DNA of 64,000 bases from a bacterium (GCA_004322275.1 SCTA01000035.1:1-64000), one strand, 5' to 3'. Positions 1 to 64,000 are shown, counted from the stretch's first letter. Notes: a model not told the origin generated them from the sequence alone. Numbers and translations: made by a program.

Positions 1-145
1 ATTTTGAGAGCGATTTTGTCGCGAAGATTGAGTAAAACCGCAGGCGTAGTTGTTCTACGTCGAGGTTTTGCGATTGATGAGCGGCAAAAGCGGGCCAAAA
101 GCCGGATGCGAGAACGAAGGATTTATTTACGGACAAGCCCTAATA
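1..145. repeat. Intergenic repeat-like segment with imperfect hairpin
   Basis: This non-coding stretch precedes the first gene. Positions 34-69 fold into an imperfect hairpin: AAAACC at 34-39 pairs with GGTTTT at 64-69, and GCGTAG at 44-49 pairs with CTACGT at 55-60 around a TTGTT loop. Its right end, ACGGACAAGCCCT (about 132-144), recurs in inverted orientation at 20620-20632. The structure and the shared end suggest a dispersed intergenic repeat, but only one full-length copy is in the window, so this is inference. Confidence 0.4.
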
Positions 146-161
146 TCCCAAGGAGGAACAA

Positions 162-350
162 ATGAGCCAGAAAGACCACTTCAAGCCCGAGGATTCAAGC
201 ACTCTCAAGCGCGGGTGCCAGACCACCGACGAAACCATCGATCTTTGCCCGTGCGGTTCCGGCAAGCTCTTCGTGAAGTGTCATGGTCTGCCCTGCGCCT
301 GCGGTTCCGGCAAGCCTGCCTACAAGTGCTGCCGCACCGGCGACTTCTGA
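162..350 (+). CDS. Small tandem SEC-C motif protein
   Basis: This 62-residue protein has two SEC-C-like zinc motifs in its C-terminal half, CPCGSGKLFVKCH and CACGSGKPAYKCC. The motif is known from the SecA C-terminus, where it binds zinc and contacts SecB or ribosomes. Here it is freestanding and doubled. A strong Shine-Dalgarno AAGGAGG lies 7-8 bases before the ATG. The following kinase gene probably starts just after it. Its biological role is unknown; zinc or protein binding is the most that can be inferred. Confidence 0.75.
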   Translation: MSQKDHFKPEDSSTLKRGCQTTDETIDLCPCGSGKLFVKCHGLPCACGSGKPAYKCCRTGDF

Positions 351-363
351 TCGGAATGAGGCC

Positions 364-1860
364 TTGGAAGAGGCGTTGAAGCGTCCAAGGCCTCTCGTTC
401 TGATTATCGAGGACGCTTCGGAATCGGTCGAAGCTTTTGAAAGGGCCTTGAGAGAGGATGGGTTTGACTGCCTCAAGGCCTTCGACGGAGTGACCGGCAA
501 GGAGTATTACGACCGTTACCTGCCCGACGCGGTGGTAATGGACATAAAGCCCGCCCGCATTCCGGGTCTTACGGTTCTTCGCCATATAAAATCCAAAGAT
601 CCCTTCGCCGTGGTCGTCATCCTCGAAACCAGGGGGACCGAGCGCCACGTCCTCGAAGCCTTCCGGCAGGGGATAAGCGACAGCCTCAAAAAGCCGGTCG
701 ATCCCGCCCTCCTCTCAAAAACCGTCAGCTCGGCGATAAACAGGGCCAAGACAAGCCGCACCATCGAGACCATTTCAATATTGCCGAACTGGAAGGGCGG
801 CGACGTGGCGAAAAACATTCTCTTCGACGCACCCGTAGCCCTGCTCCACGTTTCCCCCGAAGCGAAGGTGCTCTTCGCGAATCGCAGGGCGTCGGCGGTT
901 CTGGGCGTCAGGCCCGCAACTCTCTCGGGTTACGACATAGGCGATTTCGTTGCCCCCCATATAAGCGAAAACTGGCTCAACGCCGTTTTCGCCGGTTCGC
1001 TGACCCCCCTGGGCTACGAGGGGGAGGTGAATCTGAAGAGGGGAGACAACGGGTGGTTTACGGCGAGGGTCAACGCCGTGGACGGGCCGGGGAAAGGGGA
1101 GATGATTATCGCGGTGAGAGACCTGACCAGGGAGAAGTTCCTCGAAAGAGAGCTTTTGTCTTCCAAGAGGCTTGCCGGTCTGGGCAGGGTGGTCGAGGGC
1201 GTGGCCCACGAAGTCAGAAACCCGCTCATTTCGATAGGCGGCTTCGCGAGGAAGGTCGAAAAGGCAGTCCCTGGAGGCACCGCTGAAAAGGAGTTTATGA
1301 GCATTGTCCTTAGCGAGGTGGAACGCCTCGAAAGGATGGTGGAGGATATCGAGGGTTTCGTCGAATTCACCAACGCCGCTCATCCTTGCAACGCCAGCGT
1401 AGACATGGGGCAGGTGCTGGGCGCTTCTCTCGAAAAAGTGGCGAAATCCCACACGGCTTCGCAAAAAATCAAGACTGAATTCAAATTGGGCCCGGAAATA
1501 ATGGTTTTCGGCAGCAAGGAGCTTCTGGAAGAACTTTTTACGCTTATTATTGAAAATGCTTACGATGCTATGGCGGATGAAGGCGGCGAACTCGATCTTA
1601 AGCTCGACGAAACGGGCGGATGGGCGAGAGTTGTTGTCAGCGATACCGGAATCGGCATACCGGAATCGGATCTCGACTCTATTTTCGATCCGTTTTTTAC
1701 TTCAAAAACCAGAGGCGTTGGATTAGGTCTTGCCAAAGCTCATCTAATAGTAGAAGATCACTTCGGTCAGATTAAGTACAAGAGCAAGGTTGACGAGGGT
1801 ACTGTTTGTACGATTCTCATTCCCGTCGACCGGAGAAAAGTGGTCAGGAAATCTCATTGA
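364..1860 (+). CDS. REC-PAS sensor histidine kinase
   Basis: From the TTG at 364 this is a 498-residue soluble histidine kinase. Domains in order are a receiver (about 10-125, acidic IIED, phosphoacceptor in VVMDIK, Lys in LKKPV), a PAS domain (about 150-250), HisKA with the phospho-His in GVAHEVRNPL, and HATPase_c with DTGIGIP and a GVGLGLAKA ATP lid. No membrane segment is seen, so it probably senses a cytoplasmic cue or is tuned by another kinase through its receiver. The receiver has Glu (ILETRG) where Thr/Ser is usual. An ATG at 283 would overlap the SEC-C gene by 68 bases and add only a shadow of its zinc motif, so a start near 364 or 376 is preferred but unproven. Confidence 0.8.
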   Translation: MEEALKRPRPLVLIIEDASESVEAFERALREDGFDCLKAFDGVTGKEYYDRYLPDAVVMDIKPARIPGLTVLRHIKSKDPFAVVVILETRGTERHVLEAFRQGISDSLKKPVDPALLSKTVSSAINRAKTSRTIETISILPNWKGGDVAKNILFDAPVALLHVSPEAKVLFANRRASAVLGVRPATLSGYDIGDFVAPHISENWLNAVFAGSLTPLGYEGEVNLKRGDNGWFTARVNAVDGPGKGEMIIAVRDLTREKFLERELLSSKRLAGLGRVVEGVAHEVRNPLISIGGFARKVEKAVPGGTAEKEFMSIVLSEVERLERMVEDIEGFVEFTNAAHPCNASVDMGQVLGASLEKVAKSHTASQKIKTEFKLGPEIMVFGSKELLEELFTLIIENAYDAMADEGGELDLKLDETGGWARVVVSDTGIGIPESDLDSIFDPFFTSKTRGVGLGLAKAHLIVEDHFGQIKYKSKVDEGTVCTILIPVDRRKVVRKSH

Positions 1861-2435
1861 AGACAGCCTGCTTGACATTGACCGCCTTGGCCTTTTTCGC
1901 GGTATCTCCCGCGTCGGCGGATATCTACATCAAGCGAATGCCTGACGGGCAGGTGATGTTCACCGACACTCCCACCTCGGAAGACTTCACGGTTCTGATT
2001 AAGACCGACCCCCAGCCCCAGACTCAGAGCCAGCCCGATCCTTCCCCCGGCGGCAGCTGGATGGAATACACCGATTCGATAGCAAACTATAACGCTCTCG
2101 ACCCCGATCTGGTCCACGCCGTCATCTCCGTGGAATCCGGCGGCAACCCCGACGCGGTCTCCCCGAAGGGCGCAATGGGGCTCATGCAGCTCATGCCGGG
2201 AACCGCCGACGAACTTGGCGTCGTCGACCCGATGGAGCCCACCGACAATATCCGCGGCGGAGTAAAATACCTTGCCGGTCTCATTGACCGTTTCGATGGG
2301 AATCTGGAGCACGCTCTGGCCGCTTACAACGCAGGACCCGGGGCCGTACAGAAATACGCCGGAATACCCCCCTACCTCGAAACCCGCCAGTTTGTTAAAA
2401 AAGTCCTCGCCAACTACAGAAATCGCCAAAAATGA
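1857..2435 (+). CDS. Exported lytic transglycosylase (SLT domain)
   Basis: The TTG at 1857 overlaps the kinase stop (TTGA) and has AGGAA just upstream. The 192-residue product starts with a signal peptide ending near SPASA, then a DUF4124-like segment (DIYIKRMPDGQVMFTDTP), a Pro/Gln-rich linker and a C-terminal SLT domain. Family hallmarks are the catalytic Glu in ISVESGGN, GAMGLMQLMPGTA and ALAAYNAGPGAV. It should cleave peptidoglycan glycan strands in the periplasm to give 1,6-anhydromuramyl ends. The overlap suggests co-transcription with the kinase, without proving a shared function. Confidence 0.88.
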   Translation: MKTACLTLTALAFFAVSPASADIYIKRMPDGQVMFTDTPTSEDFTVLIKTDPQPQTQSQPDPSPGGSWMEYTDSIANYNALDPDLVHAVISVESGGNPDAVSPKGAMGLMQLMPGTADELGVVDPMEPTDNIRGGVKYLAGLIDRFDGNLEHALAAYNAGPGAVQKYAGIPPYLETRQFVKKVLANYRNRQK

Positions 2436-2454
2436 TTTTAGAGGAAAATGCCTC

Positions 2455-2483
2455 TTGACTTGGTAGGTCAGATTAGGCAAAAT
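2455..2483 (+). promoter_or_regulatory. Candidate sigma-70 promoter of tRNA-Gly
   Basis: TTGACT (2455-2460) and CAAAAT (2478-2483) are separated by 17 bases. The tRNA begins 18 bases after the -10 box, which is a normal tRNA leader. The call rests on consensus match only. Confidence 0.5.
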
Positions 2484-2500
2484 CCGCTTCACTTTTTCAG

Positions 2501-2575
2501 GCGGGAATAACTCAGTGGTAGAGTGCGACCTTGCCAAGGTCGAAGTCGCGGGTTCGAATCCCGTTTCCCGCTCCA
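2501..2575 (+). tRNA. tRNA-Gly (GCC)
   Basis: The cloverleaf is complete. The acceptor stem pairs GCGGGAA (2501-2507) with TTCCCGC (2565-2571); the D arm is ACTC/GAGT; the anticodon stem CGACC/GGTCG carries loop TTGCCAA with GCC at 2533-2535; the T arm holds GGTTCGAAT. The discriminator is U, as usual for bacterial tRNA-Gly, and CCA is encoded at 2573-2575. It reads GGC and GGU glycine codons. Confidence 0.97.
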
Positions 2576-2637
2576 TAAAGAAATTAACGGCCCGAAGGCC
2601 GAAAGATTTAAGCCGGTATATCCGGCGCTATATGAAT

Positions 2638-2664
2638 GGACGGCGATAGCCGTCCTTTTTTTTT
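2638..2664 (+). terminator. Rho-independent terminator after tRNA-Gly
   Basis: A 7-bp stem GGACGGC/GCCGTCC with a GATA loop is followed directly by nine T residues. It lies about 60 bases past the tRNA and probably ends its transcript. Confidence 0.85.
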
Positions 2665-2707
2665 ATGGAATTGGCGATTAATTCAATAAGATTACCGTTT
2701 GAGAAAT

Positions 2708-2738
2708 AAAAAAGACCGTCTTTAAGGCGGTCTTTTTT
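2708..2738. terminator. Bidirectional terminator
   Basis: GACCGTC/GGCGGTC with a TTTAA loop is flanked by an A-run on the left and a T-run on the right, so it can act on both strands. It sits between the tRNA unit (plus) and the bactofilin operon (minus), where both transcripts would need to stop. Confidence 0.8.
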
Positions 2739-2760
2739 ATTATAACTGCAAAGTCAGGCT

Positions 2761-3162
2761 TTATTGTTCTTTTGGTTTTGGCAGGGCGGGCCTGGGGGGC
2801 TCGCCCGTTGAGATCGTGCAGGAGCCCACCAGGTGGCCTCCCTCGGCTACGCGCACGGAACCGGCCTTTACGTCGCCCTTGACGCCTCCGCCGTTGCCTA
2901 CCTCGACCGTCTCGCTTGCGGTAACGTCTCCGACCACCTCGCCGTGGATAATCACGTTTACGGCGGTTATCTGCGCCTCGACCTTCACGCCTTTGTTTAT
3001 CACGACGTTGCCGGAGCTTTTTATGGCACCCTTGAACTCACCGCCGATGAAGATGTCGCCCTTCGAGGTAATCGAACCCTCGGCCGAGGTGCCCGAGCCG
3101 AGGATGGTTTCAGGGCCGGAAGAGACAGGTATCCTAAGGTCTTTTTTTGCTTTCTGGAACAT
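2761..3162 (-). CDS. Bactofilin family cytoskeletal protein
   Basis: The 133-residue product has a bactofilin core: a right-handed beta-helix with short repeats such as GDIFIGGEFKGAI, VIIHGEVVGDV and GGVKGDVKAGSV, with a flexible N-terminus and Pro/Lys-rich C-terminal tail. Bactofilins self-assemble into nucleotide-free filaments at the membrane and position cell-wall enzymes. The gene starts 2 bases after the stop of an M23 peptidase gene. Bactofilin-M23 pairs are a recurrent cell-shape module, so this protein probably scaffolds that peptidase. Confidence 0.92.
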   Translation of the reverse strand: MFQKAKKDLRIPVSSGPETILGSGTSAEGSITSKGDIFIGGEFKGAIKSSGNVVINKGVKVEAQITAVNVIIHGEVVGDVTASETVEVGNGGGVKGDVKAGSVRVAEGGHLVGSCTISTGEPPRPALPKPKEQ

Positions 3163-3164
3163 GG

Positions 3165-4112
3165 TTACCTGCTTGCCAGGGGGCTGTCGAAACCGTCCCA
3201 GATGTAATCCATCGGGTTAACCGAACGGCCGCTTTTGTAGACGGAGTAGTGGAGGTGGGTTCCCGTGGAGCGCCCGGTGTTGCCCATTAGCCCTATCACG
3301 TCGCCCCGCTTGACCTTCTGTCCGACCTTGACCTTGCTCGTGGAGAGGTGGGCGTAGAGGGTCTTTATGGATTCCGCGTGGAGTATCCTTATGCAGTTTC
3401 CGTATTCGGCGTCAAAACCGCTCTCGATGACGGTTCCGTCGGCGGGCGCGACGATGGGGGTCTTGAAGGGGCCGCAGATATCGAGGCCGGAGTGGAATTC
3501 CTTGGTGTTTCCCGTAATAGGGTCGGTGCGCCAGCCGTATTTGCCGGAGATGTAGAGATCTCTTTTGCTTCCCTTTACCGGCAGCATCGTGGGAACGGCG
3601 CTGAGGGTCTTGAGCTGATCCTCCACCTGAGCGACCACGTCGGCAAGGCCGATGGACTCGGGCCGGGCGGTTCCGATCTTTCCGGAAGAGTCCTTTTCGA
3701 TATCAAGAACGGATGGGGTTTCGACGGGAGCGGACTTGCCGCCCTGGTTCGGGTATTTGCCGAGCTCGCTCGCCTTGATGCCGAAGAAACTGCGAAGGCG
3801 GTTTTCGAGGGAGTGCATGCGGTCTATCTGGTCGCGCTTTTCGGAGTTCTCCCGCTCAAGGACGGAGGTCTTCTGGGTCAACTCGTCGATGATTCCGCGC
3901 TGCTGCTCGATGGTGGTGGAGAGGGTTGTGCTTTGTTCAAGCTGGGATGAAACCTGGTAGTGGTAGACGGCCATCGTGATGCATAGCAGCACCGAACTCA
4001 GGACAAAGAAACCGAAAACGCCCAGTATGGCGTATATCGCACGCATTGAAAGCGTGATCGTCCGGTAGGGCTTGTCGTAGCCGGAGAACCATATAAGTGT
4101 AGCTTTACGCAA
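3165..4112 (-). CDS. Membrane-anchored M23 metallopeptidase
   Basis: This 315-residue protein has a short cytoplasmic N-terminus, one membrane segment (about 25-50, IYAILGVFGFFVLSSVLL), a coiled coil (about 60-110) and a C-terminal M23/LytM domain. Zinc-site motifs HSGLD and THLHY and an intervening LYAHLS are present, so it is expected to be an active endopeptidase cutting peptidoglycan cross-links. It starts at a TTG with AGAGG upstream; no in-frame ATG lies near. It is first in a two-gene minus-strand operon with bactofilin, a combination tied to curvature and shape control in other bacteria. Confidence 0.9.
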   Translation of the reverse strand: MRKATLIWFSGYDKPYRTITLSMRAIYAILGVFGFFVLSSVLLCITMAVYHYQVSSQLEQSTTLSTTIEQQRGIIDELTQKTSVLERENSEKRDQIDRMHSLENRLRSFFGIKASELGKYPNQGGKSAPVETPSVLDIEKDSSGKIGTARPESIGLADVVAQVEDQLKTLSAVPTMLPVKGSKRDLYISGKYGWRTDPITGNTKEFHSGLDICGPFKTPIVAPADGTVIESGFDAEYGNCIRILHAESIKTLYAHLSTSKVKVGQKVKRGDVIGLMGNTGRSTGTHLHYSVYKSGRSVNPMDYIWDGFDSPLASR

Positions 4113-4300
4113 AGTTACGCCTCTTTACCACTGGTTGCCCAAATTGCAACAAGTTTTTTTCACACTTCCCTATCCATTTATCTCATTTATGTCCCGGTTG
4201 ACAAGAAGAAACGACCGGAAAAAAATTCATTACATTGCGTTTCTGCCGTTTGGTGCGGTAGATTGGTAATAGTAAAGGAAAAACCATTTAAGGGGGAACG

Positions 4301-4627
4301 ATGAGCTACGAGCATCCCTTCAGGAAATTCCCGAGAGTACCTTCGGAAAACGCCGTTCTGATAAAGAAACTGGGCCAGCGCGAGGTCGAGGGGTTTACAA
4401 AAACCAGGACGGTTGGTCTCGGGGGGTGCATGTTCATTTCCGATGAAAGTTTCGGAATCGGCTCGTATTTTGAAATTTTTATCTCGACCGGGCCCCACGT
4501 CGTAAAGGCCAAAGGGAAGGTCGTCTACGAAATACCCGACGAATCCGGCGTTTTAAACGTCGGAGCGGAGTTCGTGGATATAAACGACGAGGACAGAAAA
4601 CTGCTGGAGACGCTCTGGCTCAAGTGA
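4301..4627 (+). CDS. PilZ-like domain protein, copy 1
   Basis: This 108-residue single-domain protein starts at an ATG preceded by GGGGGAACG. It resembles PilZ domains, which bind cyclic di-GMP: an N-terminal RxxxR element (RKFPR) and a beta-barrel core with TVGLGGCMF. In the second PilZ motif the usual D/N-x-S-x-x-G reads T-V-G-L-G-G, so two ligand-contacting side chains are missing and binding is doubtful. A close paralogue follows about 200 bases downstream, pointing to local duplication. The pathway is unknown. Confidence 0.72.
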   Translation: MSYEHPFRKFPRVPSENAVLIKKLGQREVEGFTKTRTVGLGGCMFISDESFGIGSYFEIFISTGPHVVKAKGKVVYEIPDESGVLNVGAEFVDINDEDRKLLETLWLK

Positions 4628-4656
4628 TAAATAAGGTATGCGGCTTTTGCCCCCTG

Positions 4657-4679
4657 AAACCCCGGAAAGGGGTTTTTGT
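4657..4679 (+). terminator. Candidate terminator after first PilZ-like gene
   Basis: AAACCCC (4657-4663) pairs with GGGGTTT (4669-4675) around a GGAAA loop and is followed by a T-rich run. It would separate the two PilZ-like genes transcriptionally. Confidence 0.7.
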
Positions 4680-4836
4680 TTTTGCTCCAAGAGACTTGAC
4701 CCGCTTAAAACTCCTAAGTACCATGTTGTACGGCGACCGGGGCCGGTGTGAAATTTTACGGCAACCGGTTACGGGATGGATATGACCAGCGCGGGTGACA
4801 CCGCCTCGTGGTTGGCTGAAAGGAAAGCACCGGATA

Positions 4837-5151
4837 ATGGATATCAGGAGACGGTTTCCAAGAATCCCGTCTGAAAACACCATACTTCTGAAAAAGCTCG
4901 GACCCGCCGAGATGGAATCCTTCGCCAAGACCCAGGTTGTGGGGCTTGGCGGTTGCATGTTCGTTTCCGATGAAAAGTACGGCATCGGCACCTATTTCGA
5001 TATTCTGATTTCAGTCAAGAACACCGTCGTAAAAGCCATGGGCAAGGTCGTTTACGAGGTTCCTGACCCGGAAGGAAAGTTCCAGGTCGGCTGCGAATTC
5101 ATCCATATCTCGGATTCGGACAGGCAAATCCTCGAAGTTCTCTGGAAATAG
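4837..5151 (+). CDS. PilZ-like domain protein, copy 2
   Basis: From the ATG at 4837 (AGGAAA about 11 bases upstream) this is a 104-residue paralogue of the gene at 4301. It shares RRFPRIPSEN, a KKLG segment, VVGLGGCMFVSDE and a matching C-terminus. The RxxxR element is kept (RRFPR), while the second motif again lacks the usual D/N and S. An in-frame upstream start at 4795 would add 14 residues with no counterpart in copy 1, so it was not used. The terminator between the copies suggests separate regulation. Confidence 0.72.
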   Translation: MDIRRRFPRIPSENTILLKKLGPAEMESFAKTQVVGLGGCMFVSDEKYGIGTYFDILISVKNTVVKAMGKVVYEVPDPEGKFQVGCEFIHISDSDRQILEVLWK

Positions 5152-5250
5152 GAAATTTTCCGATACCGGCAAGGCCTGGAGGGCAGACCCTCAGTCCGCC
5201 CTTTCCGGACGGCGGGGTTTGTCCGGTTTCATCGAGCGGGAGACACAAGA

Positions 5251-8510
<3,260 letters not shown>

Positions 8511-8514
<4 letters not shown>

Positions 8515-9470
8515 GCTTCATCGAGACCGGCAAAAGAGTCCTCGCCATAGAATCCTCGGCGATACTGAGACTGAAAGAGTCGCTCGACGAATCCTTCGAC
8601 AGGGCGCTCAATATTCTTTACGGCTGCAAGGGGAAGGTAATCCTGACCGGAATGGGCAAGAGCGGGATAATCTGCAAGAAGATTGCCGCCACTTTCAGTT
8701 CTACCGGCACCCCCGCCTTCTTCCTCCACCCGGCGGAGGGCGCCCACGGCGACCTCGGGATGCTGTCAAAAAACGACGTGGTCCTCGCCCTCTCTAATTC
8801 GGGGGAGACCGCCGAGATTCTAGGGCTTCTGCCGCTGATACGGCGAATGAACCTTCCTCTGGTCTGCATGACCGGCGAGGAGAAGTCCTCGCTGGCGAGG
8901 CGCGCCGACGTAACCCTCAAAGTCCCGGTGAAGGAAGACGCCTGCCCTCTCAATCTCGCTCCCATGGCCTCCACTACCGCTTCTCTGGCCCTTGGCGACG
9001 CCCTGGCTGCGGCGCTTATGGAAAAGCGCGGTGTTTCCGCCGAGGATTTCGCCCTCGTCCATCCCGCCGGTTCCCTCGGGAGGCGGCTGACCCTGACCCT
9101 CGAAGACCTGATGGTACGGGGCGAGGGGATACCCAGGGCCAAGGCGGCGGATAAAATGAGAAAGGTCATCCCCGAGATATCCGGCAAGGGGCTCGGCTTC
9201 ACCGGGGTTTTCGGCGAAGACGGAGAACTTCTGGGAGTAATAACCGACGGCGACCTTCGCAGGGGCATAGAGGCGAGGGAAAACTTCCTCGACGTTACCG
9301 CCGAAGAGCTCATGCACAAAAATCCCAAGACCGTTCCCGCGACCATGCTTGCGGCGGACGCCCTCTGCCTGATGGAGAACTTCTCCATAACCAGCCTCTT
9401 CGTCACCGGCGAAGACGGAAGGGTGTGCGGCGTCACCCACATTCACCATCTCGTCCGGGCCGGGCTCTGA
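8511..9470 (+). CDS. kdsD: Arabinose-5-phosphate isomerase
   Basis: KdsD interconverts ribulose 5-phosphate and arabinose 5-phosphate, the first step to KDO. The 319-residue protein has an N-terminal SIS domain (GMGKSGIICKKIAATFSSTG, HGDLGML, SNSGETAE) and two C-terminal CBS domains (about 195-315, with VITDGDLRR). The GTG at 8511 overlaps the kdsA stop. A longer reading from 8034 is the shadow frame of kdsA and was discarded. Its stop overlaps the kdsC ATG. Confidence 0.95.
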
Positions 9471-10003
9471 TGGAACTTCGCGAGCGCTTCGCCTCCGTTT
9501 CTATACTCTTTCTGGACGTTGACGGCGTAATGACCGACGGAAGGGTGACCCTTGACGGCAAGGGCGGCGAGACGAAGGATTTCGACGTTACCGACGGGCT
9601 GGGCCTTCGGCTGCTGCAGGACAGCGGCGTTACAGTCGCGCTCATAACCGGAAGGGTCAGCGACGTAGTGGCCCAGAGGGCGAAGGAACTGCGGATATCC
9701 GAGCTTCATCAGGGGGTCAGGGACAAGGTCCCGGTCTTCAAGAAAATCCTCCTCGACAAGGGGCTTGCGCCCGAGAACGCCGCCTACGCGGGGGACGACC
9801 TTCTGGACCTTCCGGTTCTGACGAAAGCGGGTCTCGCGATTACAGTGCCCTCGGCGCCGGAAGAGGTGAAAGCCCGCGTTCACTACGTTACCGCTAAAAG
9901 CGGCGGACGCGGCGCGGTGCGGGAGGTCTGTGAGGAGATACTGAAGGCGAAGGGGCTTTGGGACTCCATCGTGAAAGGCTTTCTCGGCCCGGAGGAGTCT
10001 TGA
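9470..10003 (+). CDS. kdsC: KDO-8-phosphate phosphatase
   Basis: KdsC is a HAD-family phosphatase without a cap domain that removes the phosphate of KDO 8-phosphate. The 177-residue protein has the nucleophile motif FLDVDGVMTDG, ITGRVS (motif II), a Lys near KVPVFKK and YAGDDLLDLPVL (motifs III/IV). Its ATG shares one base with the kdsD stop (TGATG). An upstream in-frame start at 9425 lies inside kdsD and was rejected. Confidence 0.95.
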   Translation: MELRERFASVSILFLDVDGVMTDGRVTLDGKGGETKDFDVTDGLGLRLLQDSGVTVALITGRVSDVVAQRAKELRISELHQGVRDKVPVFKKILLDKGLAPENAAYAGDDLLDLPVLTKAGLAITVPSAPEEVKARVHYVTAKSGGRGAVREVCEEILKAKGLWDSIVKGFLGPEES

Positions 10004-10527
10004 GCCAAAAGGTCTCGTTAGCCGTGGCGGTTCTTCTCGCCGTTTCGCTGACAGCGTGCGGCGGCAAAGAACCGCCGAAGCAAAAACCCGCCGAGGAATC
10101 CAGACTCACGGCGCAATCCTTCAAGGCTCTCTCGATCGAGGGGGATTCGCTGGTGAAAAACGGCAGGTGGCTTCTGAAGGCGAAGAGCGCCAGCGCCGAC
10201 GCTATGGGCAAGGTCGGAAAGATGGAGGGAGTAACCGCCGCGCTTACGGACGCTGACGGCGAGATAAGCGTAACCGCCGAGACCTGCAGCTTTGTAAGCG
10301 AAAGCGCCATCGACCTCGCCGGAGACGTTGAGGTCGTTTGGAAAGGGTATTCGGCGCGGGGCAGGTCGCTGACCTTCGATTTGAAGGCCGGAATCCTTAC
10401 CTCCACCGAAGAAATAGAGCTTCGGGGGGATTTTATACGGGTAACCGGCAAGGGCCTCAGGGTCCTGGCGGAAGGAAGAGTAGCTTTTATCGATAAAGAC
10501 GTTCACGCCGTGCTCGGAAGGATGTGA
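10000..10527 (+). CDS. lptC: LPS export protein LptC, predicted lipoprotein
   Basis: LptC passes LPS from the LptBFG extractor to the LptA bridge. The 175-residue product fits by position (kdsC-lptC-lptA-lptB) and by its beta-jellyroll-like repeats. It starts at a TTG with GGAGG about 4 bases upstream and overlaps the kdsC stop. The N-terminus is a signal peptide ending in a lipobox (LTAC, then GGK), which predicts a lipoprotein, whereas E. coli LptC is a single-pass inner-membrane protein. Sequence identity to LptC is weak by eye, so context carries much of the call. Confidence 0.82.
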   Translation: MSQKVSLAVAVLLAVSLTACGGKEPPKQKPAEESRLTAQSFKALSIEGDSLVKNGRWLLKAKSASADAMGKVGKMEGVTAALTDADGEISVTAETCSFVSESAIDLAGDVEVVWKGYSARGRSLTFDLKAGILTSTEEIELRGDFIRVTGKGLRVLAEGRVAFIDKDVHAVLGRM

Positions 10528-10528
10528 C

Positions 10529-11020
10529 GTGAGAATATACGCGCTGGTTTTGTTGTTTGCGGTCATCGGGGCGGCCGGTTTTTGCGCCCCTCCGGTCCCG
10601 GTAATGATGGGCTCCGACGGCGGCGCTCCCATAAGCGTCGACGCCCAGTCGATGGAGCTTCAGTCCAGGGAGCGCCTCGTCATCTTCACCGGCGAGGTCA
10701 CCGCAACAAAAGGCGAGATGACCATAAACGCCGACAGGCTGGAGGTGCGCTCCACCGAGGACCAGAGGATAAAGCAGGTTTCCGCGAAGGGAAACGTACG
10801 TCTCCGGAAAGGCGAAATCGCAGCCGTGGCGGGGGCGGCGGACTACAACCTCGAAACCGACGTGGCTGTCCTTTCCGGCGAGCCCAAGGTCTGGCGGGGG
10901 AGGGACGCCGTCAGCGGGGAGAAGATAAGCATAAACTTCACCGACGAACGCATAAGCGTCGAGAGGGCCAGCGCGGTCCTCTTCCCGCAGGAAACCAAAC
11001 CCGGAGAAATAAAAAAGTGA
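10529..11020 (+). CDS. lptA: LPS transport periplasmic protein LptA
   Basis: LptA forms the periplasmic beta-jellyroll bridge that carries LPS to LptD. The 163-residue protein has a signal peptide (about 1-19, AAGFCA) and an OstA-like domain: PISVDAQSMELQ, VIFTGEVTATKGEMTINADRL, VSAKGNVRL and AVLSGEPKVW. It begins at a GTG one base after the lptC stop. Its own stop overlaps the lptB GTG. Confidence 0.93.
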   Translation: MRIYALVLLFAVIGAAGFCAPPVPVMMGSDGGAPISVDAQSMELQSRERLVIFTGEVTATKGEMTINADRLEVRSTEDQRIKQVSAKGNVRLRKGEIAAVAGAADYNLETDVAVLSGEPKVWRGRDAVSGEKISINFTDERISVERASAVLFPQETKPGEIKK

Positions 11021-11751
11021 ATCCTCCCGCGACGCTGTCCGCGACCGGCCTTAAAAAGATCTACGGGAAAAAGGCCGTGGTGGACGGGGTGGACATAAAC
11101 GTCTCCGAAGGCGAGGTGGTCGGGCTTCTGGGGCCGAACGGGGCGGGGAAGACGACCTCCTTTTACATGATAATAGGTCTGGTGCAGGCCGACGGCGGCG
11201 AGGTGTCGCTTTGCGGCGAAGACATAACCTCGCTTCCGATGTACAAGCGCGCCAGAAAGGGGCTCGGGTACCTTCCGCAGGAACCCAGCATCTTTCGCAG
11301 GCTCACCGTTCACGACAACATTTACTGCGTACTCGAAGCGCTGGACTATCCTCACGCCCGGGCCGAAGAGAGGACCGAAGAGGTGATGGAACAGCTTGCG
11401 ATCCGCCACATCGCCGACCGCAAGGCCCTCCATCTCTCCGGCGGCGAGCGCAGAAGACTCGAAATAGCGCGCCTCCTTTCAACCTCGCCGAAGTTCATCC
11501 TGCTCGACGAACCCTTTGCCGGAGTGGATCCCATTGCGGTCGCCGAGATTCGGGAACGAATATTGCAATTGAAGTCCATGGGGATCGGGATTATACTTAG
11601 CGATCATAACGTTAGAGAGGCTTTGGGCGTTTGCGACCGCGCTTACATCATCAGCCGCGGCGAGGTTCTCGAAGAGGGAACCCCGAAAAAAATCGTAGAG
11701 AGTCCCAGTGCCCGTGAAGTGTATCTCGGGGAATCCTTTCGTCTGGACTGA
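11017..11751 (+). CDS. lptB: LPS export ABC transporter ATP-binding protein
   Basis: LptB powers LPS extraction with LptF and LptG, which are not in this window. The 244-residue ATPase has Walker A GPNGAGKTT, the Q-loop in YLPQEPSIFR, signature LSGGERRRLEIAR, Walker B FILLDEPFAGVDP and switch His in LSDHNVRE. GPNGAGKTT and FRRLTV are close to E. coli LptB. The GTG at 11017 overlaps the lptA stop; the longer in-frame reading from 10582 is shadow. Confidence 0.97.
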   Translation: MNPPATLSATGLKKIYGKKAVVDGVDINVSEGEVVGLLGPNGAGKTTSFYMIIGLVQADGGEVSLCGEDITSLPMYKRARKGLGYLPQEPSIFRRLTVHDNIYCVLEALDYPHARAEERTEEVMEQLAIRHIADRKALHLSGGERRRLEIARLLSTSPKFILLDEPFAGVDPIAVAEIRERILQLKSMGIGIILSDHNVREALGVCDRAYIISRGEVLEEGTPKKIVESPSAREVYLGESFRLD

Positions 11752-11757
11752 TCCTTA

Positions 11758-13200
11758 ATGGCTTTGGAGTTTACTCAAAAAATAACGCAGGACATCCGCC
11801 TGACCCAGGAGCTGGTAATGACGCCACAGCTCCAGCAGGCGATAAAGCTCCTGCAGCTCAACCGGATGGAACTCCTCGACAGGGTTCAGGAAGAGCTCGA
11901 AGAAAATCCCCTGCTCGAAGAGGTCAAGGATTCAGAATCCGAAGAGCCCGCCGATTCGCCGACCGCTCTGCTGGAACTCACCCCCGAAACCGTAAAAGAC
12001 GAGGCGCTTCCCAAAGAGATCGAGGAATGGGAACAGTATCTCGCCGCCCACGACCAGCCCCCCGTCGCCGACCACATCCCCGAGCCCGCCGAAGAGCGCA
12101 CCTCCTTCGAGAATTACATCGCGCCGGAAACCACCCTTCACGATCACCTCCTGTGGCAGCTTCGCATGGGCGACGTAGAGCAAAGGGAATTCGAGATCGG
12201 CGAGGTGATAATCGGCAACATCGACGACGACGGCTACCTTCGCTCCACCGTCGAAGAGATAGCCGAAACGTTGAACGAGCCGGTAAGCAGCGTCGAAAGG
12301 GTTCTTTCCCTCATACAGGATTTCGACCCCACGGGAGTCGCGTCGAGAAGCCTCGAGGAGTGTCTGATGCGTCAGGCCGAGGACAGGGAAGCCCCGGCCT
12401 ACGTCAAAAAGATTATCTCCGAGGGGATAAAATACCTTGAGTCGAAAAACTATCCCAAGATGGCCAGGGACCTTGGCATTACCCTCGAAGAAGCCAACCT
12501 CGGCGCGAAATTCATCTCGGGGCTGGAGCCCAAGCCCGGAAGGGCCTTCTTCGAGGCGAGGGTCGATTACGTCGTCCCCGACGTGTACGTCACCAAGCGC
12601 GGCGACGAGTACGTCGTCCAACTCAACAACGACGGCCTCCCGCACCTTCGCGTGTCCCCCTACTACCGCTCGATTCTGAAGAACGAGAGCGACGAGGGCA
12701 AAGCCGCCAAGGGCTACATACAGGAGAGGATTCAGGCCGCCATGTGGCTCATCCGCGCCATAGAGCAGCGCCAGCAGACCCTTCTCAAGGTCGCCAACTC
12801 CATCGTCAAATTCCAGAAAAACTTCTTCGACAACGGAGTAACCCAGCTTAGGCCCCTTATCCTCCGGGACGTGGCCGACGACATAGGGATGCACGAATCC
12901 ACCGTCAGCAGGGTCACCACCGGCAAGTACATGAGCACCCCCCAGGGAACCTTCGAGCTGAAATACTTTTTCTCCAGCGCCATCTCGCGCCACGGCGGCG
13001 AGGATTTGGCGAGCCGTAGCGTTAAGGCTAGAATTAAAGAGGTGGTTTCGAGGGAAGACTCGGGCAATCCCCTGAGCGATCAAGAGATAGCAAAAATACT
13101 TGAAAAAGAGTTTTCGCTTAAAATCGCGAGGCGGACGGTAAGCAAGTATCGGGAAAGCATGGGGATTTTGCCCTCCGGCTCACGCAGGTCGTACAGTTGA
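11758..13200 (+). CDS. rpoN: RNA polymerase sigma-54 factor
   Basis: The 480-residue sigma-54 has the Gln/Leu-rich activator-response region I at the N-terminus (LVMTPQLQQAIKLLQL), an acidic region II (about 50-115), the core-binding region, and the C-terminal DNA-binding part ending in the RpoN box ARRTVSKYRESMGI, which reads -24 promoters. It starts 6 bases after lptB. The lptB-rpoN-hpf-ptsN order is conserved across many Proteobacteria. Confidence 0.98.
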   Translation: MALEFTQKITQDIRLTQELVMTPQLQQAIKLLQLNRMELLDRVQEELEENPLLEEVKDSESEEPADSPTALLELTPETVKDEALPKEIEEWEQYLAAHDQPPVADHIPEPAEERTSFENYIAPETTLHDHLLWQLRMGDVEQREFEIGEVIIGNIDDDGYLRSTVEEIAETLNEPVSSVERVLSLIQDFDPTGVASRSLEECLMRQAEDREAPAYVKKIISEGIKYLESKNYPKMARDLGITLEEANLGAKFISGLEPKPGRAFFEARVDYVVPDVYVTKRGDEYVVQLNNDGLPHLRVSPYYRSILKNESDEGKAAKGYIQERIQAAMWLIRAIEQRQQTLLKVANSIVKFQKNFFDNGVTQLRPLILRDVADDIGMHESTVSRVTTGKYMSTPQGTFELKYFFSSAISRHGGEDLASRSVKARIKEVVSREDSGNPLSDQEIAKILEKEFSLKIARRTVSKYRESMGILPSGSRRSYS

Positions 13201-13216
13201 GGGCGAGCAGGGCCGA

Positions 13217-13246
13217 TTGACATTCTAAACGTTCATTTGCTAGAGT
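13217..13246 (+). promoter_or_regulatory. Candidate sigma-70 promoter of hpf/PTS genes
   Basis: A perfect TTGACA (13217-13222) lies 18 bases before TAGAGT (13241-13246). It sits in the only sizeable gap of the lptB-ptsI run and could give separate control of hpf and the PTS genes. Confidence 0.6.
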
Positions 13247-13256
13247 CACTTCTTTA

Positions 13257-13273
13257 CGCGAGAGATTCTCGCG
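13257..13273 (+). promoter_or_regulatory. Leader hairpin upstream of hpf
   Basis: CGCGAGA and TCTCGCG form a perfect 7-bp stem with a GAT loop between the candidate promoter and the hpf ribosome binding site (AGGAG). No T-tract follows, so it is more likely a 5' UTR stability or regulatory hairpin than a terminator. Confidence 0.45.
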
Positions 13274-13303
13274 CAAGAAGGAAACCTGTCAGGAGATTTC
13301 ACA

Positions 13304-13840
13304 ATGCAAGTAAACATCACCTTCCGGCACGCGGAGCCGACCGAGGAATACAAAACCTACGTATCCGACAAGCTCAAGAAACTTAAGAAGTATTTCGACG
13401 TCGTCGTAGACAGCCACGTAATACTTACCCACGAGAAGTTCCGGTACACGGCTGAAGTGATAATGAACGCCAACGGTCTTCGCATGAACGCCAAGACCGA
13501 AGGCCCCGATTTTCACACCGCCATCGACGGAGTCTTCACCAAGCTCGACCGCCAGCTTTCCCGCTACAAGGAAAAGGTCAGGGGCCACAAGAGGATGACC
13601 ACTCTCGAAGCCAACACCATCCGCGAGAGCGTGTATTCCTACGAATCCTTCGCCCAGGAAACCGAGCCGAAGATCGTCCAGACCGGCCACTACGAGACAC
13701 ACCCGAAGTCGGTCTCCGACGCGGTGATGGAAATAGACCTTACCGACAAGAATTTTCTCGTCTTCACGGGCGACGACGGCAAGGTGAAGGTGGTTTACAG
13801 GCGCGAGGACGGCGACTACGGACTTATCGAGCCGGAGTGA
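13304..13840 (+). CDS. hpf: Long-form ribosome hibernation promoting factor
   Basis: The 178-residue protein has an N-terminal ribosome-binding domain (MQVNITFRHAEPTEEYKTY, about 1-100), a linker, and a C-terminal dimerization domain (about 122-175, MEIDLTDKNFLVFTGDD). The two-domain layout is long HPF, which pairs 70S ribosomes into 100S dimers in stationary phase. CAGGAG precedes the ATG. It lies between rpoN and ptsN, as in many Proteobacteria, though Enterobacteria have only the short form. Confidence 0.95.
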   Translation: MQVNITFRHAEPTEEYKTYVSDKLKKLKKYFDVVVDSHVILTHEKFRYTAEVIMNANGLRMNAKTEGPDFHTAIDGVFTKLDRQLSRYKEKVRGHKRMTTLEANTIRESVYSYESFAQETEPKIVQTGHYETHPKSVSDAVMEIDLTDKNFLVFTGDDGKVKVVYRREDGDYGLIEPE

Positions 13841-13861
13841 TGGCGTAAAGGAGCCGCTACG

Positions 13862-14323
13862 ATGCGGGTGGCCGATTTTCTAAGGAAAGAATGGATTATC
13901 CCCGACCTCGCTTCCCACAACAAGGAGGGAGCGCTTTCGGAGATGGTCGGCGTTCTGGAGAAGACAAAAGGCGTGCCGGACGCCGGCAAGGCCCTTACCG
14001 TTCTCCTTGAGAGAGAACAGCTCGGCTCGACCGGCATAGGCGAGGGTATAGCCATTCCCCACGGCAAGCTCTCCGAGATCGGCGATGTCGTCTCCGTATT
14101 CGCGCTCTCCAGAAACGGCGTGGACTTCGACAGCATGGACGGCGCGCCCGTCCACATACTGTTTCTCCTCATCGCTCCTGAAAACTCCGCCAGCCTCCAC
14201 CTCAAGGCGCTGGCCAGGATTTCGCGGCTCCTGAAATCCCGCCAGTTCAGGGACGAGCTGATCAAGCAAAGCAGCGTCGAAGACCTCTTTGATCTTATTG
14301 TCAGCGAAGACGAGAAGTACTGA
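13862..14323 (+). CDS. ptsN: PTS IIA-like nitrogen-regulatory protein
   Basis: This 153-residue EIIA-Ntr/fructose-type domain carries phospho-His67 in GIAIPHGKL, preceded by the STGIGEG loop. PtsN accepts phosphate from HPr-like proteins and regulates potassium, nitrogen and stress responses without moving sugar. AAGGAG precedes the ATG. Here it lies with HPr, EI, HPr kinase and a sugar EII set, so it could take phosphate from the single HPr encoded downstream. Confidence 0.94.
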   Translation: MRVADFLRKEWIIPDLASHNKEGALSEMVGVLEKTKGVPDAGKALTVLLEREQLGSTGIGEGIAIPHGKLSEIGDVVSVFALSRNGVDFDSMDGAPVHILFLLIAPENSASLHLKALARISRLLKSRQFRDELIKQSSVEDLFDLIVSEDEKY

Positions 14324-14336
14324 CCCGGCTTCAAAA

Positions 14337-15278
14337 GTGAATAACGAGATAAAGTGCCGCGCGCTGCTTGAGGACAAAACCCACCGCCTGGGGCTTGAGA
14401 TCCTCGGGGGCAAAGAGGGGCTCGACAACCTTCTGCGCTCTCCTCGCATCCAGAAACCGGGTCTGGCGCTTGCGGGCTACGTAAAGCAGATACGCCCTCA
14501 CCGCGTACAGGTTCTCGGCGCTACCGAGCTTCGCTACCTCGAAAGCCTCAAGGCCGAAAAGCGGGAGAGGGCGATAAAAAGGATCTTCGAGCTCGACATA
14601 GCCTGCTTTATAGTCACCAAAGGCCAGCAGGTAGACGAGCTTTTCGTCAAGTACTCGGACGAAAAGAAAATCCCCCTCTTCCGGACCGCTCTTACCAGCC
14701 GCCTTCTCATCGAGAGGGTGGAAAAATTTCTTGAAGACCGCCTCGCACCCTCCACCCACATGCACGCCGTGCTCGTTGACGTCATCGGCATCGGCGTTCT
14801 GCTTCGGGGGCCCAGCGGAGTCGGCAAGAGCGAGTGTGCGATGGACCTCATACTCCGGGGACACCGCCTCGTGGCCGACGACATGGTGGAGATACGCCTC
14901 GTCCCTCCCTTCAACCTCATCGGAAGGGGAATGGGCATAATCCGCTACCACATGGAGATACGGGGCCTCGGGGTGCTGAACGTCCGCGACCTCTTCGGCG
15001 TCACCTCGATATTGCCTGAAAAAGAGATCGACCTCGTGGTAGATCTGGTGCCGTGGGATTCTTCACAGGATTACGACAGGCTGGGAATCGACGAAAAGAC
15101 CTTCTCCATACTCACCGTCGAGGTGCCCTATCTCAGCATACCCGTCGCCGCCGGAAGAAACATGGCTTCCGTGATAGAGGTAGCGGCCAGAAATCACCTT
15201 TTGAAGAGAATGGGCCAGAACAGCGCGCTGTCCTTCGTCGAAAAGCTCGATGAAAAGATACGGGAGGGCAAAGACTGA
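14337..15278 (+). CDS. hprK: HPr kinase/phosphorylase
   Basis: HprK phosphorylates and dephosphorylates the regulatory Ser of HPr. From the GTG at 14337 the protein is 313 residues: an N-terminal domain (about 1-130) and a C-terminal kinase domain with P-loop GPSGVGKSECA, the HPrK signature ADDMVEIRL and a capping Lys/Arg tail. A reading from 14289 would run into ptsN and was rejected. HPr downstream keeps the target Ser, so the switch looks functional. Confidence 0.95.
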   Translation: MNNEIKCRALLEDKTHRLGLEILGGKEGLDNLLRSPRIQKPGLALAGYVKQIRPHRVQVLGATELRYLESLKAEKRERAIKRIFELDIACFIVTKGQQVDELFVKYSDEKKIPLFRTALTSRLLIERVEKFLEDRLAPSTHMHAVLVDVIGIGVLLRGPSGVGKSECAMDLILRGHRLVADDMVEIRLVPPFNLIGRGMGIIRYHMEIRGLGVLNVRDLFGVTSILPEKEIDLVVDLVPWDSSQDYDRLGIDEKTFSILTVEVPYLSIPVAAGRNMASVIEVAARNHLLKRMGQNSALSFVEKLDEKIREGKD

Positions 15279-15295
15279 ACTTCGTCAGATTCGTA

Positions 15296-16147
15296 GTGGT
15301 CACCGGGCTCTCCGGCTCAGGAAAGACAGCCGCGCTGAAAGCCCTCGAAGACCTCGGATTTTTCTGCATAGACAACCTCCCGGTGGCGCTCCTCCCGAAG
15401 CTGGCCCAGCTCAGCCTTTTTTCGAGGGAGATGGTCACCAAGGTCGCCATAGGCATGGATTCCCGCGAGAGCGAGTTTCTGGAACGCTACATAGAGGCGT
15501 TCGAGGAGCTCGACACCCTGGGCACCAAGGTCGAACTGGTCTTTCTCGAATCCGACGACGAGGTTCTGCTAAAAAGGTTCAGCGAGACGAGGCGCCGCCA
15601 CCCGCTGGCGAAGGACAGGTCCGTCTTCGAGGGTATCTGTCAGGAGAGAAAGCTCTTCGCCGGGATAAAGGAGCGGGCGGACATTTCAATAGACACCTCC
15701 AGCATGAGCGTCCACGACCTCAAGCGCACCCTCTGGGATTATTTCAAGCGCGAAACCGACGAAAAGCAGCTCCAGGTCACCCTCCTGAGCTTCGGCTTCC
15801 GGAACGGTCTTCCCCGCGAGGCAAACATAATCTTCGACGTAAGATACCTGCCCAATCCCTATTTCGTCTCCGAACTGAAGGACAAAAACGGTACCAACCC
15901 CGACGTTTTCAAGTTCGTTTTCAGCTCGGTGGAAGCCGAGGAATCCTTCCAGAAGTTCAGGGACATTCTCAAGTACCTTCTGCCCCTCTACGAAGCCGAG
16001 GGGAAGTCATACCTGACCATCGCAATAGGCTGCACCGGGGGCAAGCACCGCTCGGTGGCCTTTGTCGAGAGACTGGCAGACGCCCTCGGGGACAGCGAGC
16101 GTAAAATAAGGGTGCTTCACAGGGATCTGCGAGATGAGCGAAACTGA
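15296..16147 (+). CDS. rapZ: RNase adapter RapZ-like nucleotide-binding protein
   Basis: The 283-residue protein has P-loop GLSGSGKT at the N-terminus, DNLPVALLPKL, DSRE, and the C-terminal IGCTGGKHRSVAFVERL typical of RapZ/YvcJ, which binds UDP-GlcNAc precursors and, in E. coli, guides RNase E to GlmZ. The listed start is the first standard codon (GTG), but it cuts the first beta-strand short. A CTG at 15275 overlaps the hprK stop, has GGGAGGG 7 bases upstream and restores NFVRFVVVTG, so the real start may be that CTG. Confidence 0.9.
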   Translation: MVTGLSGSGKTAALKALEDLGFFCIDNLPVALLPKLAQLSLFSREMVTKVAIGMDSRESEFLERYIEAFEELDTLGTKVELVFLESDDEVLLKRFSETRRRHPLAKDRSVFEGICQERKLFAGIKERADISIDTSSMSVHDLKRTLWDYFKRETDEKQLQVTLLSFGFRNGLPREANIIFDVRYLPNPYFVSELKDKNGTNPDVFKFVFSSVEAEESFQKFRDILKYLLPLYEAEGKSYLTIAIGCTGGKHRSVAFVERLADALGDSERKIRVLHRDLRDERN

Positions 16148-16568
16148 AGAGGTAGTCGGCCTTGTCGTAGCGGCGCACCGCGATTTCGGCAGGGAGATGG
16201 TCTTGGCCGCCGAAGGGATAGTCGGGCCGATGAGCGGGGTGACCTCGGTGTCGATCCACTACAACCACTCCCTCGACGAAGCCACCTCGATGGTTCAAAA
16301 AGCCATCGACGACACCGACCGGGGCAAGGGGGTCATAGTATTCACCGACATGTTCGGCGGCACTCCCACCAACGTAGCGCTCTCGATGCTTCGGAAAAAA
16401 ACCGTCGAGGTCGTCGCCGGGGTCAACCTCCCCATGCTCATAAAGGCCCACGTCGCCAGAAGAACGATGGGGCTTGAGGAACTAGCCGCCTTCATCAAGG
16501 ATTACGGCGCGAGAAACATCATCGTCGCCGGCGAGATATTCCACTGTTCCCTTAAGGAAACCACTTGA
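16134..16568 (+). CDS. PTS mannose-type EIIA component
   Basis: This 144-residue EIIA-Man-fold domain has the phospho-His at residue 15 (VVAAHRDFG) and the FTDMFGGTPTN motif. It takes phosphate from HPr and passes it to the EIIB encoded next. It overlaps rapZ by 14 bases, so it is translationally coupled to the regulatory genes. Sugar specificity cannot be read from sequence. Confidence 0.9.
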   Translation: MSETEEVVGLVVAAHRDFGREMVLAAEGIVGPMSGVTSVSIHYNHSLDEATSMVQKAIDDTDRGKGVIVFTDMFGGTPTNVALSMLRKKTVEVVAGVNLPMLIKAHVARRTMGLEELAAFIKDYGARNIIVAGEIFHCSLKETT

Positions 16569-16601
16569 GACCGATTATCGTTGAAAGGCCGGAAGGCGGC
16601 C

Positions 16602-17099
16602 ATGTTTAACGTAATCGGCAGGGTGGACAACCGGCTCGTTCACGGCCAGGTTCTCGAAGGATGGGTGCCGAGGCTGAAAATCGACCTCATTCTGGTGTGC
16701 GACGAGGGGCTCTGCAAGGACCCTTTCCAGAAATCGATTTTCGAGTCCCTCGGTTTCCGGGGGCCGGACATTATGGTTATAAGTCCCGCAGCCGCCCCGG
16801 CTTCGGTCGAAAAAAACAAAAACAAAAAAATACTCATACTCTTTCGCAGCACCAAAGGGGCTCTCGACGCTTTGAAAGCCGGGCTCGACCTCACCTCCCT
16901 GAACCTCGGCAACATTCACTCCTCCGACGAGTGCCAGAGGATAACCGAGAGCGTTTATCTGAATCTCGCCACGGTGGTCGAGCTTTCCGAGATAGCCGGC
17001 CTGGGAGTCGAAATAGAGGCGAGGGCTCTTCCCGGAGACAAGCCGATAAGAATCACCGGCGAAATGCTGGAGGAATATAAAAAGAATTGCCCCCGCTAA
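16602..17099 (+). CDS. PTS mannose/sorbose-type EIIB component
   Basis: From the ATG at 16602 (GGAAGG upstream) this is a 165-residue EIIB. The family signature RVDNRLVHGQV holds phospho-His14; this class uses His rather than Cys. It passes phosphate from EIIA to sugar entering through EIIC-EIID. An earlier in-frame start at 16581 lacks a Shine-Dalgarno and adds seven unusual residues. It overlaps the EIIC gene by 13 bases. Confidence 0.92.
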   Translation: MFNVIGRVDNRLVHGQVLEGWVPRLKIDLILVCDEGLCKDPFQKSIFESLGFRGPDIMVISPAAAPASVEKNKNKKILILFRSTKGALDALKAGLDLTSLNLGNIHSSDECQRITESVYLNLATVVELSEIAGLGVEIEARALPGDKPIRITGEMLEEYKKNCPR

Positions 17100-17794
17100 T
17101 CCTCGCCTACCTTTCCCTGTTCGGGGGGTTGCTCTCTCTGGACCGCACCGCCTTTTTCCAGACGATGGTTTCAAGACCGATCGTCGCGGGTCCGGTTGCA
17201 GGGTATCTGCTTGGCGATTTCGAGGCGGGGTGCTGGTGCGCCATACTTCTTGAATTTCTGTGGCTCATGCGCCTCCCTATAGGAGGAGCGGTGCCCCCCG
17301 ACGACGCTCTCGCCACCCTTGCCGCCGTCGCGGCGGCCGCCACTCTGGCTCCCCACCCCGGAATAGGCATCCCCCAGGCTTCCTCGATCGGAGTCCTCTT
17401 CGGGCTGCCGTTCGGCTATCTCGGAAGGTGGGCGGACCTGAAAATCAGAAACCAGAACGGAGTGTCCTACCTCAGAGTGCGAAAAGCTCTCGCCGAAGGC
17501 AGGATGATCCGCCTTTTTCGTCCTCATTTCGATTGCGCCGCGAGGTTTTTCTTCGCCGGATCGGCGCTGACTCTGGCGGCCACCCTTACCGGATGGATGT
17601 TCGGGCAGTTAACGGCCGATACCTTCGGCGGTCTGCTCGGGGGCTCCAACCGTTACGCGCTGGCGCTCGTAATCCTGACCGCCGGAGGAGGGGCGCTTCT
17701 GGCCGGAATCGGCGGCAGGTACGGCAAAGCGGCTTTCGGGCTCTCGGCCATCGTCGGCTTTTTTTGTTCGACCTGGTTTCTGGCTGCGCCGTGA
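17087..17794 (+). CDS. PTS mannose-type EIIC membrane component
   Basis: This 235-residue hydrophobic protein has about six membrane segments and the family-like stretches VAGPVAGYLLGD and IGGAVPPDDA. It forms the sugar channel with EIID. The TTG at 17087 has GGAGGA about 12 bases upstream and overlaps EIIB. It is slightly shorter than the usual roughly 260 residues, mostly at the termini. Confidence 0.85.
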   Translation: MPPLILAYLSLFGGLLSLDRTAFFQTMVSRPIVAGPVAGYLLGDFEAGCWCAILLEFLWLMRLPIGGAVPPDDALATLAAVAAAATLAPHPGIGIPQASSIGVLFGLPFGYLGRWADLKIRNQNGVSYLRVRKALAEGRMIRLFRPHFDCAARFFFAGSALTLAATLTGWMFGQLTADTFGGLLGGSNRYALALVILTAGGGALLAGIGGRYGKAAFGLSAIVGFFCSTWFLAAP

Positions 17795-18522
17795 ATAAAC
17801 TGACGAGGGCGCGCATTCTGCTCCGAAGCCTCTGGCTTCAGGCCTCCTGGAGCTTCGAGGGGCTCCAGGCGCTTGGTTTTTGCTGGGCGATGGAGCCCGC
17901 CCTGGACGAATTCTACGGAGCCGGGGGACCCGAAAGGGTAGAGGCGGCGAGAAGGTACACCGAAACCTTCAACACCCATCCTTTTTTCGCCCCCGCCCTT
18001 CTGGGGTGCGCCCTTAGGCTCGAAGAACGGGGCGAGGGGAGCAGGGTAAAAGACATCTGGCAGGTCGCCATGGGGCCTTTCGGAGGGCTCGGCGACAGCT
18101 TTTTCTGGGGGGGGCTGAAACCCTTTCTGGCTGCGGCTGCCGTTCTGGCGCTTTTGCTGGGAATAAAGTGGGCCCCGCTGGCTTTTTTGCTTACCTGGCT
18201 GATAATTTCCGTCTATACGAGGGTTTTGTTTTTTCAAATCGGGTATCTTAAAGGCGAGGAGGGGATTACCTCGCTTCTGAAAACGGGATTTCTTCCCGCC
18301 TCGGGACGGATGAAGCTCTACGGCTCGGCAATCCTCGGTGCGGTCGCCGGGGTGATGGCCTTTAAGGCCTCTTCGGGAGTCCTGCCGGGATCTCTTCTGG
18401 TGCTGGCGGCGACGGGAGCGGGCGCACTCGCCCTTTCCTCTCTGGCAAAAAGGGGAGTCGATCCCGTCAGAGTGCTTTTTCTTGCCACGATCATCTTTGT
18501 CTTGCTGGGACTTGTGAAATGA
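17791..18522 (+). CDS. PTS mannose-type EIID membrane component
   Basis: From the GTG at 17791, overlapping the EIIC stop, this 243-residue protein matches EIID: an amphipathic N-terminal half with FNTHPFFAPALLG and MGPFGGLGDSFFWGGLKP, then hydrophobic segments towards the C-terminus. EIID exists only in the mannose class of PTS. With EIIA, EIIB, EIIC, HPr and EI the set is complete for transport. A longer reading from 17260 is the EIIC shadow. Confidence 0.92.
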   Translation: MNKLTRARILLRSLWLQASWSFEGLQALGFCWAMEPALDEFYGAGGPERVEAARRYTETFNTHPFFAPALLGCALRLEERGEGSRVKDIWQVAMGPFGGLGDSFFWGGLKPFLAAAAVLALLLGIKWAPLAFLLTWLIISVYTRVLFFQIGYLKGEEGITSLLKTGFLPASGRMKLYGSAILGAVAGVMAFKASSGVLPGSLLVLAATGAGALALSSLAKRGVDPVRVLFLATIIFVLLGLVK

Positions 18523-18803
18523 CCGACGAAAAGGTGCTGGAGCGAAAATTCGAGATTGTAAACAAGCTCGGACTCCATGCGAGACCCGCCGCGCAACTTG
18601 TGAAGACGGCGCAAAAATTCACGGCCGAAGTGGAAGTGGCCAAGGACGGCATCAGCGTCAACGGCAAATCCATAATGGGAATACTGATGCTTGCGGCGGG
18701 CAGAGGGACGACAATAACTGTCAGGACGAGCGGGGCCGACGCCCACGAGGCCATGGAGGCTGTCGGAGGGCTCGTCAGAGGCGGATTCGGAGAACATGAG
18801 TAA
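18519..18803 (+). CDS. ptsH: Phosphocarrier protein HPr
   Basis: The 94-residue HPr has catalytic His20 in NKLGLHARPAA and regulatory Ser51 in NGKSIMGILML, the HprK target. Keeping both sites beside hprK argues for dual control as in Firmicutes. It overlaps EIID (ATGA) and ptsI (8 bases). Only one HPr-like protein is seen here, so it may serve both PtsN and the sugar EIIs. Confidence 0.96.
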   Translation: MTDEKVLERKFEIVNKLGLHARPAAQLVKTAQKFTAEVEVAKDGISVNGKSIMGILMLAAGRGTTITVRTSGADAHEAMEAVGGLVRGGFGEHE

Positions 18804-20598
18804 TCATTCAGAAAAAAAGGGAAAGGTCGTACTCCAGCGAAGCGAGTGGAGCGGCATTCCCGTAAGCCCCGGAATCGTCATCGGAAGGGCGTATCTGGTC
18901 GACCGGAAAAAGGTAAAGCCCCAGGAGCGGCTGATTACCCCGGAGATGGCCGAGCAGGAGATCCAGCGCTTCAAGGAGGCTCTCGAACTCAGCCGCGAGC
19001 AGCTCACCGCCGTCAAAAAGCATTACGAGCTGAACAAGCTCGGCGATTACGGCTACCTGGTGGACGTAAACCTCCTCATGCTCCGCGACAACATGCTGGT
19101 GAAGGACACCGAGAGGGTGATCAGCGAATCTCTGGTCAACGCGGACTTCGCCTTCTGGCAGGTTATACAAAAGGTAAAATCCGTCTTCGCGGGAATCGAC
19201 GACGAGTACTTCCGCGACAGGCAAAACGACATAGACCACCTCGGCGAGCGCGTCCTTCGCAACCTCGCGGGAATACAGGTCAAGCGGCTGCAGGACATAC
19301 GCGCGGACGTGGTAGTGGTGGCGCACGACCTCTCGCCGATGGACACCGCCCAGATGGACGTCCATCAGGTAAAGGCCTTCGTGACCGACCTCGGCGGACG
19401 GACCTCGCACACCGCAATTCTCGCCCGCGCCCTCGGCATACCGGCGGCGGTCGGACTCGAAAACGTTACCGACACCGCCAACGGCGGGGATCTCGTAATA
19501 GTCGACGGCATTTCCGGCAAGGTCATAGTCAACCCCTCCGAAGAGGACCTTGAAAAATATAAAAAACGCGCCGCGCGTTACAGGGAATTTCTTCTCGAAC
19601 TGGATTCGCAGGCGGAGCTCCTAGCGGAAACCGCCGACGGCCACAGGGTAATGGTGCGCGGCAACGTCGAGCTTGCGGAGGAGCTTTCCACCCTCGCCAG
19701 ATACCGGGCGGACGGAATCGGCCTTTACCGCACCGAATTCATGTATCTTAACCGCGATTCCCTCCCCACGGAGGAGGAGCACTACGAGACCTACGTAAAA
19801 TTCGCCGAGGCCGTTTACCCCGAAGTGCTCACGATTCGGACCCTGGATCTCGGCGGCGACAAGGTCGCCCACTCCCTGCCCCTCACCGAAGAGACCAACC
19901 CGGCGCTGGGACTTCGTTCGATACGCCTCTGCATGAGGGAGCCCGAGATCTTCCAGCAGCAGCTTTGCGGCATCCTTCGCGCCTCCGTAAAGGGGAACAT
20001 AAGGGTGATGTTCCCGATGATCTCCGGGGTGAAGGAACTCGAAGAGACCCTTGGGCTGCTGGAGAAGGCGAAAGCCCGGCTGCGTCAGAGGGGAGTCGCC
20101 TATTCGGAGAAGATGCAGGTCGGGGTGATGATCGAGGTCCCCTCCTCGGCGGTAATGGCCGACAAGATCGCCGGGATGGTGGATTTTCTGTCCATCGGCA
20201 CAAACGACCTCATCCAGTACACCATCGCCATCGACAGGGGCAACGAACACGTGGCCTATCTTTACGAGCCGCTGAACCCGGCCGTGCTAAGACTCATAAA
20301 GATGACCGCCGAGGCGGGCAACAGGGAAGGGAAGCTTGTATCGGTCTGCGGCGAAATGGCGGGCGACGAGCTTTATACCCTTATCCTTCTGGGGCTCGGG
20401 GTTGACGAACTCTCCATGCAGGCCGCCTCCATTCCGAGGATAAAGCGGATCATCAACCGTTCCACGACCGAAGAAGCCCGCGCCCTCGCCGGCATGGTTG
20501 TAAACATGTCCACCGCCGAGGACGTGAGAAATTACCTCGAAAAATATTTCAGCGAAAAACACCCGGGCCTTCTGGACCCGCTAAGTGAAAAGCTGTAG
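18796..20598 (+). CDS. ptsI: PTS enzyme I
   Basis: EI takes phosphate from phosphoenolpyruvate and gives it to HPr. The 600-residue protein has an N-terminal HPr-binding domain, phospho-His in GGRTSHTAILARALGIP, and a C-terminal PEP-binding TIM barrel (GIGLYRTEFMYL, GTNDLIQY, catalytic Cys in SVCGEMAGD). It has no GAF domain, so it is the sugar-type EI rather than PtsP. It ends the long plus-strand run. Confidence 0.97.
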   Translation: MSNHSEKKGKVVLQRSEWSGIPVSPGIVIGRAYLVDRKKVKPQERLITPEMAEQEIQRFKEALELSREQLTAVKKHYELNKLGDYGYLVDVNLLMLRDNMLVKDTERVISESLVNADFAFWQVIQKVKSVFAGIDDEYFRDRQNDIDHLGERVLRNLAGIQVKRLQDIRADVVVVAHDLSPMDTAQMDVHQVKAFVTDLGGRTSHTAILARALGIPAAVGLENVTDTANGGDLVIVDGISGKVIVNPSEEDLEKYKKRAARYREFLLELDSQAELLAETADGHRVMVRGNVELAEELSTLARYRADGIGLYRTEFMYLNRDSLPTEEEHYETYVKFAEAVYPEVLTIRTLDLGGDKVAHSLPLTEETNPALGLRSIRLCMREPEIFQQQLCGILRASVKGNIRVMFPMISGVKELEETLGLLEKAKARLRQRGVAYSEKMQVGVMIEVPSSAVMADKIAGMVDFLSIGTNDLIQYTIAIDRGNEHVAYLYEPLNPAVLRLIKMTAEAGNREGKLVSVCGEMAGDELYTLILLGLGVDELSMQAASIPRIKRIINRSTTEEARALAGMVVNMSTAEDVRNYLEKYFSEKHPGLLDPLSEKL

Positions 20599-20619
20599 AA
20601 TGCCGAATCTGTTTTCCTA

Positions 20620-20640
20620 AGGGCTTGTCCGTCAAGCCCT
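20620..20640 (+). promoter_or_regulatory. Hairpin between ptsI and metK
   Basis: AGGGCTT and AAGCCCT form a 7-bp stem around GTCCGTC, 21 bases after the ptsI stop. No T-tract follows, so termination is uncertain. The left arm with its loop matches, in inverted form, the right end of the repeat-like segment at 1-145. A weak TTGTCC (20625) with TAAATT (20647) could serve as a metK promoter. Confidence 0.45.
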
Positions 20641-20671
20641 AAGCCCTAAATTGTGATGAGGACGACAAAAA

Positions 20672-21838
20672 ATGGGAATGACTAACTTCCTCTTTACCTC
20701 CGAAAGCGTCACCGAAGGCCACCCCGACAAGGTCGCCGACAGAATCTCCGATTCGATACTGGACGCCATAATCGCCCAGGACAAGACCTCCCGCGTGGCC
20801 TGCGAAACCCTCGTCACCACCGGAATGGCGATGATCGCGGGCGAGATAACCACCAGGGCGCAGGTGGATTTCGCCGACGTGGTCAGAAAAACCATAAAAG
20901 ACATCGGCTACACCGACCCGTCGATGGGGTTTGACTGGGAAGCCTGCGCGGTGCTGGTCTCTCTCGGCAAGCAGTCGCCGGACATCGCCATGGGCGTCAA
21001 CGAAACCGAAAATCACGAGCAGGGCGCGGGCGACCAGGGGCTCATGTTCGGCTACGCCTCGAACGAGACCCCCGAGCTTATGCCCATGCCCATAAGCTAC
21101 GCCCACAAGCTGACCGCCCGCCTCGCGGAGGTGAGAAAAGAAGGTCTGGTGGATTTCTTCCGCCCCGACGGAAAAAGTCAGGTGACGGTACGCTACGAAG
21201 GCAACAAGCCCGTCGCCGTCGATGCGATAGTCATCTCCACCCAGCACACTCCCGACGCGACCCTGAAGCTGGTAAAGGAAGCGGTGATGGAGCTTGTCAT
21301 AGCGCCCGTCATCCCCAAGGAGCTTCTCGATCCCAAGGTCCGCTACTACATCAACCCCACGGGGCGGTTCGTTATAGGCGGTCCGATGGGAGACTGCGGC
21401 CTCACCGGAAGAAAGATAATAGTCGATACCTACGGCGGCCACGGCAGCCACGGCGGCGGCGCTTTCTCCGGCAAGGATCCCTCAAAGGTTGACAGAAGCG
21501 CCTCCTACATGGCGCGCTATGTGGCCAAAAACGTGGTCGCCGCCAGGCTCGCCGACCGCTGCGAGGTGCAGATCGCCTACGCAATCGGCGTGGCCGAACC
21601 GGTGTCGCTGATGGTTGACACCTTCGGCACCGGCAAGATCAAGCCCGACAGGATCGCGGCGATAATCAAGGATGTCTTCCCGATGAAGCCCCGGCAGATA
21701 ATCGAAACCCTCGACCTTCTGCGCCCGATCTACAAGTCCACCTCGGCTTACGGCCACTTCGGCAGGGAACTGACGGAGTTCACCTGGGAGCGCACCGACA
21801 GGGTAGACGCCCTCAGGAGCGCCGCCGGCCTCAAATAG
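20672..21838 (+). CDS. metK: S-adenosylmethionine synthetase
   Basis: MetK makes S-adenosylmethionine from methionine and ATP. The 388-residue protein carries [45 protein letters not shown] and [16 protein letters not shown]. Length and motifs are normal. No SAM riboswitch fold was recognised in the 73-base gap upstream. Confidence 0.98.
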
Positions 21839-21863
21839 AGTTAAGCCTTTTTTAAAGAAGCCG

Positions 21864-21888
21864 AACGCGCCCCTTAAAAAGGCGCGTT
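21864..21888 (+). terminator. Candidate terminator after metK
   Basis: AACGCGCC (21864-21871) pairs with GGCGCGTT (21881-21888) over a 9-base loop. The stem is strong and lies just past metK, but the T-tract is short. Confidence 0.55.
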
Positions 21889-21920
21889 TCGCATATCGGC
21901 AAGAGAACAAGGAGTAAACG

Positions 21921-23171
21921 ATGTCCGCCAAGATCAATTACGCCCCGCCGGTATCCGGCACGAAGATTCAGAAGGGCGCCGACGGCAAGCTAATAGTGCC
22001 GGACGACCCGATTCTTCCCTTCATCGAGGGAGACGGCACCGGTCCCGACATATGGAACGCTTCCAGAATCGTCTTCGACCACGCGGTGGAGCTGGCTTAC
22101 GGCGGCAAGAAGAAGGTCTGCTGGTACGAGATCTTCGCCGGTGAAAAGGCCTTTACAAAGTACGGAGAGTGGCTGCCCAAAGCGACCCTCGACGCCATAA
22201 AAGAATACAAGGTTGCCATAAAGGGGCCGCTCACCACACCCGTGGGAGGCGGAATCAGGAGCCTCAACGTAACGCTCCGCCAGGAGCTGGATCTCTACGC
22301 CTGCGTCCGCCCTGTGCGCTACATCACCGGCGTTCCCTCGCCGGTAAAGGAGCCCGAAAAGGTCAACGTGGTCATCTACCGCGAAAACACCGAGGACGTT
22401 TACGCCGGCATAGAAAACCCGGCGGGGTCCAAAGAGGCTCTGGAGATCATCGCCTTCATCAAAGAGAAGTGGGGCAAGACGATACGGACGGACAGCGGCA
22501 TAGGAATAAAGCCCATGAGCCGCGAAGGGTCCAGAAGGCTTGTGCGTCAGGCCATCCAGTACGCAATCGCCAACAAAATCGACTCGGTCACCCTCGTCCA
22601 CAAGGGCAACATAATGAAATTCACCGAGGGCGCGTTCAAGGACTGGGGCTACGAGCTCGCCAAAGAGGAGTTCGGCAGCGTCACGATTACCGAAAACGAG
22701 CTTTGGGAGAAGTACGACTGCGTGCGTCCCGAAGGGAAGATAGTAATCAAGGACCGCATCGCCGACGCGATGTTCCAGCAGCTTCTCCTTCGTCCGGACG
22801 AATACGGCGTCCTCGCCACCCCCAACCTCAACGGCGATTACCTCTCCGACGCCGCGGCGGCGCAGGTGGGGGGGCTCGGCATGGCCCCCGGCGCGAACAT
22901 CGGCGACGATTACGCCGTTTTTGAGGCTACCCACGGCACCGCGCCCAAATACGCAGGTCTGGACAAGGTCAATCCCGGCTCGGTGATACTCTCCGGCGTC
23001 ATGATGTTCGACCACCTCGGCTGGTTCGAGGTCGGGAAGCTTATCCTCAAGGGACTTGAGACCGCCGTCGCGAGAAAAGAGGTTACCTACGACCTGGAGC
23101 GCCAGATGACGGGGGCCAAAAGCCTTAAATGCAGCGAATTCGCGAAGGCCGTCTGCTCCTACATGAAATAA
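21921..23171 (+). CDS. icd: Isocitrate dehydrogenase, NADP type
   Basis: Icd oxidises isocitrate to 2-oxoglutarate in the TCA cycle. The 416-residue protein matches the E. coli-type homodimer: [24 protein letters not shown] (substrate-binding, regulatory Ser), [25 protein letters not shown] and [12 protein letters not shown]. Cofactor choice is inferred from overall resemblance. AAGGAG lies upstream. No partner operon gene is obvious. Confidence 0.95.
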
Positions 23172-23316
23172 ATTTAATCAAGGGACGGCCAAAGGGGTGC
23201 GAAACCTTCAACACTGCTGTATCCTTAAAGCGTAGGAAAAGCCGGTGAGACGGCGGACGGCCTTTACGCAAAAACGTGCAAAAGGGGCTGAAACAGCCTT
23301 GAAAAAAGGAGTCGGC
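23172..23316 (+). promoter_or_regulatory. Structured 5' leader of thioredoxin-fold gene
   Basis: This gap contains paired elements. GCGTA near 23230 can pair with TACGC near 23275, enclosing AGCCG/CGGCC pairings, and GGGGCTG/CAGCCTT form a small hairpin just before the ribosome binding site (AAGGAG). The hexamer ACGGCC occurs twice. No known riboswitch class was recognised, so this is a candidate structured leader only. Confidence 0.35.
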
Positions 23317-24588
23317 ATGAGAAGGATAATTCTTCTGGTTATGGCGCTTCTGCTGACCGGGTTCGTTGCGTCGGCGCAGGACGACCTTCCGACGGGAGTA
23401 CAGATCGACCAGCCCATCCCGGCGATATCGGGTGTGGATCTCGCGGGTAACGCCGTTGACGTAGCCTCGTTTACCGGAAAAAGGACCGTCGTCCTCTCCT
23501 TCTGGTCGATCTACTGCACCGATTGCGTCAAGGAGCTTGACGATCTTCGGGTGATAAGCACCGAATTTCCCGAGGACGAGGTCGCCATCATCGCGGTCAA
23601 CACGGATTCGTCCGTGCCCCTTTCCCGGATAACCAGCTTCATCAGGAGATACGAAGGGGTGAGGGGGTCCACTCTGGACGTCATACACCTTCTCGACAGG
23701 GACGGCTCCGTCGTAAACAACCTGGGCGTCCGGTACATACCCCTGATGATAACGGTAGGAAAGGGCGGGGTTGTCACCAGCGTGCTGAGCGGCTACCGCC
23801 ACGAGCAGGACAAGAGCAGGCTGGTGCAGGCGCTCGAAGACGGCAGAATCGCCACCGGCGCGTGGTCGGAAGGGCTTCGAGGGAGGCTCCGCACCATTTT
23901 GCGTTCCTCCGGCCCGAGCGGTCAGGTGGTGGAGTGGGGCGCTTTCAGGGTTGAGGAGGGGATGTCCCTCTTCGGCCTCTACAACAAGGACGGTTGGTCC
24001 TGCTCCCTGACGGGCCAGACCAACCGCGACGTAGAAGTGGACAGGGTTGAGTGCGTCGTCCGCGGGAGGCTCAAATTCTCCCTGATGCGGGAGGCTCTCC
24101 AGAGTCTTGGTTTCAGGGTGGCCCAGGGGTCGAAAGCTCCCTATCAGGAATACGGAATCGAGATTCCCGAGTGCGCCCTTGATATAGAGCAGGACCGCCT
24201 CGCCAAGCTCTACAAGGACCTTGAATTCGATTCGCTTTACGCGGCGAACGAACAGAAGGGGTTGTGGGTTGGGGACCGTTTCTGGAGCGGGCTTGTCGGC
24301 GACGTGGACCTTGCCGCCCTTCGCGAAAAAATGAAGGATCTCGGCCTCGCCTCCTCGCCGATGACCATCGAACTTATCACCAACAGCGATTTCGACTTCA
24401 AGCCCAGAGCGGTGCTAAAAGAGCTTACCGAGAGGTCGTACCGCGTCTCCTCAATCCGCGACGACCGCATAATCTACTACGGGAACGCGGACAAGCTTGT
24501 GGAAGAGATAATGGCCCTTAACATCAAGGGGCTTGAGGTTTTCGCCGAGAAGCTCGAAGACAGCGTGGTGAGGCTCGAATCCTTCTAG
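23317..24588 (+). CDS. Exported thioredoxin-fold protein with novel C-terminus
   Basis: From the ATG at 23317 (AAGGAG upstream) this is a 423-residue secreted protein. A signal peptide ends near ASAQ. A TlpA/ResA-like thioredoxin domain follows (about 25-185), with CxxC as C-T-D-C in the segment SIYCTDCVKEL and the cis-Pro stretch RYIPLMI. The remaining 230 or so residues match no domain I recognise; they alternate beta and helix and include GLWVGDRFW. It probably reduces or exchanges disulfides in the periplasm; the C-terminal part may bind its substrate. Confidence 0.75.
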   Translation: MRRIILLVMALLLTGFVASAQDDLPTGVQIDQPIPAISGVDLAGNAVDVASFTGKRTVVLSFWSIYCTDCVKELDDLRVISTEFPEDEVAIIAVNTDSSVPLSRITSFIRRYEGVRGSTLDVIHLLDRDGSVVNNLGVRYIPLMITVGKGGVVTSVLSGYRHEQDKSRLVQALEDGRIATGAWSEGLRGRLRTILRSSGPSGQVVEWGAFRVEEGMSLFGLYNKDGWSCSLTGQTNRDVEVDRVECVVRGRLKFSLMREALQSLGFRVAQGSKAPYQEYGIEIPECALDIEQDRLAKLYKDLEFDSLYAANEQKGLWVGDRFWSGLVGDVDLAALREKMKDLGLASSPMTIELITNSDFDFKPRAVLKELTERSYRVSSIRDDRIIYYGNADKLVEEIMALNIKGLEVFAEKLEDSVVRLESF

Positions 24589-24613
24589 CTGTTTTAAACC
24601 TGAATCCAACAGC

Positions 24614-24642
24614 AAAGGGCTTCGTTTTTACGGGGCCCTTTT
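24614..24642. terminator. Convergent terminator
   Basis: AAAGGGC (24614-24620) pairs with GCCCTTT (24635-24641) between two convergent genes. T-rich sequence on both strands suits bidirectional action. Confidence 0.55.
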
Positions 24643-25319
24643 CATTTCAGGTGAAGATACGAGAGGGAGAAGATGGCGAGGTTCCCGAGGGAGTGGACCA
24701 GCAGAGGGGCGGCGAGGCTTCCCGATTTTTCGTAGGCGATGGAAAAGACTATCCCTCCCGCCACCTGAACGAGCGGTACGGCTCCGGCCTTGTAATGAAG
24801 AGCGCCGAAGACGAGCGCCGTGGCGAGGGTGGAGAGCATCGCCCCGTAACGGGTCCGGAAAGCCGAGTACAAAAACCCCCGGAGGGCCAGTTCCTCGAAA
24901 AGAGGGCCGAGAATCACTCCGGCGAGGACGAGGGCGAAGGGCGAGGCGGGCGGATTTCCGGCTATCAGTCCGAGAAAGCTTTTCGACAGCGTGAGGCGAA
25001 AGACAACTTCGAGAAAGAGGGCGAACCCCCCGAGCATCAGGGAAAACCGGACCCCGCTCTTTATCCCCCTCACGGCAAGGGTTCCACGAAGGCCAAGCAG
25101 CGAAAAGTTTCCGAATCTAAAGCGCCAGTAAAGCAGGAGAAGGAGAATTTCAAGGCTCCGCACCATTGCGGTGGCGTAGAAACGGAACGCCTCGGAAGGA
25201 TTTTCCGGCAGGGGCAGGACCTTCGAGGCCAGAAACTCGACTGCGAAGAGAAAGACGATTACAAACGCCGCTTCAGCTATCGCCGGACGCCGCCGGGGCT
25301 CCATAAATCCCGTCCCCAT
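24642..25319 (-). CDS. CPBP-family intramembrane protease
   Basis: This 225-residue multi-pass protein carries the CAAX/CPBP (ABI) motifs: EELALRGFLY (glutamate pair and Arg), FGALHY with a metal-ligand His, and HSLGN near the C-terminus. The family includes eukaryotic Rce1 and bacterial immunity proteins and is thought to be glutamate/metal-dependent peptidases within membranes. It is downstream of, and close to, a HEAT-repeat membrane protein on the same strand. Its substrate is unknown. The start may be either of two Met codons five residues apart. Confidence 0.85.
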   Translation of the reverse strand: MGTGFMEPRRRPAIAEAAFVIVFLFAVEFLASKVLPLPENPSEAFRFYATAMVRSLEILLLLLYWRFRFGNFSLLGLRGTLAVRGIKSGVRFSLMLGGFALFLEVVFRLTLSKSFLGLIAGNPPASPFALVLAGVILGPLFEELALRGFLYSAFRTRYGAMLSTLATALVFGALHYKAGAVPLVQVAGGIVFSIAYEKSGSLAAPLLVHSLGNLAIFSLSYLHLK

Positions 25320-25323
25320 CCCT

Positions 25324-26649
25324 CTAATTCCTCTTAAGCGCCCACCAGGCGCGGTCTTTTACGTACCATTCCCTGGGGCTCTTTAATATTTCCAGAAGCT
25401 TTTCCCTCGAACGCGCCGAGCCCGCCCCACCAAGGGCGGTGACGGCGCTGTAGCGCACGTTCAGCACCGGGTCTTCGATGGCAGTGAAAAGGTCCTCCTC
25501 AAGCTCCTTCGGATACCTGACCGCTCCGCGGGCTCCGTAGAGCCGCACAGCGGGGTCGGATGAGCCAAGAGCGGTTCTCACCTCCTCTACGGAAGCCGTT
25601 TTTTCAAGGCGGACGAACTCGGCCTCTCCTCTGGAAGAGAGAAGAAAGAGAATAATTGCGAGAACGACGAAGGATTCCCGGCGAAGTTTCGCGGACAGCA
25701 GTAAAGACAGCTTGTAAAGTCCGGTAGTCACCGCGAGAACGCCCCCGAAAAGAAGCGAGGCGAGCATGGTTTTACGAAGCGGTTTCGCGGCGTCGGTCTT
25801 GCCGGAAAATTCCTTGAAGGCGGCGGCCTGACCAGCCTGTGATTTTTCCGGCCAGAGGACGAAAACGCCCTTTCGGGAGAGATACACGGCTCCATCCTTC
25901 AAAATGAACTCGAAATCGCCTCCCTTCTCGCTCTTCACCAGCAAAATACCGAGTTTTCCGGCGCTTCTTTCGAGAACCTTGAGGGTTTGCCCCTCTATCT
26001 CAGGCGAAACCCGCCCAACCGGCTGGCTGAGGACTTCCAGAGGCTTTATGGATTCGGCGGGGTAGAGGGTCCATTCGTAGTAGAAATCCGAGACCGTCCG
26101 GAGAGCGGAATTATTCAGGAGGGCGTTTCTGACCATCGTGAAGCCGCCCGTCTCCGAGAAAAAGACCGGCAGGGCGGAGAGAAGGAGAAGGAGCGTGGCG
26201 AGAACAGGCTCCAGAGCCTCTTTGGGCCTTAGCTGTTCGCCCGAAAGCCCGCTCAAACCACAGGGTATGACGATTATAAAAAGCGCCATCGCCAGAGTGA
26301 CGTCTCCACTCAGAAGGACGAGGAGGGGAGGGATAAGGGCGAAGGGAAAGAAGGCTTTGCGCCTCTGGGGGGCGAAAAACCGAAGCAGCGTCCCGAAGAG
26401 GAAGGCGAGGGCGGCGGTGCCAACACCGAGGGCCAGCGCGTAAAAGAAACCCCCGGCAAGAGCCGGTTTCAGCGAGGCCAGCGTTTCGTAGTGGCCTTCG
26501 CCGGGGAGGGGAATTAGCCCGGCGTCCCGCAGGGCGAGGTTTTTTTCGTAAAGGTGTTTAGTCGAAAAGTATGTTCTGGAAAAGCCGGTGACGAAGCCGG
26601 TGAGAAACCCCCAGAAGAGAGATCCGGCGAAGGGGTGCCTTTTGGTCAT
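25324..26649 (-). CDS. Multi-pass membrane protein with C-terminal HEAT repeats
   Basis: I do not recognise a named family for this 441-residue protein. Residues about 10-170 hold several hydrophobic segments. A soluble, probably extracytoplasmic stretch (about 180-290) follows, then two more membrane segments (about 295-345), and a C-terminal helical part (about 350-441) with HEAT-like repeats such as SSDPAVRLYGARGAV and DPVLNVRYSAVTALG. It overlaps the flavoprotein gene upstream by 4 bases and abuts the CPBP protease gene, so the three are likely co-transcribed. Confidence 0.7.
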   Translation of the reverse strand: MTKRHPFAGSLFWGFLTGFVTGFSRTYFSTKHLYEKNLALRDAGLIPLPGEGHYETLASLKPALAGGFFYALALGVGTAALAFLFGTLLRFFAPQRRKAFFPFALIPPLLVLLSGDVTLAMALFIIVIPCGLSGLSGEQLRPKEALEPVLATLLLLLSALPVFFSETGGFTMVRNALLNNSALRTVSDFYYEWTLYPAESIKPLEVLSQPVGRVSPEIEGQTLKVLERSAGKLGILLVKSEKGGDFEFILKDGAVYLSRKGVFVLWPEKSQAGQAAAFKEFSGKTDAAKPLRKTMLASLLFGGVLAVTTGLYKLSLLLSAKLRRESFVVLAIILFLLSSRGEAEFVRLEKTASVEEVRTALGSSDPAVRLYGARGAVRYPKELEEDLFTAIEDPVLNVRYSAVTALGGAGSARSREKLLEILKSPREWYVKDRAWWALKRN

Positions 26650-27200
26650 TTACTTTTCCTAAGCTCAGCGCCCAGCGCCATGGCTTTTTCAATCAACCCG
26701 GAGCTTTTGGCGGCGCTCCCCGCCTTTTCAAGCCCCGGAGCGACCAGGATTTTCGGCGCAAAGCCGTAGCCGGAGAAAATCTTTTCGAGGCTTGAGAGGG
26801 TATGAGGGTAGGCTTCAGGGTCGGGGTGCCCCTGCGAGAAGATGAAAAGCAGCGGTCTTCCCTCCGGTATCTTCAGTTTGCGCTCACCGTCGCGGAAACT
26901 GTACCAGCGGTCGAGGAAAGCCTTGAAGATTCCCGAGGTGTAGCCGTAATAGTTGGGCGAGGCAAGAAGCACCGCTCTTGCGGTAGCCACGGCGTCAAGG
27001 ACTTCCGAGAGGTCATCCATGACAATGCATGACCCCGCACCCGATCTGCACGCGCCGCAGCCGGTGCACCCTTTGAAAGCGAGCTTCGACAGGTCGTAGA
27101 ACGACACCGTTTCGCCGCCGCTCGCAGCCTCCAGCGCCTTCCCGAGGAGAAAGGAGGAGTTTGAGTTTATTCTGCCGCTGGAGGTGATTGCCGCTATCAT
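26646..27200 (-). CDS. Iron-sulfur flavoprotein/NAD(P)H-dependent reductase
   Basis: From the Met at 27200 this is a 184-residue flavodoxin-fold protein: FMN phosphate loop SSGRINSNSSFL, FMN-binding SPNYYGYTSGIFKAFLDRW, and a compact cysteine cluster CTGCGAC with a fourth Cys in GSCIV. That pattern is typical of iron-sulfur flavoproteins of anaerobes, which move electrons to varied acceptors. A longer in-frame start at 27242 adds 14 residues before the flavodoxin strand and is less likely. Confidence 0.85.
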   Translation of the reverse strand: MIAAITSSGRINSNSSFLLGKALEAASGGETVSFYDLSKLAFKGCTGCGACRSGAGSCIVMDDLSEVLDAVATARAVLLASPNYYGYTSGIFKAFLDRWYSFRDGERKLKIPEGRPLLFIFSQGHPDPEAYPHTLSSLEKIFSGYGFAPKILVAPGLEKAGSAAKSSGLIEKAMALGAELRKSK

Positions 27201-27322
27201 CGCGAAACCTTTTAAATATTCATGAAGTTGGATTAATATCACGTCAGTTTACATACGCCGTCAAAACTTAACACAAAAAACCAATAATTTCATTTCCATC
27301 CGACATCTTTCCGAGGACCGCC

Positions 27323-28366
27323 ATGAACCGCGCCGACCTTACCCTCCGGCCCTATGTAGATTTCGACTATCCGAGACTCCTCGAAACCCCTCTCGCCGGA
27401 GAATGGCCCGCCGGAAGCGGTTTTTTCAGGGTCGAGGAGTTGCCCCTTTACCCCTTCTCGGGCGAGGGCGAACACGCGGCGCTGACAGTGGAGAAAAGGG
27501 ACGTCTCCACGAGGGAACTGGCCCTCTCGGTTGCCAAAGCGCTGGGAGTGCCCGCTTCGGCGGTCGGCTACGCGGGGATGAAGGACAAGGATTCGGTTTC
27601 CGTCCAGTGTTTCACGGTAATGAGCGTAGACGACGAGGGCGTAGCGAAGGCCTTTGAAGCACTAGGGGCGAAGGTGCTGGCTAGGTCTCGTCACAAGAAC
27701 AAGCTTCGCCTCGGCCACCTCGCCGGAAACAAATTCGTCATCGGGCTTCGCGGAGGCGACGAGAAAACGGCGGACGAGGTTTTGCGGAAACTCTCCGAAA
27801 AAGGAGTTCCCAATTACTACGGCCCGCAGCGTTTCGGCTCCGGCGGCGACAACGCCGCCGAGGCGCTCCGGCTGATGAAATCAAAGAAGATCGGGAGGCT
27901 GGGAAGGTGGAAAAAGGACCTTCTCGTCTCGTCGCTCCAATCCTTCATCTTCAACGAGGTGCTCGCAAGGCGCGTGGAGCGGGGGACGCTCTTCACCGCG
28001 CTTTCGGGAGACGTGCTTCAGAAGGAGGACAGCGGCGGAATCTTTATTTGCGAGGATGTGGAGGCCGACCAGAAACGGCTGGACCTCTTCGAGATATCCC
28101 CCACGGGGCCCATGCCGGGAAAGAAGATGAAAGCGCCCGTGGGCGAAGTCGCCGAGGCCGAGGCGGAGGTTTTGGCGGAACTCGGAATAGCGCCGGAGCT
28201 TTTTTCAGGCGAAACCGGAACGAGGCGGGAGCTTCGGGCTAAAGTAATTTATCACGGAGTCGAAAAAACCCCCGTAGGCGTCGAACTTTCCTTCTCCTGC
28301 CCGCCGGGAGTCTTCGCCACCTCCGTTGTCAGGGAAATAGCAAGCTCGGGGGCGAAAAGGGTGTGA
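27323..28366 (+). CDS. truD: tRNA pseudouridine(13) synthase
   Basis: TruD isomerises U13 in tRNA-Glu. The 347-residue protein has the catalytic Asp in GYAGMKDKDS, KLRLGHLAGNKF and GVPNYYGPQRFGSGGDN, then an insertion domain and a C-terminal return to the catalytic core. All are TruD hallmarks, distinct from TruA/B. It is divergent from the flavoprotein gene, with an 80-120 base gap between. Confidence 0.95.
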   Translation: MNRADLTLRPYVDFDYPRLLETPLAGEWPAGSGFFRVEELPLYPFSGEGEHAALTVEKRDVSTRELALSVAKALGVPASAVGYAGMKDKDSVSVQCFTVMSVDDEGVAKAFEALGAKVLARSRHKNKLRLGHLAGNKFVIGLRGGDEKTADEVLRKLSEKGVPNYYGPQRFGSGGDNAAEALRLMKSKKIGRLGRWKKDLLVSSLQSFIFNEVLARRVERGTLFTALSGDVLQKEDSGGIFICEDVEADQKRLDLFEISPTGPMPGKKMKAPVGEVAEAEAEVLAELGIAPELFSGETGTRRELRAKVIYHGVEKTPVGVELSFSCPPGVFATSVVREIASSGAKRV

Positions 28367-28410
28367 ACGAATAAACCGCCCGTCACTCCCGAATGCGGAG
28401 TCCAGGGTAG

Positions 28411-28459
28411 GTGGGCTTTAGCCCATCGGGATTGGATCTTTAGATGGGCTAAAGCCCAT
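28411..28459. repeat. REP-like paired palindromes
   Basis: GTGGGCTTTAGCCCAT (28411-28426) and ATGGGCTAAAGCCCAT (28444-28459) are reverse complements over 15 bases, and each arm is itself nearly palindromic. They sit between truD and pspC. The pattern resembles REP elements moved by RAYT (IS200-like) enzymes; no such gene is in the window. Confidence 0.7.
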
Positions 28460-28491
28460 TCTACGGCTGGAGTTTCTGGAGGAAATTTGAA

Positions 28492-28716
28492 ATGATGGAC
28501 CGCAGACTGCGCAAAATTAAGGAAAAGAAGTGGATAGGCGGCGTAGCCGCCGGAGTGGCCTACTGGCTGGGTTTTCCCGCCTGGCTGGTGAGGGTGGTGT
28601 GGGTTTTCGCCGTCCTTTGCTACGGCGCGGGCCTCCTTCTCTACATACTGCTCTGGATCTTCATGCCGAGCTGGGAATATACACCCGAGGATTACGACCA
28701 GGTTTCGGGGGGTTAA
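28492..28716 (+). CDS. PspC domain protein
   Basis: This 74-residue protein has one PspC domain: a basic N-terminus (MDRRLRKIKEKKWIGGV), an amphipathic turn and a hydrophobic segment (VVWVFAVLCYGAGLLLY) ending in FMPS. PspC proteins sense inner-membrane stress in E. coli. No pspA or pspB lies nearby, so it may act alone. GGAGG precedes two adjacent ATG codons; either may be used. Confidence 0.88.
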   Translation: MMDRRLRKIKEKKWIGGVAAGVAYWLGFPAWLVRVVWVFAVLCYGAGLLLYILLWIFMPSWEYTPEDYDQVSGG

Positions 28717-28756
28717 AAACAGCCCGTATGTGGCATCGTATGCCCACTCTAAGGCC

Positions 28757-28786
28757 TTTACAGAACCTATGTTTTTTATGTAATAT
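28757..28786 (+). promoter_or_regulatory. Candidate promoter of the restriction-modification island
   Basis: TTTACA (28757-28762) and TAATAT (28781-28786) are 18 bases apart, close to the sigma-70 consensus, and precede the small regulator gene. Confidence 0.6.
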
Positions 28787-28794
28787 AACATAGG
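28766..28794. promoter_or_regulatory. Inverted-repeat operator overlapping -10 and RBS
   Basis: CCTATGTT (28766-28773) and AACATAGG (28787-28794) are perfect 8-bp inverted arms with 13 bases between. The -10 box lies inside the interval, and the right arm runs into the AGGAGG ribosome binding site. That placement fits an autorepressor site for the ribbon-helix-helix protein encoded next, or an RNA hairpin hiding the ribosome binding site. Confidence 0.6.
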
Positions 28795-28805
28795 AGGTAA
28801 TGACT

Positions 28806-29003
28806 ATGCCAAAAGGAGAATCTGGTCGTCTTGTCATTGAGATCGAGCCACGCCTAAAACGCGAGTTGTATAGCGCTCTGGCTACAGAGGGGTCAACACT
28901 GAAGGCATGGTTTATCGAAACGGCCACTAACTACTTGCGTAACCGCAAACAACCTGCGCTTGTTTTTGGTGGTTCAGAGAACAAATCCAGGCAACAGTCA
29001 TGA
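28806..29003 (+). CDS. Small ribbon-helix-helix (Arc/CopG-like) regulator
   Basis: From the ATG at 28806 (AGGAGG 8 bases upstream) this is a 65-residue protein. A short beta-strand (RLVIEIEPR) is followed by two helices (LKRELYSALATEG and TLKAWFIETATNYL), the ribbon-helix-helix layout of dimeric DNA-binding repressors. An in-frame ATG at 28800 is too close to the ribosome binding site. It overlaps the methyltransferase gene (ATGA). It is a likely transcriptional regulator of the restriction-modification genes, taking the place of an HTH C-protein; an antitoxin role is an alternative. Confidence 0.7.
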   Translation: MPKGESGRLVIEIEPRLKRELYSALATEGSTLKAWFIETATNYLRNRKQPALVFGGSENKSRQQS

Positions 29004-30649
29004 ACTTTGTTGAAAATGAAACTTCTCAGAAGTTGCGAGGAGGCTACTACACACCTTCCGATCTCGCTGGATTTATTGCCCGTTGGGTTGGGCAGGGGAA
29101 TCCATCTAGTATTCTTGAACCTAGTTGCGGTGACGGAGCATTTCTGACAGAACTTGCGAAATGTCCAAGTACCGCGAGTGCAAATATTGTAGCATTTGAG
29201 TTAGATCGCAAAGAGGCAGGAATTGCTTCTCAGCGTGCCAAGGAACATGGACTCTCGGCATCTGTTCATGCATCAGATTTTCTCGGGTGGGCACTAGACC
29301 AGCTTGCCAGTTCCGGCACTCGATTCGATGCTGTAGTTGGCAATCCTCCATTCATTCGTTACCAATACTTGCCTGCTGAATTCCAAGATCGCTCCGAAAG
29401 AGTATTCAGCCGCCTCAATTGTAAGTTCACAAAACACACGAATGCTTGGGTACCCTTTATTCTAGCCTCCTTTGCAATGCTAAAGCGTGGCGGTCGTCTT
29501 GCTATGGTGGTTCCTTCTGAAATCATACACGTTCTTCATGCTCAATCTCTGCGCTCATACTTAGGTAAAGAGTGTCGTCGGCTTGTCATTATCGACCCCG
29601 AGCAACTATGGTTTGAAGACACCCTTCAAGGAACTGTTATCTTGCTAGCTGAGAAACGGCTATGTGATAGCGAAAAACCAGAAGGAGTGGGCATCATTCC
29701 AGTCCGAGCGCGCGAGTTTGTCTCGTGCGATCCAGCCGAAATATTCTCTACGCCAAAACCAATCAATGGAAAAACAGTGGCGGGCAAATGGACACGAGCA
29801 CTTCTAGACAAGGGGTCGCGTGACCTTTTAGACGAACTGATGGAACACCCTGATGTACACTGCTTTGAGGATATAGCTGATGTCGATGTTGGCATCGTTA
29901 CGGGCGCTAACAATTTCTTTCTTGTCACTGATGAGGTAGTGCAACAGTACAAACTTAAGGATCATGTTCATCCAATGTTTGGTCGTAGTGAGCACTGTCC
30001 AGGTGTCATTTACGACACTAAACAGCATCGGACGAATGCCCAAACCGGCAAGCCAACAAATTTTATCTGGTTTAAGAACTCGTCCGTAACTATAAGTAGC
30101 TCGGTAAAATCCTATATTGAAATAGGAGAACAACAGAAGTTACATACGAGATACAAATGTCGGGTTCGCTCACCGTGGTATTCAGTGCCCTCTATTTATG
30201 CAACCGAAATCGGGATGTTAAAACGATCGCACGATACCCCACGTCTTATATTTAACCGAATTGGTGCTTATACTACAGACACTGCCTACCGTATACGATC
30301 AAAAGGGGTCTCCGCCCAGAGGCTCGTAACGAGTTTTGTCAATCCCCTGACGGCACTCAGCGCTGAACTGGAAGGGAGACATTATGGTGGCGGAGTGTTG
30401 GAACTTGTTCCATCCGAAATAGAGCATTTGGCTATTCCGCTACCTGCAAAGACAAAACTCGATATCAAAAAACTTGATCATGCAGTGCGGAACGAATCAG
30501 CTGTAGATGTTCTGTCCTCACATGGTTTTCGTGTGCTCGAAGGTTTGGGTTTGTCCAAAGCCCGAAGTGACCAGTTGCTTGACAACTGGATTAAACTCCG
30601 TAATCGTCGCCATCGGATAACGAGTGGACAAGATTCCACGGCATTTTGA
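29000..30649 (+). CDS. N6-adenine DNA methyltransferase of R-M system
   Basis: The 549-residue protein has the gamma-class adenine methyltransferase order: a GGYYTPSDLAGFI entry, SAM-binding motif I ILEPSCGDGAFL (about 38-49), and catalytic motif IV NPPF (115-118), followed by a large C-terminal target-recognition region (about 250-549). It resembles Eco57I/TaqI-type modification enzymes. No nuclease motif was seen in it. It lies in AT-rich sequence unlike the flanks and ends exactly where the convergent nuclease gene ends, supporting one acquired unit. Confidence 0.88.
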   Translation: MNFVENETSQKLRGGYYTPSDLAGFIARWVGQGNPSSILEPSCGDGAFLTELAKCPSTASANIVAFELDRKEAGIASQRAKEHGLSASVHASDFLGWALDQLASSGTRFDAVVGNPPFIRYQYLPAEFQDRSERVFSRLNCKFTKHTNAWVPFILASFAMLKRGGRLAMVVPSEIIHVLHAQSLRSYLGKECRRLVIIDPEQLWFEDTLQGTVILLAEKRLCDSEKPEGVGIIPVRAREFVSCDPAEIFSTPKPINGKTVAGKWTRALLDKGSRDLLDELMEHPDVHCFEDIADVDVGIVTGANNFFLVTDEVVQQYKLKDHVHPMFGRSEHCPGVIYDTKQHRTNAQTGKPTNFIWFKNSSVTISSSVKSYIEIGEQQKLHTRYKCRVRSPWYSVPSIYATEIGMLKRSHDTPRLIFNRIGAYTTDTAYRIRSKGVSAQRLVTSFVNPLTALSAELEGRHYGGGVLELVPSEIEHLAIPLPAKTKLDIKKLDHAVRNESAVDVLSSHGFRVLEGLGLSKARSDQLLDNWIKLRNRRHRITSGQDSTAF

Positions 30650-31822
30650 CTAATCGATTTCAAGCACGAAGCGTGTTTGATCGTCTTCGTCGCGATACAG
30701 GGATAAAGTTCTACCGATGAGATCGCGGTGAGCAACATGCGCTTTTGCGACCCCCCAGCTTAAACGCGACATTGCATTATGCTGTTTGTACGTTTTAGTA
30801 TTTGTACTGGTGGTGTGCTTTACCCGCAGATCGAACTCACCGTGATTGAGTCCTTTTACGATAAGACTAAACTTTGCAACTGCATCTACTATCGTGGGTT
30901 TTTGAGGCTGGTTCCAATTCAGCGCCTGAAAAACCTCGTCTCTAAAATAGTGACGATGATCTACCTCTTCATCTAGAAGCCCTTTGTCTAAATTTATTGA
31001 ACCTGTGGAGTGAGTATTGGCTCCAGAGGGTATGTTAAGGTCTCGCTCTGTAAGAGGTTTGCTCTGCCAAACTAAAGCAAATTTTACTCCCGTAGGTGTC
31101 TGTGATCGAGTTGAAGTTGCGGCTTGTTTTGATTTATCCGGCGGCGGAGCAGAAGTGCGATTAACGGTTCGTCGCAAAATTGGAGGAACTTTCAACTTAA
31201 TATTTGCTAAACCGTCAGTTTGGCTGGAGCTAGTCGTCGAGACAGCATGTGGAGGGGAGGAGGTTGTCTCATCTAGCAAACGACCCTCTATATGCAATTT
31301 TGTCAATTCTTCATGAGTAAAAATGCGTTTAACATGATCAGGGTATTCACTTGTAATACCATCGAATGCAGTTTCTATATCACTAGCTAATTCAGCGTCA
31401 GAAGTGTCTGTAAGGTCTAGATCAAGAATAATGCTTGCTTCAATATTGTTGTTGAGGCCACCTAGTGTCATATTGGCGCTACCAACAATGACACGCGCAT
31501 AATGTTTTCCGCGAGCATAATATATTTTAGGGTGAAAAATTATGCGCATTCCACCCGTATCAACTACATTAACAGCCGCACCAAGATTAAGGAGATGTTC
31601 GAGTCCTTGCTTAGAAGTGATGTCGTTCCTGATTCCAGCAAAAACCTCCACTATCTGTGCAATTTGCTCGATGTTAGTTGAGATCAAACCAACGCCGCCA
31701 TGATTTACAAAAGCCACACTTAAAATAACTCTCTCGATATCAGGGCATAAGAAAAGCCATTCAACTGCTGCAAAATGAGTCTGAGCTGTAAAGCCTTGCA
31801 GCAAAAAATCCTTTTTAGCCAT
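30650..31822 (-). CDS. PLD-family restriction endonuclease-like protein
   Basis: From the ATG at 31822 this is a 390-residue protein. Residues about 1-170 are a phospholipase-D-type nuclease domain with one HKD-like motif: HPK at 97-99 and GSANMT at 114-119. A Ser/Thr/Pro-rich linker (about 200-270) leads to a C-terminal domain that may bind DNA. Single-HKD dimers include the BfiI and NgoFVII restriction enzymes. The convergent adenine methyltransferase gene abuts its stop with no spacer. A longer in-frame reading to 32227 is the antisense-frame shadow of ftsH on the same strand and was discarded. Confidence 0.78.
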   Translation of the reverse strand: MAKKDFLLQGFTAQTHFAAVEWLFLCPDIERVILSVAFVNHGGVGLISTNIEQIAQIVEVFAGIRNDITSKQGLEHLLNLGAAVNVVDTGGMRIIFHPKIYYARGKHYARVIVGSANMTLGGLNNNIEASIILDLDLTDTSDAELASDIETAFDGITSEYPDHVKRIFTHEELTKLHIEGRLLDETTSSPPHAVSTTSSSQTDGLANIKLKVPPILRRTVNRTSAPPPDKSKQAATSTRSQTPTGVKFALVWQSKPLTERDLNIPSGANTHSTGSINLDKGLLDEEVDHRHYFRDEVFQALNWNQPQKPTIVDAVAKFSLIVKGLNHGEFDLRVKHTTSTNTKTYKQHNAMSRLSWGVAKAHVAHRDLIGRTLSLYRDEDDQTRFVLEID

Positions 31823-31842
31823 TTCAGTACCTATCGCTCCAA

Positions 31843-33828
31843 TTACGTTGTTTTCGGCGCTGCTTCGGGCTCGGTCTCCGTCTCTTTCTCGGGAGCGGGC
31901 TCCGGCGCGGGGGCGGGGAGTTGGGGCGGCGCTTTTACCGGCTTGGGGGGAAGTTCCTTGCCCGCGATTACGAGGTTGACCTCTTCGCCGGAGAGTTCTT
32001 CGCGTTCGAGCAGGGTTTTGGCGAGGCGCTCCATCGTATCCTTGTGTTCTTCTATGATCGAGAGGGCGTTTTTTTCGGCCTGCCTGACTATCGTTTCCAC
32101 TTCCTGATCTATTATCCACCCCATCTGCTCCGACCAGGTCTTGTCCTGCGCGAGCTTCTTGCCGAGAAAGACGTGCTCTTCGCCCCTTGAGAAGGTGACG
32201 GGGCCCACGCGCTCGCTCATCCCCCACTGGCAGACCATCTTTTCGGCGAGGTCGGTAGAGGCGCGAAGGTCGCTCTGCGCTCCCGTCGAGGTCTCGTTGA
32301 AAAAGACCAGTTCGGCCGCCCGCCCGCCCATGTTCACCGCGAGCCTCCCCATCAGGTACTGCTTGGGGTAGTAGTGGCGGTCGTCCAGCGGGACGAGGTG
32401 GGTGACGCCGAGGGCCACGCCCCGCGGAAGTATCGTGACCTTGTGTACCGGGTCCATACCCTCGATCATCGTGGCGACGAGGGTGTGGCCGGCTTCGTGG
32501 AAAGCGGTTATCTTCCTCTCCGACTCGTTCTTCAGCCCCGGCCTCTCAAGCCCCATCATTATCTTGTCTTTGGCGAGGTCGAAATGCTCCGCGTTTACCG
32601 TCTGTGCGCCCGCCCTCGCGGCGAAGAGCGCCGCCTCGTTGCAGAGGTTTTCAAGGTCGGCCCCGCTCATGCCGGGGGTGGAGCGGGCTATGAGGCGAAG
32701 GTCTGCATCCGCGTCGAGGGGAATCTTCCGGGTGTGAACCTTTAATATCGCCACGCGGTCCTCCAGCGTGGGAAGGTCGATGACTACCTGCCTGTCGAAC
32801 CTGCCGGGGCGAAGGAGCGCCGAGTCGAGAACGTCGGGCCGGTTGGTGGCCGCGAGCACGATCACCCTCTCATGGCCCTCGAAGCCGTCCATCTCGCTGA
32901 GGAGCTGGTTCAGGGTCTGCTCGCGCTCGTCGTGGCCTCCGCCGAGACCCGCGCCCCTGTGCCTGCCCACGGCATCTATCTCGTCTATGAATATTATCGA
33001 GGGCGCTTTGGTGCGGGCCTTGGCGAAGAGGTCCCGCACCCGCGAAGCGCCGACGCCGACGAACATCTCTATGAACTCGGAGCCGGTGGTGGAGAAGAAG
33101 GGTACTCCCGCCTCTCCCGCGACGGCCTTGGCCAGCAGCGTCTTGCCCGAGCCGGGGGGGCCCATGAGGAGCACTCCCTTGGGTACCCTGCCGCCGATGC
33201 GCTCGTATTTTTCGGGCGACTTTAAAAAGTCGACAATCTCGGTCAGTTCGAGTTTCTGGGTCTCCATCCCGGCCACGTCCTCGAATTTAACGTTGGGGAC
33301 CTTCTCCTCGCCGACTTTGGTGTCAACCTTCCCGAAATTGCCGAAGGGCCCCATCTGGGCCTTCTGCGCCCTGCGGGACATCCATATCCAGAAGGCTATG
33401 ATGAGGATGAAGGGGAGCATGTTGAAGAAGATCGCGCCCAGCGCGGAGCCCTCGTCCTTCGGGGTCACGCTGACGCTTACCCCCTGGCTGTTTATCAGGC
33501 TCCAGAGTTCCGGGTCCTCTACCGGCGGAAGGGAGGTGGAAAAGCGCATCGCGGTCTTTGGCGCGGCGTCCTTGCCCGCTACGGGAAGTACGTGGGGGGA
33601 GATAAAGGTTCCGGTGACCGAAGTCTCGACGAAGGTGAGGTCCTTTACGTTTCCGCCCCTCAGCTCCGTTTTGAACTCGGAGTAGGAGACGGGAACGATG
33701 GGCTGGTTTTCGACCAGAAACTTGCTCTGGTCCACCCCCGAGCCCTGTCTCGCCATTTCGCCGAGCACTACGGCAAGGACAAGCGCACCTATTACGACAA
33801 TAGCTTTTTTCCAGGGAAAACTTTCCAT
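31843..33828 (-). CDS. ftsH: ATP-dependent zinc metalloprotease FtsH
   Basis: FtsH degrades misfolded membrane proteins and regulators such as LpxC. The 661-residue protein has two N-terminal membrane segments (about 10-25 and 130-150) flanking a periplasmic domain, AAA+ Walker A GPPGSGKT, Walker B IIFIDEIDAVGR, SRH, zinc site HEAGH and the distal Asp in STDLAEKM. A Pro/Glu-rich tail (APAPEPAPEKE) ends it. It begins the flank right of the R-M island, 20 bases from the nuclease start codon. Confidence 0.97.
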   Translation of the reverse strand: MESFPWKKAIVVIGALVLAVVLGEMARQGSGVDQSKFLVENQPIVPVSYSEFKTELRGGNVKDLTFVETSVTGTFISPHVLPVAGKDAAPKTAMRFSTSLPPVEDPELWSLINSQGVSVSVTPKDEGSALGAIFFNMLPFILIIAFWIWMSRRAQKAQMGPFGNFGKVDTKVGEEKVPNVKFEDVAGMETQKLELTEIVDFLKSPEKYERIGGRVPKGVLLMGPPGSGKTLLAKAVAGEAGVPFFSTTGSEFIEMFVGVGASRVRDLFAKARTKAPSIIFIDEIDAVGRHRGAGLGGGHDEREQTLNQLLSEMDGFEGHERVIVLAATNRPDVLDSALLRPGRFDRQVVIDLPTLEDRVAILKVHTRKIPLDADADLRLIARSTPGMSGADLENLCNEAALFAARAGAQTVNAEHFDLAKDKIMMGLERPGLKNESERKITAFHEAGHTLVATMIEGMDPVHKVTILPRGVALGVTHLVPLDDRHYYPKQYLMGRLAVNMGGRAAELVFFNETSTGAQSDLRASTDLAEKMVCQWGMSERVGPVTFSRGEEHVFLGKKLAQDKTWSEQMGWIIDQEVETIVRQAEKNALSIIEEHKDTMERLAKTLLEREELSGEEVNLVIAGKELPPKPVKAPPQLPAPAPEPAPEKETETEPEAAPKTT

Positions 33829-33919
33829 TTCATGCTCCGCTAAGGTTCTCCGAAAGGGTACATAATACCCGGCCTTTGGTCAAATAATCCCGTTTCGGTC
33901 CTTATGGTTAAAGTAGTGA

Positions 33920-33948
33920 TTGACCGGCAAAGTTTCATCAATTAGCAT
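33920..33948 (+). promoter_or_regulatory. Candidate sigma-70 promoter of alaC-hom-apgM
   Basis: TTGACC (33920-33925) and TAGCAT (33943-33948) are 17 bases apart in the divergent ftsH/alaC gap, about 49 bases before the alaC ATG. Confidence 0.5.
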
Positions 33949-33996
33949 CAAAAACTTACGATTTTTTTCAACTTCACCCTTTACGGAGCATTGAAA

Positions 33997-35193
33997 ATGC
34001 TTATCGATCCCTCGAAATTCCACAGAATTCAGCGTCTTCCGCCCTACGTTTTCAAGGAAGTAGACGAACTGAAGATGGCCGCCCGCCGCCGCGGGGAAGA
34101 CATAATAGACATGGGGATGGGCAATCCCGACCTCGGGACTCCCCAGCACATAGTGGACAAGCTCCTTGAGGCAGCCGGAAAGGCCAAGAACCACCGCTAC
34201 AGTGTCTCTCGCGGCATCATCAAGCTCCGCGTGGCGATGGCCAACTGGTACGAAAGGCGCTACGGCGTCCAGCTCGACCCCGAGACCGAAATCTGCGCGA
34301 CGATGGGAGCGAAGGAGGGGCTCGCCCACCTCTCGATGGCGGTGCTCGCCCCCGGCGACGTAGTTTTCGTCCCCACGCCCAACTACCCGATACACGCTTA
34401 CTCCGTCGTCCTCTCCGACGCCGACCTTCGCACCATTCCTCTCGGCGACGGGGGCGACGAGTTCATCGAGCGCCTCGAAAGGGCGGTGAAGACCATCTGG
34501 CCGCGCCCCAAGATGCTGGTCCTCAACTTCCCGCACAATCCGACGGCCAAGGTAACCGATCTCGCCTTTTTCGAGAAGGCGGTCGCCTTCTGCCGCGAGA
34601 ACGGGATAATCCTCGTCCACGACCTCGCCTACGCCGACATCTGCTTCGACGGCTACAAGGCCCCCAGCATCATGCAGATTCCCGGCGCGAAGGATATCGC
34701 CGTGGAGTTCTACAGCCTCTCCAAGAGCTACAACATGGCGGGCTGGCGCGTCGGCTTTTGCGTCGGCAACCCCAAGCTCGTAAACGCGCTCATCAGAATC
34801 AAGTCCTATCTCGATTACGGCATGTTCCAGCCGATCCAGATAGCCTCGATCATCGCCCTCGACAGCCCCGACTCCGTAACGCAGGAGATAAGCGCCATCT
34901 ATCAGGCGCGCCGCGACAAGCTGGTTTCCGGACTTGCCAAGGCCGGGTGGAACATCGACACGCCGAAGGGAACGATGTTCGCCTGGGCGAAGATTCCCGA
35001 GCCCTTCGACAAGCTCGGTTCCCTTGGGTTCGCCAAGCACCTCCTGAAAGAGGCCAGGGTAGCCGTCAGCCCCGGAACGGGGTTCGGCCACGACGGCGAG
35101 GGGTACGTGCGCTTCGCCCTCGTCGAGAACGAACACCGCATAGGGCAGGCCACGGCGGGCATCCGCGAGATGTTCCGCTGCGACGTAAAGTAG
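33997..35193 (+). CDS. alaC: AlaC-type alanine/aspartate-family aminotransferase
   Basis: This 398-residue fold-type I PLP enzyme is very like E. coli Ala[66 protein letters not shown] and the PLP-Lys in [15 protein letters not shown]. It should make alanine from pyruvate and glutamate, although close relatives use other amino acids or LL-diaminopimelate. The ATG at 33997 has GGAG 8 bases upstream; a TTG two codons earlier is possible. hom follows 34 bases downstream. Confidence 0.9.
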
Positions 35194-35227
35194 GTTTTAT
35201 TAAATTCTTTAAAGCAGGAAATAAAAA

Positions 35228-36529
35228 ATGCAGACGATTGGAGTGGGCCTCCTTGGCTTCGGAACCATCGGAGCGGGAGTCGCGGAACTTTTACAGGTCA
35301 ACGCCGACGAGATAAGCCGGAGGCTGGGTGCTAGAATCGAGCTTCTGAAGATCGCGGATCTCGACATAACCACGGACAGGGGGGTCAAGGTAGATAAATC
35401 CCTCCTCACCACCGACGCGAACGAGATCTTCAACGACGAGCGGATAAAGATCGTAATCGAGCTCATCGGCGGCTACGGGGTGGCGAAGAGGTTCATAGAG
35501 CGCTCCTTCGAGACGAAAAAGAGCGTCGTTACGGCGAACAAGGCGCTGCTGGCGGTTCACGGCGCCGAACTGATGTCTCTGGCGGCGAAGAGCGGCTGCG
35601 ACATAGCGTTCGAGGCGGCGGTAGGCGGCGGGATACCGATTCTGCGCGCGCTGCGCGAGGGGATGGCGGCCAACAGGATCCACACCATCTACGGGATTCT
35701 GAACGGCACCACGAACTACATCCTCACCGCGATGAAGGAAAAAGGGCAGGACTTCGAGGAGGTGCTCCGCGAGGCGCAAAAGCTCGGCTACGCCGAAGCC
35801 GACCCGACCTTCGACGTGGAGGGCATCGACGCCGCCCACAAACTCACCCTTCTCTCCACGATGGCCTTCGGACGCAGGGTGGATTTCAAGTCGGTCTATA
35901 CCGAGGGGATAAGCAACATCACCCCGCAGGATATCTCCTACGCGCAGGAGTTCGGCCTCGAAGTGAAACTCCTTTGCATAGCGAAGTTCGACGGGGAAAA
36001 GGTGGAGGCGAGGGTGCATCCGACGATGATTCCCTCCGATCACCTCCTCGCCTCGGTTCGCGGAGTCTACAACGCCATTTACGTGGACGCCGATTTCCTC
36101 GGCCCGACCCTCTATTACGGGCAGGGAGCGGGGAGGAGGGCCACCGCGAGCGCGGTTGTCGGCGATCTCATCGAGCTTTCGAGAGACATAATGAACGGCG
36201 TCAAGCGCCGCGTTCCGCCGATGGCCTTTCTGGACGAGGAGATGACCGACGCCGTGGTCAAGCCGATGGGCGAAGTGGGGTGCAGGTACTATGTCCGCTT
36301 CCTCGCCCTCGACCAGCCCGGAGTGCTCTCGAAAATCTCCGGCGCTCTCGGGGACCACGGCATCTCCATCGAGTCGGTGGTGCAGAAGGGGCGCAGCCAG
36401 AACCACGGCGTGCCGCTGGTGCTAAAGACCCACGAGGCGAAAGAGGCGGATTTCATGGGCGCCCTTCTGAAGATAAAGGCCCTCGGAGTCTGCAACGGCG
36501 ACCCGGTAGTAGTCCGCATCGAAGGGTAA
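35228..36529 (+). CDS. hom: Homoserine dehydrogenase
   Basis: Hom reduces aspartate semialdehyde to homoserine for threonine and methionine. The 433-residue protein has the NAD(P) site GLLGFGTIGAGV, TANKALLAVHG, GGGIPILRALREG, the GILNGTTNYIL signature, and a C-terminal ACT domain (about 350-430, ALDQPGVLSKISGALGDHGI) for feedback control. It lies between alaC and apgM with short gaps, a gene order I associate with Geobacter-like bacteria. Confidence 0.97.
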   Translation: MQTIGVGLLGFGTIGAGVAELLQVNADEISRRLGARIELLKIADLDITTDRGVKVDKSLLTTDANEIFNDERIKIVIELIGGYGVAKRFIERSFETKKSVVTANKALLAVHGAELMSLAAKSGCDIAFEAAVGGGIPILRALREGMAANRIHTIYGILNGTTNYILTAMKEKGQDFEEVLREAQKLGYAEADPTFDVEGIDAAHKLTLLSTMAFGRRVDFKSVYTEGISNITPQDISYAQEFGLEVKLLCIAKFDGEKVEARVHPTMIPSDHLLASVRGVYNAIYVDADFLGPTLYYGQGAGRRATASAVVGDLIELSRDIMNGVKRRVPPMAFLDEEMTDAVVKPMGEVGCRYYVRFLALDQPGVLSKISGALGDHGISIESVVQKGRSQNHGVPLVLKTHEAKEADFMGALLKIKALGVCNGDPVVVRIEG

Positions 36530-36532
36530 TTT

Positions 36533-37744
36533 ATGAAGATAGCGATACTTCTGGGCGACGGCATGGCGGGAAGGCCGCTTCCCGACAGGGGAGGAAAAAC
36601 CACCCTCGAAATCGCCTCCACTCCCAACATGGACAGGCTGGCGAGGGAGGGGACGCTCGGCCTGGCCTCGACGGTGCCTGAGGGGTATCCGCCCGGAAGC
36701 GACGTTGCCAACCTCTCCGTCTTCGGCTTCAACCCGGCGGATTGCTACACCGGCAGGGCTCCGATAGAGGCCGCCGCGATGGGGGTTGCGCTGGGGCCGG
36801 AGGATGTCGCCTACCGGCTTAATCTCGTTACGCTCCTCGCCGGTATGCGCGACGTATACATGAACGACTTCACCGCCGGGCACATCACCAGCGGCGAGGC
36901 CAGGCGCATCATAGAGGCCCTTAACAGAGACCTCGCCGAAGAGGGGCTGGAATTCTACCCCGGAGTCAGCTACCGGAACCTCTTCGTCTGGCGAAAGGGC
37001 GAAGCGGGAGCCAAAACCACGCCCCCTCACGACATAACCGGCAAGCCGATACAGCCCTACCTCCCGACGGGGCCGGGCAGCAAGACCCTCCTCGACCTGA
37101 TGACCGGCTCGCAGCTTCTTCTGAAAGGAAGCCCGGTAAACGCAGAGAGGAAGGAGAGGGGGGAAAAGGAAGCGAACTCCATCTGGCTCTGGGGTCAGGG
37201 AAAGCCTCCTAAGCTGGAAAAGTACGCCGATAAATTCGGCCTTGCGGGTACGGTGATCTCGGCCGTGGACCTGATAAAGGGAATCGGGGCGCTCGCCGGG
37301 CTCAAAACCCCGGAGATTCCCGGCGCGACCGGCTTTATCGATACGAATTACGAAGGCAAGGTTAAGGCCGCCCTCGACGCCCTCCGGGAGGGAGATTTCG
37401 TCTTTGTCCACGTGGAAGCTCCCGACGAGACGGGCCATCAGGGTGACGCGGAGAAAAAGATAATCGCCATAGAGGATTTCGACAAAAAGGTGGTCGGCCC
37501 GGTGTGGAAGGGTCTGGAAGACTCCGGCGAGGAGTACGCCCTTCTTGTGATGCCCGACCATCCGACGCCGATAGAGCTCATGACCCACACCTCCGACCCC
37601 GTGCCCTTCGCGCTTTATATGTCAGGGAGGAAGGGCATACACGGCGAGGGCTTTACGGAGGAGCTGGCCAAAAAGACAGGGGTAGCCGTAGAGAAAGCTC
37701 ACCTCCTCATGGAACACCTCACCGGGAAGGTCAGCCTTTGGTAG
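36533..37744 (+). CDS. apgM: Cofactor-independent phosphoglycerate mutase, ApgM type
   Basis: The 403-residue protein belongs to the archaeal-type, cofactor-independent phosphoglycerate mutases of the alkaline phosphatase superfamily: IAILLGDGMAGRP with the metal Asp, LASTVPEGYPPGSDVANLSVFGF with the catalytic Ser, HVEAPDETGHQGD and MPDHPTP metal sites. It interconverts 3- and 2-phosphoglycerate. In bacteria beside hom, some members have been called homoserine kinase candidates, so a role in threonine synthesis is possible. It starts 3 bases after hom. Confidence 0.9.
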   Translation: MKIAILLGDGMAGRPLPDRGGKTTLEIASTPNMDRLAREGTLGLASTVPEGYPPGSDVANLSVFGFNPADCYTGRAPIEAAAMGVALGPEDVAYRLNLVTLLAGMRDVYMNDFTAGHITSGEARRIIEALNRDLAEEGLEFYPGVSYRNLFVWRKGEAGAKTTPPHDITGKPIQPYLPTGPGSKTLLDLMTGSQLLLKGSPVNAERKERGEKEANSIWLWGQGKPPKLEKYADKFGLAGTVISAVDLIKGIGALAGLKTPEIPGATGFIDTNYEGKVKAALDALREGDFVFVHVEAPDETGHQGDAEKKIIAIEDFDKKVVGPVWKGLEDSGEEYALLVMPDHPTPIELMTHTSDPVPFALYMSGRKGIHGEGFTEELAKKTGVAVEKAHLLMEHLTGKVSLW

Positions 37745-38139
37745 ATACGCTGACCTATCGCGTCATCTACGCGGACACCGACCAGATGGGGGTCATGTAC
37801 TACGCCAACTACCTTCGCCTCTTCGAGGCGGGCAGGGGCGAGTACATGAGGAAAAGAGGGCTGACCTACAAGGAGGTTGAGGGCAGGGGGCTCTTCCTCC
37901 CCGTCACCCACGCCCAGTGCAAGTACCGCAAGTCCGCCCGCTACGACGACCTTCTCACCCTAAGGACGAAAATACTCTCCGCCAGGGGGGCTCGCGTCGT
38001 CTTCAATTTTGAAATCCATAACGAAAAAGGCGAGCTTCTCGCCGAGGGCAGGACCGAGCACGCCTTTGTCGACGGCGAGGGAAGGATACAGAGGCTGGGA
38101 AAAGAGCTTGTCGAAGCCCTGGCCCCGGAAGAGGATTGA
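37738..38139 (+). CDS. ybgC: YbgC-type acyl-CoA thioesterase
   Basis: This 133-residue hotdog-fold protein has the 4HBT signature YADTDQMGVMYYANYLRLFE with the catalytic Asp. YbgC-type thioesterases hydrolyse short acyl-CoAs and are often linked with Tol-Pal, which is not here. The TTG at 37738 overlaps the apgM stop and has GGGAAGG about 8 bases upstream. Its stop overlaps the next gene's start. Confidence 0.9.
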   Translation: MVDTLTYRVIYADTDQMGVMYYANYLRLFEAGRGEYMRKRGLTYKEVEGRGLFLPVTHAQCKYRKSARYDDLLTLRTKILSARGARVVFNFEIHNEKGELLAEGRTEHAFVDGEGRIQRLGKELVEALAPEED

Positions 38140-38534
38140 AGGTGGGGGTCGATATCCGCCTGGTAATCGGAGAAATCTCATTCGAGGGGCGACTTTACGA
38201 CACCGCCCCCGCAAAAGCTCTCGCCAACCTTCTTCCCGCGACTCTTCACATGACCCGCTGGGGCGGCGAGTATTTCGGACCGATGCTGCCACCCCTCGGG
38301 GAATTTCCGGAAGATGATCTGGTCGAAATTCTCGAACCGGGCGCGCTCGCATATTGGGAGCCCGGAGAAGCCTTATGCCTATTTTTCGGACCCACTCCGG
38401 CAAGCGAGGGCGGCGAGATACGGGCAGCCTCCCCGGTCCATCCGGTGGGGAGGGTAAATGGCGATCTTGGCGCGCTCTTTGGCCTCGGGAACACCGTCAC
38501 GGCAAAAATAGCGGCTTTGGAGGACGATTCATGA
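38136..38534 (+). CDS. Cyclophilin-like fold protein (TM1367 type)
   Basis: This 132-residue protein resembles small cyclophilin-like proteins of the TM1367 family: an opening VDIRLVIGEISFEGRLYDTAPAK-type segment, HMTRWGGEYFGPM, then EPGALAYWEPGEALCLFFGPTP and PVGRVNGDL. The family shares a cyclophilin barrel but has no proven peptidyl-prolyl isomerase activity. It starts at a TTG overlapping the ybgC stop, or at a GTG two codons on, and overlaps the next gene (ATGA). Confidence 0.8.
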   Translation: MKVGVDIRLVIGEISFEGRLYDTAPAKALANLLPATLHMTRWGGEYFGPMLPPLGEFPEDDLVEILEPGALAYWEPGEALCLFFGPTPASEGGEIRAASPVHPVGRVNGDLGALFGLGNTVTAKIAALEDDS

Positions 38535-38974
38535 AATCGGCGGAGTGTTCGCTTGGCAGGGTCTTCCTCCTGCGCCTCGAAGACGGCGACCGCATACCGG
38601 ACTGCATAGAAAACTTCGCCTCCGAAAACGGCCTCTCCAGAGGGACCGTGTTCTTTCTCGGCGGGATAGGCAAAGGAAAGCTGATCGTCGGGCCGAGTTT
38701 TACGGATGAGGGGAAAGTGGTCCCGATGGTTCATTCAATAGAGGGTGTTCACGAGGCTCTGGCGGTGGGAACCCTCTTTCCCGATGAAGGGGGAAAGGTA
38801 TCTCTCCACATGCACTCCGCGCTGGGGAGGGAAGGAAAAACCTCCACCGGGTGCGTCCGGGCGGGGGTGGAGGTCTGGATGATAGGCGAAGTCGTAATCT
38901 ATGAGCTTGTTGAAACCGGGGCTAAAAGGAAAAAAGACCCCGAGACCGGATTTGAACTTTTGGCTATCGAATGA
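38531..38974 (+). CDS. PPC/DUF296 domain protein
   Basis: This 147-residue single-domain protein has the PPC (plant and prokaryote conserved, DUF296) pattern: FLLRLEDGDRIPDCIENFA, GTVFFLGGIGKGKLIVGP and the His-rich VSLHMHSALGREG followed by GCVRAG. Plant members are DNA-binding AHL proteins; bacterial roles are unknown and the His cluster may bind metal. It overlaps the cyclophilin-like gene, so the two are probably translated together. Confidence 0.87.
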   Translation: MKSAECSLGRVFLLRLEDGDRIPDCIENFASENGLSRGTVFFLGGIGKGKLIVGPSFTDEGKVVPMVHSIEGVHEALAVGTLFPDEGGKVSLHMHSALGREGKTSTGCVRAGVEVWMIGEVVIYELVETGAKRKKDPETGFELLAIE

Positions 38975-38981
38975 AATTGCT

Positions 38982-39010
38982 TTAACATTTTATGCGTTAT
39001 GAAGTAATTA
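38982..39010 (+). promoter_or_regulatory. Candidate promoter of diguanylate cyclase gene
   Basis: TTAACA (38982-38987) and TAATTA (39005-39010) are 17 bases apart in an AT-rich gap before the GGDEF gene. Confidence 0.5.
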
Positions 39011-39046
39011 TATTCCAGTACGGTATTAATTTGATTCGGGGTGGCT

Positions 39047-39949
39047 ATGGATATGGAGTACCACAGGGAATTACAGGCCCTGATAATAGACCCGAGTGAA
39101 GAAAATGCATCAAGGACAGCCGCTCTGATCAAAAAGGCCAGATTTTTTTCCTCCACTATAATTATCGTAGATAATTTCGCCAGGGCTATGGAAGTTGTTC
39201 AAAGTAAATCCATAGACGTGCTGCTGCTGGATATAGAAACCGAGAAGTCCGGCGGCAGGTCCGCACTATCCAACGGCGCGGTGAGGCTGCTTGACGTTCC
39301 CGTAATAGCCATGTCCCGTACCGACGACGAACAACTTGCGCTGGAAGCGGTTTTCGGAGGGGCGCAGGATTATCTTGTAACGGAGAACCTGGAGCCCTCC
39401 ACCCTCGACAGGGCCATAAGGTACGCGGTCGAACGCCATTACATGCTGCGCGAACTCCGCGAACTGTCCCTGCTCGACTCGCTGACGGGGCTTTACAACC
39501 GGAGGGCCTTTTACGCCTTCGCAACCCAGCAGATGAAGCTTGCCGACCGCACCGGTTCCCGTCTCCTGCTCTTTTTCGCCGACCTGGACAATCTGAAATG
39601 GGTCAACGACAACCGGGGCCACCTCGCGGGCGACAGGGCGCTCTCCGACGCGGCCGATATTTTCCGGGCGACCTTCCGCGACAGCGATCTGATATCCAGG
39701 CTCGGGGGCGACGAATTCGCCATTATGGCGCTTGAGATGAACGACGCCAACGCCGACGTTCTTCTGGAGAGACTGCGGATAAGGATCGAGGCGTACAACC
39801 TCAATCCGAAGAATATCGATGGAATTTCGATGAGCGTGGGGGTTTCCCTCTACGACCCGAAAAATCCGAGCACTCTCGAAGAACTTCTTGAGCGCGCCGA
39901 CAGGCTTATGTACAGGGAGAAGAAGCAGAAACAAAAACGGCAGCAATGA
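39047..39949 (+). CDS. REC-GGDEF diguanylate cyclase
   Basis: The 300-residue protein joins a receiver-like domain (about 8-125, Asp in LLLDIE) to a GGDEF domain (about 140-295) with DSLTGLYNRRAFY and an intact GGDEF. An RDSD I-site lies five residues before GGDEF, so product inhibition is expected. It should make cyclic di-GMP from two GTP. The receiver lacks the usual Lys (DYLVTEN), so phosphorylation control may be altered. ATG at 39047 is preferred over GTG 39041. A repeat element begins at its stop codon. Confidence 0.9.
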   Translation: MDMEYHRELQALIIDPSEENASRTAALIKKARFFSSTIIIVDNFARAMEVVQSKSIDVLLLDIETEKSGGRSALSNGAVRLLDVPVIAMSRTDDEQLALEAVFGGAQDYLVTENLEPSTLDRAIRYAVERHYMLRELRELSLLDSLTGLYNRRAFYAFATQQMKLADRTGSRLLLFFADLDNLKWVNDNRGHLAGDRALSDAADIFRATFRDSDLISRLGGDEFAIMALEMNDANADVLLERLRIRIEAYNLNPKNIDGISMSVGVSLYDPKNPSTLEELLERADRLMYREKKQKQKRQQ

Positions 39950-40186
39950 AAAACTGCTGCGAGCCCCGGCTTCCTCTTTCGGCTATGCCTGCCCCCGGAA
40001 GCATCTACCGGGGGTCGTTTCTCGGTCGCTCCCGTCGTAGTAACGCTACTGCCTTCGACCCCGCGCCCTGCGGACTCCTTGCCCTTCACCGAAATGGTCG
40101 CCGGAAGTTAAAGAAAATCTTTCGTCTCGCTTCTCGCTGCGCGTCTCCTTGAATACGGGTCTCTCGCGACGTTTTTCAACGCCTCC
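39948..40186. repeat. Miniature repeat element, copy 1 (inverted ends)
   Basis: The left end GAAAAACTGCTGCGAG and the right end, ACGTTTTTCAACGCCTCC (40169-40186), are imperfect inverted repeats. The 30 bases at 40124-40153 are identical to 45038-45067 in copy 2, in the same orientation and at the same distance from the right end. Internal hairpins include CCCCCGG/CCGGGGG (39992-40014). No reading frame is convincing. It fills the gap between the convergent GGDEF and thioredoxin-fold genes and looks like a MITE-type element or a structured RNA. Confidence 0.65.
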
Positions 40187-40221
40187 TTGAGTAGCCGCCT
40201 ATCCTTCCACCATTAAATTCT

Positions 40222-41415
40222 TTACTTCGCGGGAGCCCCCGCGGCGTCTTCCATCTTTTTCCGGTTAACCTTCGGCCCCTCATGGATCGTCATAAAACCG
40301 TCCACAAGTTCAAGAAGTTCCTTTTTCGCTCCCGCGTCGTCCTTGCCGAGTTTGGCCGCGATGGACTCGACGGAGGCGAGAAGCTCTTTTTGGTTCTCCG
40401 GTTTGTCCCTTGTGCCCCAGTTGGACTGCGAAAAGGCGACGGTTAGAAGCTCGACTGCCTTTTTAAGGTCACCGGCTTCGGCCAGGAAGTTGGCCTGGCC
40501 GATCAGGGCGAGGGGGAGGGTGGGATCAAGGCCGGCCGCCTTGTCGAAAGCTTCCTTCGCCGCCTTTTTCTCCGCCTCTCCGGATTTCTTTTCCGAAAGA
40601 AGCAGAACTCCCCTGAGGGCGTGGGCGTCCGCGAATTTATCGTCTTTCTTTATTATCTCGTCAAGTTCCCCGAGGGCCTGCGACACCCTGCCGCGTTCGG
40701 CTTTTTTCTCCACCATTCCGTACTGCAGGGTAATGGCTTTATCGGCCGGGCGGTAGCGCTTGTGTTCCGCGCTCGCCGCTCCCTCTTCCTTCGGCGTAAG
40801 TCCCAGATCCGTCTTTATCGTCTCCTCGATGGTGTCTCCGTAGGAGGTGGGGGCTCCGGCGAGAGAGGAGAGAACCTTTAAATCCTTATTGAAAACGTAA
40901 GTGGTGGGCAGGGCCTTGATCTCCCAGCTCCGGTAGACGGCCAGCCCTTCGTCGATGACGACGGAAAGGGTAATCTTGTTGTCGGCGAGAAATTTTTCCA
41001 GAGCGGGCTTGAAACCGGGATCGGTTCTCTCGTTCTCGGCGTTGACGGCCAGAACGGCCACGTTGTTCTTCTCGTATTTGTCGGAAAGTTTCTGGAGCTC
41101 GGTCAGGGCCGGAACGGATTTGGGATTCCAGGTCGCGAAGAACACCACAATCGAGAGGGGATAGCTCTTCAGCGCCTCCATTTTGAACTCCGAGCCGTCG
41201 AGCCCCTTCAGGGTAAACGGGGGAAGCGTGACCTCATGCGCCGGCACCTGTGCCGGAGCCGCCGCCGTAGCTGGCGCAGGCGCTTGAGCCTTGACCTCTT
41301 CGGGCGCTTTGGCGGGCGCGGGCGTCTCGCATTTACCGGCCTGGGCGGTGAAAGCCACCAGAGCCGAAAGGAGGAGGACAAAAAAACCTTTGTGAAAAAA
41401 TCCGTTGAAAGACAT
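40222..41415 (-). CDS. Exported TlpA-like thioredoxin fold with helical repeats
   Basis: From the Met at 41415 (AGGAG 9 bases upstream) this is a 397-residue secreted protein: signal peptide (about 1-28, FTAQAGKC), an Ala/Pro-rich linker, a TlpA-like domain (about 65-205) and C-terminal helical repeats resembling TPRs (about 235-390, KFADAHALRGVLLLSEKKS). The active-site stretch reads FFATWNPKSVPALTEL, so both CxxC cysteines are gone and thiol-redox activity is unlikely; a binding or chaperone role is inferred. A start at 41472 is upstream of or at the predicted transcription start. Confidence 0.78.
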   Translation of the reverse strand: MSFNGFFHKGFFVLLLSALVAFTAQAGKCETPAPAKAPEEVKAQAPAPATAAAPAQVPAHEVTLPPFTLKGLDGSEFKMEALKSYPLSIVVFFATWNPKSVPALTELQKLSDKYEKNNVAVLAVNAENERTDPGFKPALEKFLADNKITLSVVIDEGLAVYRSWEIKALPTTYVFNKDLKVLSSLAGAPTSYGDTIEETIKTDLGLTPKEEGAASAEHKRYRPADKAITLQYGMVEKKAERGRVSQALGELDEIIKKDDKFADAHALRGVLLLSEKKSGEAEKKAAKEAFDKAAGLDPTLPLALIGQANFLAEAGDLKKAVELLTVAFSQSNWGTRDKPENQKELLASVESIAAKLGKDDAGAKKELLELVDGFMTIHEGPKVNRKKMEDAAGAPAK

Positions 41416-41477
41416 CTTGCGTTGCTCCTGAGAAAGTCTTTTTCCCCACAGGGGCTTACATGCCCCAGTCATAAACG

Positions 41478-41507
41478 ATTATAAGCGCAATCCGCTACGA
41501 GTTTCCA
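41478..41507 (-). promoter_or_regulatory. Candidate promoter of TlpA-like/repeat gene
   Basis: On the minus strand TGGAAA (41507-41502) and a perfect TATAAT (41483-41478) are 18 bases apart. Transcription would start near 41471, leaving a leader of about 56 bases before the ATG at 41415. Confidence 0.6.
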
Positions 41508-41797
41508 GAGCCTTCTTGCCGTTTTAAAACAGAATATTCCACTTTAAAACCGGGAAAAGGCCGCGGGTGAGGCCGGACAACGTTAATTTACCGCCATCGT
41601 CGATTTATTAAACCCGTATACATAAAAACTCCCGGTTTGTTTCATCTGTGAAAGCAGGGATTTTGAAAACGGTTTTTTATAAGGGCTTGGGGAACTTTCC
41701 GGGGGGAACTGTTAAATTTAAAGTGAAAACAGTCTCAAAAGGGTCGCAAAAACGGACGAAATCTGTTGAAATAAGGAGCTTGGCGCTCTCGCTTCCC

Positions 41798-41826
41798 TTG
41801 ACCCTCCGGGGGCGACCGCGTATTGT
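41798..41826 (+). promoter_or_regulatory. Candidate promoter of hemY-fixCX
   Basis: TTGACC (41798-41803) and TATTGT (41821-41826) are 17 bases apart, about 34 bases before the hemY ATG. A GGGGAGG ribosome binding site follows. Confidence 0.55.
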
Positions 41827-41859
41827 TTCATTCGGAAAATTCCCTATGGGGAGGATGAT

Positions 41860-43260
41860 ATGAAGAAAGTCGTTGTTATCGGAGGCGGTCTTTCGGGCCT
41901 CAGCGCCGCAAGGGCGGTAAAGGAAGCCGCCGCCTCGGCGCAGGTTGACGTTTCGGTCACGCTCCTCGAAAAAGAAAGCGCGGTCGGGGGGAAAATACGT
42001 TCGGCGCGGGAAGAGGGGTTCGTCTGCGAGTACGGGCCGAACGGCTTTCTCGACAACAAGCCCTCGACGATGGCCCTTACCGGCAGGATGGGCATTAAAG
42101 ACAGGATTCTTAGGTCCAACGACAGCGCGAGAAAGAGATATATCTTCACCGGCAAAAGAATGCAGCAGCTCCCCGAGGACCCGATGAATTTCCTCATGTC
42201 GGAGGTGCTCTCCATCCGCGGGAAGATGCGGCTCGCTGCGGATTTTTTCCTTCCCCAGGGGGAAGTCGGCAAGGACGAGACGGTCGCCGGATTCGTCAGG
42301 AGGCGGCTCGGCGAAGAGGCGCTGGACAAACTTATCGATCCGATGAGCGCGGGCATTTACGCTGGCGACCCCTCGGTGATGTCCATCAAGAGCTGCTTTC
42401 CCAAGGTGAAAGCCATAGAGGACCAGTTCGGCGGCCTCCTTCGCGGCATGCTGGCGATGAAGCAGATGGCCAAGGCGAGGGGGCAGGAAGGGCCGCAGGG
42501 AGCGGGGCCGGGCGGGGTTCTCTGGAGCTTCGCCACCGGAACCGGCGAGCTTTGCGAGCTTCTCGCAAAGGACCTGGGCAACAGCATTTTGACCGGCGTC
42601 TCGGCAATCGCCCTCGAACGCTCCGAAAAGGACTGGAAGGTGAGGACCAGCGACGGCGGAACTATCGACGCCGAGGAAGTGGTTCTGGCGGCTCCCGCTT
42701 ACGACGGCGCGAACCTCCTTCGCCCCCACTCCCTGGAAATCGCCTCGATTATGTCCAACATCCCCTATGTGCCGATGGCCGTTATCTGCCTGGGTTTCGA
42801 CAAACAGGAGTTCGGAAACCCCCTCGACGGCTTCGGTTTTCTCATCCCCAAAAAAGAGGGGAAAAAGATACTCGGCTCCCTCTGGTCCAGCTCGATTTTC
42901 AAAGGGAGGGCTCCCGACGGGAAGGTTCTCATAACCGTCATGATGGGCGGCGCGAGAAACCCCGAAGTCACCCTCCTTGACGACGACGCGCTTTTGAATC
43001 TCTGCAAGGGCGAGGTGAAGGCCACGATGGGAGTTGTCTCCGAGCCCTGCTTCGTGAAGATATTCAGATGGAAGAAGGCCATTCCCCAGTACCTCGTGGG
43101 ACACTCCGAGAGGGTGGAAAAGATCGAGTGCGCCCTGGCCTGTCTGCCGGGTCTCCATCTCGGCGGCAACGCCTATTACGGCATAGGAATAAACGACTGC
43201 ACTGCCCGCTCCGAAATACTGGGCAAAAAGGTCCTGACCTCCCTTTGTGAGAGAGGTTGA
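41860..43260 (+). CDS. hemY: Protoporphyrinogen/coproporphyrinogen oxidase HemY type
   Basis: The 466-residue FAD enzyme has VVVIGGGLSGLSAARAV, EKESAVGGKIRS, a substrate-binding segment (YGPNGFLDNKPST), and C-terminal GGNAYYGIGINDC that closes the FAD site. HemY oxidises protoporphyrinogen IX, or coproporphyrinogen III in some lineages, using oxygen as usual acceptor. In this probably anaerobic host the acceptor is uncertain. fixC starts two bases after its stop, and hemB lies just beyond fixX, so this is a haem-related cluster. Confidence 0.92.
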   Translation: MKKVVVIGGGLSGLSAARAVKEAAASAQVDVSVTLLEKESAVGGKIRSAREEGFVCEYGPNGFLDNKPSTMALTGRMGIKDRILRSNDSARKRYIFTGKRMQQLPEDPMNFLMSEVLSIRGKMRLAADFFLPQGEVGKDETVAGFVRRRLGEEALDKLIDPMSAGIYAGDPSVMSIKSCFPKVKAIEDQFGGLLRGMLAMKQMAKARGQEGPQGAGPGGVLWSFATGTGELCELLAKDLGNSILTGVSAIALERSEKDWKVRTSDGGTIDAEEVVLAAPAYDGANLLRPHSLEIASIMSNIPYVPMAVICLGFDKQEFGNPLDGFGFLIPKKEGKKILGSLWSSSIFKGRAPDGKVLITVMMGGARNPEVTLLDDDALLNLCKGEVKATMGVVSEPCFVKIFRWKKAIPQYLVGHSERVEKIECALACLPGLHLGGNAYYGIGINDCTARSEILGKKVLTSLCERG

Positions 43261-43262
43261 AG

Positions 43263-44633
43263 ATGCACGATTTTGACGCGATTGTAATCGGCGCGGGCCC
43301 CGCGGGCATCAGCGCCGCCATAAAGATGGTCAGAAAAGGCCTCACCGTTGCCGTCCTGGAGAGGGGGCCCTACCCCGGCTCGAAAAACCTGATGGGCGGC
43401 GTCCTCTACACCAACGTTCTGGCGCAGCTCTATCCTGATTTCATCGAGCGCGGCGCGCCGGTGGAGAGGCACGTTTCAAAAAAGACGATCTCCGTCCTCT
43501 CTTCCGAGGCCGAGACGGCCTTTTCCTTCCGCACCGCCAACTGGGACAACCCGCCCCACAACCACTCCTACACCGTCCTTCGCGCCCGCTTCGACAAGTG
43601 GTTCGCCGCTCAGGCGGAGTCCGAGGGGGTCGAGCTCTTCTGCGGAGTCGTCGTAGACGAGCTTTTAAAGGACGAGGCCGGAGCCGTCGTGGGTGTCGTT
43701 ACGAGGATGCCGGAGGGGCAAAACCCCGAAGAGGGGTACCTGCGGGCTCCCGTGGTCATCTGCGCGGAGGGGGCGAACTCCCTCATTGCGGAGAAGGAGG
43801 GGATGAGAGAGCCCCTTGGCGGCGGCGACGTGGCGATCTCCGCCAAGGAGCTCATTAGGCTTCCCGAGGAGACGATAAAGGACAGGTTCGGCCTCGAAGG
43901 CAATCAGGGAGCGGCTTTCGAGTACATCGGCGAGGCCACCTCCGGCATTCCGGGAGCGGGCTTCATCTACACCAACCGAGACACCGTCTCCGTAGGCGTC
44001 ATACTCTTTCTGGGGGAGCTGGCCGAAGAGGGGCTTTCCCCGGTGGACATCCTCGACCGCTTCAAGGCCCACCCCGCGGTGAGGCCGCTCATACGGGGAG
44101 GGGAGCTTCTCGAATACGGCGCTCACCTCCTGCCCGAAACAGGCTTCAACCGCCTTCCGCTCCTTTACAAGGACGGACTGATGCTCGCGGGCGACTCGGC
44201 GGGGCTCATCTCCACCTCTCCGCGCCACGAAGGGACGAATTTCTCGATGGCCTCGGGAATCTTCGCGGGCGAGACCGCCGCCGAAGCCAGGACGCTCGGC
44301 GATTATTCCTCGGCCGCCCTCAGCGCCTACAAAAGAAAGCTCGACGAGAGTTTCGTGATGAAGGACATGGAGAGGTTCCGCGACTGGCCCGATTTTCTGC
44401 GCGAAAGCCCGCAAATCTTCTCCTCCTGGCCCTCGGCGGTGAGCGCGATGGCCGAAAAGACCCTGGAGATAGGGAATACCACCGCGACCGAAGACGAGTT
44501 GATGGACCTTTTCAACCGCAGAATCGGGCTTTTGCCCTTCGCCATGACGGCCATAAAACTCCGTAGCGCCCTCAGAATATTCGGTTACGGAAAATCGGAC
44601 AAAGTACTGGAATATTTGGCTCGCAACTGGTAA
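43263..44633 (+). CDS. fixC: FixC-type electron-transfer flavoprotein:quinone oxidoreductase
   Basis: The 456-residue FAD protein has a Rossmann entry DAIVIGAGPAGISAAIKM, LERGPYPGSKNLMGGVLY and LMLAGDSAGLISTSPRHEGTNF, all typical of FixC/ETF-QO. It moves electrons from electron-transfer flavoprotein (FixAB) to quinone with the ferredoxin-like FixX encoded next. fixA and fixB are not in the window. GAGAGG lies 6 bases before the ATG; a TTG two codons earlier overlaps the hemY stop. Its tight link to hemY suggests a role as an electron sink for haem synthesis, which is inference. Confidence 0.9.
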   Translation: MHDFDAIVIGAGPAGISAAIKMVRKGLTVAVLERGPYPGSKNLMGGVLYTNVLAQLYPDFIERGAPVERHVSKKTISVLSSEAETAFSFRTANWDNPPHNHSYTVLRARFDKWFAAQAESEGVELFCGVVVDELLKDEAGAVVGVVTRMPEGQNPEEGYLRAPVVICAEGANSLIAEKEGMREPLGGGDVAISAKELIRLPEETIKDRFGLEGNQGAAFEYIGEATSGIPGAGFIYTNRDTVSVGVILFLGELAEEGLSPVDILDRFKAHPAVRPLIRGGELLEYGAHLLPETGFNRLPLLYKDGLMLAGDSAGLISTSPRHEGTNFSMASGIFAGETAAEARTLGDYSSAALSAYKRKLDESFVMKDMERFRDWPDFLRESPQIFSSWPSAVSAMAEKTLEIGNTTATEDELMDLFNRRIGLLPFAMTAIKLRSALRIFGYGKSDKVLEYLARNW

Positions 44634-44662
44634 ATATCAAAGAGCTTTTCAGGAAGAAAATT

Positions 44663-44959
44663 ATGAGCCCAGAGTCCAAGAAAACAATAGAAGAGAAACT
44701 TTACGCCAACGAAACCAGGGTGGACAAAACTCCCCACCTTGAGATAGCCGACCCCTCCGTCTGCCTGGAGTGCGCCGCAAAGCCCTGCACCACTGTCTGC
44801 CCGGCGCGAACCTACACCTGGAGCGAAGAGGGGCAGAAAATCAGCGTCTCCTACGAAAACTGCCTTGAATGCGGCGGTTGCAGGGCCGTCTGCCCACGTT
44901 CGGTAATCGCTTGGCGCAATCCGATGGGCGGGATGGGAATCTGCTACCGCTATGGTTAG
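44663..44959 (+). CDS. fixX: FixX ferredoxin-like protein
   Basis: This 98-residue protein carries two cysteine clusters: C-L-E-C with KPCTTVCP, and NCLECGGCRAVCP, matching FixX, the iron-sulfur partner of FixC. It ends in GMGICYRYG, as FixX proteins do. It lies 29 bases after fixC and is followed at once by a repeat element. Confidence 0.95.
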   Translation: MSPESKKTIEEKLYANETRVDKTPHLEIADPSVCLECAAKPCTTVCPARTYTWSEEGQKISVSYENCLECGGCRAVCPRSVIAWRNPMGGMGICYRYG

Positions 44960-45102
44960 GAGGTCGTCGAAAAACTACTGCGAGCCTCGTTTTCTTCGTC
45001 GCGTGCTCGCTCGAAAGCTCGCCTAACAAACGGTTATGTCTCGCTTCTCGCTGCGCGTCTCCTTGAAACCGGGGCTTCTCTTAACGTTTTTCATAGACCT
45101 CC
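44959..45102. repeat. Miniature repeat element, copy 2 (inverted ends)
   Basis: The left end GGAGGTCGTCGAAAAAC (44959-44975) and the right end, GTTTTTCATAGACCTCC (45086-45102), are near-perfect inverted repeats. The 30 bases at 45038-45067 are identical to 40124-40153 of copy 1. This copy is shorter, having a different and smaller centre. It fills the fixX-hemB gap and abuts the fixX stop codon. Confidence 0.7.
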
Positions 45103-45128
45103 CGGAAGGATTTGAAAGGGCTGTATAA

Positions 45129-46103
45129 ATGGAATTTCCAAGAGTAAGAATGCGCCGCATGCGCGCCAACGATACGATACGGCGGATGGTCCGCGAGACT
45201 TCGCTTTCCCCCGCCGATTTCATCTATCCCCTTTTCGTCCGCGAGGGCGAGGGGGTTCGCGTGCCCATCAACTCGATGCCGGGGCAGTGCCAGCTTTCCA
45301 TCGACGAGGCGGTGAAGGAGGCTAAAAACGCCTTCTCCCTCGGCGTTCCGTCGGTGCTGCTTTTCGGGATCCCCGATACGAAAGACGCCATCGGATCCTC
45401 GGGTTTCGACCCCAACGGCATAGTCCAGCGGGCGATACGGAAGATAAAGGACGCGGTGCCGGAGATGTGCGTCATCACCGACGTATGCATGTGCGAGTAC
45501 ACCGACCACGGCCACTGCGGCGCGATTAAAAACGGCGACGTGGACAACGACGCTACCCTCGAACTTCTGGTCAGGGAGGCCCTCTCCCACGCCGTCGCCG
45601 GGGCGGACATGGTCGCCCCCTCCGACATGATGGACGGCAGGGTCGGCGCGATACGCGACGGCCTCGACTGCGAGGGGTTCGGCCACATTCCGGTGATGGC
45701 CTACGCCGCGAAGTACGCCTCGACCTTTTATGGGCCTTTTCGCGACGCCGCCGAGTCGCCGCCGAAGTTCGGAGACAGGCGCAGCTACCAGATGGACCCC
45801 GCCAACGCCCTCGAAGCCCTTCGCGAAGTAGAGCTCGACGTGATGGAGGGGGCGGACATAGTGATGGTGAAGCCAGCGCTCCCCTATCTCGACATAATCC
45901 GCCTGATAAAGGACCGCTTCGGCATGCCCACCGCCGCCTACAACGTAAGCGGCGAGTATTCGATGGTAAAGGCGATGGACAGGCTGGGCTGGGGCGACGG
46001 CACCGGGCTGATGATGGAGATGCTCCTTTCCATAAAGCGTTCCGGCGCGGACATGATCCTCACCTACTTCGCGCCCGAAGCCGCCAAAGTCCTGCAGGAT
46101 TAG
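45129..46103 (+). CDS. hemB: Delta-aminolevulinic acid dehydratase (porphobilinogen synthase)
   Basis: HemB joins two aminolevulinates to porphobilinogen. The 324-residue protein has the zinc site [11 protein letters not shown], the first Schiff-base Lys in [14 protein letters not shown], the second in [10 protein letters not shown], and [13 protein letters not shown]. The Cys-rich site points to the zinc-dependent class. It lies in the hemY-fixCX cluster, though a repeat element separates it and may carry its promoter. Confidence 0.98.
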
Positions 46104-46106
46104 AAA

Positions 46107-46316
46107 TTGCCCTGCTCCTCGAAATGCGTATACAGGGTCGTTGAGACCTCGTCGGTGACCGACGACAGCCTCACCCGGATGCTGAACGCCGAAGCCGCCG
46201 AGGGGTGGATTTTCGACGGCTTTCATTTCGCCATGAGGGAGGGCTCCCACAGACCCGCCATGGCCTTCGCCCTCTTCCACAAGGAAGTCAGGGAAGATCC
46301 GGAACAGCAAAGATGA
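46107..46316 (+). CDS. Small DUF4177-like protein
   Basis: This 69-residue protein starts at a TTG 3 bases after hemB. The pattern YRVVETSSVTDDSLTRMLNAEAAEGW...FHFAMREGS resembles DUF4177, a small alpha/beta family of unknown function with a conserved N-E-x-x-x-x-G-W core. It overlaps the next gene (ATGA). Confidence in the family is moderate. Confidence 0.65.
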   Translation: MPCSSKCVYRVVETSSVTDDSLTRMLNAEAAEGWIFDGFHFAMREGSHRPAMAFALFHKEVREDPEQQR

Positions 46317-46693
46317 AGCGCGCCGCCCTCTTTCTCATCCTGCTGCTTTTCGCGGCCTTCGCCTTCGCGGGTCCCTCGGTGACCCGCCACGCCTTCACCC
46401 GCCAGATAGTCGGCAGGGAGCCCATCGGCGACGGTTCGGCCTTCGACTCGAAGGTCGGCAACCTCTACTTCTTCATAAACGTCGTGGGCGCCGAAACTCC
46501 GCAGGACATTACCCACACCTGGCTCTACAACGGGCAGACGGTGAACGAAGTCACGCTGCACATCGAGGGGGAAAGCTGGCGCACCTGGTCCAACACCAAC
46601 ATCCCTCCGGAAAACCTCGGCGAATGGACCGTCGTCGTGCGCGATTCCCAAGGTGAAACGATCTACGCGGCCTCCTTTACGGTGACAAAATAA
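46313..46693 (+). CDS. Exported DUF2914-like protein
   Basis: This 126-residue protein has a signal peptide (about 1-19, FAAFAFAG) and one beta-rich domain with FINVVGAETPQDITHTW, SWRTWSNTNI and GEWTVVVRDSQGE. This pattern fits DUF2914, a small periplasmic family of unknown function. The ATG overlaps the upstream stop, so hemB and the two small genes are likely co-transcribed. Confidence 0.75.
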   Translation: MKRAALFLILLLFAAFAFAGPSVTRHAFTRQIVGREPIGDGSAFDSKVGNLYFFINVVGAETPQDITHTWLYNGQTVNEVTLHIEGESWRTWSNTNIPPENLGEWTVVVRDSQGETIYAASFTVTK

Positions 46694-46696
46694 GTC

Positions 46697-49174
46697 ATGG
46701 GCCGGGTCTACCTGGTGGACGGATCTAACCTCCTTTACCGCGCCTACCACGCGATACGGGGATTCCAGACCTCCAGGGGGCTTCCGACCCAGGCGGTCTA
46801 CGGCTTCACCTCGATGGCCCTTAGGCTTGAAAAGGAAGAGAAGCCGGATTTTCTCGCCGTAGTTTTCGACCCTCCCGGCCCCACGCGAAAACACACCCTC
46901 TACTCCGAGTACAAGGCCCAGCGGGAACGGCCCCCGGAAGACCTGATAATCCAGATTCCCTACGTTCACAGAGTCCTGGAGGCGATGGGCATTCCCGTGC
47001 TCATCGTCCCCGGCATCGAGGCCGACGACCTCATCGGAACCCTTGCGAAAAAAGCGCTCGACCGGGGCGACGAGGTGACCGTAGTCACCGGCGACAAGGA
47101 TTTTTACCAGCTCGTCGGCCCAAGGCTAAAGCTCCTCGACACCATGCGCGACCTCGTGACGGGTCCGGACGAGGTCTTCGAGCGAATGGGGGTGAAGCCG
47201 GAGCAGGTCGTTGACCTGCTGGCGATTACCGGCGACAAGGTGGACAACATCCCCGGCGTGCCGGGAGTCGGGCGGAAACTCGCCGCGCAGCTTCTCGGCG
47301 ATTACGGCGATCTCGAAGCCCTCATCGCCCACGCCGACGAGCTTGGCGGCAAGAGGGGAGAGGCCTTCCGGGAAAATCTCGCCAGAATACGCGCCAACGT
47401 GCCTCTCGTCACCATCGAGACGGATATCGACGTAGGCGATATCGGCGATAATCTCGACAGAAAGCCGGTGGACGCCGCCGGGCTCGCCTCCCTTTTCAGG
47501 GAGCTTGAGTTTCACAAGTTCCTGCGGGACCTCGGCCTTCTTGAGGTGCCGGTAGTAAAGCCCGCCGAAAGCGAGACCGCCTCCCGAACCTGGACGGAGG
47601 AGGTGATTCCCTCAAGCTGGGTTTCGGCCGTTTTCACGCCCGAAGGCCTTTTCCTTTGCGACGGCGCGGGGCCGATTTCGCCGGAAACCCCCGTAAAGAT
47701 TCCCCCCGGCTCAAGGGTCGTGGGCCACGGCCTCAAGGCTTACCGGGAAGAGTGGGAGAGAGCCGGGCTGACCTCGGGAATGATAGAGATCGATACCGAG
47801 CTTGCGGGTTACATGCTCTTCCCCGGAAGGCGCTCCTATGACCTCGTTTCCCTTGCCGAGGACAGGGAGCTTTCCCTCGACCCAAAGACGGGCGAGGGGC
47901 TTTTGGCCCTGGCCGTCCGGATGAAGGGCGAGCTGGAGGAAAAGGGGCTCTGGCCGCTCTACAGGGAGGTCGAGATTCCCCTGATCGGCGTTCTGGCGAG
48001 GATGGAGGCGGCGGGAGTCAAGGTGGACCGGGAAAAGCTCTCCGGGCTCAGCCTTGAATTCGAGGGACGGCTGAAAACGCTCGAAAGCGAGATGTTCGGC
48101 CTCGCGGGAGGGGAGTTCAATCCCCAGAGCCCCAAACAGCTCGCCGAGATTCTCTTCCAGAAGCTCGGCCTCGCCCCCGTGAGGAAGACCGCAGGCGGCA
48201 GCCACTCCACCGACGCCTCGGTGCTTGAGGAGCTTTCCGCCCAGCACAAGCTTCCGGCGGTCATCATCGAGCACAGGGGGCTTTCCAAGCTCAAATCCTC
48301 CTTCATCGACGCCCTGCCGAAGCTCGTGGCCCCAGACGGAAGAATCCACACCGTCTTTCAGCAGACGGTCGCCGCCACCGGCAGGCTGAGTTCCTCGAAT
48401 CCGAACCTCCAGAACATCCCGATACGCGGTGAGGAGGGGAAGAGAATCAGGGAAGCCTTTATCGCCGAGCCGGGCTATCTTCTCCTTTCGGCGGACTATT
48501 CGCAGGTAGAGCTTCGCATCCTCGCTCACCTGAGCTGCGACGACGACCTCGTTTCGCTCTTCGCCAGCGGCAGGGACATACACTCGGAGACGGCGGCGAG
48601 GCTTTTTGACGTGGGGCCTCTCGGCGTCACAACACAGATGCGAAGGCAGGCCAAGACCGTCAACTTCGGAATCATCTACGGGATAAGCCCCTTCGGCCTC
48701 GCGAAACAGCTCGGCGTCAGCCAGTCCGACGCCAAAAAGATGATCGACCGCTACATGAAGCGCTTCCCCGGCGTCTTCCGGATCAGGGAAAAGCTCGTAG
48801 CCGAAGCGAAGGAGAAGGGGTACTCGACGACCCTGTTCGGAAGGATACGGCAGATACCCGAGCTCAAGTCGAAAAACCGCGCCGATCGCGAGTTCGGCGA
48901 ACGCCTTGCCGTGAATTCGCCGATTCAGGGCTCCGCCGCCGACATAATCAAGCGCGCCATGCTGATGGCGGATGACGCGATGCGCTCGGACAAGGTCGAT
49001 GCGAGGCTCACCTTGCAGGTCCACGACGAACTGGTCCTTGAGGTCGCCGAAAAACAGGTCGAAAAGGCCAGGGAAATACTGGTCGAAGCGATGGAGGGGG
49101 CCGCGAAGCTGAAAGTCCGGCTCAAGGTTGAAGCGGGCTGGGGCCCGGACTGGTACCGGGCTCACGGGGGCTGA
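46697..49174 (+). CDS. polA: DNA polymerase I, probably without proofreading
   Basis: The 825-residue protein has a 5'-3' exonuclease domain (about 1-285, VDGSNLLYRAYHAIRG, EADDLIGTLAKKA, ITGDKVDNIPG), a middle domain (about 300-440) and a family A polymerase with motifs A (SADYSQVELRIL), B (RRQAKTVNFGIIYG) and C (LQVHDELVLEV). The middle domain lacks the DxE and other acidic residues of an active 3'-5' exonuclease, and the length is near that of Taq polymerase rather than the 928 residues of E. coli. Roles are Okazaki fragment maturation and repair. Confidence 0.96.
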   Translation: MGRVYLVDGSNLLYRAYHAIRGFQTSRGLPTQAVYGFTSMALRLEKEEKPDFLAVVFDPPGPTRKHTLYSEYKAQRERPPEDLIIQIPYVHRVLEAMGIPVLIVPGIEADDLIGTLAKKALDRGDEVTVVTGDKDFYQLVGPRLKLLDTMRDLVTGPDEVFERMGVKPEQVVDLLAITGDKVDNIPGVPGVGRKLAAQLLGDYGDLEALIAHADELGGKRGEAFRENLARIRANVPLVTIETDIDVGDIGDNLDRKPVDAAGLASLFRELEFHKFLRDLGLLEVPVVKPAESETASRTWTEEVIPSSWVSAVFTPEGLFLCDGAGPISPETPVKIPPGSRVVGHGLKAYREEWERAGLTSGMIEIDTELAGYMLFPGRRSYDLVSLAEDRELSLDPKTGEGLLALAVRMKGELEEKGLWPLYREVEIPLIGVLARMEAAGVKVDREKLSGLSLEFEGRLKTLESEMFGLAGGEFNPQSPKQLAEILFQKLGLAPVRKTAGGSHSTDASVLEELSAQHKLPAVIIEHRGLSKLKSSFIDALPKLVAPDGRIHTVFQQTVAATGRLSSSNPNLQNIPIRGEEGKRIREAFIAEPGYLLLSADYSQVELRILAHLSCDDDLVSLFASGRDIHSETAARLFDVGPLGVTTQMRRQAKTVNFGIIYGISPFGLAKQLGVSQSDAKKMIDRYMKRFPGVFRIREKLVAEAKEKGYSTTLFGRIRQIPELKSKNRADREFGERLAVNSPIQGSAADIIKRAMLMADDAMRSDKVDARLTLQVHDELVLEVAEKQVEKAREILVEAMEGAAKLKVRLKVEAGWGPDWYRAHGG

Positions 49175-49247
49175 AACCCTCTTTCACGGCAGATTTTTTT
49201 ATGGTCGCGGCCGCGCCCCGAAGCGGGGTTTAGAGGCCGTTTGACAC

Positions 49248-49276
49248 TTGACTAAAAACCCGCTCCGGTTTAGGAT
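49248..49276 (+). promoter_or_regulatory. Candidate promoter of zapB-zapA-6S
   Basis: TTGACT (49248-49253) and TAGGAT (49271-49276) are 17 bases apart. A second TTGACA at 49241 overlaps. It precedes the zapB-like gene. Confidence 0.5.
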
Positions 49277-49300
49277 TTGCAAAGGAGCATGGAGAAGTCT

Positions 49301-49555
49301 ATGCATTTGGAAAAACTGGAACTTCTGGAGAGAGAACTGGGCCGTTTCGCTGATGAATATGAGCGGCTCAGGGAGGAGAACAAGGGTCTCCGGGAGCGTC
49401 TGGAGCTTCAGACGCTTCAAATCGGTGGATTGCAGGAAGAGCTTGAGCGGTTGCGCTCCCGTAAGGAAAAGATGCGCGACTGTCTCGCCAGGATCGAAGG
49501 GGTTGTCGGTAAACTCAGGGATTTGCAACTCAAAGAAGCCGGAGTTGAAGATTGA
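49301..49555 (+). CDS. ZapB-like coiled-coil protein
   Basis: Starting at the ATG at 49301 (GGAG 6 bases upstream) this is an 84-residue, almost entirely coiled-coil protein rich in Glu, Leu and Arg. It lies directly before zapA and overlaps its start. ZapB-type coiled coils bind ZapA at the Z-ring, so a division role is likely from context; coiled coils give little sequence specificity. ATG 49289 is an alternative start. Confidence 0.7.
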   Translation: MHLEKLELLERELGRFADEYERLREENKGLRERLELQTLQIGGLQEELERLRSRKEKMRDCLARIEGVVGKLRDLQLKEAGVED

Positions 49556-49866
49556 AGATATGCGAAGTTGACATTTTCGGCGAAAAATACTCGCTAAGAG
49601 CGGAGATGGATGACACCTTCGTTCGCGATCTCGCCCGATACGTCGATTCGCGGATGAGGGAAGTCGCCAACGCTTCTCCCTCGGCGTCGCCGTTGCAAGT
49701 AGCCGTTCTCGCCGCTCTTGACATCGCAAGCGAAGTGACCGCTCCGGCCGAGGCCGGAGCGGAAAACAGCCAGAAGGTGCTGGCGCTTGCCGATGACGTT
49801 GAGACGCGGGCCCGGCGCATGCTTGAACGCATATCAAGGGCCAGCCCCGAGATTCAAAACGCTTAG
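49552..49866 (+). CDS. zapA: Cell division protein ZapA
   Basis: This 104-residue protein fits ZapA, which crosslinks FtsZ filaments: an N-terminal beta-hairpin domain (KICEVDIFGEKYSLRAEMD), DLARYVDSRMREV, and a long helix with a C-terminal coiled coil. The TTG start overlaps the upstream stop (TTGA). The 6S RNA follows at once, the usual proteobacterial order. Confidence 0.93.
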   Translation: MKICEVDIFGEKYSLRAEMDDTFVRDLARYVDSRMREVANASPSASPLQVAVLAALDIASEVTAPAEAGAENSQKVLALADDVETRARRMLERISRASPEIQNA

Positions 49867-49879
49867 TAAGGCCGGTTTT

Positions 49880-50052
49880 CCCTGCTGTGTTCGTGATCAT
49901 ACGGAAATCTGTTGAGCCAATGAAAACTAATAGGGAGTCCTTTGGAGATTGTGGCCGGCATGCCCTTAAGCTGGGAGCCGATAAGCAGTCGCGGGACGCC
50001 CACCTTTCCGGGAATGGTTCAACTGAACCTCATTGACACGGCAACGGCGGGG
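49880..50052 (+). ncRNA. ssrS: 6S RNA
   Basis: This gap between zapA and rny folds as 6S RNA, which mimics an open promoter and holds sigma-70 RNA polymerase in stationary phase. The ends pair: CCCTGCTGTG with CGGCGGGG, then TTCGTG with CACGG. A large central bubble includes TTGAGCCAATGAAAACTAA, and a terminal hairpin has GGTTCAACTGAACC. Position after zapA is where 6S is found in Proteobacteria. Exact ends are uncertain by some bases. Confidence 0.85.
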
Positions 50053-50062
50053 AGCTTTTCGG

Positions 50063-50086
50063 GGGACGGCGCATAGCCGCCGTCCC
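50063..50086 (+). terminator. Hairpin after 6S RNA
   Basis: GGGACGGCG pairs perfectly with CGCCGTCCC around CATAGC. The 9-bp stem lies about 10 bases past the 6S RNA, but only a mixed T/C tract follows, so it could be a weak terminator or processing signal. Confidence 0.5.
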
Positions 50087-50200
50087 TCTCTGCCCCTTCG
50101 GCCTGTTCCTCCACTCCATCCCGCTCTCTCCCTGTAAAAGCAGTTCCCAAACCCGTTTTCAGGGTCGTTTCTACGATCCTTTCATTGAAGGGAGAATCCT

Positions 50201-51754
50201 TTGGAAATCACCACAATTGCCGTCATCGTTCTGGCGATTATCGCGGCTGTCCTTGTCTGGATTATCATCCAGTCTAAGGGGAAAACTCCTCAGAGTCAGG
50301 CCGGGGAGGCCGGCGAGCTTATAACCGAAGCCCGCAAGCAGGCCGAGATTATACGCAAGGAGGCCGATCTAAAGGCCAAGGAAGAACTTCTCGCCCAGAG
50401 AACCCGTTTTGAAAAGGAAACGGAGGACAAGAAGACCGAGGTCCTGAATCAGGAAAAAAGGATTCAGCAAAAAGAGGAAAATCTTATCCGCAAGGAAGAT
50501 AACCTCGACAAGCGCGACGAAAGACTCAACGAGCTTGAAAAGCGCCTGAGCCAGCGTCAGGGCGAGCTGGACAAGAAGCAGAGCAAGATCGGCGAGATGG
50601 AAAAAGAGATATTGCAGACCCTGGAGAGGGTTGCAGGGCTTACCGCCGAGGAAGCCAAGGAAGAACTGAAGGCCAACCTCCTGAGCGAGGCGCGCCACGA
50701 GGCCGCCAGGTCCATCAGGGAAATAGACGAAGAAGCCAAGAAAATGGCCGACAAGAAGGCCAAGGAATACATCTGTCTCGCGATTCAGCGCTACGCCGGA
50801 GAGTACGTCCATGAAAAGACCGTCTCCTCCGTGCAGCTGCCGAACGAAGAGATGAAGGGCAGGATCATCGGCAGAGAGGGCAGAAACATCCGCGCCCTCG
50901 AAGCAGCCACCGGCATAGACCTCATAGTGGACGACACCCCCGAGACTGTTCTTCTCTCCGGCTATAACCCCGTCCGCAGGGAGGTGGCCCGCATAGCGCT
51001 CGAAAGGCTTATCGCCGACGGCAGAATCCACCCCGCCCGCATCGAGGAGGTTGTCGAAAAGGCGGAGAAGGACATCGAAAAGGAGATTCAGGAGGCCGGT
51101 GAGCAGGCGACCTTCGACGTAGGCGTCCACGGAATAGCCTCCGAACTCGTCACCCTCCTCGGAAGGCTCAAATTCCGCAGTTCCTTCGCCCAGAACGTTC
51201 TCGAACACTCCATAGAGGTCGCTTTTTTGTGCGGCATCATGGCCGCCGAACTCGGCCTGAACGTAAAGCTCGCCAAGAGGGCGGGGCTGCTTCACGACAT
51301 CGGCAAGGCGGTAGACCACGAGGTGGAGGGCTCCCACGCCGTCATCGGCGCGGAACTCGCCCGCAAGAACCGCGAGCCCAAGGCCGTCATTACCGCCATC
51401 GCCAGCCACCACGACGACACCCCGGCGACCTCGGTCCTCGACGTTCTCGTGCAGGCGGCTGACGCCCTTAGCGCCGCGAGGCCCGGAGCGCGCCGCGAGA
51501 TGCTCGAAACCTACGTAAGACGCCTTGAAGACCTCGAAAAGATAGCCAACAGCTTCGACGTGGTAGCCAAGTCCTTCGCGATACAGGCCGGGCGCGAGCT
51601 TCGCATCATGGTCATGAGCGACAAGGTGGACGACGACGGCGCCTTCCTCCTCGCCAAGGACATAGCGAGAAAGGTCGAGCAGGAACTGAGCTATCCCGGC
51701 CAGATAAAGATTACCGTCATACGCGAGACCCGCGCGGTGGACTTCGCGAAATAA
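50201..51754 (+). CDS. rny: Ribonuclease Y
   Basis: RNase Y is a membrane-bound endoribonuclease that starts mRNA decay. The 517-residue protein has an N-terminal membrane segment (about 4-22), a long coiled coil (about 30-200), a KH domain ([19 protein letters not shown]) and an HD domain ([18 protein letters not shown]). It begins at a TTG with AAGGGAG upstream. The ymdB start overlaps its stop by one base. Confidence 0.97.
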
Positions 51755-52530
51755 TGAAAATCCTCTTCGTCGGCGACATCGTCTCCGGGGCGGGGCTCAG
51801 GACTCTTAAAGCGGTCCTCCCCGAGCTTAAAAAGCGCCTCAGCCCGGATTTCGTAGTCGCCAACGGAGAGAACGCTTCAAGGGGTTTCGGAATAACCCCC
51901 CAGAATGTGAAGGCGATAATCGCCTCCGGGGTGGACGTTATCACCGGCGGAAACCACAGCTTCGACCGCAGGGAGATTGTCGATCTTCTGGAGGATTCGG
52001 AGAGGGTCCTTCGGCCCGCCAACCTTTCGCCGGGAGTGCCGGGGAAGGGGTTTTGCCTCCGCGAGGCAGCGGGGGTCAAAGTAGGGGTGATTAACCTCGT
52101 CGGGAGAATATTCATGGCTCCCTCCGAGCACCCCTTCGTCGCGGCCGACAAAGCCATCGAGAGCCTCAAAAGCGCCGGAGCGCAGACGATTATCGTGGAT
52201 TTCCACGCCGAGGCTACCAGCGAGAAGGCCGCGCTGGCTTATTACCTTGACGGAAGGGTTTCGGCGGTGCTGGGAACCCACACCCACGTCCCCACCGCCG
52301 ACGCGAGGATACTTCCCGGCAAGACAGGCTTCATCTCCGACGCGGGGATGACCGGCGACCGGGAATCGGTCATAGGAATCGAGAGAAACGCCAGCATCAG
52401 GCGTTTTCTGACCGGGATGCCGGGCGCTTCCCCGAGCGCCGAGGGGAGAGGGACGCTCATGGGCGTTTTCCTTGAGGTGTCCGAGGGCAAGTGCGTTTCA
52501 ATCAGAAGGGTCGAAGAGATAGAGCCCTGA
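51754..52530 (+). CDS. ymdB: YmdB-family metallophosphoesterase
   Basis: The 258-residue protein matches YmdB (TIGR00282): ILFVGDIVSGAGL, ANGENASRGFGITPQ, GGNHSFDR, VDFHAEATSEK and LGTHTHVPTAD, which give the dinuclear metal site. In Bacillus, YmdB hydrolyses 2',3'-cyclic nucleotides and affects biofilm choice. The rny-ymdB pair is widespread and suggests joint RNA turnover. Confidence 0.95.
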   Translation: MKILFVGDIVSGAGLRTLKAVLPELKKRLSPDFVVANGENASRGFGITPQNVKAIIASGVDVITGGNHSFDRREIVDLLEDSERVLRPANLSPGVPGKGFCLREAAGVKVGVINLVGRIFMAPSEHPFVAADKAIESLKSAGAQTIIVDFHAEATSEKAALAYYLDGRVSAVLGTHTHVPTADARILPGKTGFISDAGMTGDRESVIGIERNASIRRFLTGMPGASPSAEGRGTLMGVFLEVSEGKCVSIRRVEEIEP

Positions 52531-52571
52531 AGAGACGGTTTTTTGTGCAACTTTTGAAGGAAGCGAAATAG

Positions 52572-54059
52572 ATGGAAACAAGGTACGACAATCCGCTGAT
52601 ACGCCAGCGCCTGGAGAAATCCCAGGCCATGCGCGAAGCCGGGCAGAACCCCTATCCGAACGACTTTAAGCCCGAACACACCGCCGGGATTGTCAAAAAG
52701 GAGTGCGGCAGCCTCACCGGCGAAGAGTTGCAGGCGCTTGAGAAGACCTACTCCCTCGCGGGCAGGATCATGGCGGTGCGCAGCTTCGGCAAGGCGGCTT
52801 TCGTCCAGCTCGCGGACAGAACCGGGCAGCAGCAGGTCTTCGTACAGAAGGCGGCGCTCGGCGAAGAGGGGTTCGAGGCCTTTAAAAAGTACGACATCGG
52901 CGATTACATCGGCGTGGTCGGTAAACCCTTTATCACCCGCACCGGCGAACTAACGGTCGAGGTTAAAACACTGAAATTCCTCTCCAAGAGCCTTCGCCCC
53001 CTTCCCGAGAAATGGCACGGGCTCACCGACAAGGAGACGAGATACCGCCAGCGCTACGTTGATCTCATCGTGACTCCCGAGGTCGGCGAGACCTTCAGGA
53101 TGCGAAGCAAGATCGTCGCCTTCATCAGGAACTTTTTCCACCAGAAGGACTTTCTCGAAGTGGAAACCCCGATGATGCAGCCTATCCCCGGCGGAGCCAC
53201 GGCGCGCCCCTTCGTCACCCACCACAACGCGCTAGATATGACCCTCTATCTTCGCATCGCTCCCGAGCTTTACCTGAAACGTCTCATCGTCGGCGGACTT
53301 GAGAGGGTTTTCGAGATAAACCGCAATTTCCGGAACGAAGGCCTTTCGCACCAGCACAACCCCGAGTTCACCATGCTGGAGTTCTACCTCGCCTACGCCA
53401 CCTACGAAGACCTCATGGACCTGACCGAGTGCCTCTTCGTGAACATGGCCAAAGAGCTGAAAGGGAGCCACGAGATAGTCTATCAGGAGAAGGCGATAGA
53501 CTTTTCGCCCGGCTGGGACAGGCTTTCGATGGCCCAGGCGATTGAGAAATACGGGGAGATGAGCGCCGCGGAGACAGAGGACGAAGCGAAGCTTCGCGCC
53601 TACGCCAAGAAACTCCATATCGAGGGAGGCGAAAAGATGGCCTGGGGGAAGCTTTTGGCGGAGGTCTTCGAGGCCGTCGCCGAGCCCCACCTCATTCAGC
53701 CGACCTTCATTACCCAGTATCCGGTCGAGGTGAGCCCCCTTTCGCGCAGAAACGAGAAGGATCCGCGCTTCACCGACAGGTTCGAGCTTTACATGGCCGG
53801 GCGCGAGATAGCCAACGGCTTTAGCGAGCTGAACGACCCCGTAGACCAGATGGAGCGCTTCATGGCCCAGTCGGGCGAGCGCGACAAGGGCGACGACGAG
53901 GCCCACTGGGTGGACGAGGACTACGTCCGGGCGCTGGAGTACGGCATGCCCCCCACGGCGGGCGAGGGGATAGGGATAGACAGGGTCGTCATGCTCTTTA
54001 CCGATTCGGCCAGCATACGCGACGTAATCTTCTTCCCGCACATGAGGCCGGAGGCGTAA
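52572..54059 (+). CDS. lysS: Lysyl-tRNA synthetase, class II
   Basis: The 495-residue enzyme has an N-terminal OB-fold anticodon-binding domain (about 55-150) and a class II catalytic core: motif 2 FEINRNFRNEGLS and motif 3 GIGIDRVVMLF, with HNPEFTMLEFY between. Length is normal. lolC begins directly after its stop, an arrangement I associate with Geobacter-like bacteria. Confidence 0.97.
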   Translation: METRYDNPLIRQRLEKSQAMREAGQNPYPNDFKPEHTAGIVKKECGSLTGEELQALEKTYSLAGRIMAVRSFGKAAFVQLADRTGQQQVFVQKAALGEEGFEAFKKYDIGDYIGVVGKPFITRTGELTVEVKTLKFLSKSLRPLPEKWHGLTDKETRYRQRYVDLIVTPEVGETFRMRSKIVAFIRNFFHQKDFLEVETPMMQPIPGGATARPFVTHHNALDMTLYLRIAPELYLKRLIVGGLERVFEINRNFRNEGLSHQHNPEFTMLEFYLAYATYEDLMDLTECLFVNMAKELKGSHEIVYQEKAIDFSPGWDRLSMAQAIEKYGEMSAAETEDEAKLRAYAKKLHIEGGEKMAWGKLLAEVFEAVAEPHLIQPTFITQYPVEVSPLSRRNEKDPRFTDRFELYMAGREIANGFSELNDPVDQMERFMAQSGERDKGDDEAHWVDEDYVRALEYGMPPTAGEGIGIDRVVMLFTDSASIRDVIFFPHMRPEA

Positions 54060-55295
54060 ATGTCCCGGCTGATGGGCTTTGAGCTCTGGATTGCCTACCG
54101 CTACATGCGGGTGCGGGCAAGAGAGATCTTCATAAAGCTCATTACCTGGCTCAGCGTGGGCGGCGTCGCGATAGGCGTGATGGCGCTCGTGGTTGTTCTG
54201 GCGGTGATGACCGGCTTTGAAAAGGACCTTCGCGAGAAGATAATCGGCGCGAATCCCCACGTTAAGATAACCGCCAAAGGCAAAGAGCTTAAAAACTACG
54301 AGGAGCTTGCGAAAGCGGCCCTTGAGGTTAAGGGCGTCAAGTCCGCCCGCCCCTACGTGGAGCGCAAGATGATGATCTCGACGAAGAAGAGCGCGAGGGG
54401 CGTCCTTCTTCGCGGGGTAAAGGCGGGAGCGGCAAGCGGCCTTCCCGACCTCGACAGGGTGGTCAACTCAACCGATCTTTCGGTCACGGCCGGGAGGGAA
54501 ATGGGGCCGGGGATACTCCTCGGCGCGGAGCTGGCGAAGAACCTCGGCGTGATGCAGGGCGACAAGGTGCGCGTCTTCAGCCCCGGCGGAGCGGAAACCC
54601 CTGCGGGGTTTCTGCCGAGGTTCCGGGTCTTCACCGTGGTTGAGACCTTCGTCACCGGCATGTACGAGTACGATTCGGCCTGGGTGCTTATCGATCTCGA
54701 CGAGGCGAGGGACTTTCTCCGCATGGAGGAAGGGGTCACGGGCATCGACATAAGGGTCGAGGAACCCGCGAACGCCGCCTCTCTGGCTCGCGCGATAGAG
54801 GGAAAGGCCGGAGGGGATTATCTGGTCAGGGACTGGATGGAGATGAACCGCTCCCTCTTCGGGGCGATGAAGCTTGAAAAGCTGACGATGTTTCTCGTGC
54901 TGGGGCTCATTATCGTCGTCGCCGCCTTCAACATCGCCTCCACGCTCATCATGGTGGTGATGGACAAGACGCGGGACATTGGAATACTGAAATCGATGGG
55001 CGCGTCGAAAAAGGCGATAATGCAGATATTCATGCTCAAGGGAGCCCTTATCGGCGTGACGGGAACCGTCCTTGGGGTTTTTCTGGGCGTATCCCTCGGG
55101 CTTTTGCTGAAGTCCACGAACATCCTCGGCCTGCCGCCGGACGTTTTTTACATGAGCGCGGTGCCGGTGGAGATGCAGGCCGGAACCATTGCGGTTATTG
55201 CCTTGTCCTCGGTTTTCGTCTGCCTTGCGGCTACCGTCTACCCCGCGTGGCAGGCAGCGAGGCTCGACCCGGTCGAAACCATCCGGTACGAGTGA
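54060..55295 (+). CDS. lolC: Lipoprotein-releasing ABC transporter permease LolC/E
   Basis: The 411-residue protein has an N-terminal membrane segment (about 25-50), a large periplasmic MacB-like domain (about 50-260) and three C-terminal segments with ASTLIMVVMDKTRDIGILKSMGAS, the FtsX/LolCE hallmark. With LolD it extracts outer-membrane lipoproteins and hands them to LolA. Only one permease gene is here, so it may form a homodimer (LolF style). It abuts lysS with no spacer. Confidence 0.93.
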   Translation: MSRLMGFELWIAYRYMRVRAREIFIKLITWLSVGGVAIGVMALVVVLAVMTGFEKDLREKIIGANPHVKITAKGKELKNYEELAKAALEVKGVKSARPYVERKMMISTKKSARGVLLRGVKAGAASGLPDLDRVVNSTDLSVTAGREMGPGILLGAELAKNLGVMQGDKVRVFSPGGAETPAGFLPRFRVFTVVETFVTGMYEYDSAWVLIDLDEARDFLRMEEGVTGIDIRVEEPANAASLARAIEGKAGGDYLVRDWMEMNRSLFGAMKLEKLTMFLVLGLIIVVAAFNIASTLIMVVMDKTRDIGILKSMGASKKAIMQIFMLKGALIGVTGTVLGVFLGVSLGLLLKSTNILGLPPDVFYMSAVPVEMQAGTIAVIALSSVFVCLAATVYPAWQAARLDPVETIRYE

Positions 55296-55314
55296 GCCAG
55301 GAAGGAAAGTTACG

Positions 55315-55992
55315 ATGGCCGTATTTAAAAAAGACAAGCCGGAATCAAAACTTACGCGCGAGGCGCCGCACGAGGTGGATTTCGAGGCTCTCGCCGGCAT
55401 CGATTACAAGACCCTCAAGGCTGTCGCGCAGACCTACGCCGACCCGGCCCTTCTCTACCGCCCGATCTCCCTCGTCCGCCCTCTCTTCCGCATGGAGGAG
55501 GGGCAGCTATTCCAGAACACCGAACGCCTCACGCTCGGCGAGGAAAACGGTGTCTGCGGCTCGCTGCCGGAGGGAATGGCTTCCTTTATCGACAGCGCCC
55601 TCCCCGTGGACAAGGAAGAGATAGGCAGGAGCTTTTCCCCCGTGTCGCTGCCCGTCGGGTCTCTGGTCTTTTCCGAGGACGATCCCGCGGCGTTTTTCTA
55701 CTTCGTAACGAGGGGGCATCTGGCCGTCTTCATAAAGGAGCCGGGCGGGGCGGAGCCGATAGAGCTTGAAACCCTCGGTTCGGGCGAGTTTTTCGGGGAA
55801 GAGGGGCTTTTGGGCCACAAGCACAGACCCTATACGGTGAGGGTCGTGGAAGACGCCCTGCTCATGCGGGCGGAAGTGGAAACGCTCAGGCAACTGGTCA
55901 ACAGAAGCGCCAGATTGATGGAAATCCTCTCCTCGGTCAGGGAGAGACGTGTCGCCTGCGCTATATCCAGGGTTTTGGGGAGAAATTCCTGA
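55315..55992 (+). CDS. Cyclic nucleotide-binding domain protein in lol operon
   Basis: From the ATG at 55315 (AGGAAGG upstream) this is a 225-residue soluble protein. The N-terminal 100 residues match nothing I recognise. The C-terminal half (about 105-210) is a cNMP-binding fold: GSLVFSEDDPAAFFYFVTRG, then the phosphate-binding cassette GEFFGEEGLLGHKHRPYTVRV with its Glu and Arg kept. No HTH follows, so it is not a CRP-type regulator. It sits between lolC and lolD, sharing a base with lolD, which suggests control of or association with lipoprotein export. Confidence 0.82.
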   Translation: MAVFKKDKPESKLTREAPHEVDFEALAGIDYKTLKAVAQTYADPALLYRPISLVRPLFRMEEGQLFQNTERLTLGEENGVCGSLPEGMASFIDSALPVDKEEIGRSFSPVSLPVGSLVFSEDDPAAFFYFVTRGHLAVFIKEPGGAEPIELETLGSGEFFGEEGLLGHKHRPYTVRVVEDALLMRAEVETLRQLVNRSARLMEILSSVRERRVACAISRVLGRNS

Positions 55993-56678
55993 TGGAAAAA
56001 TTTCTCAGGGTCTGCTGCCTGAAGAGGTCTTTCAGGCAGGGAGACACCTGTGTAGACGTTCTCAACGGAATCGATCTGGAGCTTCAAAAGGGCGAGCTTT
56101 TGTCGGTCGTCGGTCCCTCCGGCGCGGGCAAATCCACCTTTCTGCACATACTCGGAACCCTGGACCGGCCGACCTCGGGAAAGGTTCTCTTCGACGGCGA
56201 GGATGTCTTTGAAAGGCGGGATCAGGACCTGGCCGATTTCAGAAACCGGAAGATAGGATTTGTATTTCAGTTCCATCACCTGCTGCCTGAGTTCACCGCC
56301 CTTGAGAACGCCTCCATGCCCGCGAGGATAGCGGGTATGGAGCAGGGTGAGGCGGAGGCTTCGGCGAAGGAACTGCTCGACGGCGTCGGCCTCGGCCACA
56401 GGCTCCGCCACCGTCCCTCGGAACTCTCCGGCGGCGAGCAGCAGAGGGTGTCGCTGGCGCGGGCTCTGGTCATGAAACCTTCCCTTCTTCTCGCCGACGA
56501 GCCCACGGGGAATCTCGACCACGCCACCGGCAAGGTGGTGCAGGATCTGCTCCTTTACATGAACAGGTGTTACGGCGTCACTCTGGTTGTCGCGACCCAC
56601 AATCTCGAACTTGCGGCCGAGACCGACAGGGTGCTTACGATAGAAGACGGAAGAGTCGTGAAAGAAGTGATAAATTGA
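55992..56678 (+). CDS. lolD: Lipoprotein-releasing ABC transporter ATPase
   Basis: The 228-residue ATPase has Walker A GPSGAGKST, Q-loop FVFQFHHLLPEFTALEN, which is typical of LolD, signature LSGGEQQRVSLARAL, Walker B LLLADEPTGNLD and the switch His in VATHNLEL. It powers lipoprotein release with LolC. ATG overlaps the upstream stop (TGATG); its stop overlaps the bamA TTG. Confidence 0.96.
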   Translation: MEKFLRVCCLKRSFRQGDTCVDVLNGIDLELQKGELLSVVGPSGAGKSTFLHILGTLDRPTSGKVLFDGEDVFERRDQDLADFRNRKIGFVFQFHHLLPEFTALENASMPARIAGMEQGEAEASAKELLDGVGLGHRLRHRPSELSGGEQQRVSLARALVMKPSLLLADEPTGNLDHATGKVVQDLLLYMNRCYGVTLVVATHNLELAAETDRVLTIEDGRVVKEVIN

Positions 56679-58960
56679 TAAAAACCGGATTTCGTTTACT
56701 TGCCGTTCTGCTCCTTTTGGGGCTGGCGACGTTTGCCGCGGCCCAGGAGACCGTGCCTTCGGTTACGATAAAGGGACTCCTCCGGCTCGAAGAGACGCCT
56801 CTTTTGTCTACGCTAAAGACCGTCGCGGGGAGCGCCTACGACGAGGCGAACCTCAGGGACGACATAAAGGCGCTTTACGACACAGGCAATTTCGATACGG
56901 TCGCGGCCTCTCTGGAAAGCGACGGCAGCGTCTCCTTCATCGTGATCGAAAAGCCCGCCCTTCACGACTGGTCCCTGGAGGGGGACGACCAGATCAAGGA
57001 AGAGGATGTCGAAAAGGAGTTGCCCCTAAAGACAGGCGAGCTTATCAAGCGCGGAATGGTCGAGCAGTCCGAGGAGATTTTGCGCAGGAAGTACTTTGAG
57101 AAAGGATACTACCTTTGCAGGATCACCCCGGAGATTAAAAAGATAGAGGACGGCAAGAACAGGGCCGACCTCGTTTTTCGCGTAAAGAGGGGGGAAAAGG
57201 TCCAGGTCCGGAAGATAAACCTGCCGGGAGTCTCGCCAGAGGACGAAAAGGCCCTGCGCGACGGAATGCTCCTTCCGGAGGAAGGATTCTGGAGCTGGCT
57301 CACCACGTCCGCCTCCTTCAGCAAAGAGCAGCTCGACAGGGATGTCGAGTGGATAAATTACTACTACGCCGATCAGGGCTACGCCGAGGCGAGGGTAGAC
57401 AAGCCGGTGGTCGAGCTGACCCCCGACATGCGCTACGTAAGGGTCGATATTCCCATAACCCCCGGCCGTCTTTACGACATCGGGGTTGTCTCCTTTTCAG
57501 GCGATTCGCAGTTTGAAGAGGCGAAGCTGCGCGAGGCGGCCGCGCTCAAAACAGGTGAGCGGTTCAGCTCCAAAAATCTGCGCGAGGCTATGTGGAGGCT
57601 GGAAGAACTCCATACCGACGAGGGCTACGCCTTCGCCAGGGCGAGGCCGCAGGTCGAACTTGACCGTGAAAAACTGCTTGTGAAGGTGAATTTCGCCATC
57701 GAAAAGGGCGACAGGTACACGATCGGAAGAATCGACGTGCTCGGAAACACCATTTCGAGGGATCGCGTGCTCCGGCGCGAATTCGAGATCGCCGAAGGCG
57801 AAATATACAAGGGCAGCGCCATCAAGGACGCCCAGAAGAGAATAAACCGGCTCGGCTTTTTTGAATCCGTCGACATGGACCTGCGCCGCAGGCCGGGGAC
57901 CTCTCTTATAGACGTGGAGGTCAAGGTAAAGGAGCAGCCCACCGGCACGATAAGCGCGGGCGGCGGCTACTCCACCGTGGACGGTATTTACGGCATGATA
58001 AACCTGAGCCAGAGAAATCTTTTCGGCTACGGCTACCAGCTCTCCCTGAATGGAATGTTCGGCGTCGAGAACGAGAACTACACGCTCTCCTTCTCCAACC
58101 CGAGGGTCTATGACAGCAAGGTATATGCTGGCCTCGATCTCTACAAGAATTACAAGGAGTACTCGGAGTTTATCCGGAAATCCTACGGTTTCAGCCTGAA
58201 AACGGGTCTTTCCTTCAACGACGAGTGGAGCTCCCGGATATCCTATTCGCTCGACAATTCGGAGGTTTACGATGTCTGCACCCAGAGCGAGTACGACGCG
58301 GGAACCTGCACAGATCCCGCTTCTCTCAGCGTGCAGGAGCAGGAGGGCACCATTATCACCTCCTCCGTAACGCCCTCGATAACCTACGACACCAGAGACA
58401 ATTACTGGGAGGCGACGAAGGGCGTAAACGTAAAGCTGGCGGCGGAGCTTGCGGGCGGGCCTATGGGTTTCGATTCCGATTACCTGAAGACCAATCTGGA
58501 CGCAAAAAAGTACTGGCCCGGCCCCTTCGATTCGGTCTTTACGGTCGAGGGACACGGAGCCCACATTAAAAGCCTGAGCGACGAGGAGGTGCCGATTTAC
58601 GAGCGCTTTGCTCTGGGCGGGATGTATACTATCCGCGGTTTCGGCTACCGCTCCATCGGTCCGAGAGACGAGGCCACCGGAGAGGTTCTCGGAGGCGACA
58701 AATACGTTCAGTTCAACGCGGAGTGTTTGTACCCGCTGGTAAAAGAGGCGAAACTCAAGCTGGTCTTCTTTGTGGACGCGGGCAACGTCTGGGACATCGG
58801 GGAGGATTTTTTCGCTTCGCGCCTTCGCATGTCCACCGGCGCGGGTTTCAGATGGTTTTCGCCGATGGGGCCGCTTCGGCTGGAGTACGGCCGGATAATC
58901 GACGGAATGGAAGGAAGCGGAGACTCCCGCTGGGATTTCAGCATCGGCGGATTCTTTTAA
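56675..58960 (+). CDS. bamA: Outer membrane protein assembly factor BamA
   Basis: BamA folds and inserts outer-membrane beta-barrels. The 761-residue protein has a signal peptide (about 1-23, FAAAQ), five POTRA domains (about 25-420; PSVTIKGLLRLEETPLLS, GRLYDIGVVSFSGDS, RYTIGRIDVLGNT) and a C-terminal Omp85 barrel with GMYTIRGFGYRSIGPRD (the conserved RGF motif) ending in SIGGFF with the terminal aromatic. TTG start overlaps lolD. Lipoprotein and barrel assembly are thus in one operon. Confidence 0.97.
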   Translation: MIKTGFRLLAVLLLLGLATFAAAQETVPSVTIKGLLRLEETPLLSTLKTVAGSAYDEANLRDDIKALYDTGNFDTVAASLESDGSVSFIVIEKPALHDWSLEGDDQIKEEDVEKELPLKTGELIKRGMVEQSEEILRRKYFEKGYYLCRITPEIKKIEDGKNRADLVFRVKRGEKVQVRKINLPGVSPEDEKALRDGMLLPEEGFWSWLTTSASFSKEQLDRDVEWINYYYADQGYAEARVDKPVVELTPDMRYVRVDIPITPGRLYDIGVVSFSGDSQFEEAKLREAAALKTGERFSSKNLREAMWRLEELHTDEGYAFARARPQVELDREKLLVKVNFAIEKGDRYTIGRIDVLGNTISRDRVLRREFEIAEGEIYKGSAIKDAQKRINRLGFFESVDMDLRRRPGTSLIDVEVKVKEQPTGTISAGGGYSTVDGIYGMINLSQRNLFGYGYQLSLNGMFGVENENYTLSFSNPRVYDSKVYAGLDLYKNYKEYSEFIRKSYGFSLKTGLSFNDEWSSRISYSLDNSEVYDVCTQSEYDAGTCTDPASLSVQEQEGTIITSSVTPSITYDTRDNYWEATKGVNVKLAAELAGGPMGFDSDYLKTNLDAKKYWPGPFDSVFTVEGHGAHIKSLSDEEVPIYERFALGGMYTIRGFGYRSIGPRDEATGEVLGGDKYVQFNAECLYPLVKEAKLKLVFFVDAGNVWDIGEDFFASRLRMSTGAGFRWFSPMGPLRLEYGRIIDGMEGSGDSRWDFSIGGFF

Positions 58961-58984
58961 AACGCGAAAAGACGGAGATTTCCC

Positions 58985-59518
58985 ATGAAGAAAACAACAC
59001 TGGCAATCGTTTTGGCGGTCTTTCTCGCCGCTTTGCTGTCAACGGCGGGGTATTGCGAATCCCAGAAAATCGCCGTGGTCGATTTCGAGAAGTGCCTGAC
59101 CAAGTCGAAGAAGGGCGCTCGCCTCGGCGGCGAATTTCGGGCCAAACGGGACGCGATAGCCAAGAAAATCACCCTGAAAGAAGACGAGCTCAAGAAGATG
59201 ATCGCCGACTATGAAAAGCAGTCGCCGCTCATGTCCGCCGAGGCAAAGTCCGCGAAAAAAAGCGAGTTCGAGAAGAAAAAGGCCGAGTACCAGAGCGAGG
59301 TCGAATCCGCCGACAAGCTTATGCGCCAGTCCGGCGAAGAACTGACCTCACTGGTCTTCAAGGACCTCGAAGGGATAATAAAGGATCTCGCAAAGAAAGA
59401 GGGGTACAGCCTTATCCTCAACAGCTCCGGTGTCTGGGTGCTCTACTATCAGGACGCCCTCGATGTCACCGCCGAGGTCATACGTCTTTACGACGAAAAG
59501 GCGGCGGCTGAAAAGTGA
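58985..59518 (+). CDS. skp: Periplasmic chaperone Skp/OmpH
   Basis: This 177-residue protein has a signal peptide (about 1-24, STAGYCES), the OmpH opening KIAVVDFEKCLTKSKKG, a long helical tentacle region (about 45-120) and the closing KEGYSLILNSSGVWVLYY. Skp trimers hold unfolded outer-membrane proteins for BamA, encoded just upstream. Its stop overlaps the lpxD GTG. Confidence 0.93.
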   Translation: MKKTTLAIVLAVFLAALLSTAGYCESQKIAVVDFEKCLTKSKKGARLGGEFRAKRDAIAKKITLKEDELKKMIADYEKQSPLMSAEAKSAKKSEFEKKKAEYQSEVESADKLMRQSGEELTSLVFKDLEGIIKDLAKKEGYSLILNSSGVWVLYYQDALDVTAEVIRLYDEKAAAEK

Positions 59519-60579
59519 GCGGAGTAAGACTGACTCTCAGAGAACTCGCGGAGCTTTTAAAGGCCGAACTCGCCGGCGACGGGGAGATTGCGGTCACCGG
59601 CGTTTCCACCCTCGGAGAGGCGGGTCCGGAGGAGATATCCTTCCTCGCGAACAGAAAATACCGCCCGGCCCTCGAATCCACGAGGGCGGGAGCGGTTATC
59701 GTCTCCCCGGAGGACCGGGTAGAGGGTAAAAACCTTCTCGTCTCCAAAAATCCCTACCTCGCCTTTGCGCGGGCGGTGAAGCTGTTCAATCCGCCCTCCC
59801 ATCCCGGCAACGGGGTGAGCGGCGAGGCGTTTATCGCCAAAAACGTCACTCTCGGCGAGGGGGTGAACGTAATGGCGGGCGCGCACGTGGAAGAGGGCGC
59901 CGTCGTCGGTCCCCGCACCGTAATCTACCCCGGCGCGTATCTCGGGAAAGAGGCGAAAACGGGTTCCGACTGCATCCTCTACTCCAACGTTACGGTGAGG
60001 GAGAGGTGCATCCTCGGCGACCGCGTGATACTGCAGCCGGGAGTGGTCATAGGGGCCGACGGCTTCGGCTACGCCACCGGCCCCGAGGGCCACGAAAAGA
60101 TTCCCCAGATAGGCATCGTCCGGTTGATGGACGACGTCGAGGTGGGGGCGGGCTCCACGATAGACCGGGCCGCGCTGGGGGAGACGCTTGTCGGCAGGGG
60201 AACAAAGATCGACAATCTGGTGATGGTCGCCCACAACGTGACTATCGGAGAGCACTGCTTCATCGTCTCCCAGACGGGGATAAGCGGCTCGACCAAAATC
60301 GGCGATTACGTCGTTCTCGCCGGTCAGACCGGCGTTGCGGGCCACATAGAGATAGGCGACAAGGTCATCGCCTCGGGGAGGGCCGGGCTGACCAATTCCG
60401 TCGAAACCGGCTCCCACGTCGCCGGAATGCCGCCCCAGCCCCACAGGGAATGGCTGAGGACGATGGGCGCTTACAAGAAGCTCCCCGAAATGTACAAAAA
60501 CCTGAAAGAACTTGAAAAAAGGCTTAAAAGCCTTGAGGAAGATATGAAGTGCGTCAAACCGCCGGAGGACCCCCAATGA
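59515..60579 (+). CDS. lpxD: UDP-3-O-(3-hydroxyacyl)glucosamine N-acyltransferase
   Basis: LpxD adds the second acyl chain in lipid A synthesis. The 354-residue protein has an N-terminal uridine-binding domain (about 1-100, EEISFLANRKYRPAL), a hexapeptide-repeat left-handed beta-helix (about 105-310), the catalytic His in LVMVAHNVTIGEHC and a C-terminal coiled coil. GTG start overlapping skp; its stop overlaps fabZ. Confidence 0.97.
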   Translation: MSGVRLTLRELAELLKAELAGDGEIAVTGVSTLGEAGPEEISFLANRKYRPALESTRAGAVIVSPEDRVEGKNLLVSKNPYLAFARAVKLFNPPSHPGNGVSGEAFIAKNVTLGEGVNVMAGAHVEEGAVVGPRTVIYPGAYLGKEAKTGSDCILYSNVTVRERCILGDRVILQPGVVIGADGFGYATGPEGHEKIPQIGIVRLMDDVEVGAGSTIDRAALGETLVGRGTKIDNLVMVAHNVTIGEHCFIVSQTGISGSTKIGDYVVLAGQTGVAGHIEIGDKVIASGRAGLTNSVETGSHVAGMPPQPHREWLRTMGAYKKLPEMYKNLKELEKRLKSLEEDMKCVKPPEDPQ

Positions 60580-61034
60580 TGGACATCAGAAAAATAATGG
60601 AGATGATTCCCCATAGATATCCGTTTCTGCTCGTTGACAGGGTGGTCGAGATGGAAAAGGGGAAGTCGATAAGCGTTATAAAGTGCGTGAGCATAAACGA
60701 GCCTTTTTTCCAGGGGCATTTTCCGGGTCTTCCGATAATGCCGGGGGTTCTGATCGTAGAGGCGATGGCGCAGGCCGGGGGACTTCTCGCGATTGCCTCC
60801 GAAGAGGAGAGCGATACCAACGACAAGCTCTTCCTGTTTCGGAGCATCGAAAAGGCGAAGTTCAGAAAGACAGTCGTTCCGGGGGACGTGCTTCACCTTA
60901 ACGCGAAGATAATCAAGCGCAGAGGCGGGTTCATGACCTTCGAGTGCAAGGCTCTCGTCGACGGGGAAGTCGCCGCGGAGGCGGAGGTTTCCGCTCTCAT
61001 GACCGACAAGGCGAGGGGGGAAGAGATAGTATGA
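60576..61034 (+). CDS. fabZ: 3-hydroxyacyl-ACP dehydratase FabZ
   Basis: FabZ dehydrates 3-hydroxyacyl-ACP in fatty acid synthesis and competes with LpxA/LpxD for that substrate. The 152-residue hotdog-fold enzyme has catalytic His and Glu in GHFPGLPIMPGVLIVEAMAQ, opening with MEMIPHRYPFLLVDRV. GGAGG lies upstream; either of two adjacent ATG codons could start. It overlaps lpxD and lpxA. Confidence 0.97.
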   Translation: MMDIRKIMEMIPHRYPFLLVDRVVEMEKGKSISVIKCVSINEPFFQGHFPGLPIMPGVLIVEAMAQAGGLLAIASEEESDTNDKLFLFRSIEKAKFRKTVVPGDVLHLNAKIIKRRGGFMTFECKALVDGEVAAEAEVSALMTDKARGEEIV

Positions 61035-61804
61035 TTGATCCAAGAGCCGTTATCCACGAGGGAGCGAAACTGCACCCGACGGTAAAGGTCGGGCCTTTCG
61101 CGGTAATAGGACCTAACGTCGAGATCGGCGAGTCCACCGAGGTCGGCGCGGCGGCCATCATCGACGGCTACACCACCATCGGGGCTATGAACAGGATTTT
61201 CCCCCACGCAGCGGTGGGGCTGGAGCCGCAGGACCTGAAATTCAAGGGCGAAAAAACCCTGCTCACTATCGGCGACAGGAACGTCATCCGCGAATTCGCC
61301 ACGATGAACCCCGGCACCCTCGGCGGGGGAGGGATAACGAAGGTCGGCAGCGACTGCCTCTTTATGACTTACTCCCACGTCGCCCACGACTGCACTGTGG
61401 GCAACCACGTCATACTGGCCAACGCCGCCACCCTGGCGGGCCACGTCGAGGTGGAGGATTACGTCATACTGGGCGGGCTTTCCGGGGTCCACCAGTTTTC
61501 GAGGCTCGGGCAGCACTGTATAATCGGGGGCGGCTCCGTCGTCGTCATGGACGTGCCGCCCTTCGTCACCGCCGCCGGAAACCGGGCAAGGCTCTCGGGG
61601 CTGAATCTCGTCGGGCTTAAGAGGCGCGAATTTTCCGAGGAGTCGATAAAGGCTATACGCACGGCTTACCGCCTTCTCTTTCAGGGCTCCGACACCCTGA
61701 CTAAGGCCATAGAAAAATTAAAGTCCATGGAAGAATTCACCCACGCTGAGGTAAGGACTTTCGTGGAGTTTCTGGAGAAGAGCCAGAGGGGAGTGACACG
61801 CTGA
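61031..61804 (+). CDS. lpxA: UDP-N-acetylglucosamine O-acyltransferase
   Basis: LpxA adds the first acyl chain of lipid A. From the ATG at 61031 the protein is 257 residues: a left-handed beta-helix (about 1-180) with catalytic His in FMTYSHVAHDC, the VHQFSRLGQHCIIGGGS segment, and a C-terminal helical domain (LNLVGLKRREFS). Length is close to the usual 262. A longer reading from 60944 lies within fabZ and was rejected. Confidence 0.97.
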   Translation: MIDPRAVIHEGAKLHPTVKVGPFAVIGPNVEIGESTEVGAAAIIDGYTTIGAMNRIFPHAAVGLEPQDLKFKGEKTLLTIGDRNVIREFATMNPGTLGGGGITKVGSDCLFMTYSHVAHDCTVGNHVILANAATLAGHVEVEDYVILGGLSGVHQFSRLGQHCIIGGGSVVVMDVPPFVTAAGNRARLSGLNLVGLKRREFSEESIKAIRTAYRLLFQGSDTLTKAIEKLKSMEEFTHAEVRTFVEFLEKSQRGVTR

Positions 61805-62604
61805 TGTCGAAGATAGGCATCATTGCAGGAGCGGGCGAATTTCCGCTCATTCTAGTGAGAAAGTGCATTGAAAAGGGGGTGGAGCCCGTCGTCGTCGCGA
61901 TAAAGGAGGAGGCGGACGAATCCCTGAACGAGCTTGTGGACGGGGTCTTCTGGCAGCCGGTGGGCAAGGTGGGCAAGATTCTGAAGTTTCTGCGCACCGC
62001 CGGAGTATCGGAAGCCATAGCCGCGGGCAAAGTCAACAAGATGCGCATCTTCCGCGACATCAAGCCCGATCTGACCGCCATGCGCCTTCTCTGGTCCCTG
62101 CGCGACCGCAAGGACGACACGATCATGAACAAGGTCGCCGATCTGCTTGCCGGGGAAGGGGTCACCCTACTTCCCCAAACGAAGTTCATGGAGGATTACC
62201 TTCCTGAGCCGGAGGTTTTCACCAAGCGCACTCCCACCGAAGAAGAAAAATCCGACATAGAATTCGGTTTTCACATGGCGAAGGAGATAGGGAGCCTCGA
62301 CATCGGGCAGACCGTCATCGTGAAAAGGCGCGCAGTTCTGGCCGTCGAGGCCATCGAGGGCACGGATTCCTGCATCCTTCGCGGAGGCTCCCTCGGCAAC
62401 GGGGACGTGGTGGTGATAAAGGTCTCGAAGCCCAATCAGGATCTGCGCTTCGACGTGCCCGCCATCGGGCTCCAGACGATTAAGTCCTGTATCGACGCAA
62501 GGGCGAAGATACTGGCCATCGAGGCGAGAAAGACCTTCTTTTTCCAGAAGACGGAATCGGTCCGTCTGGCGAACAGGCACAATATCTCGATAGTTTCCTT
62601 CTAG
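61804..62604 (+). CDS. lpxI: UDP-2,3-diacylglucosamine pyrophosphatase LpxI
   Basis: LpxI cleaves UDP-2,3-diacylglucosamine to lipid X, replacing LpxH in many Deltaproteobacteria and Alphaproteobacteria. The 266-residue protein (DUF1009) opens with IGIIAGAGEFPLILV, has AGKVNKMRIF, DIGQTVIVKRRAVLAVEAIEGTD and QDLRFDVPAIGLQTI. It shares one base with the lpxA stop and precedes lpxB, which fits pathway order. Confidence 0.95.
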   Translation: MSKIGIIAGAGEFPLILVRKCIEKGVEPVVVAIKEEADESLNELVDGVFWQPVGKVGKILKFLRTAGVSEAIAAGKVNKMRIFRDIKPDLTAMRLLWSLRDRKDDTIMNKVADLLAGEGVTLLPQTKFMEDYLPEPEVFTKRTPTEEEKSDIEFGFHMAKEIGSLDIGQTVIVKRRAVLAVEAIEGTDSCILRGGSLGNGDVVVIKVSKPNQDLRFDVPAIGLQTIKSCIDARAKILAIEARKTFFFQKTESVRLANRHNISIVSF

Positions 62605-62619
62605 GGCGAAACACGAAAG

Positions 62620-63726
62620 ATGGCGCGAATAGCAGTGGTGGCCGGGGAGACCTCGGGTGACATCCACGCCGGAAACCTGGTTTCAAGGCTGCTTGAGATG
62701 CGCCCGGAGCTTGAGGTGACAGCCATAGGCGGCGACCGCCTGGAGAAGGCCGGGGCGAGGATTCTCAGCCGTTACTCGGAGATATCCGCTATGGGCATCT
62801 TTGAGGTCGCTGAAAAGCTCCCCGCCCTCCGAAGGGCGAAAAAGACGATGCTGGCCCTCTTCCGGGAAAATCCCCCGGATCTCTTTCTCCCAGTCGATTT
62901 CGGCGGCTTCAACCTTATGCTGGCCAGAGAAGCCAAAAAAGCCCGCGTGCCGGTAATCTACTTCATTCCCCCGAAGGCGTGGGCGTGGGGAAGCTCCAGA
63001 ATCGAAAAGGTCAGAGGTTGCTGCGACCACCTTCTGGCGATACTCCCCTTCGAGGAGGATTTCTGGCGGAAAAACGGGGTTTCGTGCGACTACGTCGGCT
63101 CCCCGGTTCTTGACCACCTCCAAAAGAGAAGTTTTTCCCCCGAGCCGGATCTGATCGGCCTTCTCCCCGGCTCCAGAAAGAGCGAGATAACCCGCATCTG
63201 GCCCCACCTTCTGGAGGCCGCGCGGATAATCTCAAGGGAAAGAAAGGTAAGGTTCGCGGTCCCTCTGGCGGAGGGTCTCGACCGGAGACTCCTTTCCTAC
63301 GGAAACGCCAAGGGGCTTTCACTGGAGATCTGCGAGGGCAGGGCGCAGGAGGTGATGGAGCGGTCGAGAGTCTGCCTCGTGGCCTCCGGCACAGCCACCC
63401 TCGAGTGCGCGCTGGTCGGTACCCCGATGGTAGTGGTCTACCGGGCGAACCCCGTTTCCCTGCTTATCGCCCGGAGATTTATCACCACCCCCTTCGTCGC
63501 CCTTCCGAACCTCATAGCGGGAAGGGAAATAGTGCCGGAACTCGTCCAGAAACCGGCTGAAGAGACCGCCCTGGCCGCGCTCGAAATCCTGGACGAGGGC
63601 GAGAAAAGGGAAGCGATGCAAAGGGGCCTCGAAACCGTCAGGGAAAGAATAGGCGAGCCCGGGGCGAGCGAGCGGGCCGCAAGGATAATCCTTCAGAGGA
63701 TGGGGCTTGCCCCGGTTGGAGGCTGA
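62620..63726 (+). CDS. lpxB: Lipid-A-disaccharide synthase
   Basis: LpxB joins lipid X to UDP-diacylglucosamine to form the lipid A disaccharide, at the inner membrane. The 368-residue GT19 protein has VVAGETSGDIHAGNLV, PVDFGGFNLMLAREAKK, VIYFIPPKAWAWGSSRI, LLPGSRKSEI and ASGTATLECALVGTPMVVVYR. Length is normal. msbA begins directly after its stop. Confidence 0.97.
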   Translation: MARIAVVAGETSGDIHAGNLVSRLLEMRPELEVTAIGGDRLEKAGARILSRYSEISAMGIFEVAEKLPALRRAKKTMLALFRENPPDLFLPVDFGGFNLMLAREAKKARVPVIYFIPPKAWAWGSSRIEKVRGCCDHLLAILPFEEDFWRKNGVSCDYVGSPVLDHLQKRSFSPEPDLIGLLPGSRKSEITRIWPHLLEAARIISRERKVRFAVPLAEGLDRRLLSYGNAKGLSLEICEGRAQEVMERSRVCLVASGTATLECALVGTPMVVVYRANPVSLLIARRFITTPFVALPNLIAGREIVPELVQKPAEETALAALEILDEGEKREAMQRGLETVRERIGEPGASERAARIILQRMGLAPVGG

Positions 63727-64000
63727 GTGCTCTTTCGCCGCGTCCTGAAATATTTCAAGCCCCACAAGTGGGCGATCATCCTCGCGATGCTCTGCACCGT
63801 GCTGGTCGGCCTTGTCTCCGCCGCGATGGCGAAGGTCGTCAAGCCGGTCATCGACGACGTTTTCATTAACCACGACGGCGAGATGCTGAAAATTCTGCCC
63901 TTCGTGGTCATCGGGCTCTTTATTCTGAAGGGGCTCGGCCGCTTCGGGCAGCAGGCGCTGATGGTAAAGGTCGGGGAGGTCTCCATCATGGAGATGAGAA
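63727..64000 (+). CDS. msbA: Lipid A export ABC transporter MsbA, partial
   Basis: The window ends 91 codons into this gene. The visible N-terminus (LFRRVLKYFKPHKWAIILA, then hydrophobic segments and VVKPVIDDVF) is typical of MsbA/ABCB-type half transporters, whose membrane domain comes first. It follows lpxB with no spacer at a GTG start, matching a lipid A flippase at the end of the lipid A operon. The ATPase domain is outside the window, so the call rests on N-terminal resemblance and context. Confidence 0.8.
   Translation, partial: MLFRRVLKYFKPHKWAIILAMLCTVLVGLVSAAMAKVVKPVIDDVFINHDGEMLKILPFVVIGLFILKGLGRFGQQALMVKVGEVSIMEMR

Follow-up and report, generated by a model that had tools for sequence, protein, structure and literature searches.

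The best explanation of the three-gene island at positions 28730–31842 of the window, the 64,000-nt stretch of bacterial DNA analysed here (GCA_004322275.1 SCTA01000035.1:1-64000), is an acquired type II restriction-modification (R-M) system in which a ribbon-helix-helix (RHH) protein would repress its own gene together with the modification gene, regulator and operator forming a portable unit. We consider this reading as a whole probable. The GC content of the island is 45.2%, against a mean of 58.4% (sd 1.7, minimum 53.5) in equal-sized pieces from the rest of the window, and GC3 is 0.46 for the RHH-like gene, 0.40 for the methyltransferase gene and 0.35 for the PLD nuclease gene, compared with 0.72–0.84 in the neighbouring truD, pspC, ftsH and aminotransferase genes. 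Composition alone excludes a chance origin of the island. The sequence-only reading had described an R-M system of foreign, AT-richer composition with a PLD nuclease and an RHH-like regulator, and all of this holds up.

The three genes were located where that reading had placed them. The RHH-like protein, a small predicted DNA-binding protein, is encoded on the + strand at 28800..29003 (67 aa); the ATG at 28806, which would give 65 aa, is the probable start, since it agrees better than 28800 with the Shine-Dalgarno sequence and with where the family begins. The end of this gene is joined by an ATGA overlap to the start of an N6-adenine DNA methyltransferase gene of the M.Eco57I type at 29000..30649 (+, 549 aa), which is predicted from this arrangement to be translationally coupled to the RHH gene. 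The gene of the putative BfiI-type PLD restriction endonuclease (30650..31822, −, 390 aa) is convergent with the methyltransferase gene, and the two stops abut exactly, TGA at 30647–30649 meeting the complement of TAG at 30650–30652. At its other end, the nuclease start lies 20 bp from the stop of ftsH on the same strand, and no promoter-like match was found in this ftsH-PLD junction. Just outside the island, between truD and pspC, a perfect 16-bp inverted repeat TGGGCTTTAGCCCATC / GATGGGCTAAAGCCCA spans window positions 28412–28458; its arm occurs in 16 copies in the genome and in none in the reversed control, and the repeat is most simply read as a dispersed REP- or MITE-like element.

The nuclease was compared with known PLD enzymes. 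In sequence it matches BfiI (2c1l) at 1e-7, a distant match of 34 bits confined to the PLD part, in which H97/K99 (HxK) and N117...E128 align to BfiI residues; the catalytic HxK, N and E are conserved in sets of 5 and 7 homologues. A structure model built from seven homologues (overall pLDDT 72) contains a PLD domain with pLDDT of about 85–95, an unstructured linker at 188–246 and a B3-like DNA-binding domain at about 248–390, the C-terminal domain having pLDDT of about 70–88. The model matches BfiI at 1.5e-10 over 412 columns, SauUSI, and the R protein of NgoAVII (4rct) at 5.7e-6, and the C-terminal domain by itself matches the EcoRII B3 domain at 0.008; TM-scores of the full-length structure matches are low, the two domains being joined by a free linker. 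The sequence-only reading had named membership in a lipid-metabolising PLD family as a finding that would speak against it, and we rejected this assignment because BfiI and other nucleases give the best matches in both sequence and structure.

In BfiI, a single metal-independent active site is built from two PLD domains, and the target is read by the B3 domains (PMC4081073, PMC4267653). The island protein shares with the type IIS enzymes BfiI and BmrI an N-terminal PLD domain with one HxK per chain and the N and E of the second motif, and a C-terminal B3-like domain, with no gene for a helicase partner beside it (PMC4081073). It also resembles the R protein of NgoAVII/CglI systems in joining PLD to B3, but those systems depend on a helicase/ATPase N-protein, and their methyltransferase is of the C5 kind (PMC4267653); the island has neither, and no helicase/ATPase gene of the NgoAVII/CglI kind was found in or beside it. 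From the BfiI match and the lack of a nearby ATPase gene, we infer that the PLD protein is a BfiI-type restriction enzyme with a BfiI-like mechanism. The island differs from BfiI, reported with two methyltransferases for opposite strands (PMC4267653), in having a single N6-adenine methyltransferase of the M.Eco57I type, and from BfiI and BmrI in having an RHH protein.

The methyltransferase is assigned to the N6-adenine, M.Eco57I type by its matches to PF22837 (5.1e-91) and PADLOC PDLC03267 (1.2e-193), its motifs EPSCGDG and NPPF in the gamma-type order FxGxG-like ... NPPF, and its M_Eco57I_C domain. Its homologues at 50–65% identity are always convergent with one of two kinds of partner: a PLD-B3 nuclease in Patescibacteria (L002/L003), Yoonia (L014), Roseobacter (L015) and viral contigs (L048/L049, L052, L053, L054), or a type IIG protein of ~1000 aa in Acinetobacter (L016), Psychrobacter (L017), E. 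coli (L021) and ETEC H10407 (L095). Thus, the nuclease partner of this methyltransferase family is exchangeable. The closest plasmid relatives (L016, L017, L021) carry the convergent IIG partner; the island has the methyltransferase family of Eco57I-like systems but a 390-aa PLD-B3 nuclease in place of the IIG enzyme. The combination of a PLD-B3 enzyme with an Eco57I-type methyltransferase is a new one of known parts, which makes the R-M system itself ordinary. The methyltransferase/PLD pair is also carried by roseobacter plasmids. Its Patescibacteria and roseobacter versions have no RHH protein of the window type; an XRE-type HTH protein is encoded immediately before the nuclease in Patescibacteria (L002 5774–5995, L003 2120–2347), with a LexA-like gene before the methyltransferase, and the regulator appears to have been replaced at these loci. 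The B3-like domain was also seen as a free protein of ~145 aa beside Eco57I-type methyltransferases (L019 3441–3875, L051 6587–7033, L054 7886–8326), where it may be a specificity factor, an inhibitor or a remnant.

The small protein is strongly predicted to adopt a ribbon-helix-helix fold. Its model shows a strand at ~5–15 followed by helices at 17–30 and 34–48, with pLDDT of 84–89. An hhalign comparison with RHH_1/ParG/CopG proteins brought the strand and both helices into register with a score of 19.3, compared with at most 8.0 in 20 column-shuffled controls, and with an E value of 0.001 but a probability of only 8%. Foldseek and PDB-sequence searches with the small protein gave nothing significant; for Foldseek, such a null is frequent when the query is one half of an intertwined dimer. 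There was no match in Pfam, NCBIfam or PADLOC, and only weak matches to HicB-like antitoxins in PHROGs (best 0.039). Clear relatives nevertheless exist, share the signature xGxSGRIVIEVDPxLKxxLYxxLAxxGxTLKEWF and are annotated as hypothetical; the family that they form with the small protein goes unrecognised by Pfam, NCBIfam, PADLOC and PHROGs.

Nearly every member of this family carries a 14-bp palindrome, ATGTAATRTAACAT, ahead of its start codon. An EM motif search of 15 representative upstream regions scored 302 bits, compared with 169–178 for upstreams shuffled in 20-bp blocks. The site was reached in at most 1 of 2000 shuffles for 12 of 19 upstreams, and 0–1 mismatch to the palindrome was rarely or never reached in 2000 shuffles of single loci. 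In the window, the putative operator ATGTAATATAACAT, conserved upstream of RHH homologues across phyla, lies at 28778..28791 (+). It is perfect, and nowhere else in the 2.88-Mb genome is ATGTWAYRTWACAT matched with one mismatch or none; other places have two mismatches and are no more numerous than with the reversed-pattern control. The operator is the core of a wider inverted repeat, CTATGTT...AACATAG (28767–28793), and abuts the Shine-Dalgarno sequence AGGAGGT (28792–28798). It covers the −10 box of a putative promoter at 28757..28786 (+), formed by a −35 element TTTACA at 28757–28762, an 18-bp spacer and a −10 element TAATAT at 28781–28786. This placement recurs: a −35 match of at least 4/6 accompanies the operator at 79% of loci compared with 13% of control positions, and the best −35 match 16–18 bp upstream averages 3.9/6 at 14 loci compared with 2.5 at control positions.

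Upstream regions of distant loci are alike at the operator only. Three loci (L086, L088, L090) have 36–91 bp of upstream sequence and the RHH gene in common, after which the methyltransferase differs, suggesting that regulator and promoter move as a block. Our best reading is that regulator and operator constitute a portable promoter-regulator cassette. A search by DNA only with the doubled operator returned three contigs, all already known by protein, which is consistent but too dependent to count. The DUF499 branch has a related form of the operator, ACGTNACGTNACGT, and L054 a rearranged one; these altered operators weigh against the best explanation, as do the absence of the RHH protein from the Patescibacteria and roseobacter pairs, the orphan member described below, and the null results for the small protein in Pfam, NCBIfam, PADLOC and Foldseek.

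On the explanation that we favour, the 65–67-residue protein would act as a ribbon-helix-helix autorepressor whose dimer binds ATGTAATATAACAT over the −10 box, and the repressed promoter would transcribe the RHH gene together with the methyltransferase gene that overlaps it. Both proteins would be made upon entry of the cassette into a new cell, and later the methyltransferase would be held at a set level; the RHH protein may also act by activation in place of repression. The methyltransferase would protect the site of the nuclease, in which the B3 domain would bind an asymmetric sequence and the enzyme cut beside it through one metal-independent active site formed by the dimer, as in BfiI; the system is probably type IIS-like. 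The nuclease would stand outside the control of the operator and, in the window, is probably transcribed from or through ftsH.

This last point divides the favoured explanation from one in which the RHH protein controls the whole system including the nuclease, as an activator or timer like the HTH C proteins, by way of a weak unrecognised site or the convergent transcripts. C proteins are likewise small, autoregulatory and encoded ahead of R-M genes (PMC3874152), and, with convergent genes whose stops abut, methyltransferase transcription could act on the nuclease in antisense. However, no operator was found in the 250 bp preceding the nuclease gene of the window (closest match 6 mismatches), L049, L053, L054, L014 or L052, or the IIG genes of L016 and L021, and the RHH gene also heads loci that have no convergent nuclease (L089, L092 and the DUF499 systems). 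We regard whole-system control as unlikely. The sequence-only reading had proposed an RHH controller of the system; its RHH-like regulator stands, but control of the nuclease is unlikely because the RHH gene overlaps the methyltransferase gene, the operator is found only before this pair, and the nuclease gene follows ftsH by 20 bp.

That reading had further called an RHH controller with a metal-independent nuclease less usual. RHH control extends beyond this island: many other modification genes, some of them partnered by IIG instead of PLD enzymes, have this small protein and operator in front of them. In plasmid records found by searches with the RHH sequence, the protein heads modification or DUF499 genes in 21 of 21 cases, the next gene being an Eco57I-type methyltransferase in 14 and a DUF499 gene in 7. 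The order DUF499-DUF3780-DUF1156 is intact at three of these seven; in the other four, from Pseudomonas/Stenotrophomonas, either a decayed remnant of DUF499 is present or no DUF499 is annotated, and two of the four were checked. DUF499 and DUF3780 define type-2 BREX-related systems (PMC12839542). On the Pseudomonas aeruginosa and Stenotrophomonas plasmids L060 and L062 (4001–8132), the RHH gene persists in front of a decayed DUF499 gene, near a gene for a group II intron reverse transcriptase.

A methyltransferase gene is next to the RHH gene at all nine viral loci, comprising three of Eco57I type, two N6-C5 fusions and one each of IIG-like, C5, beta-class and D12-pair type, and the C5 locus carries a divergent vsr. 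The plasmid and viral members lie immediately upstream of their neighbours in the same direction, and the spacing ranges between −11 and a few tens of bases. INPHARED phage records contained no RHH homologue, and IMG/VR contigs are therefore the basis of the phage association; repeating the viral scan with a wider alignment added no RHH loci. Across 5426 E. coli genomes, the RHH protein and the methyltransferase were each found in 28, in the same strains among the matches listed. The 395 genomes of the phylum of the window yielded the RHH protein in the window genome and G249 only, and the class-level genome search covered 12 genomes. In G249 (L104, about 6920–7090), the homologue is an orphan with a perfect operator and no modification gene within several kb. 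ParG-type RHH genes also precede the methyltransferases of L014, L015 and L017; they are parts of parA-parG without the operator and were not counted.

The orphan, together with the weak PHROG matches to HicB-like antitoxins, would suit an antitoxin- or phage-type RHH repressor that adjoins methyltransferases only because both are common cargo of mobile elements. Random cargo would not be expected to keep a constant position and a common operator, and every plasmid and viral member found directly precedes a DNA-modification or DUF499 operon on the same strand; we find this account improbable. Still less can be said for the PLD protein as a modification-dependent or accessory nuclease beside an orphan methyltransferase in an RHH-controlled epigenetic role, which, although PLD nucleases occur also in SauUSI, DISARM and DUF499 systems and the B3-like domain stands alone beside methyltransferases in L019, L051 and L054, is made very improbable by the full-length similarity to BfiI and R.NgoAVII, the lack of an adjacent helicase/ATPase gene, and the conservation across phyla of the catalytic residues and the tail-to-tail pairing with the methyltransferase.

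The acquired R-M system of the favoured explanation likely came from mobile elements. No full-length relative of the nuclease was found in 98 relatives searched, among them one congener and three members of the family, and two of the 98 gave short PLD-domain matches only; the sequence-only reading would have been contradicted by the same genes at this locus in most relatives with matching composition, and the search went the other way. We rejected vertical inheritance because the nuclease gene is absent from these 98 relatives and the composition differs. In order-level relatives, truD retains an upstream flavin-reductase-like neighbour and ftsH often an upstream aminotransferase. The two genes lie apart in the relatives examined, where no truD-ftsH adjacency was seen, so the junction at the island is not common to relatives. 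Neither flanking direct repeats nor an integrase was found at the island ends, as the sequence-only reading had stated; what can be added to its unmarked arrival is that vehicles of the same cassette are visible elsewhere, on phage contigs and plasmids, which makes mobile elements the likely source. On two unrelated viral contigs, the full RHH-methyltransferase-PLD cassette adjoins a gene that we read from its sequence as a terminase-like large subunit (L049 7882–9702, L053 7940–9349), and the nuclease gene lies downstream of that gene and runs in the same direction.

The island resembles C-protein-controlled R-M systems in having a small autoregulator gene before the R-M genes and a palindromic site over the promoter. 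It differs in that C proteins are helix-turn-helix proteins that time the nuclease (PMC3874152), whereas the small protein is RHH-like and coupled to the methyltransferase, with no operator found before the nuclease in the window. The HTH fold is absent from its model, and the protein would work like a controller but lies outside the HTH C-protein family. As with Omega and PaaR of three-gene toxin-antitoxin operons, which bind repeats in their own promoter (PMC3874152), an RHH repressor gene precedes a protective gene; those proteins serve toxin-antitoxin genes and here DNA methyltransferases are served, with no detectable sequence relation shown. No RHH regulator of R-M systems was found in the open-access literature searched, and within that literature a regulator family with an operator conserved across unrelated modification systems looks undescribed.

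HTH C proteins and self-repressing methyltransferases are the usual explanations of how a new R-M system can come on without the host being killed. If our explanation is true, there is a third solution, one RHH repressor and a fixed operator reused before methyltransferases of C5, N6 and N4/N6 type and before a BREX-related system, and the operator with an ORF of ~65 aa annotated as hypothetical would be a tag for finding modification systems. The broader proposal, for and against which we see about equal weight, is that the family and its 14-bp operator are a portable control cassette for DNA-modification genes generally, regulator and operator travelling as a unit and being placed before unrelated type II methyltransferases and DUF499/DUF1156 (BREX-related) genes on phages, plasmids and chromosomes in at least two phyla. 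Modification control would then be a transferable module independent of the enzyme, and elements with no other DNA in common should have a single motif bound by a single protein. Since the operator is common, the modification gene of a newly arriving element that bears this cassette should be repressed by a copy already resident in the cell, which would be the equivalent, on the methyltransferase side, of C-protein incompatibility; mutual interference is expected among elements that carry the cassette.
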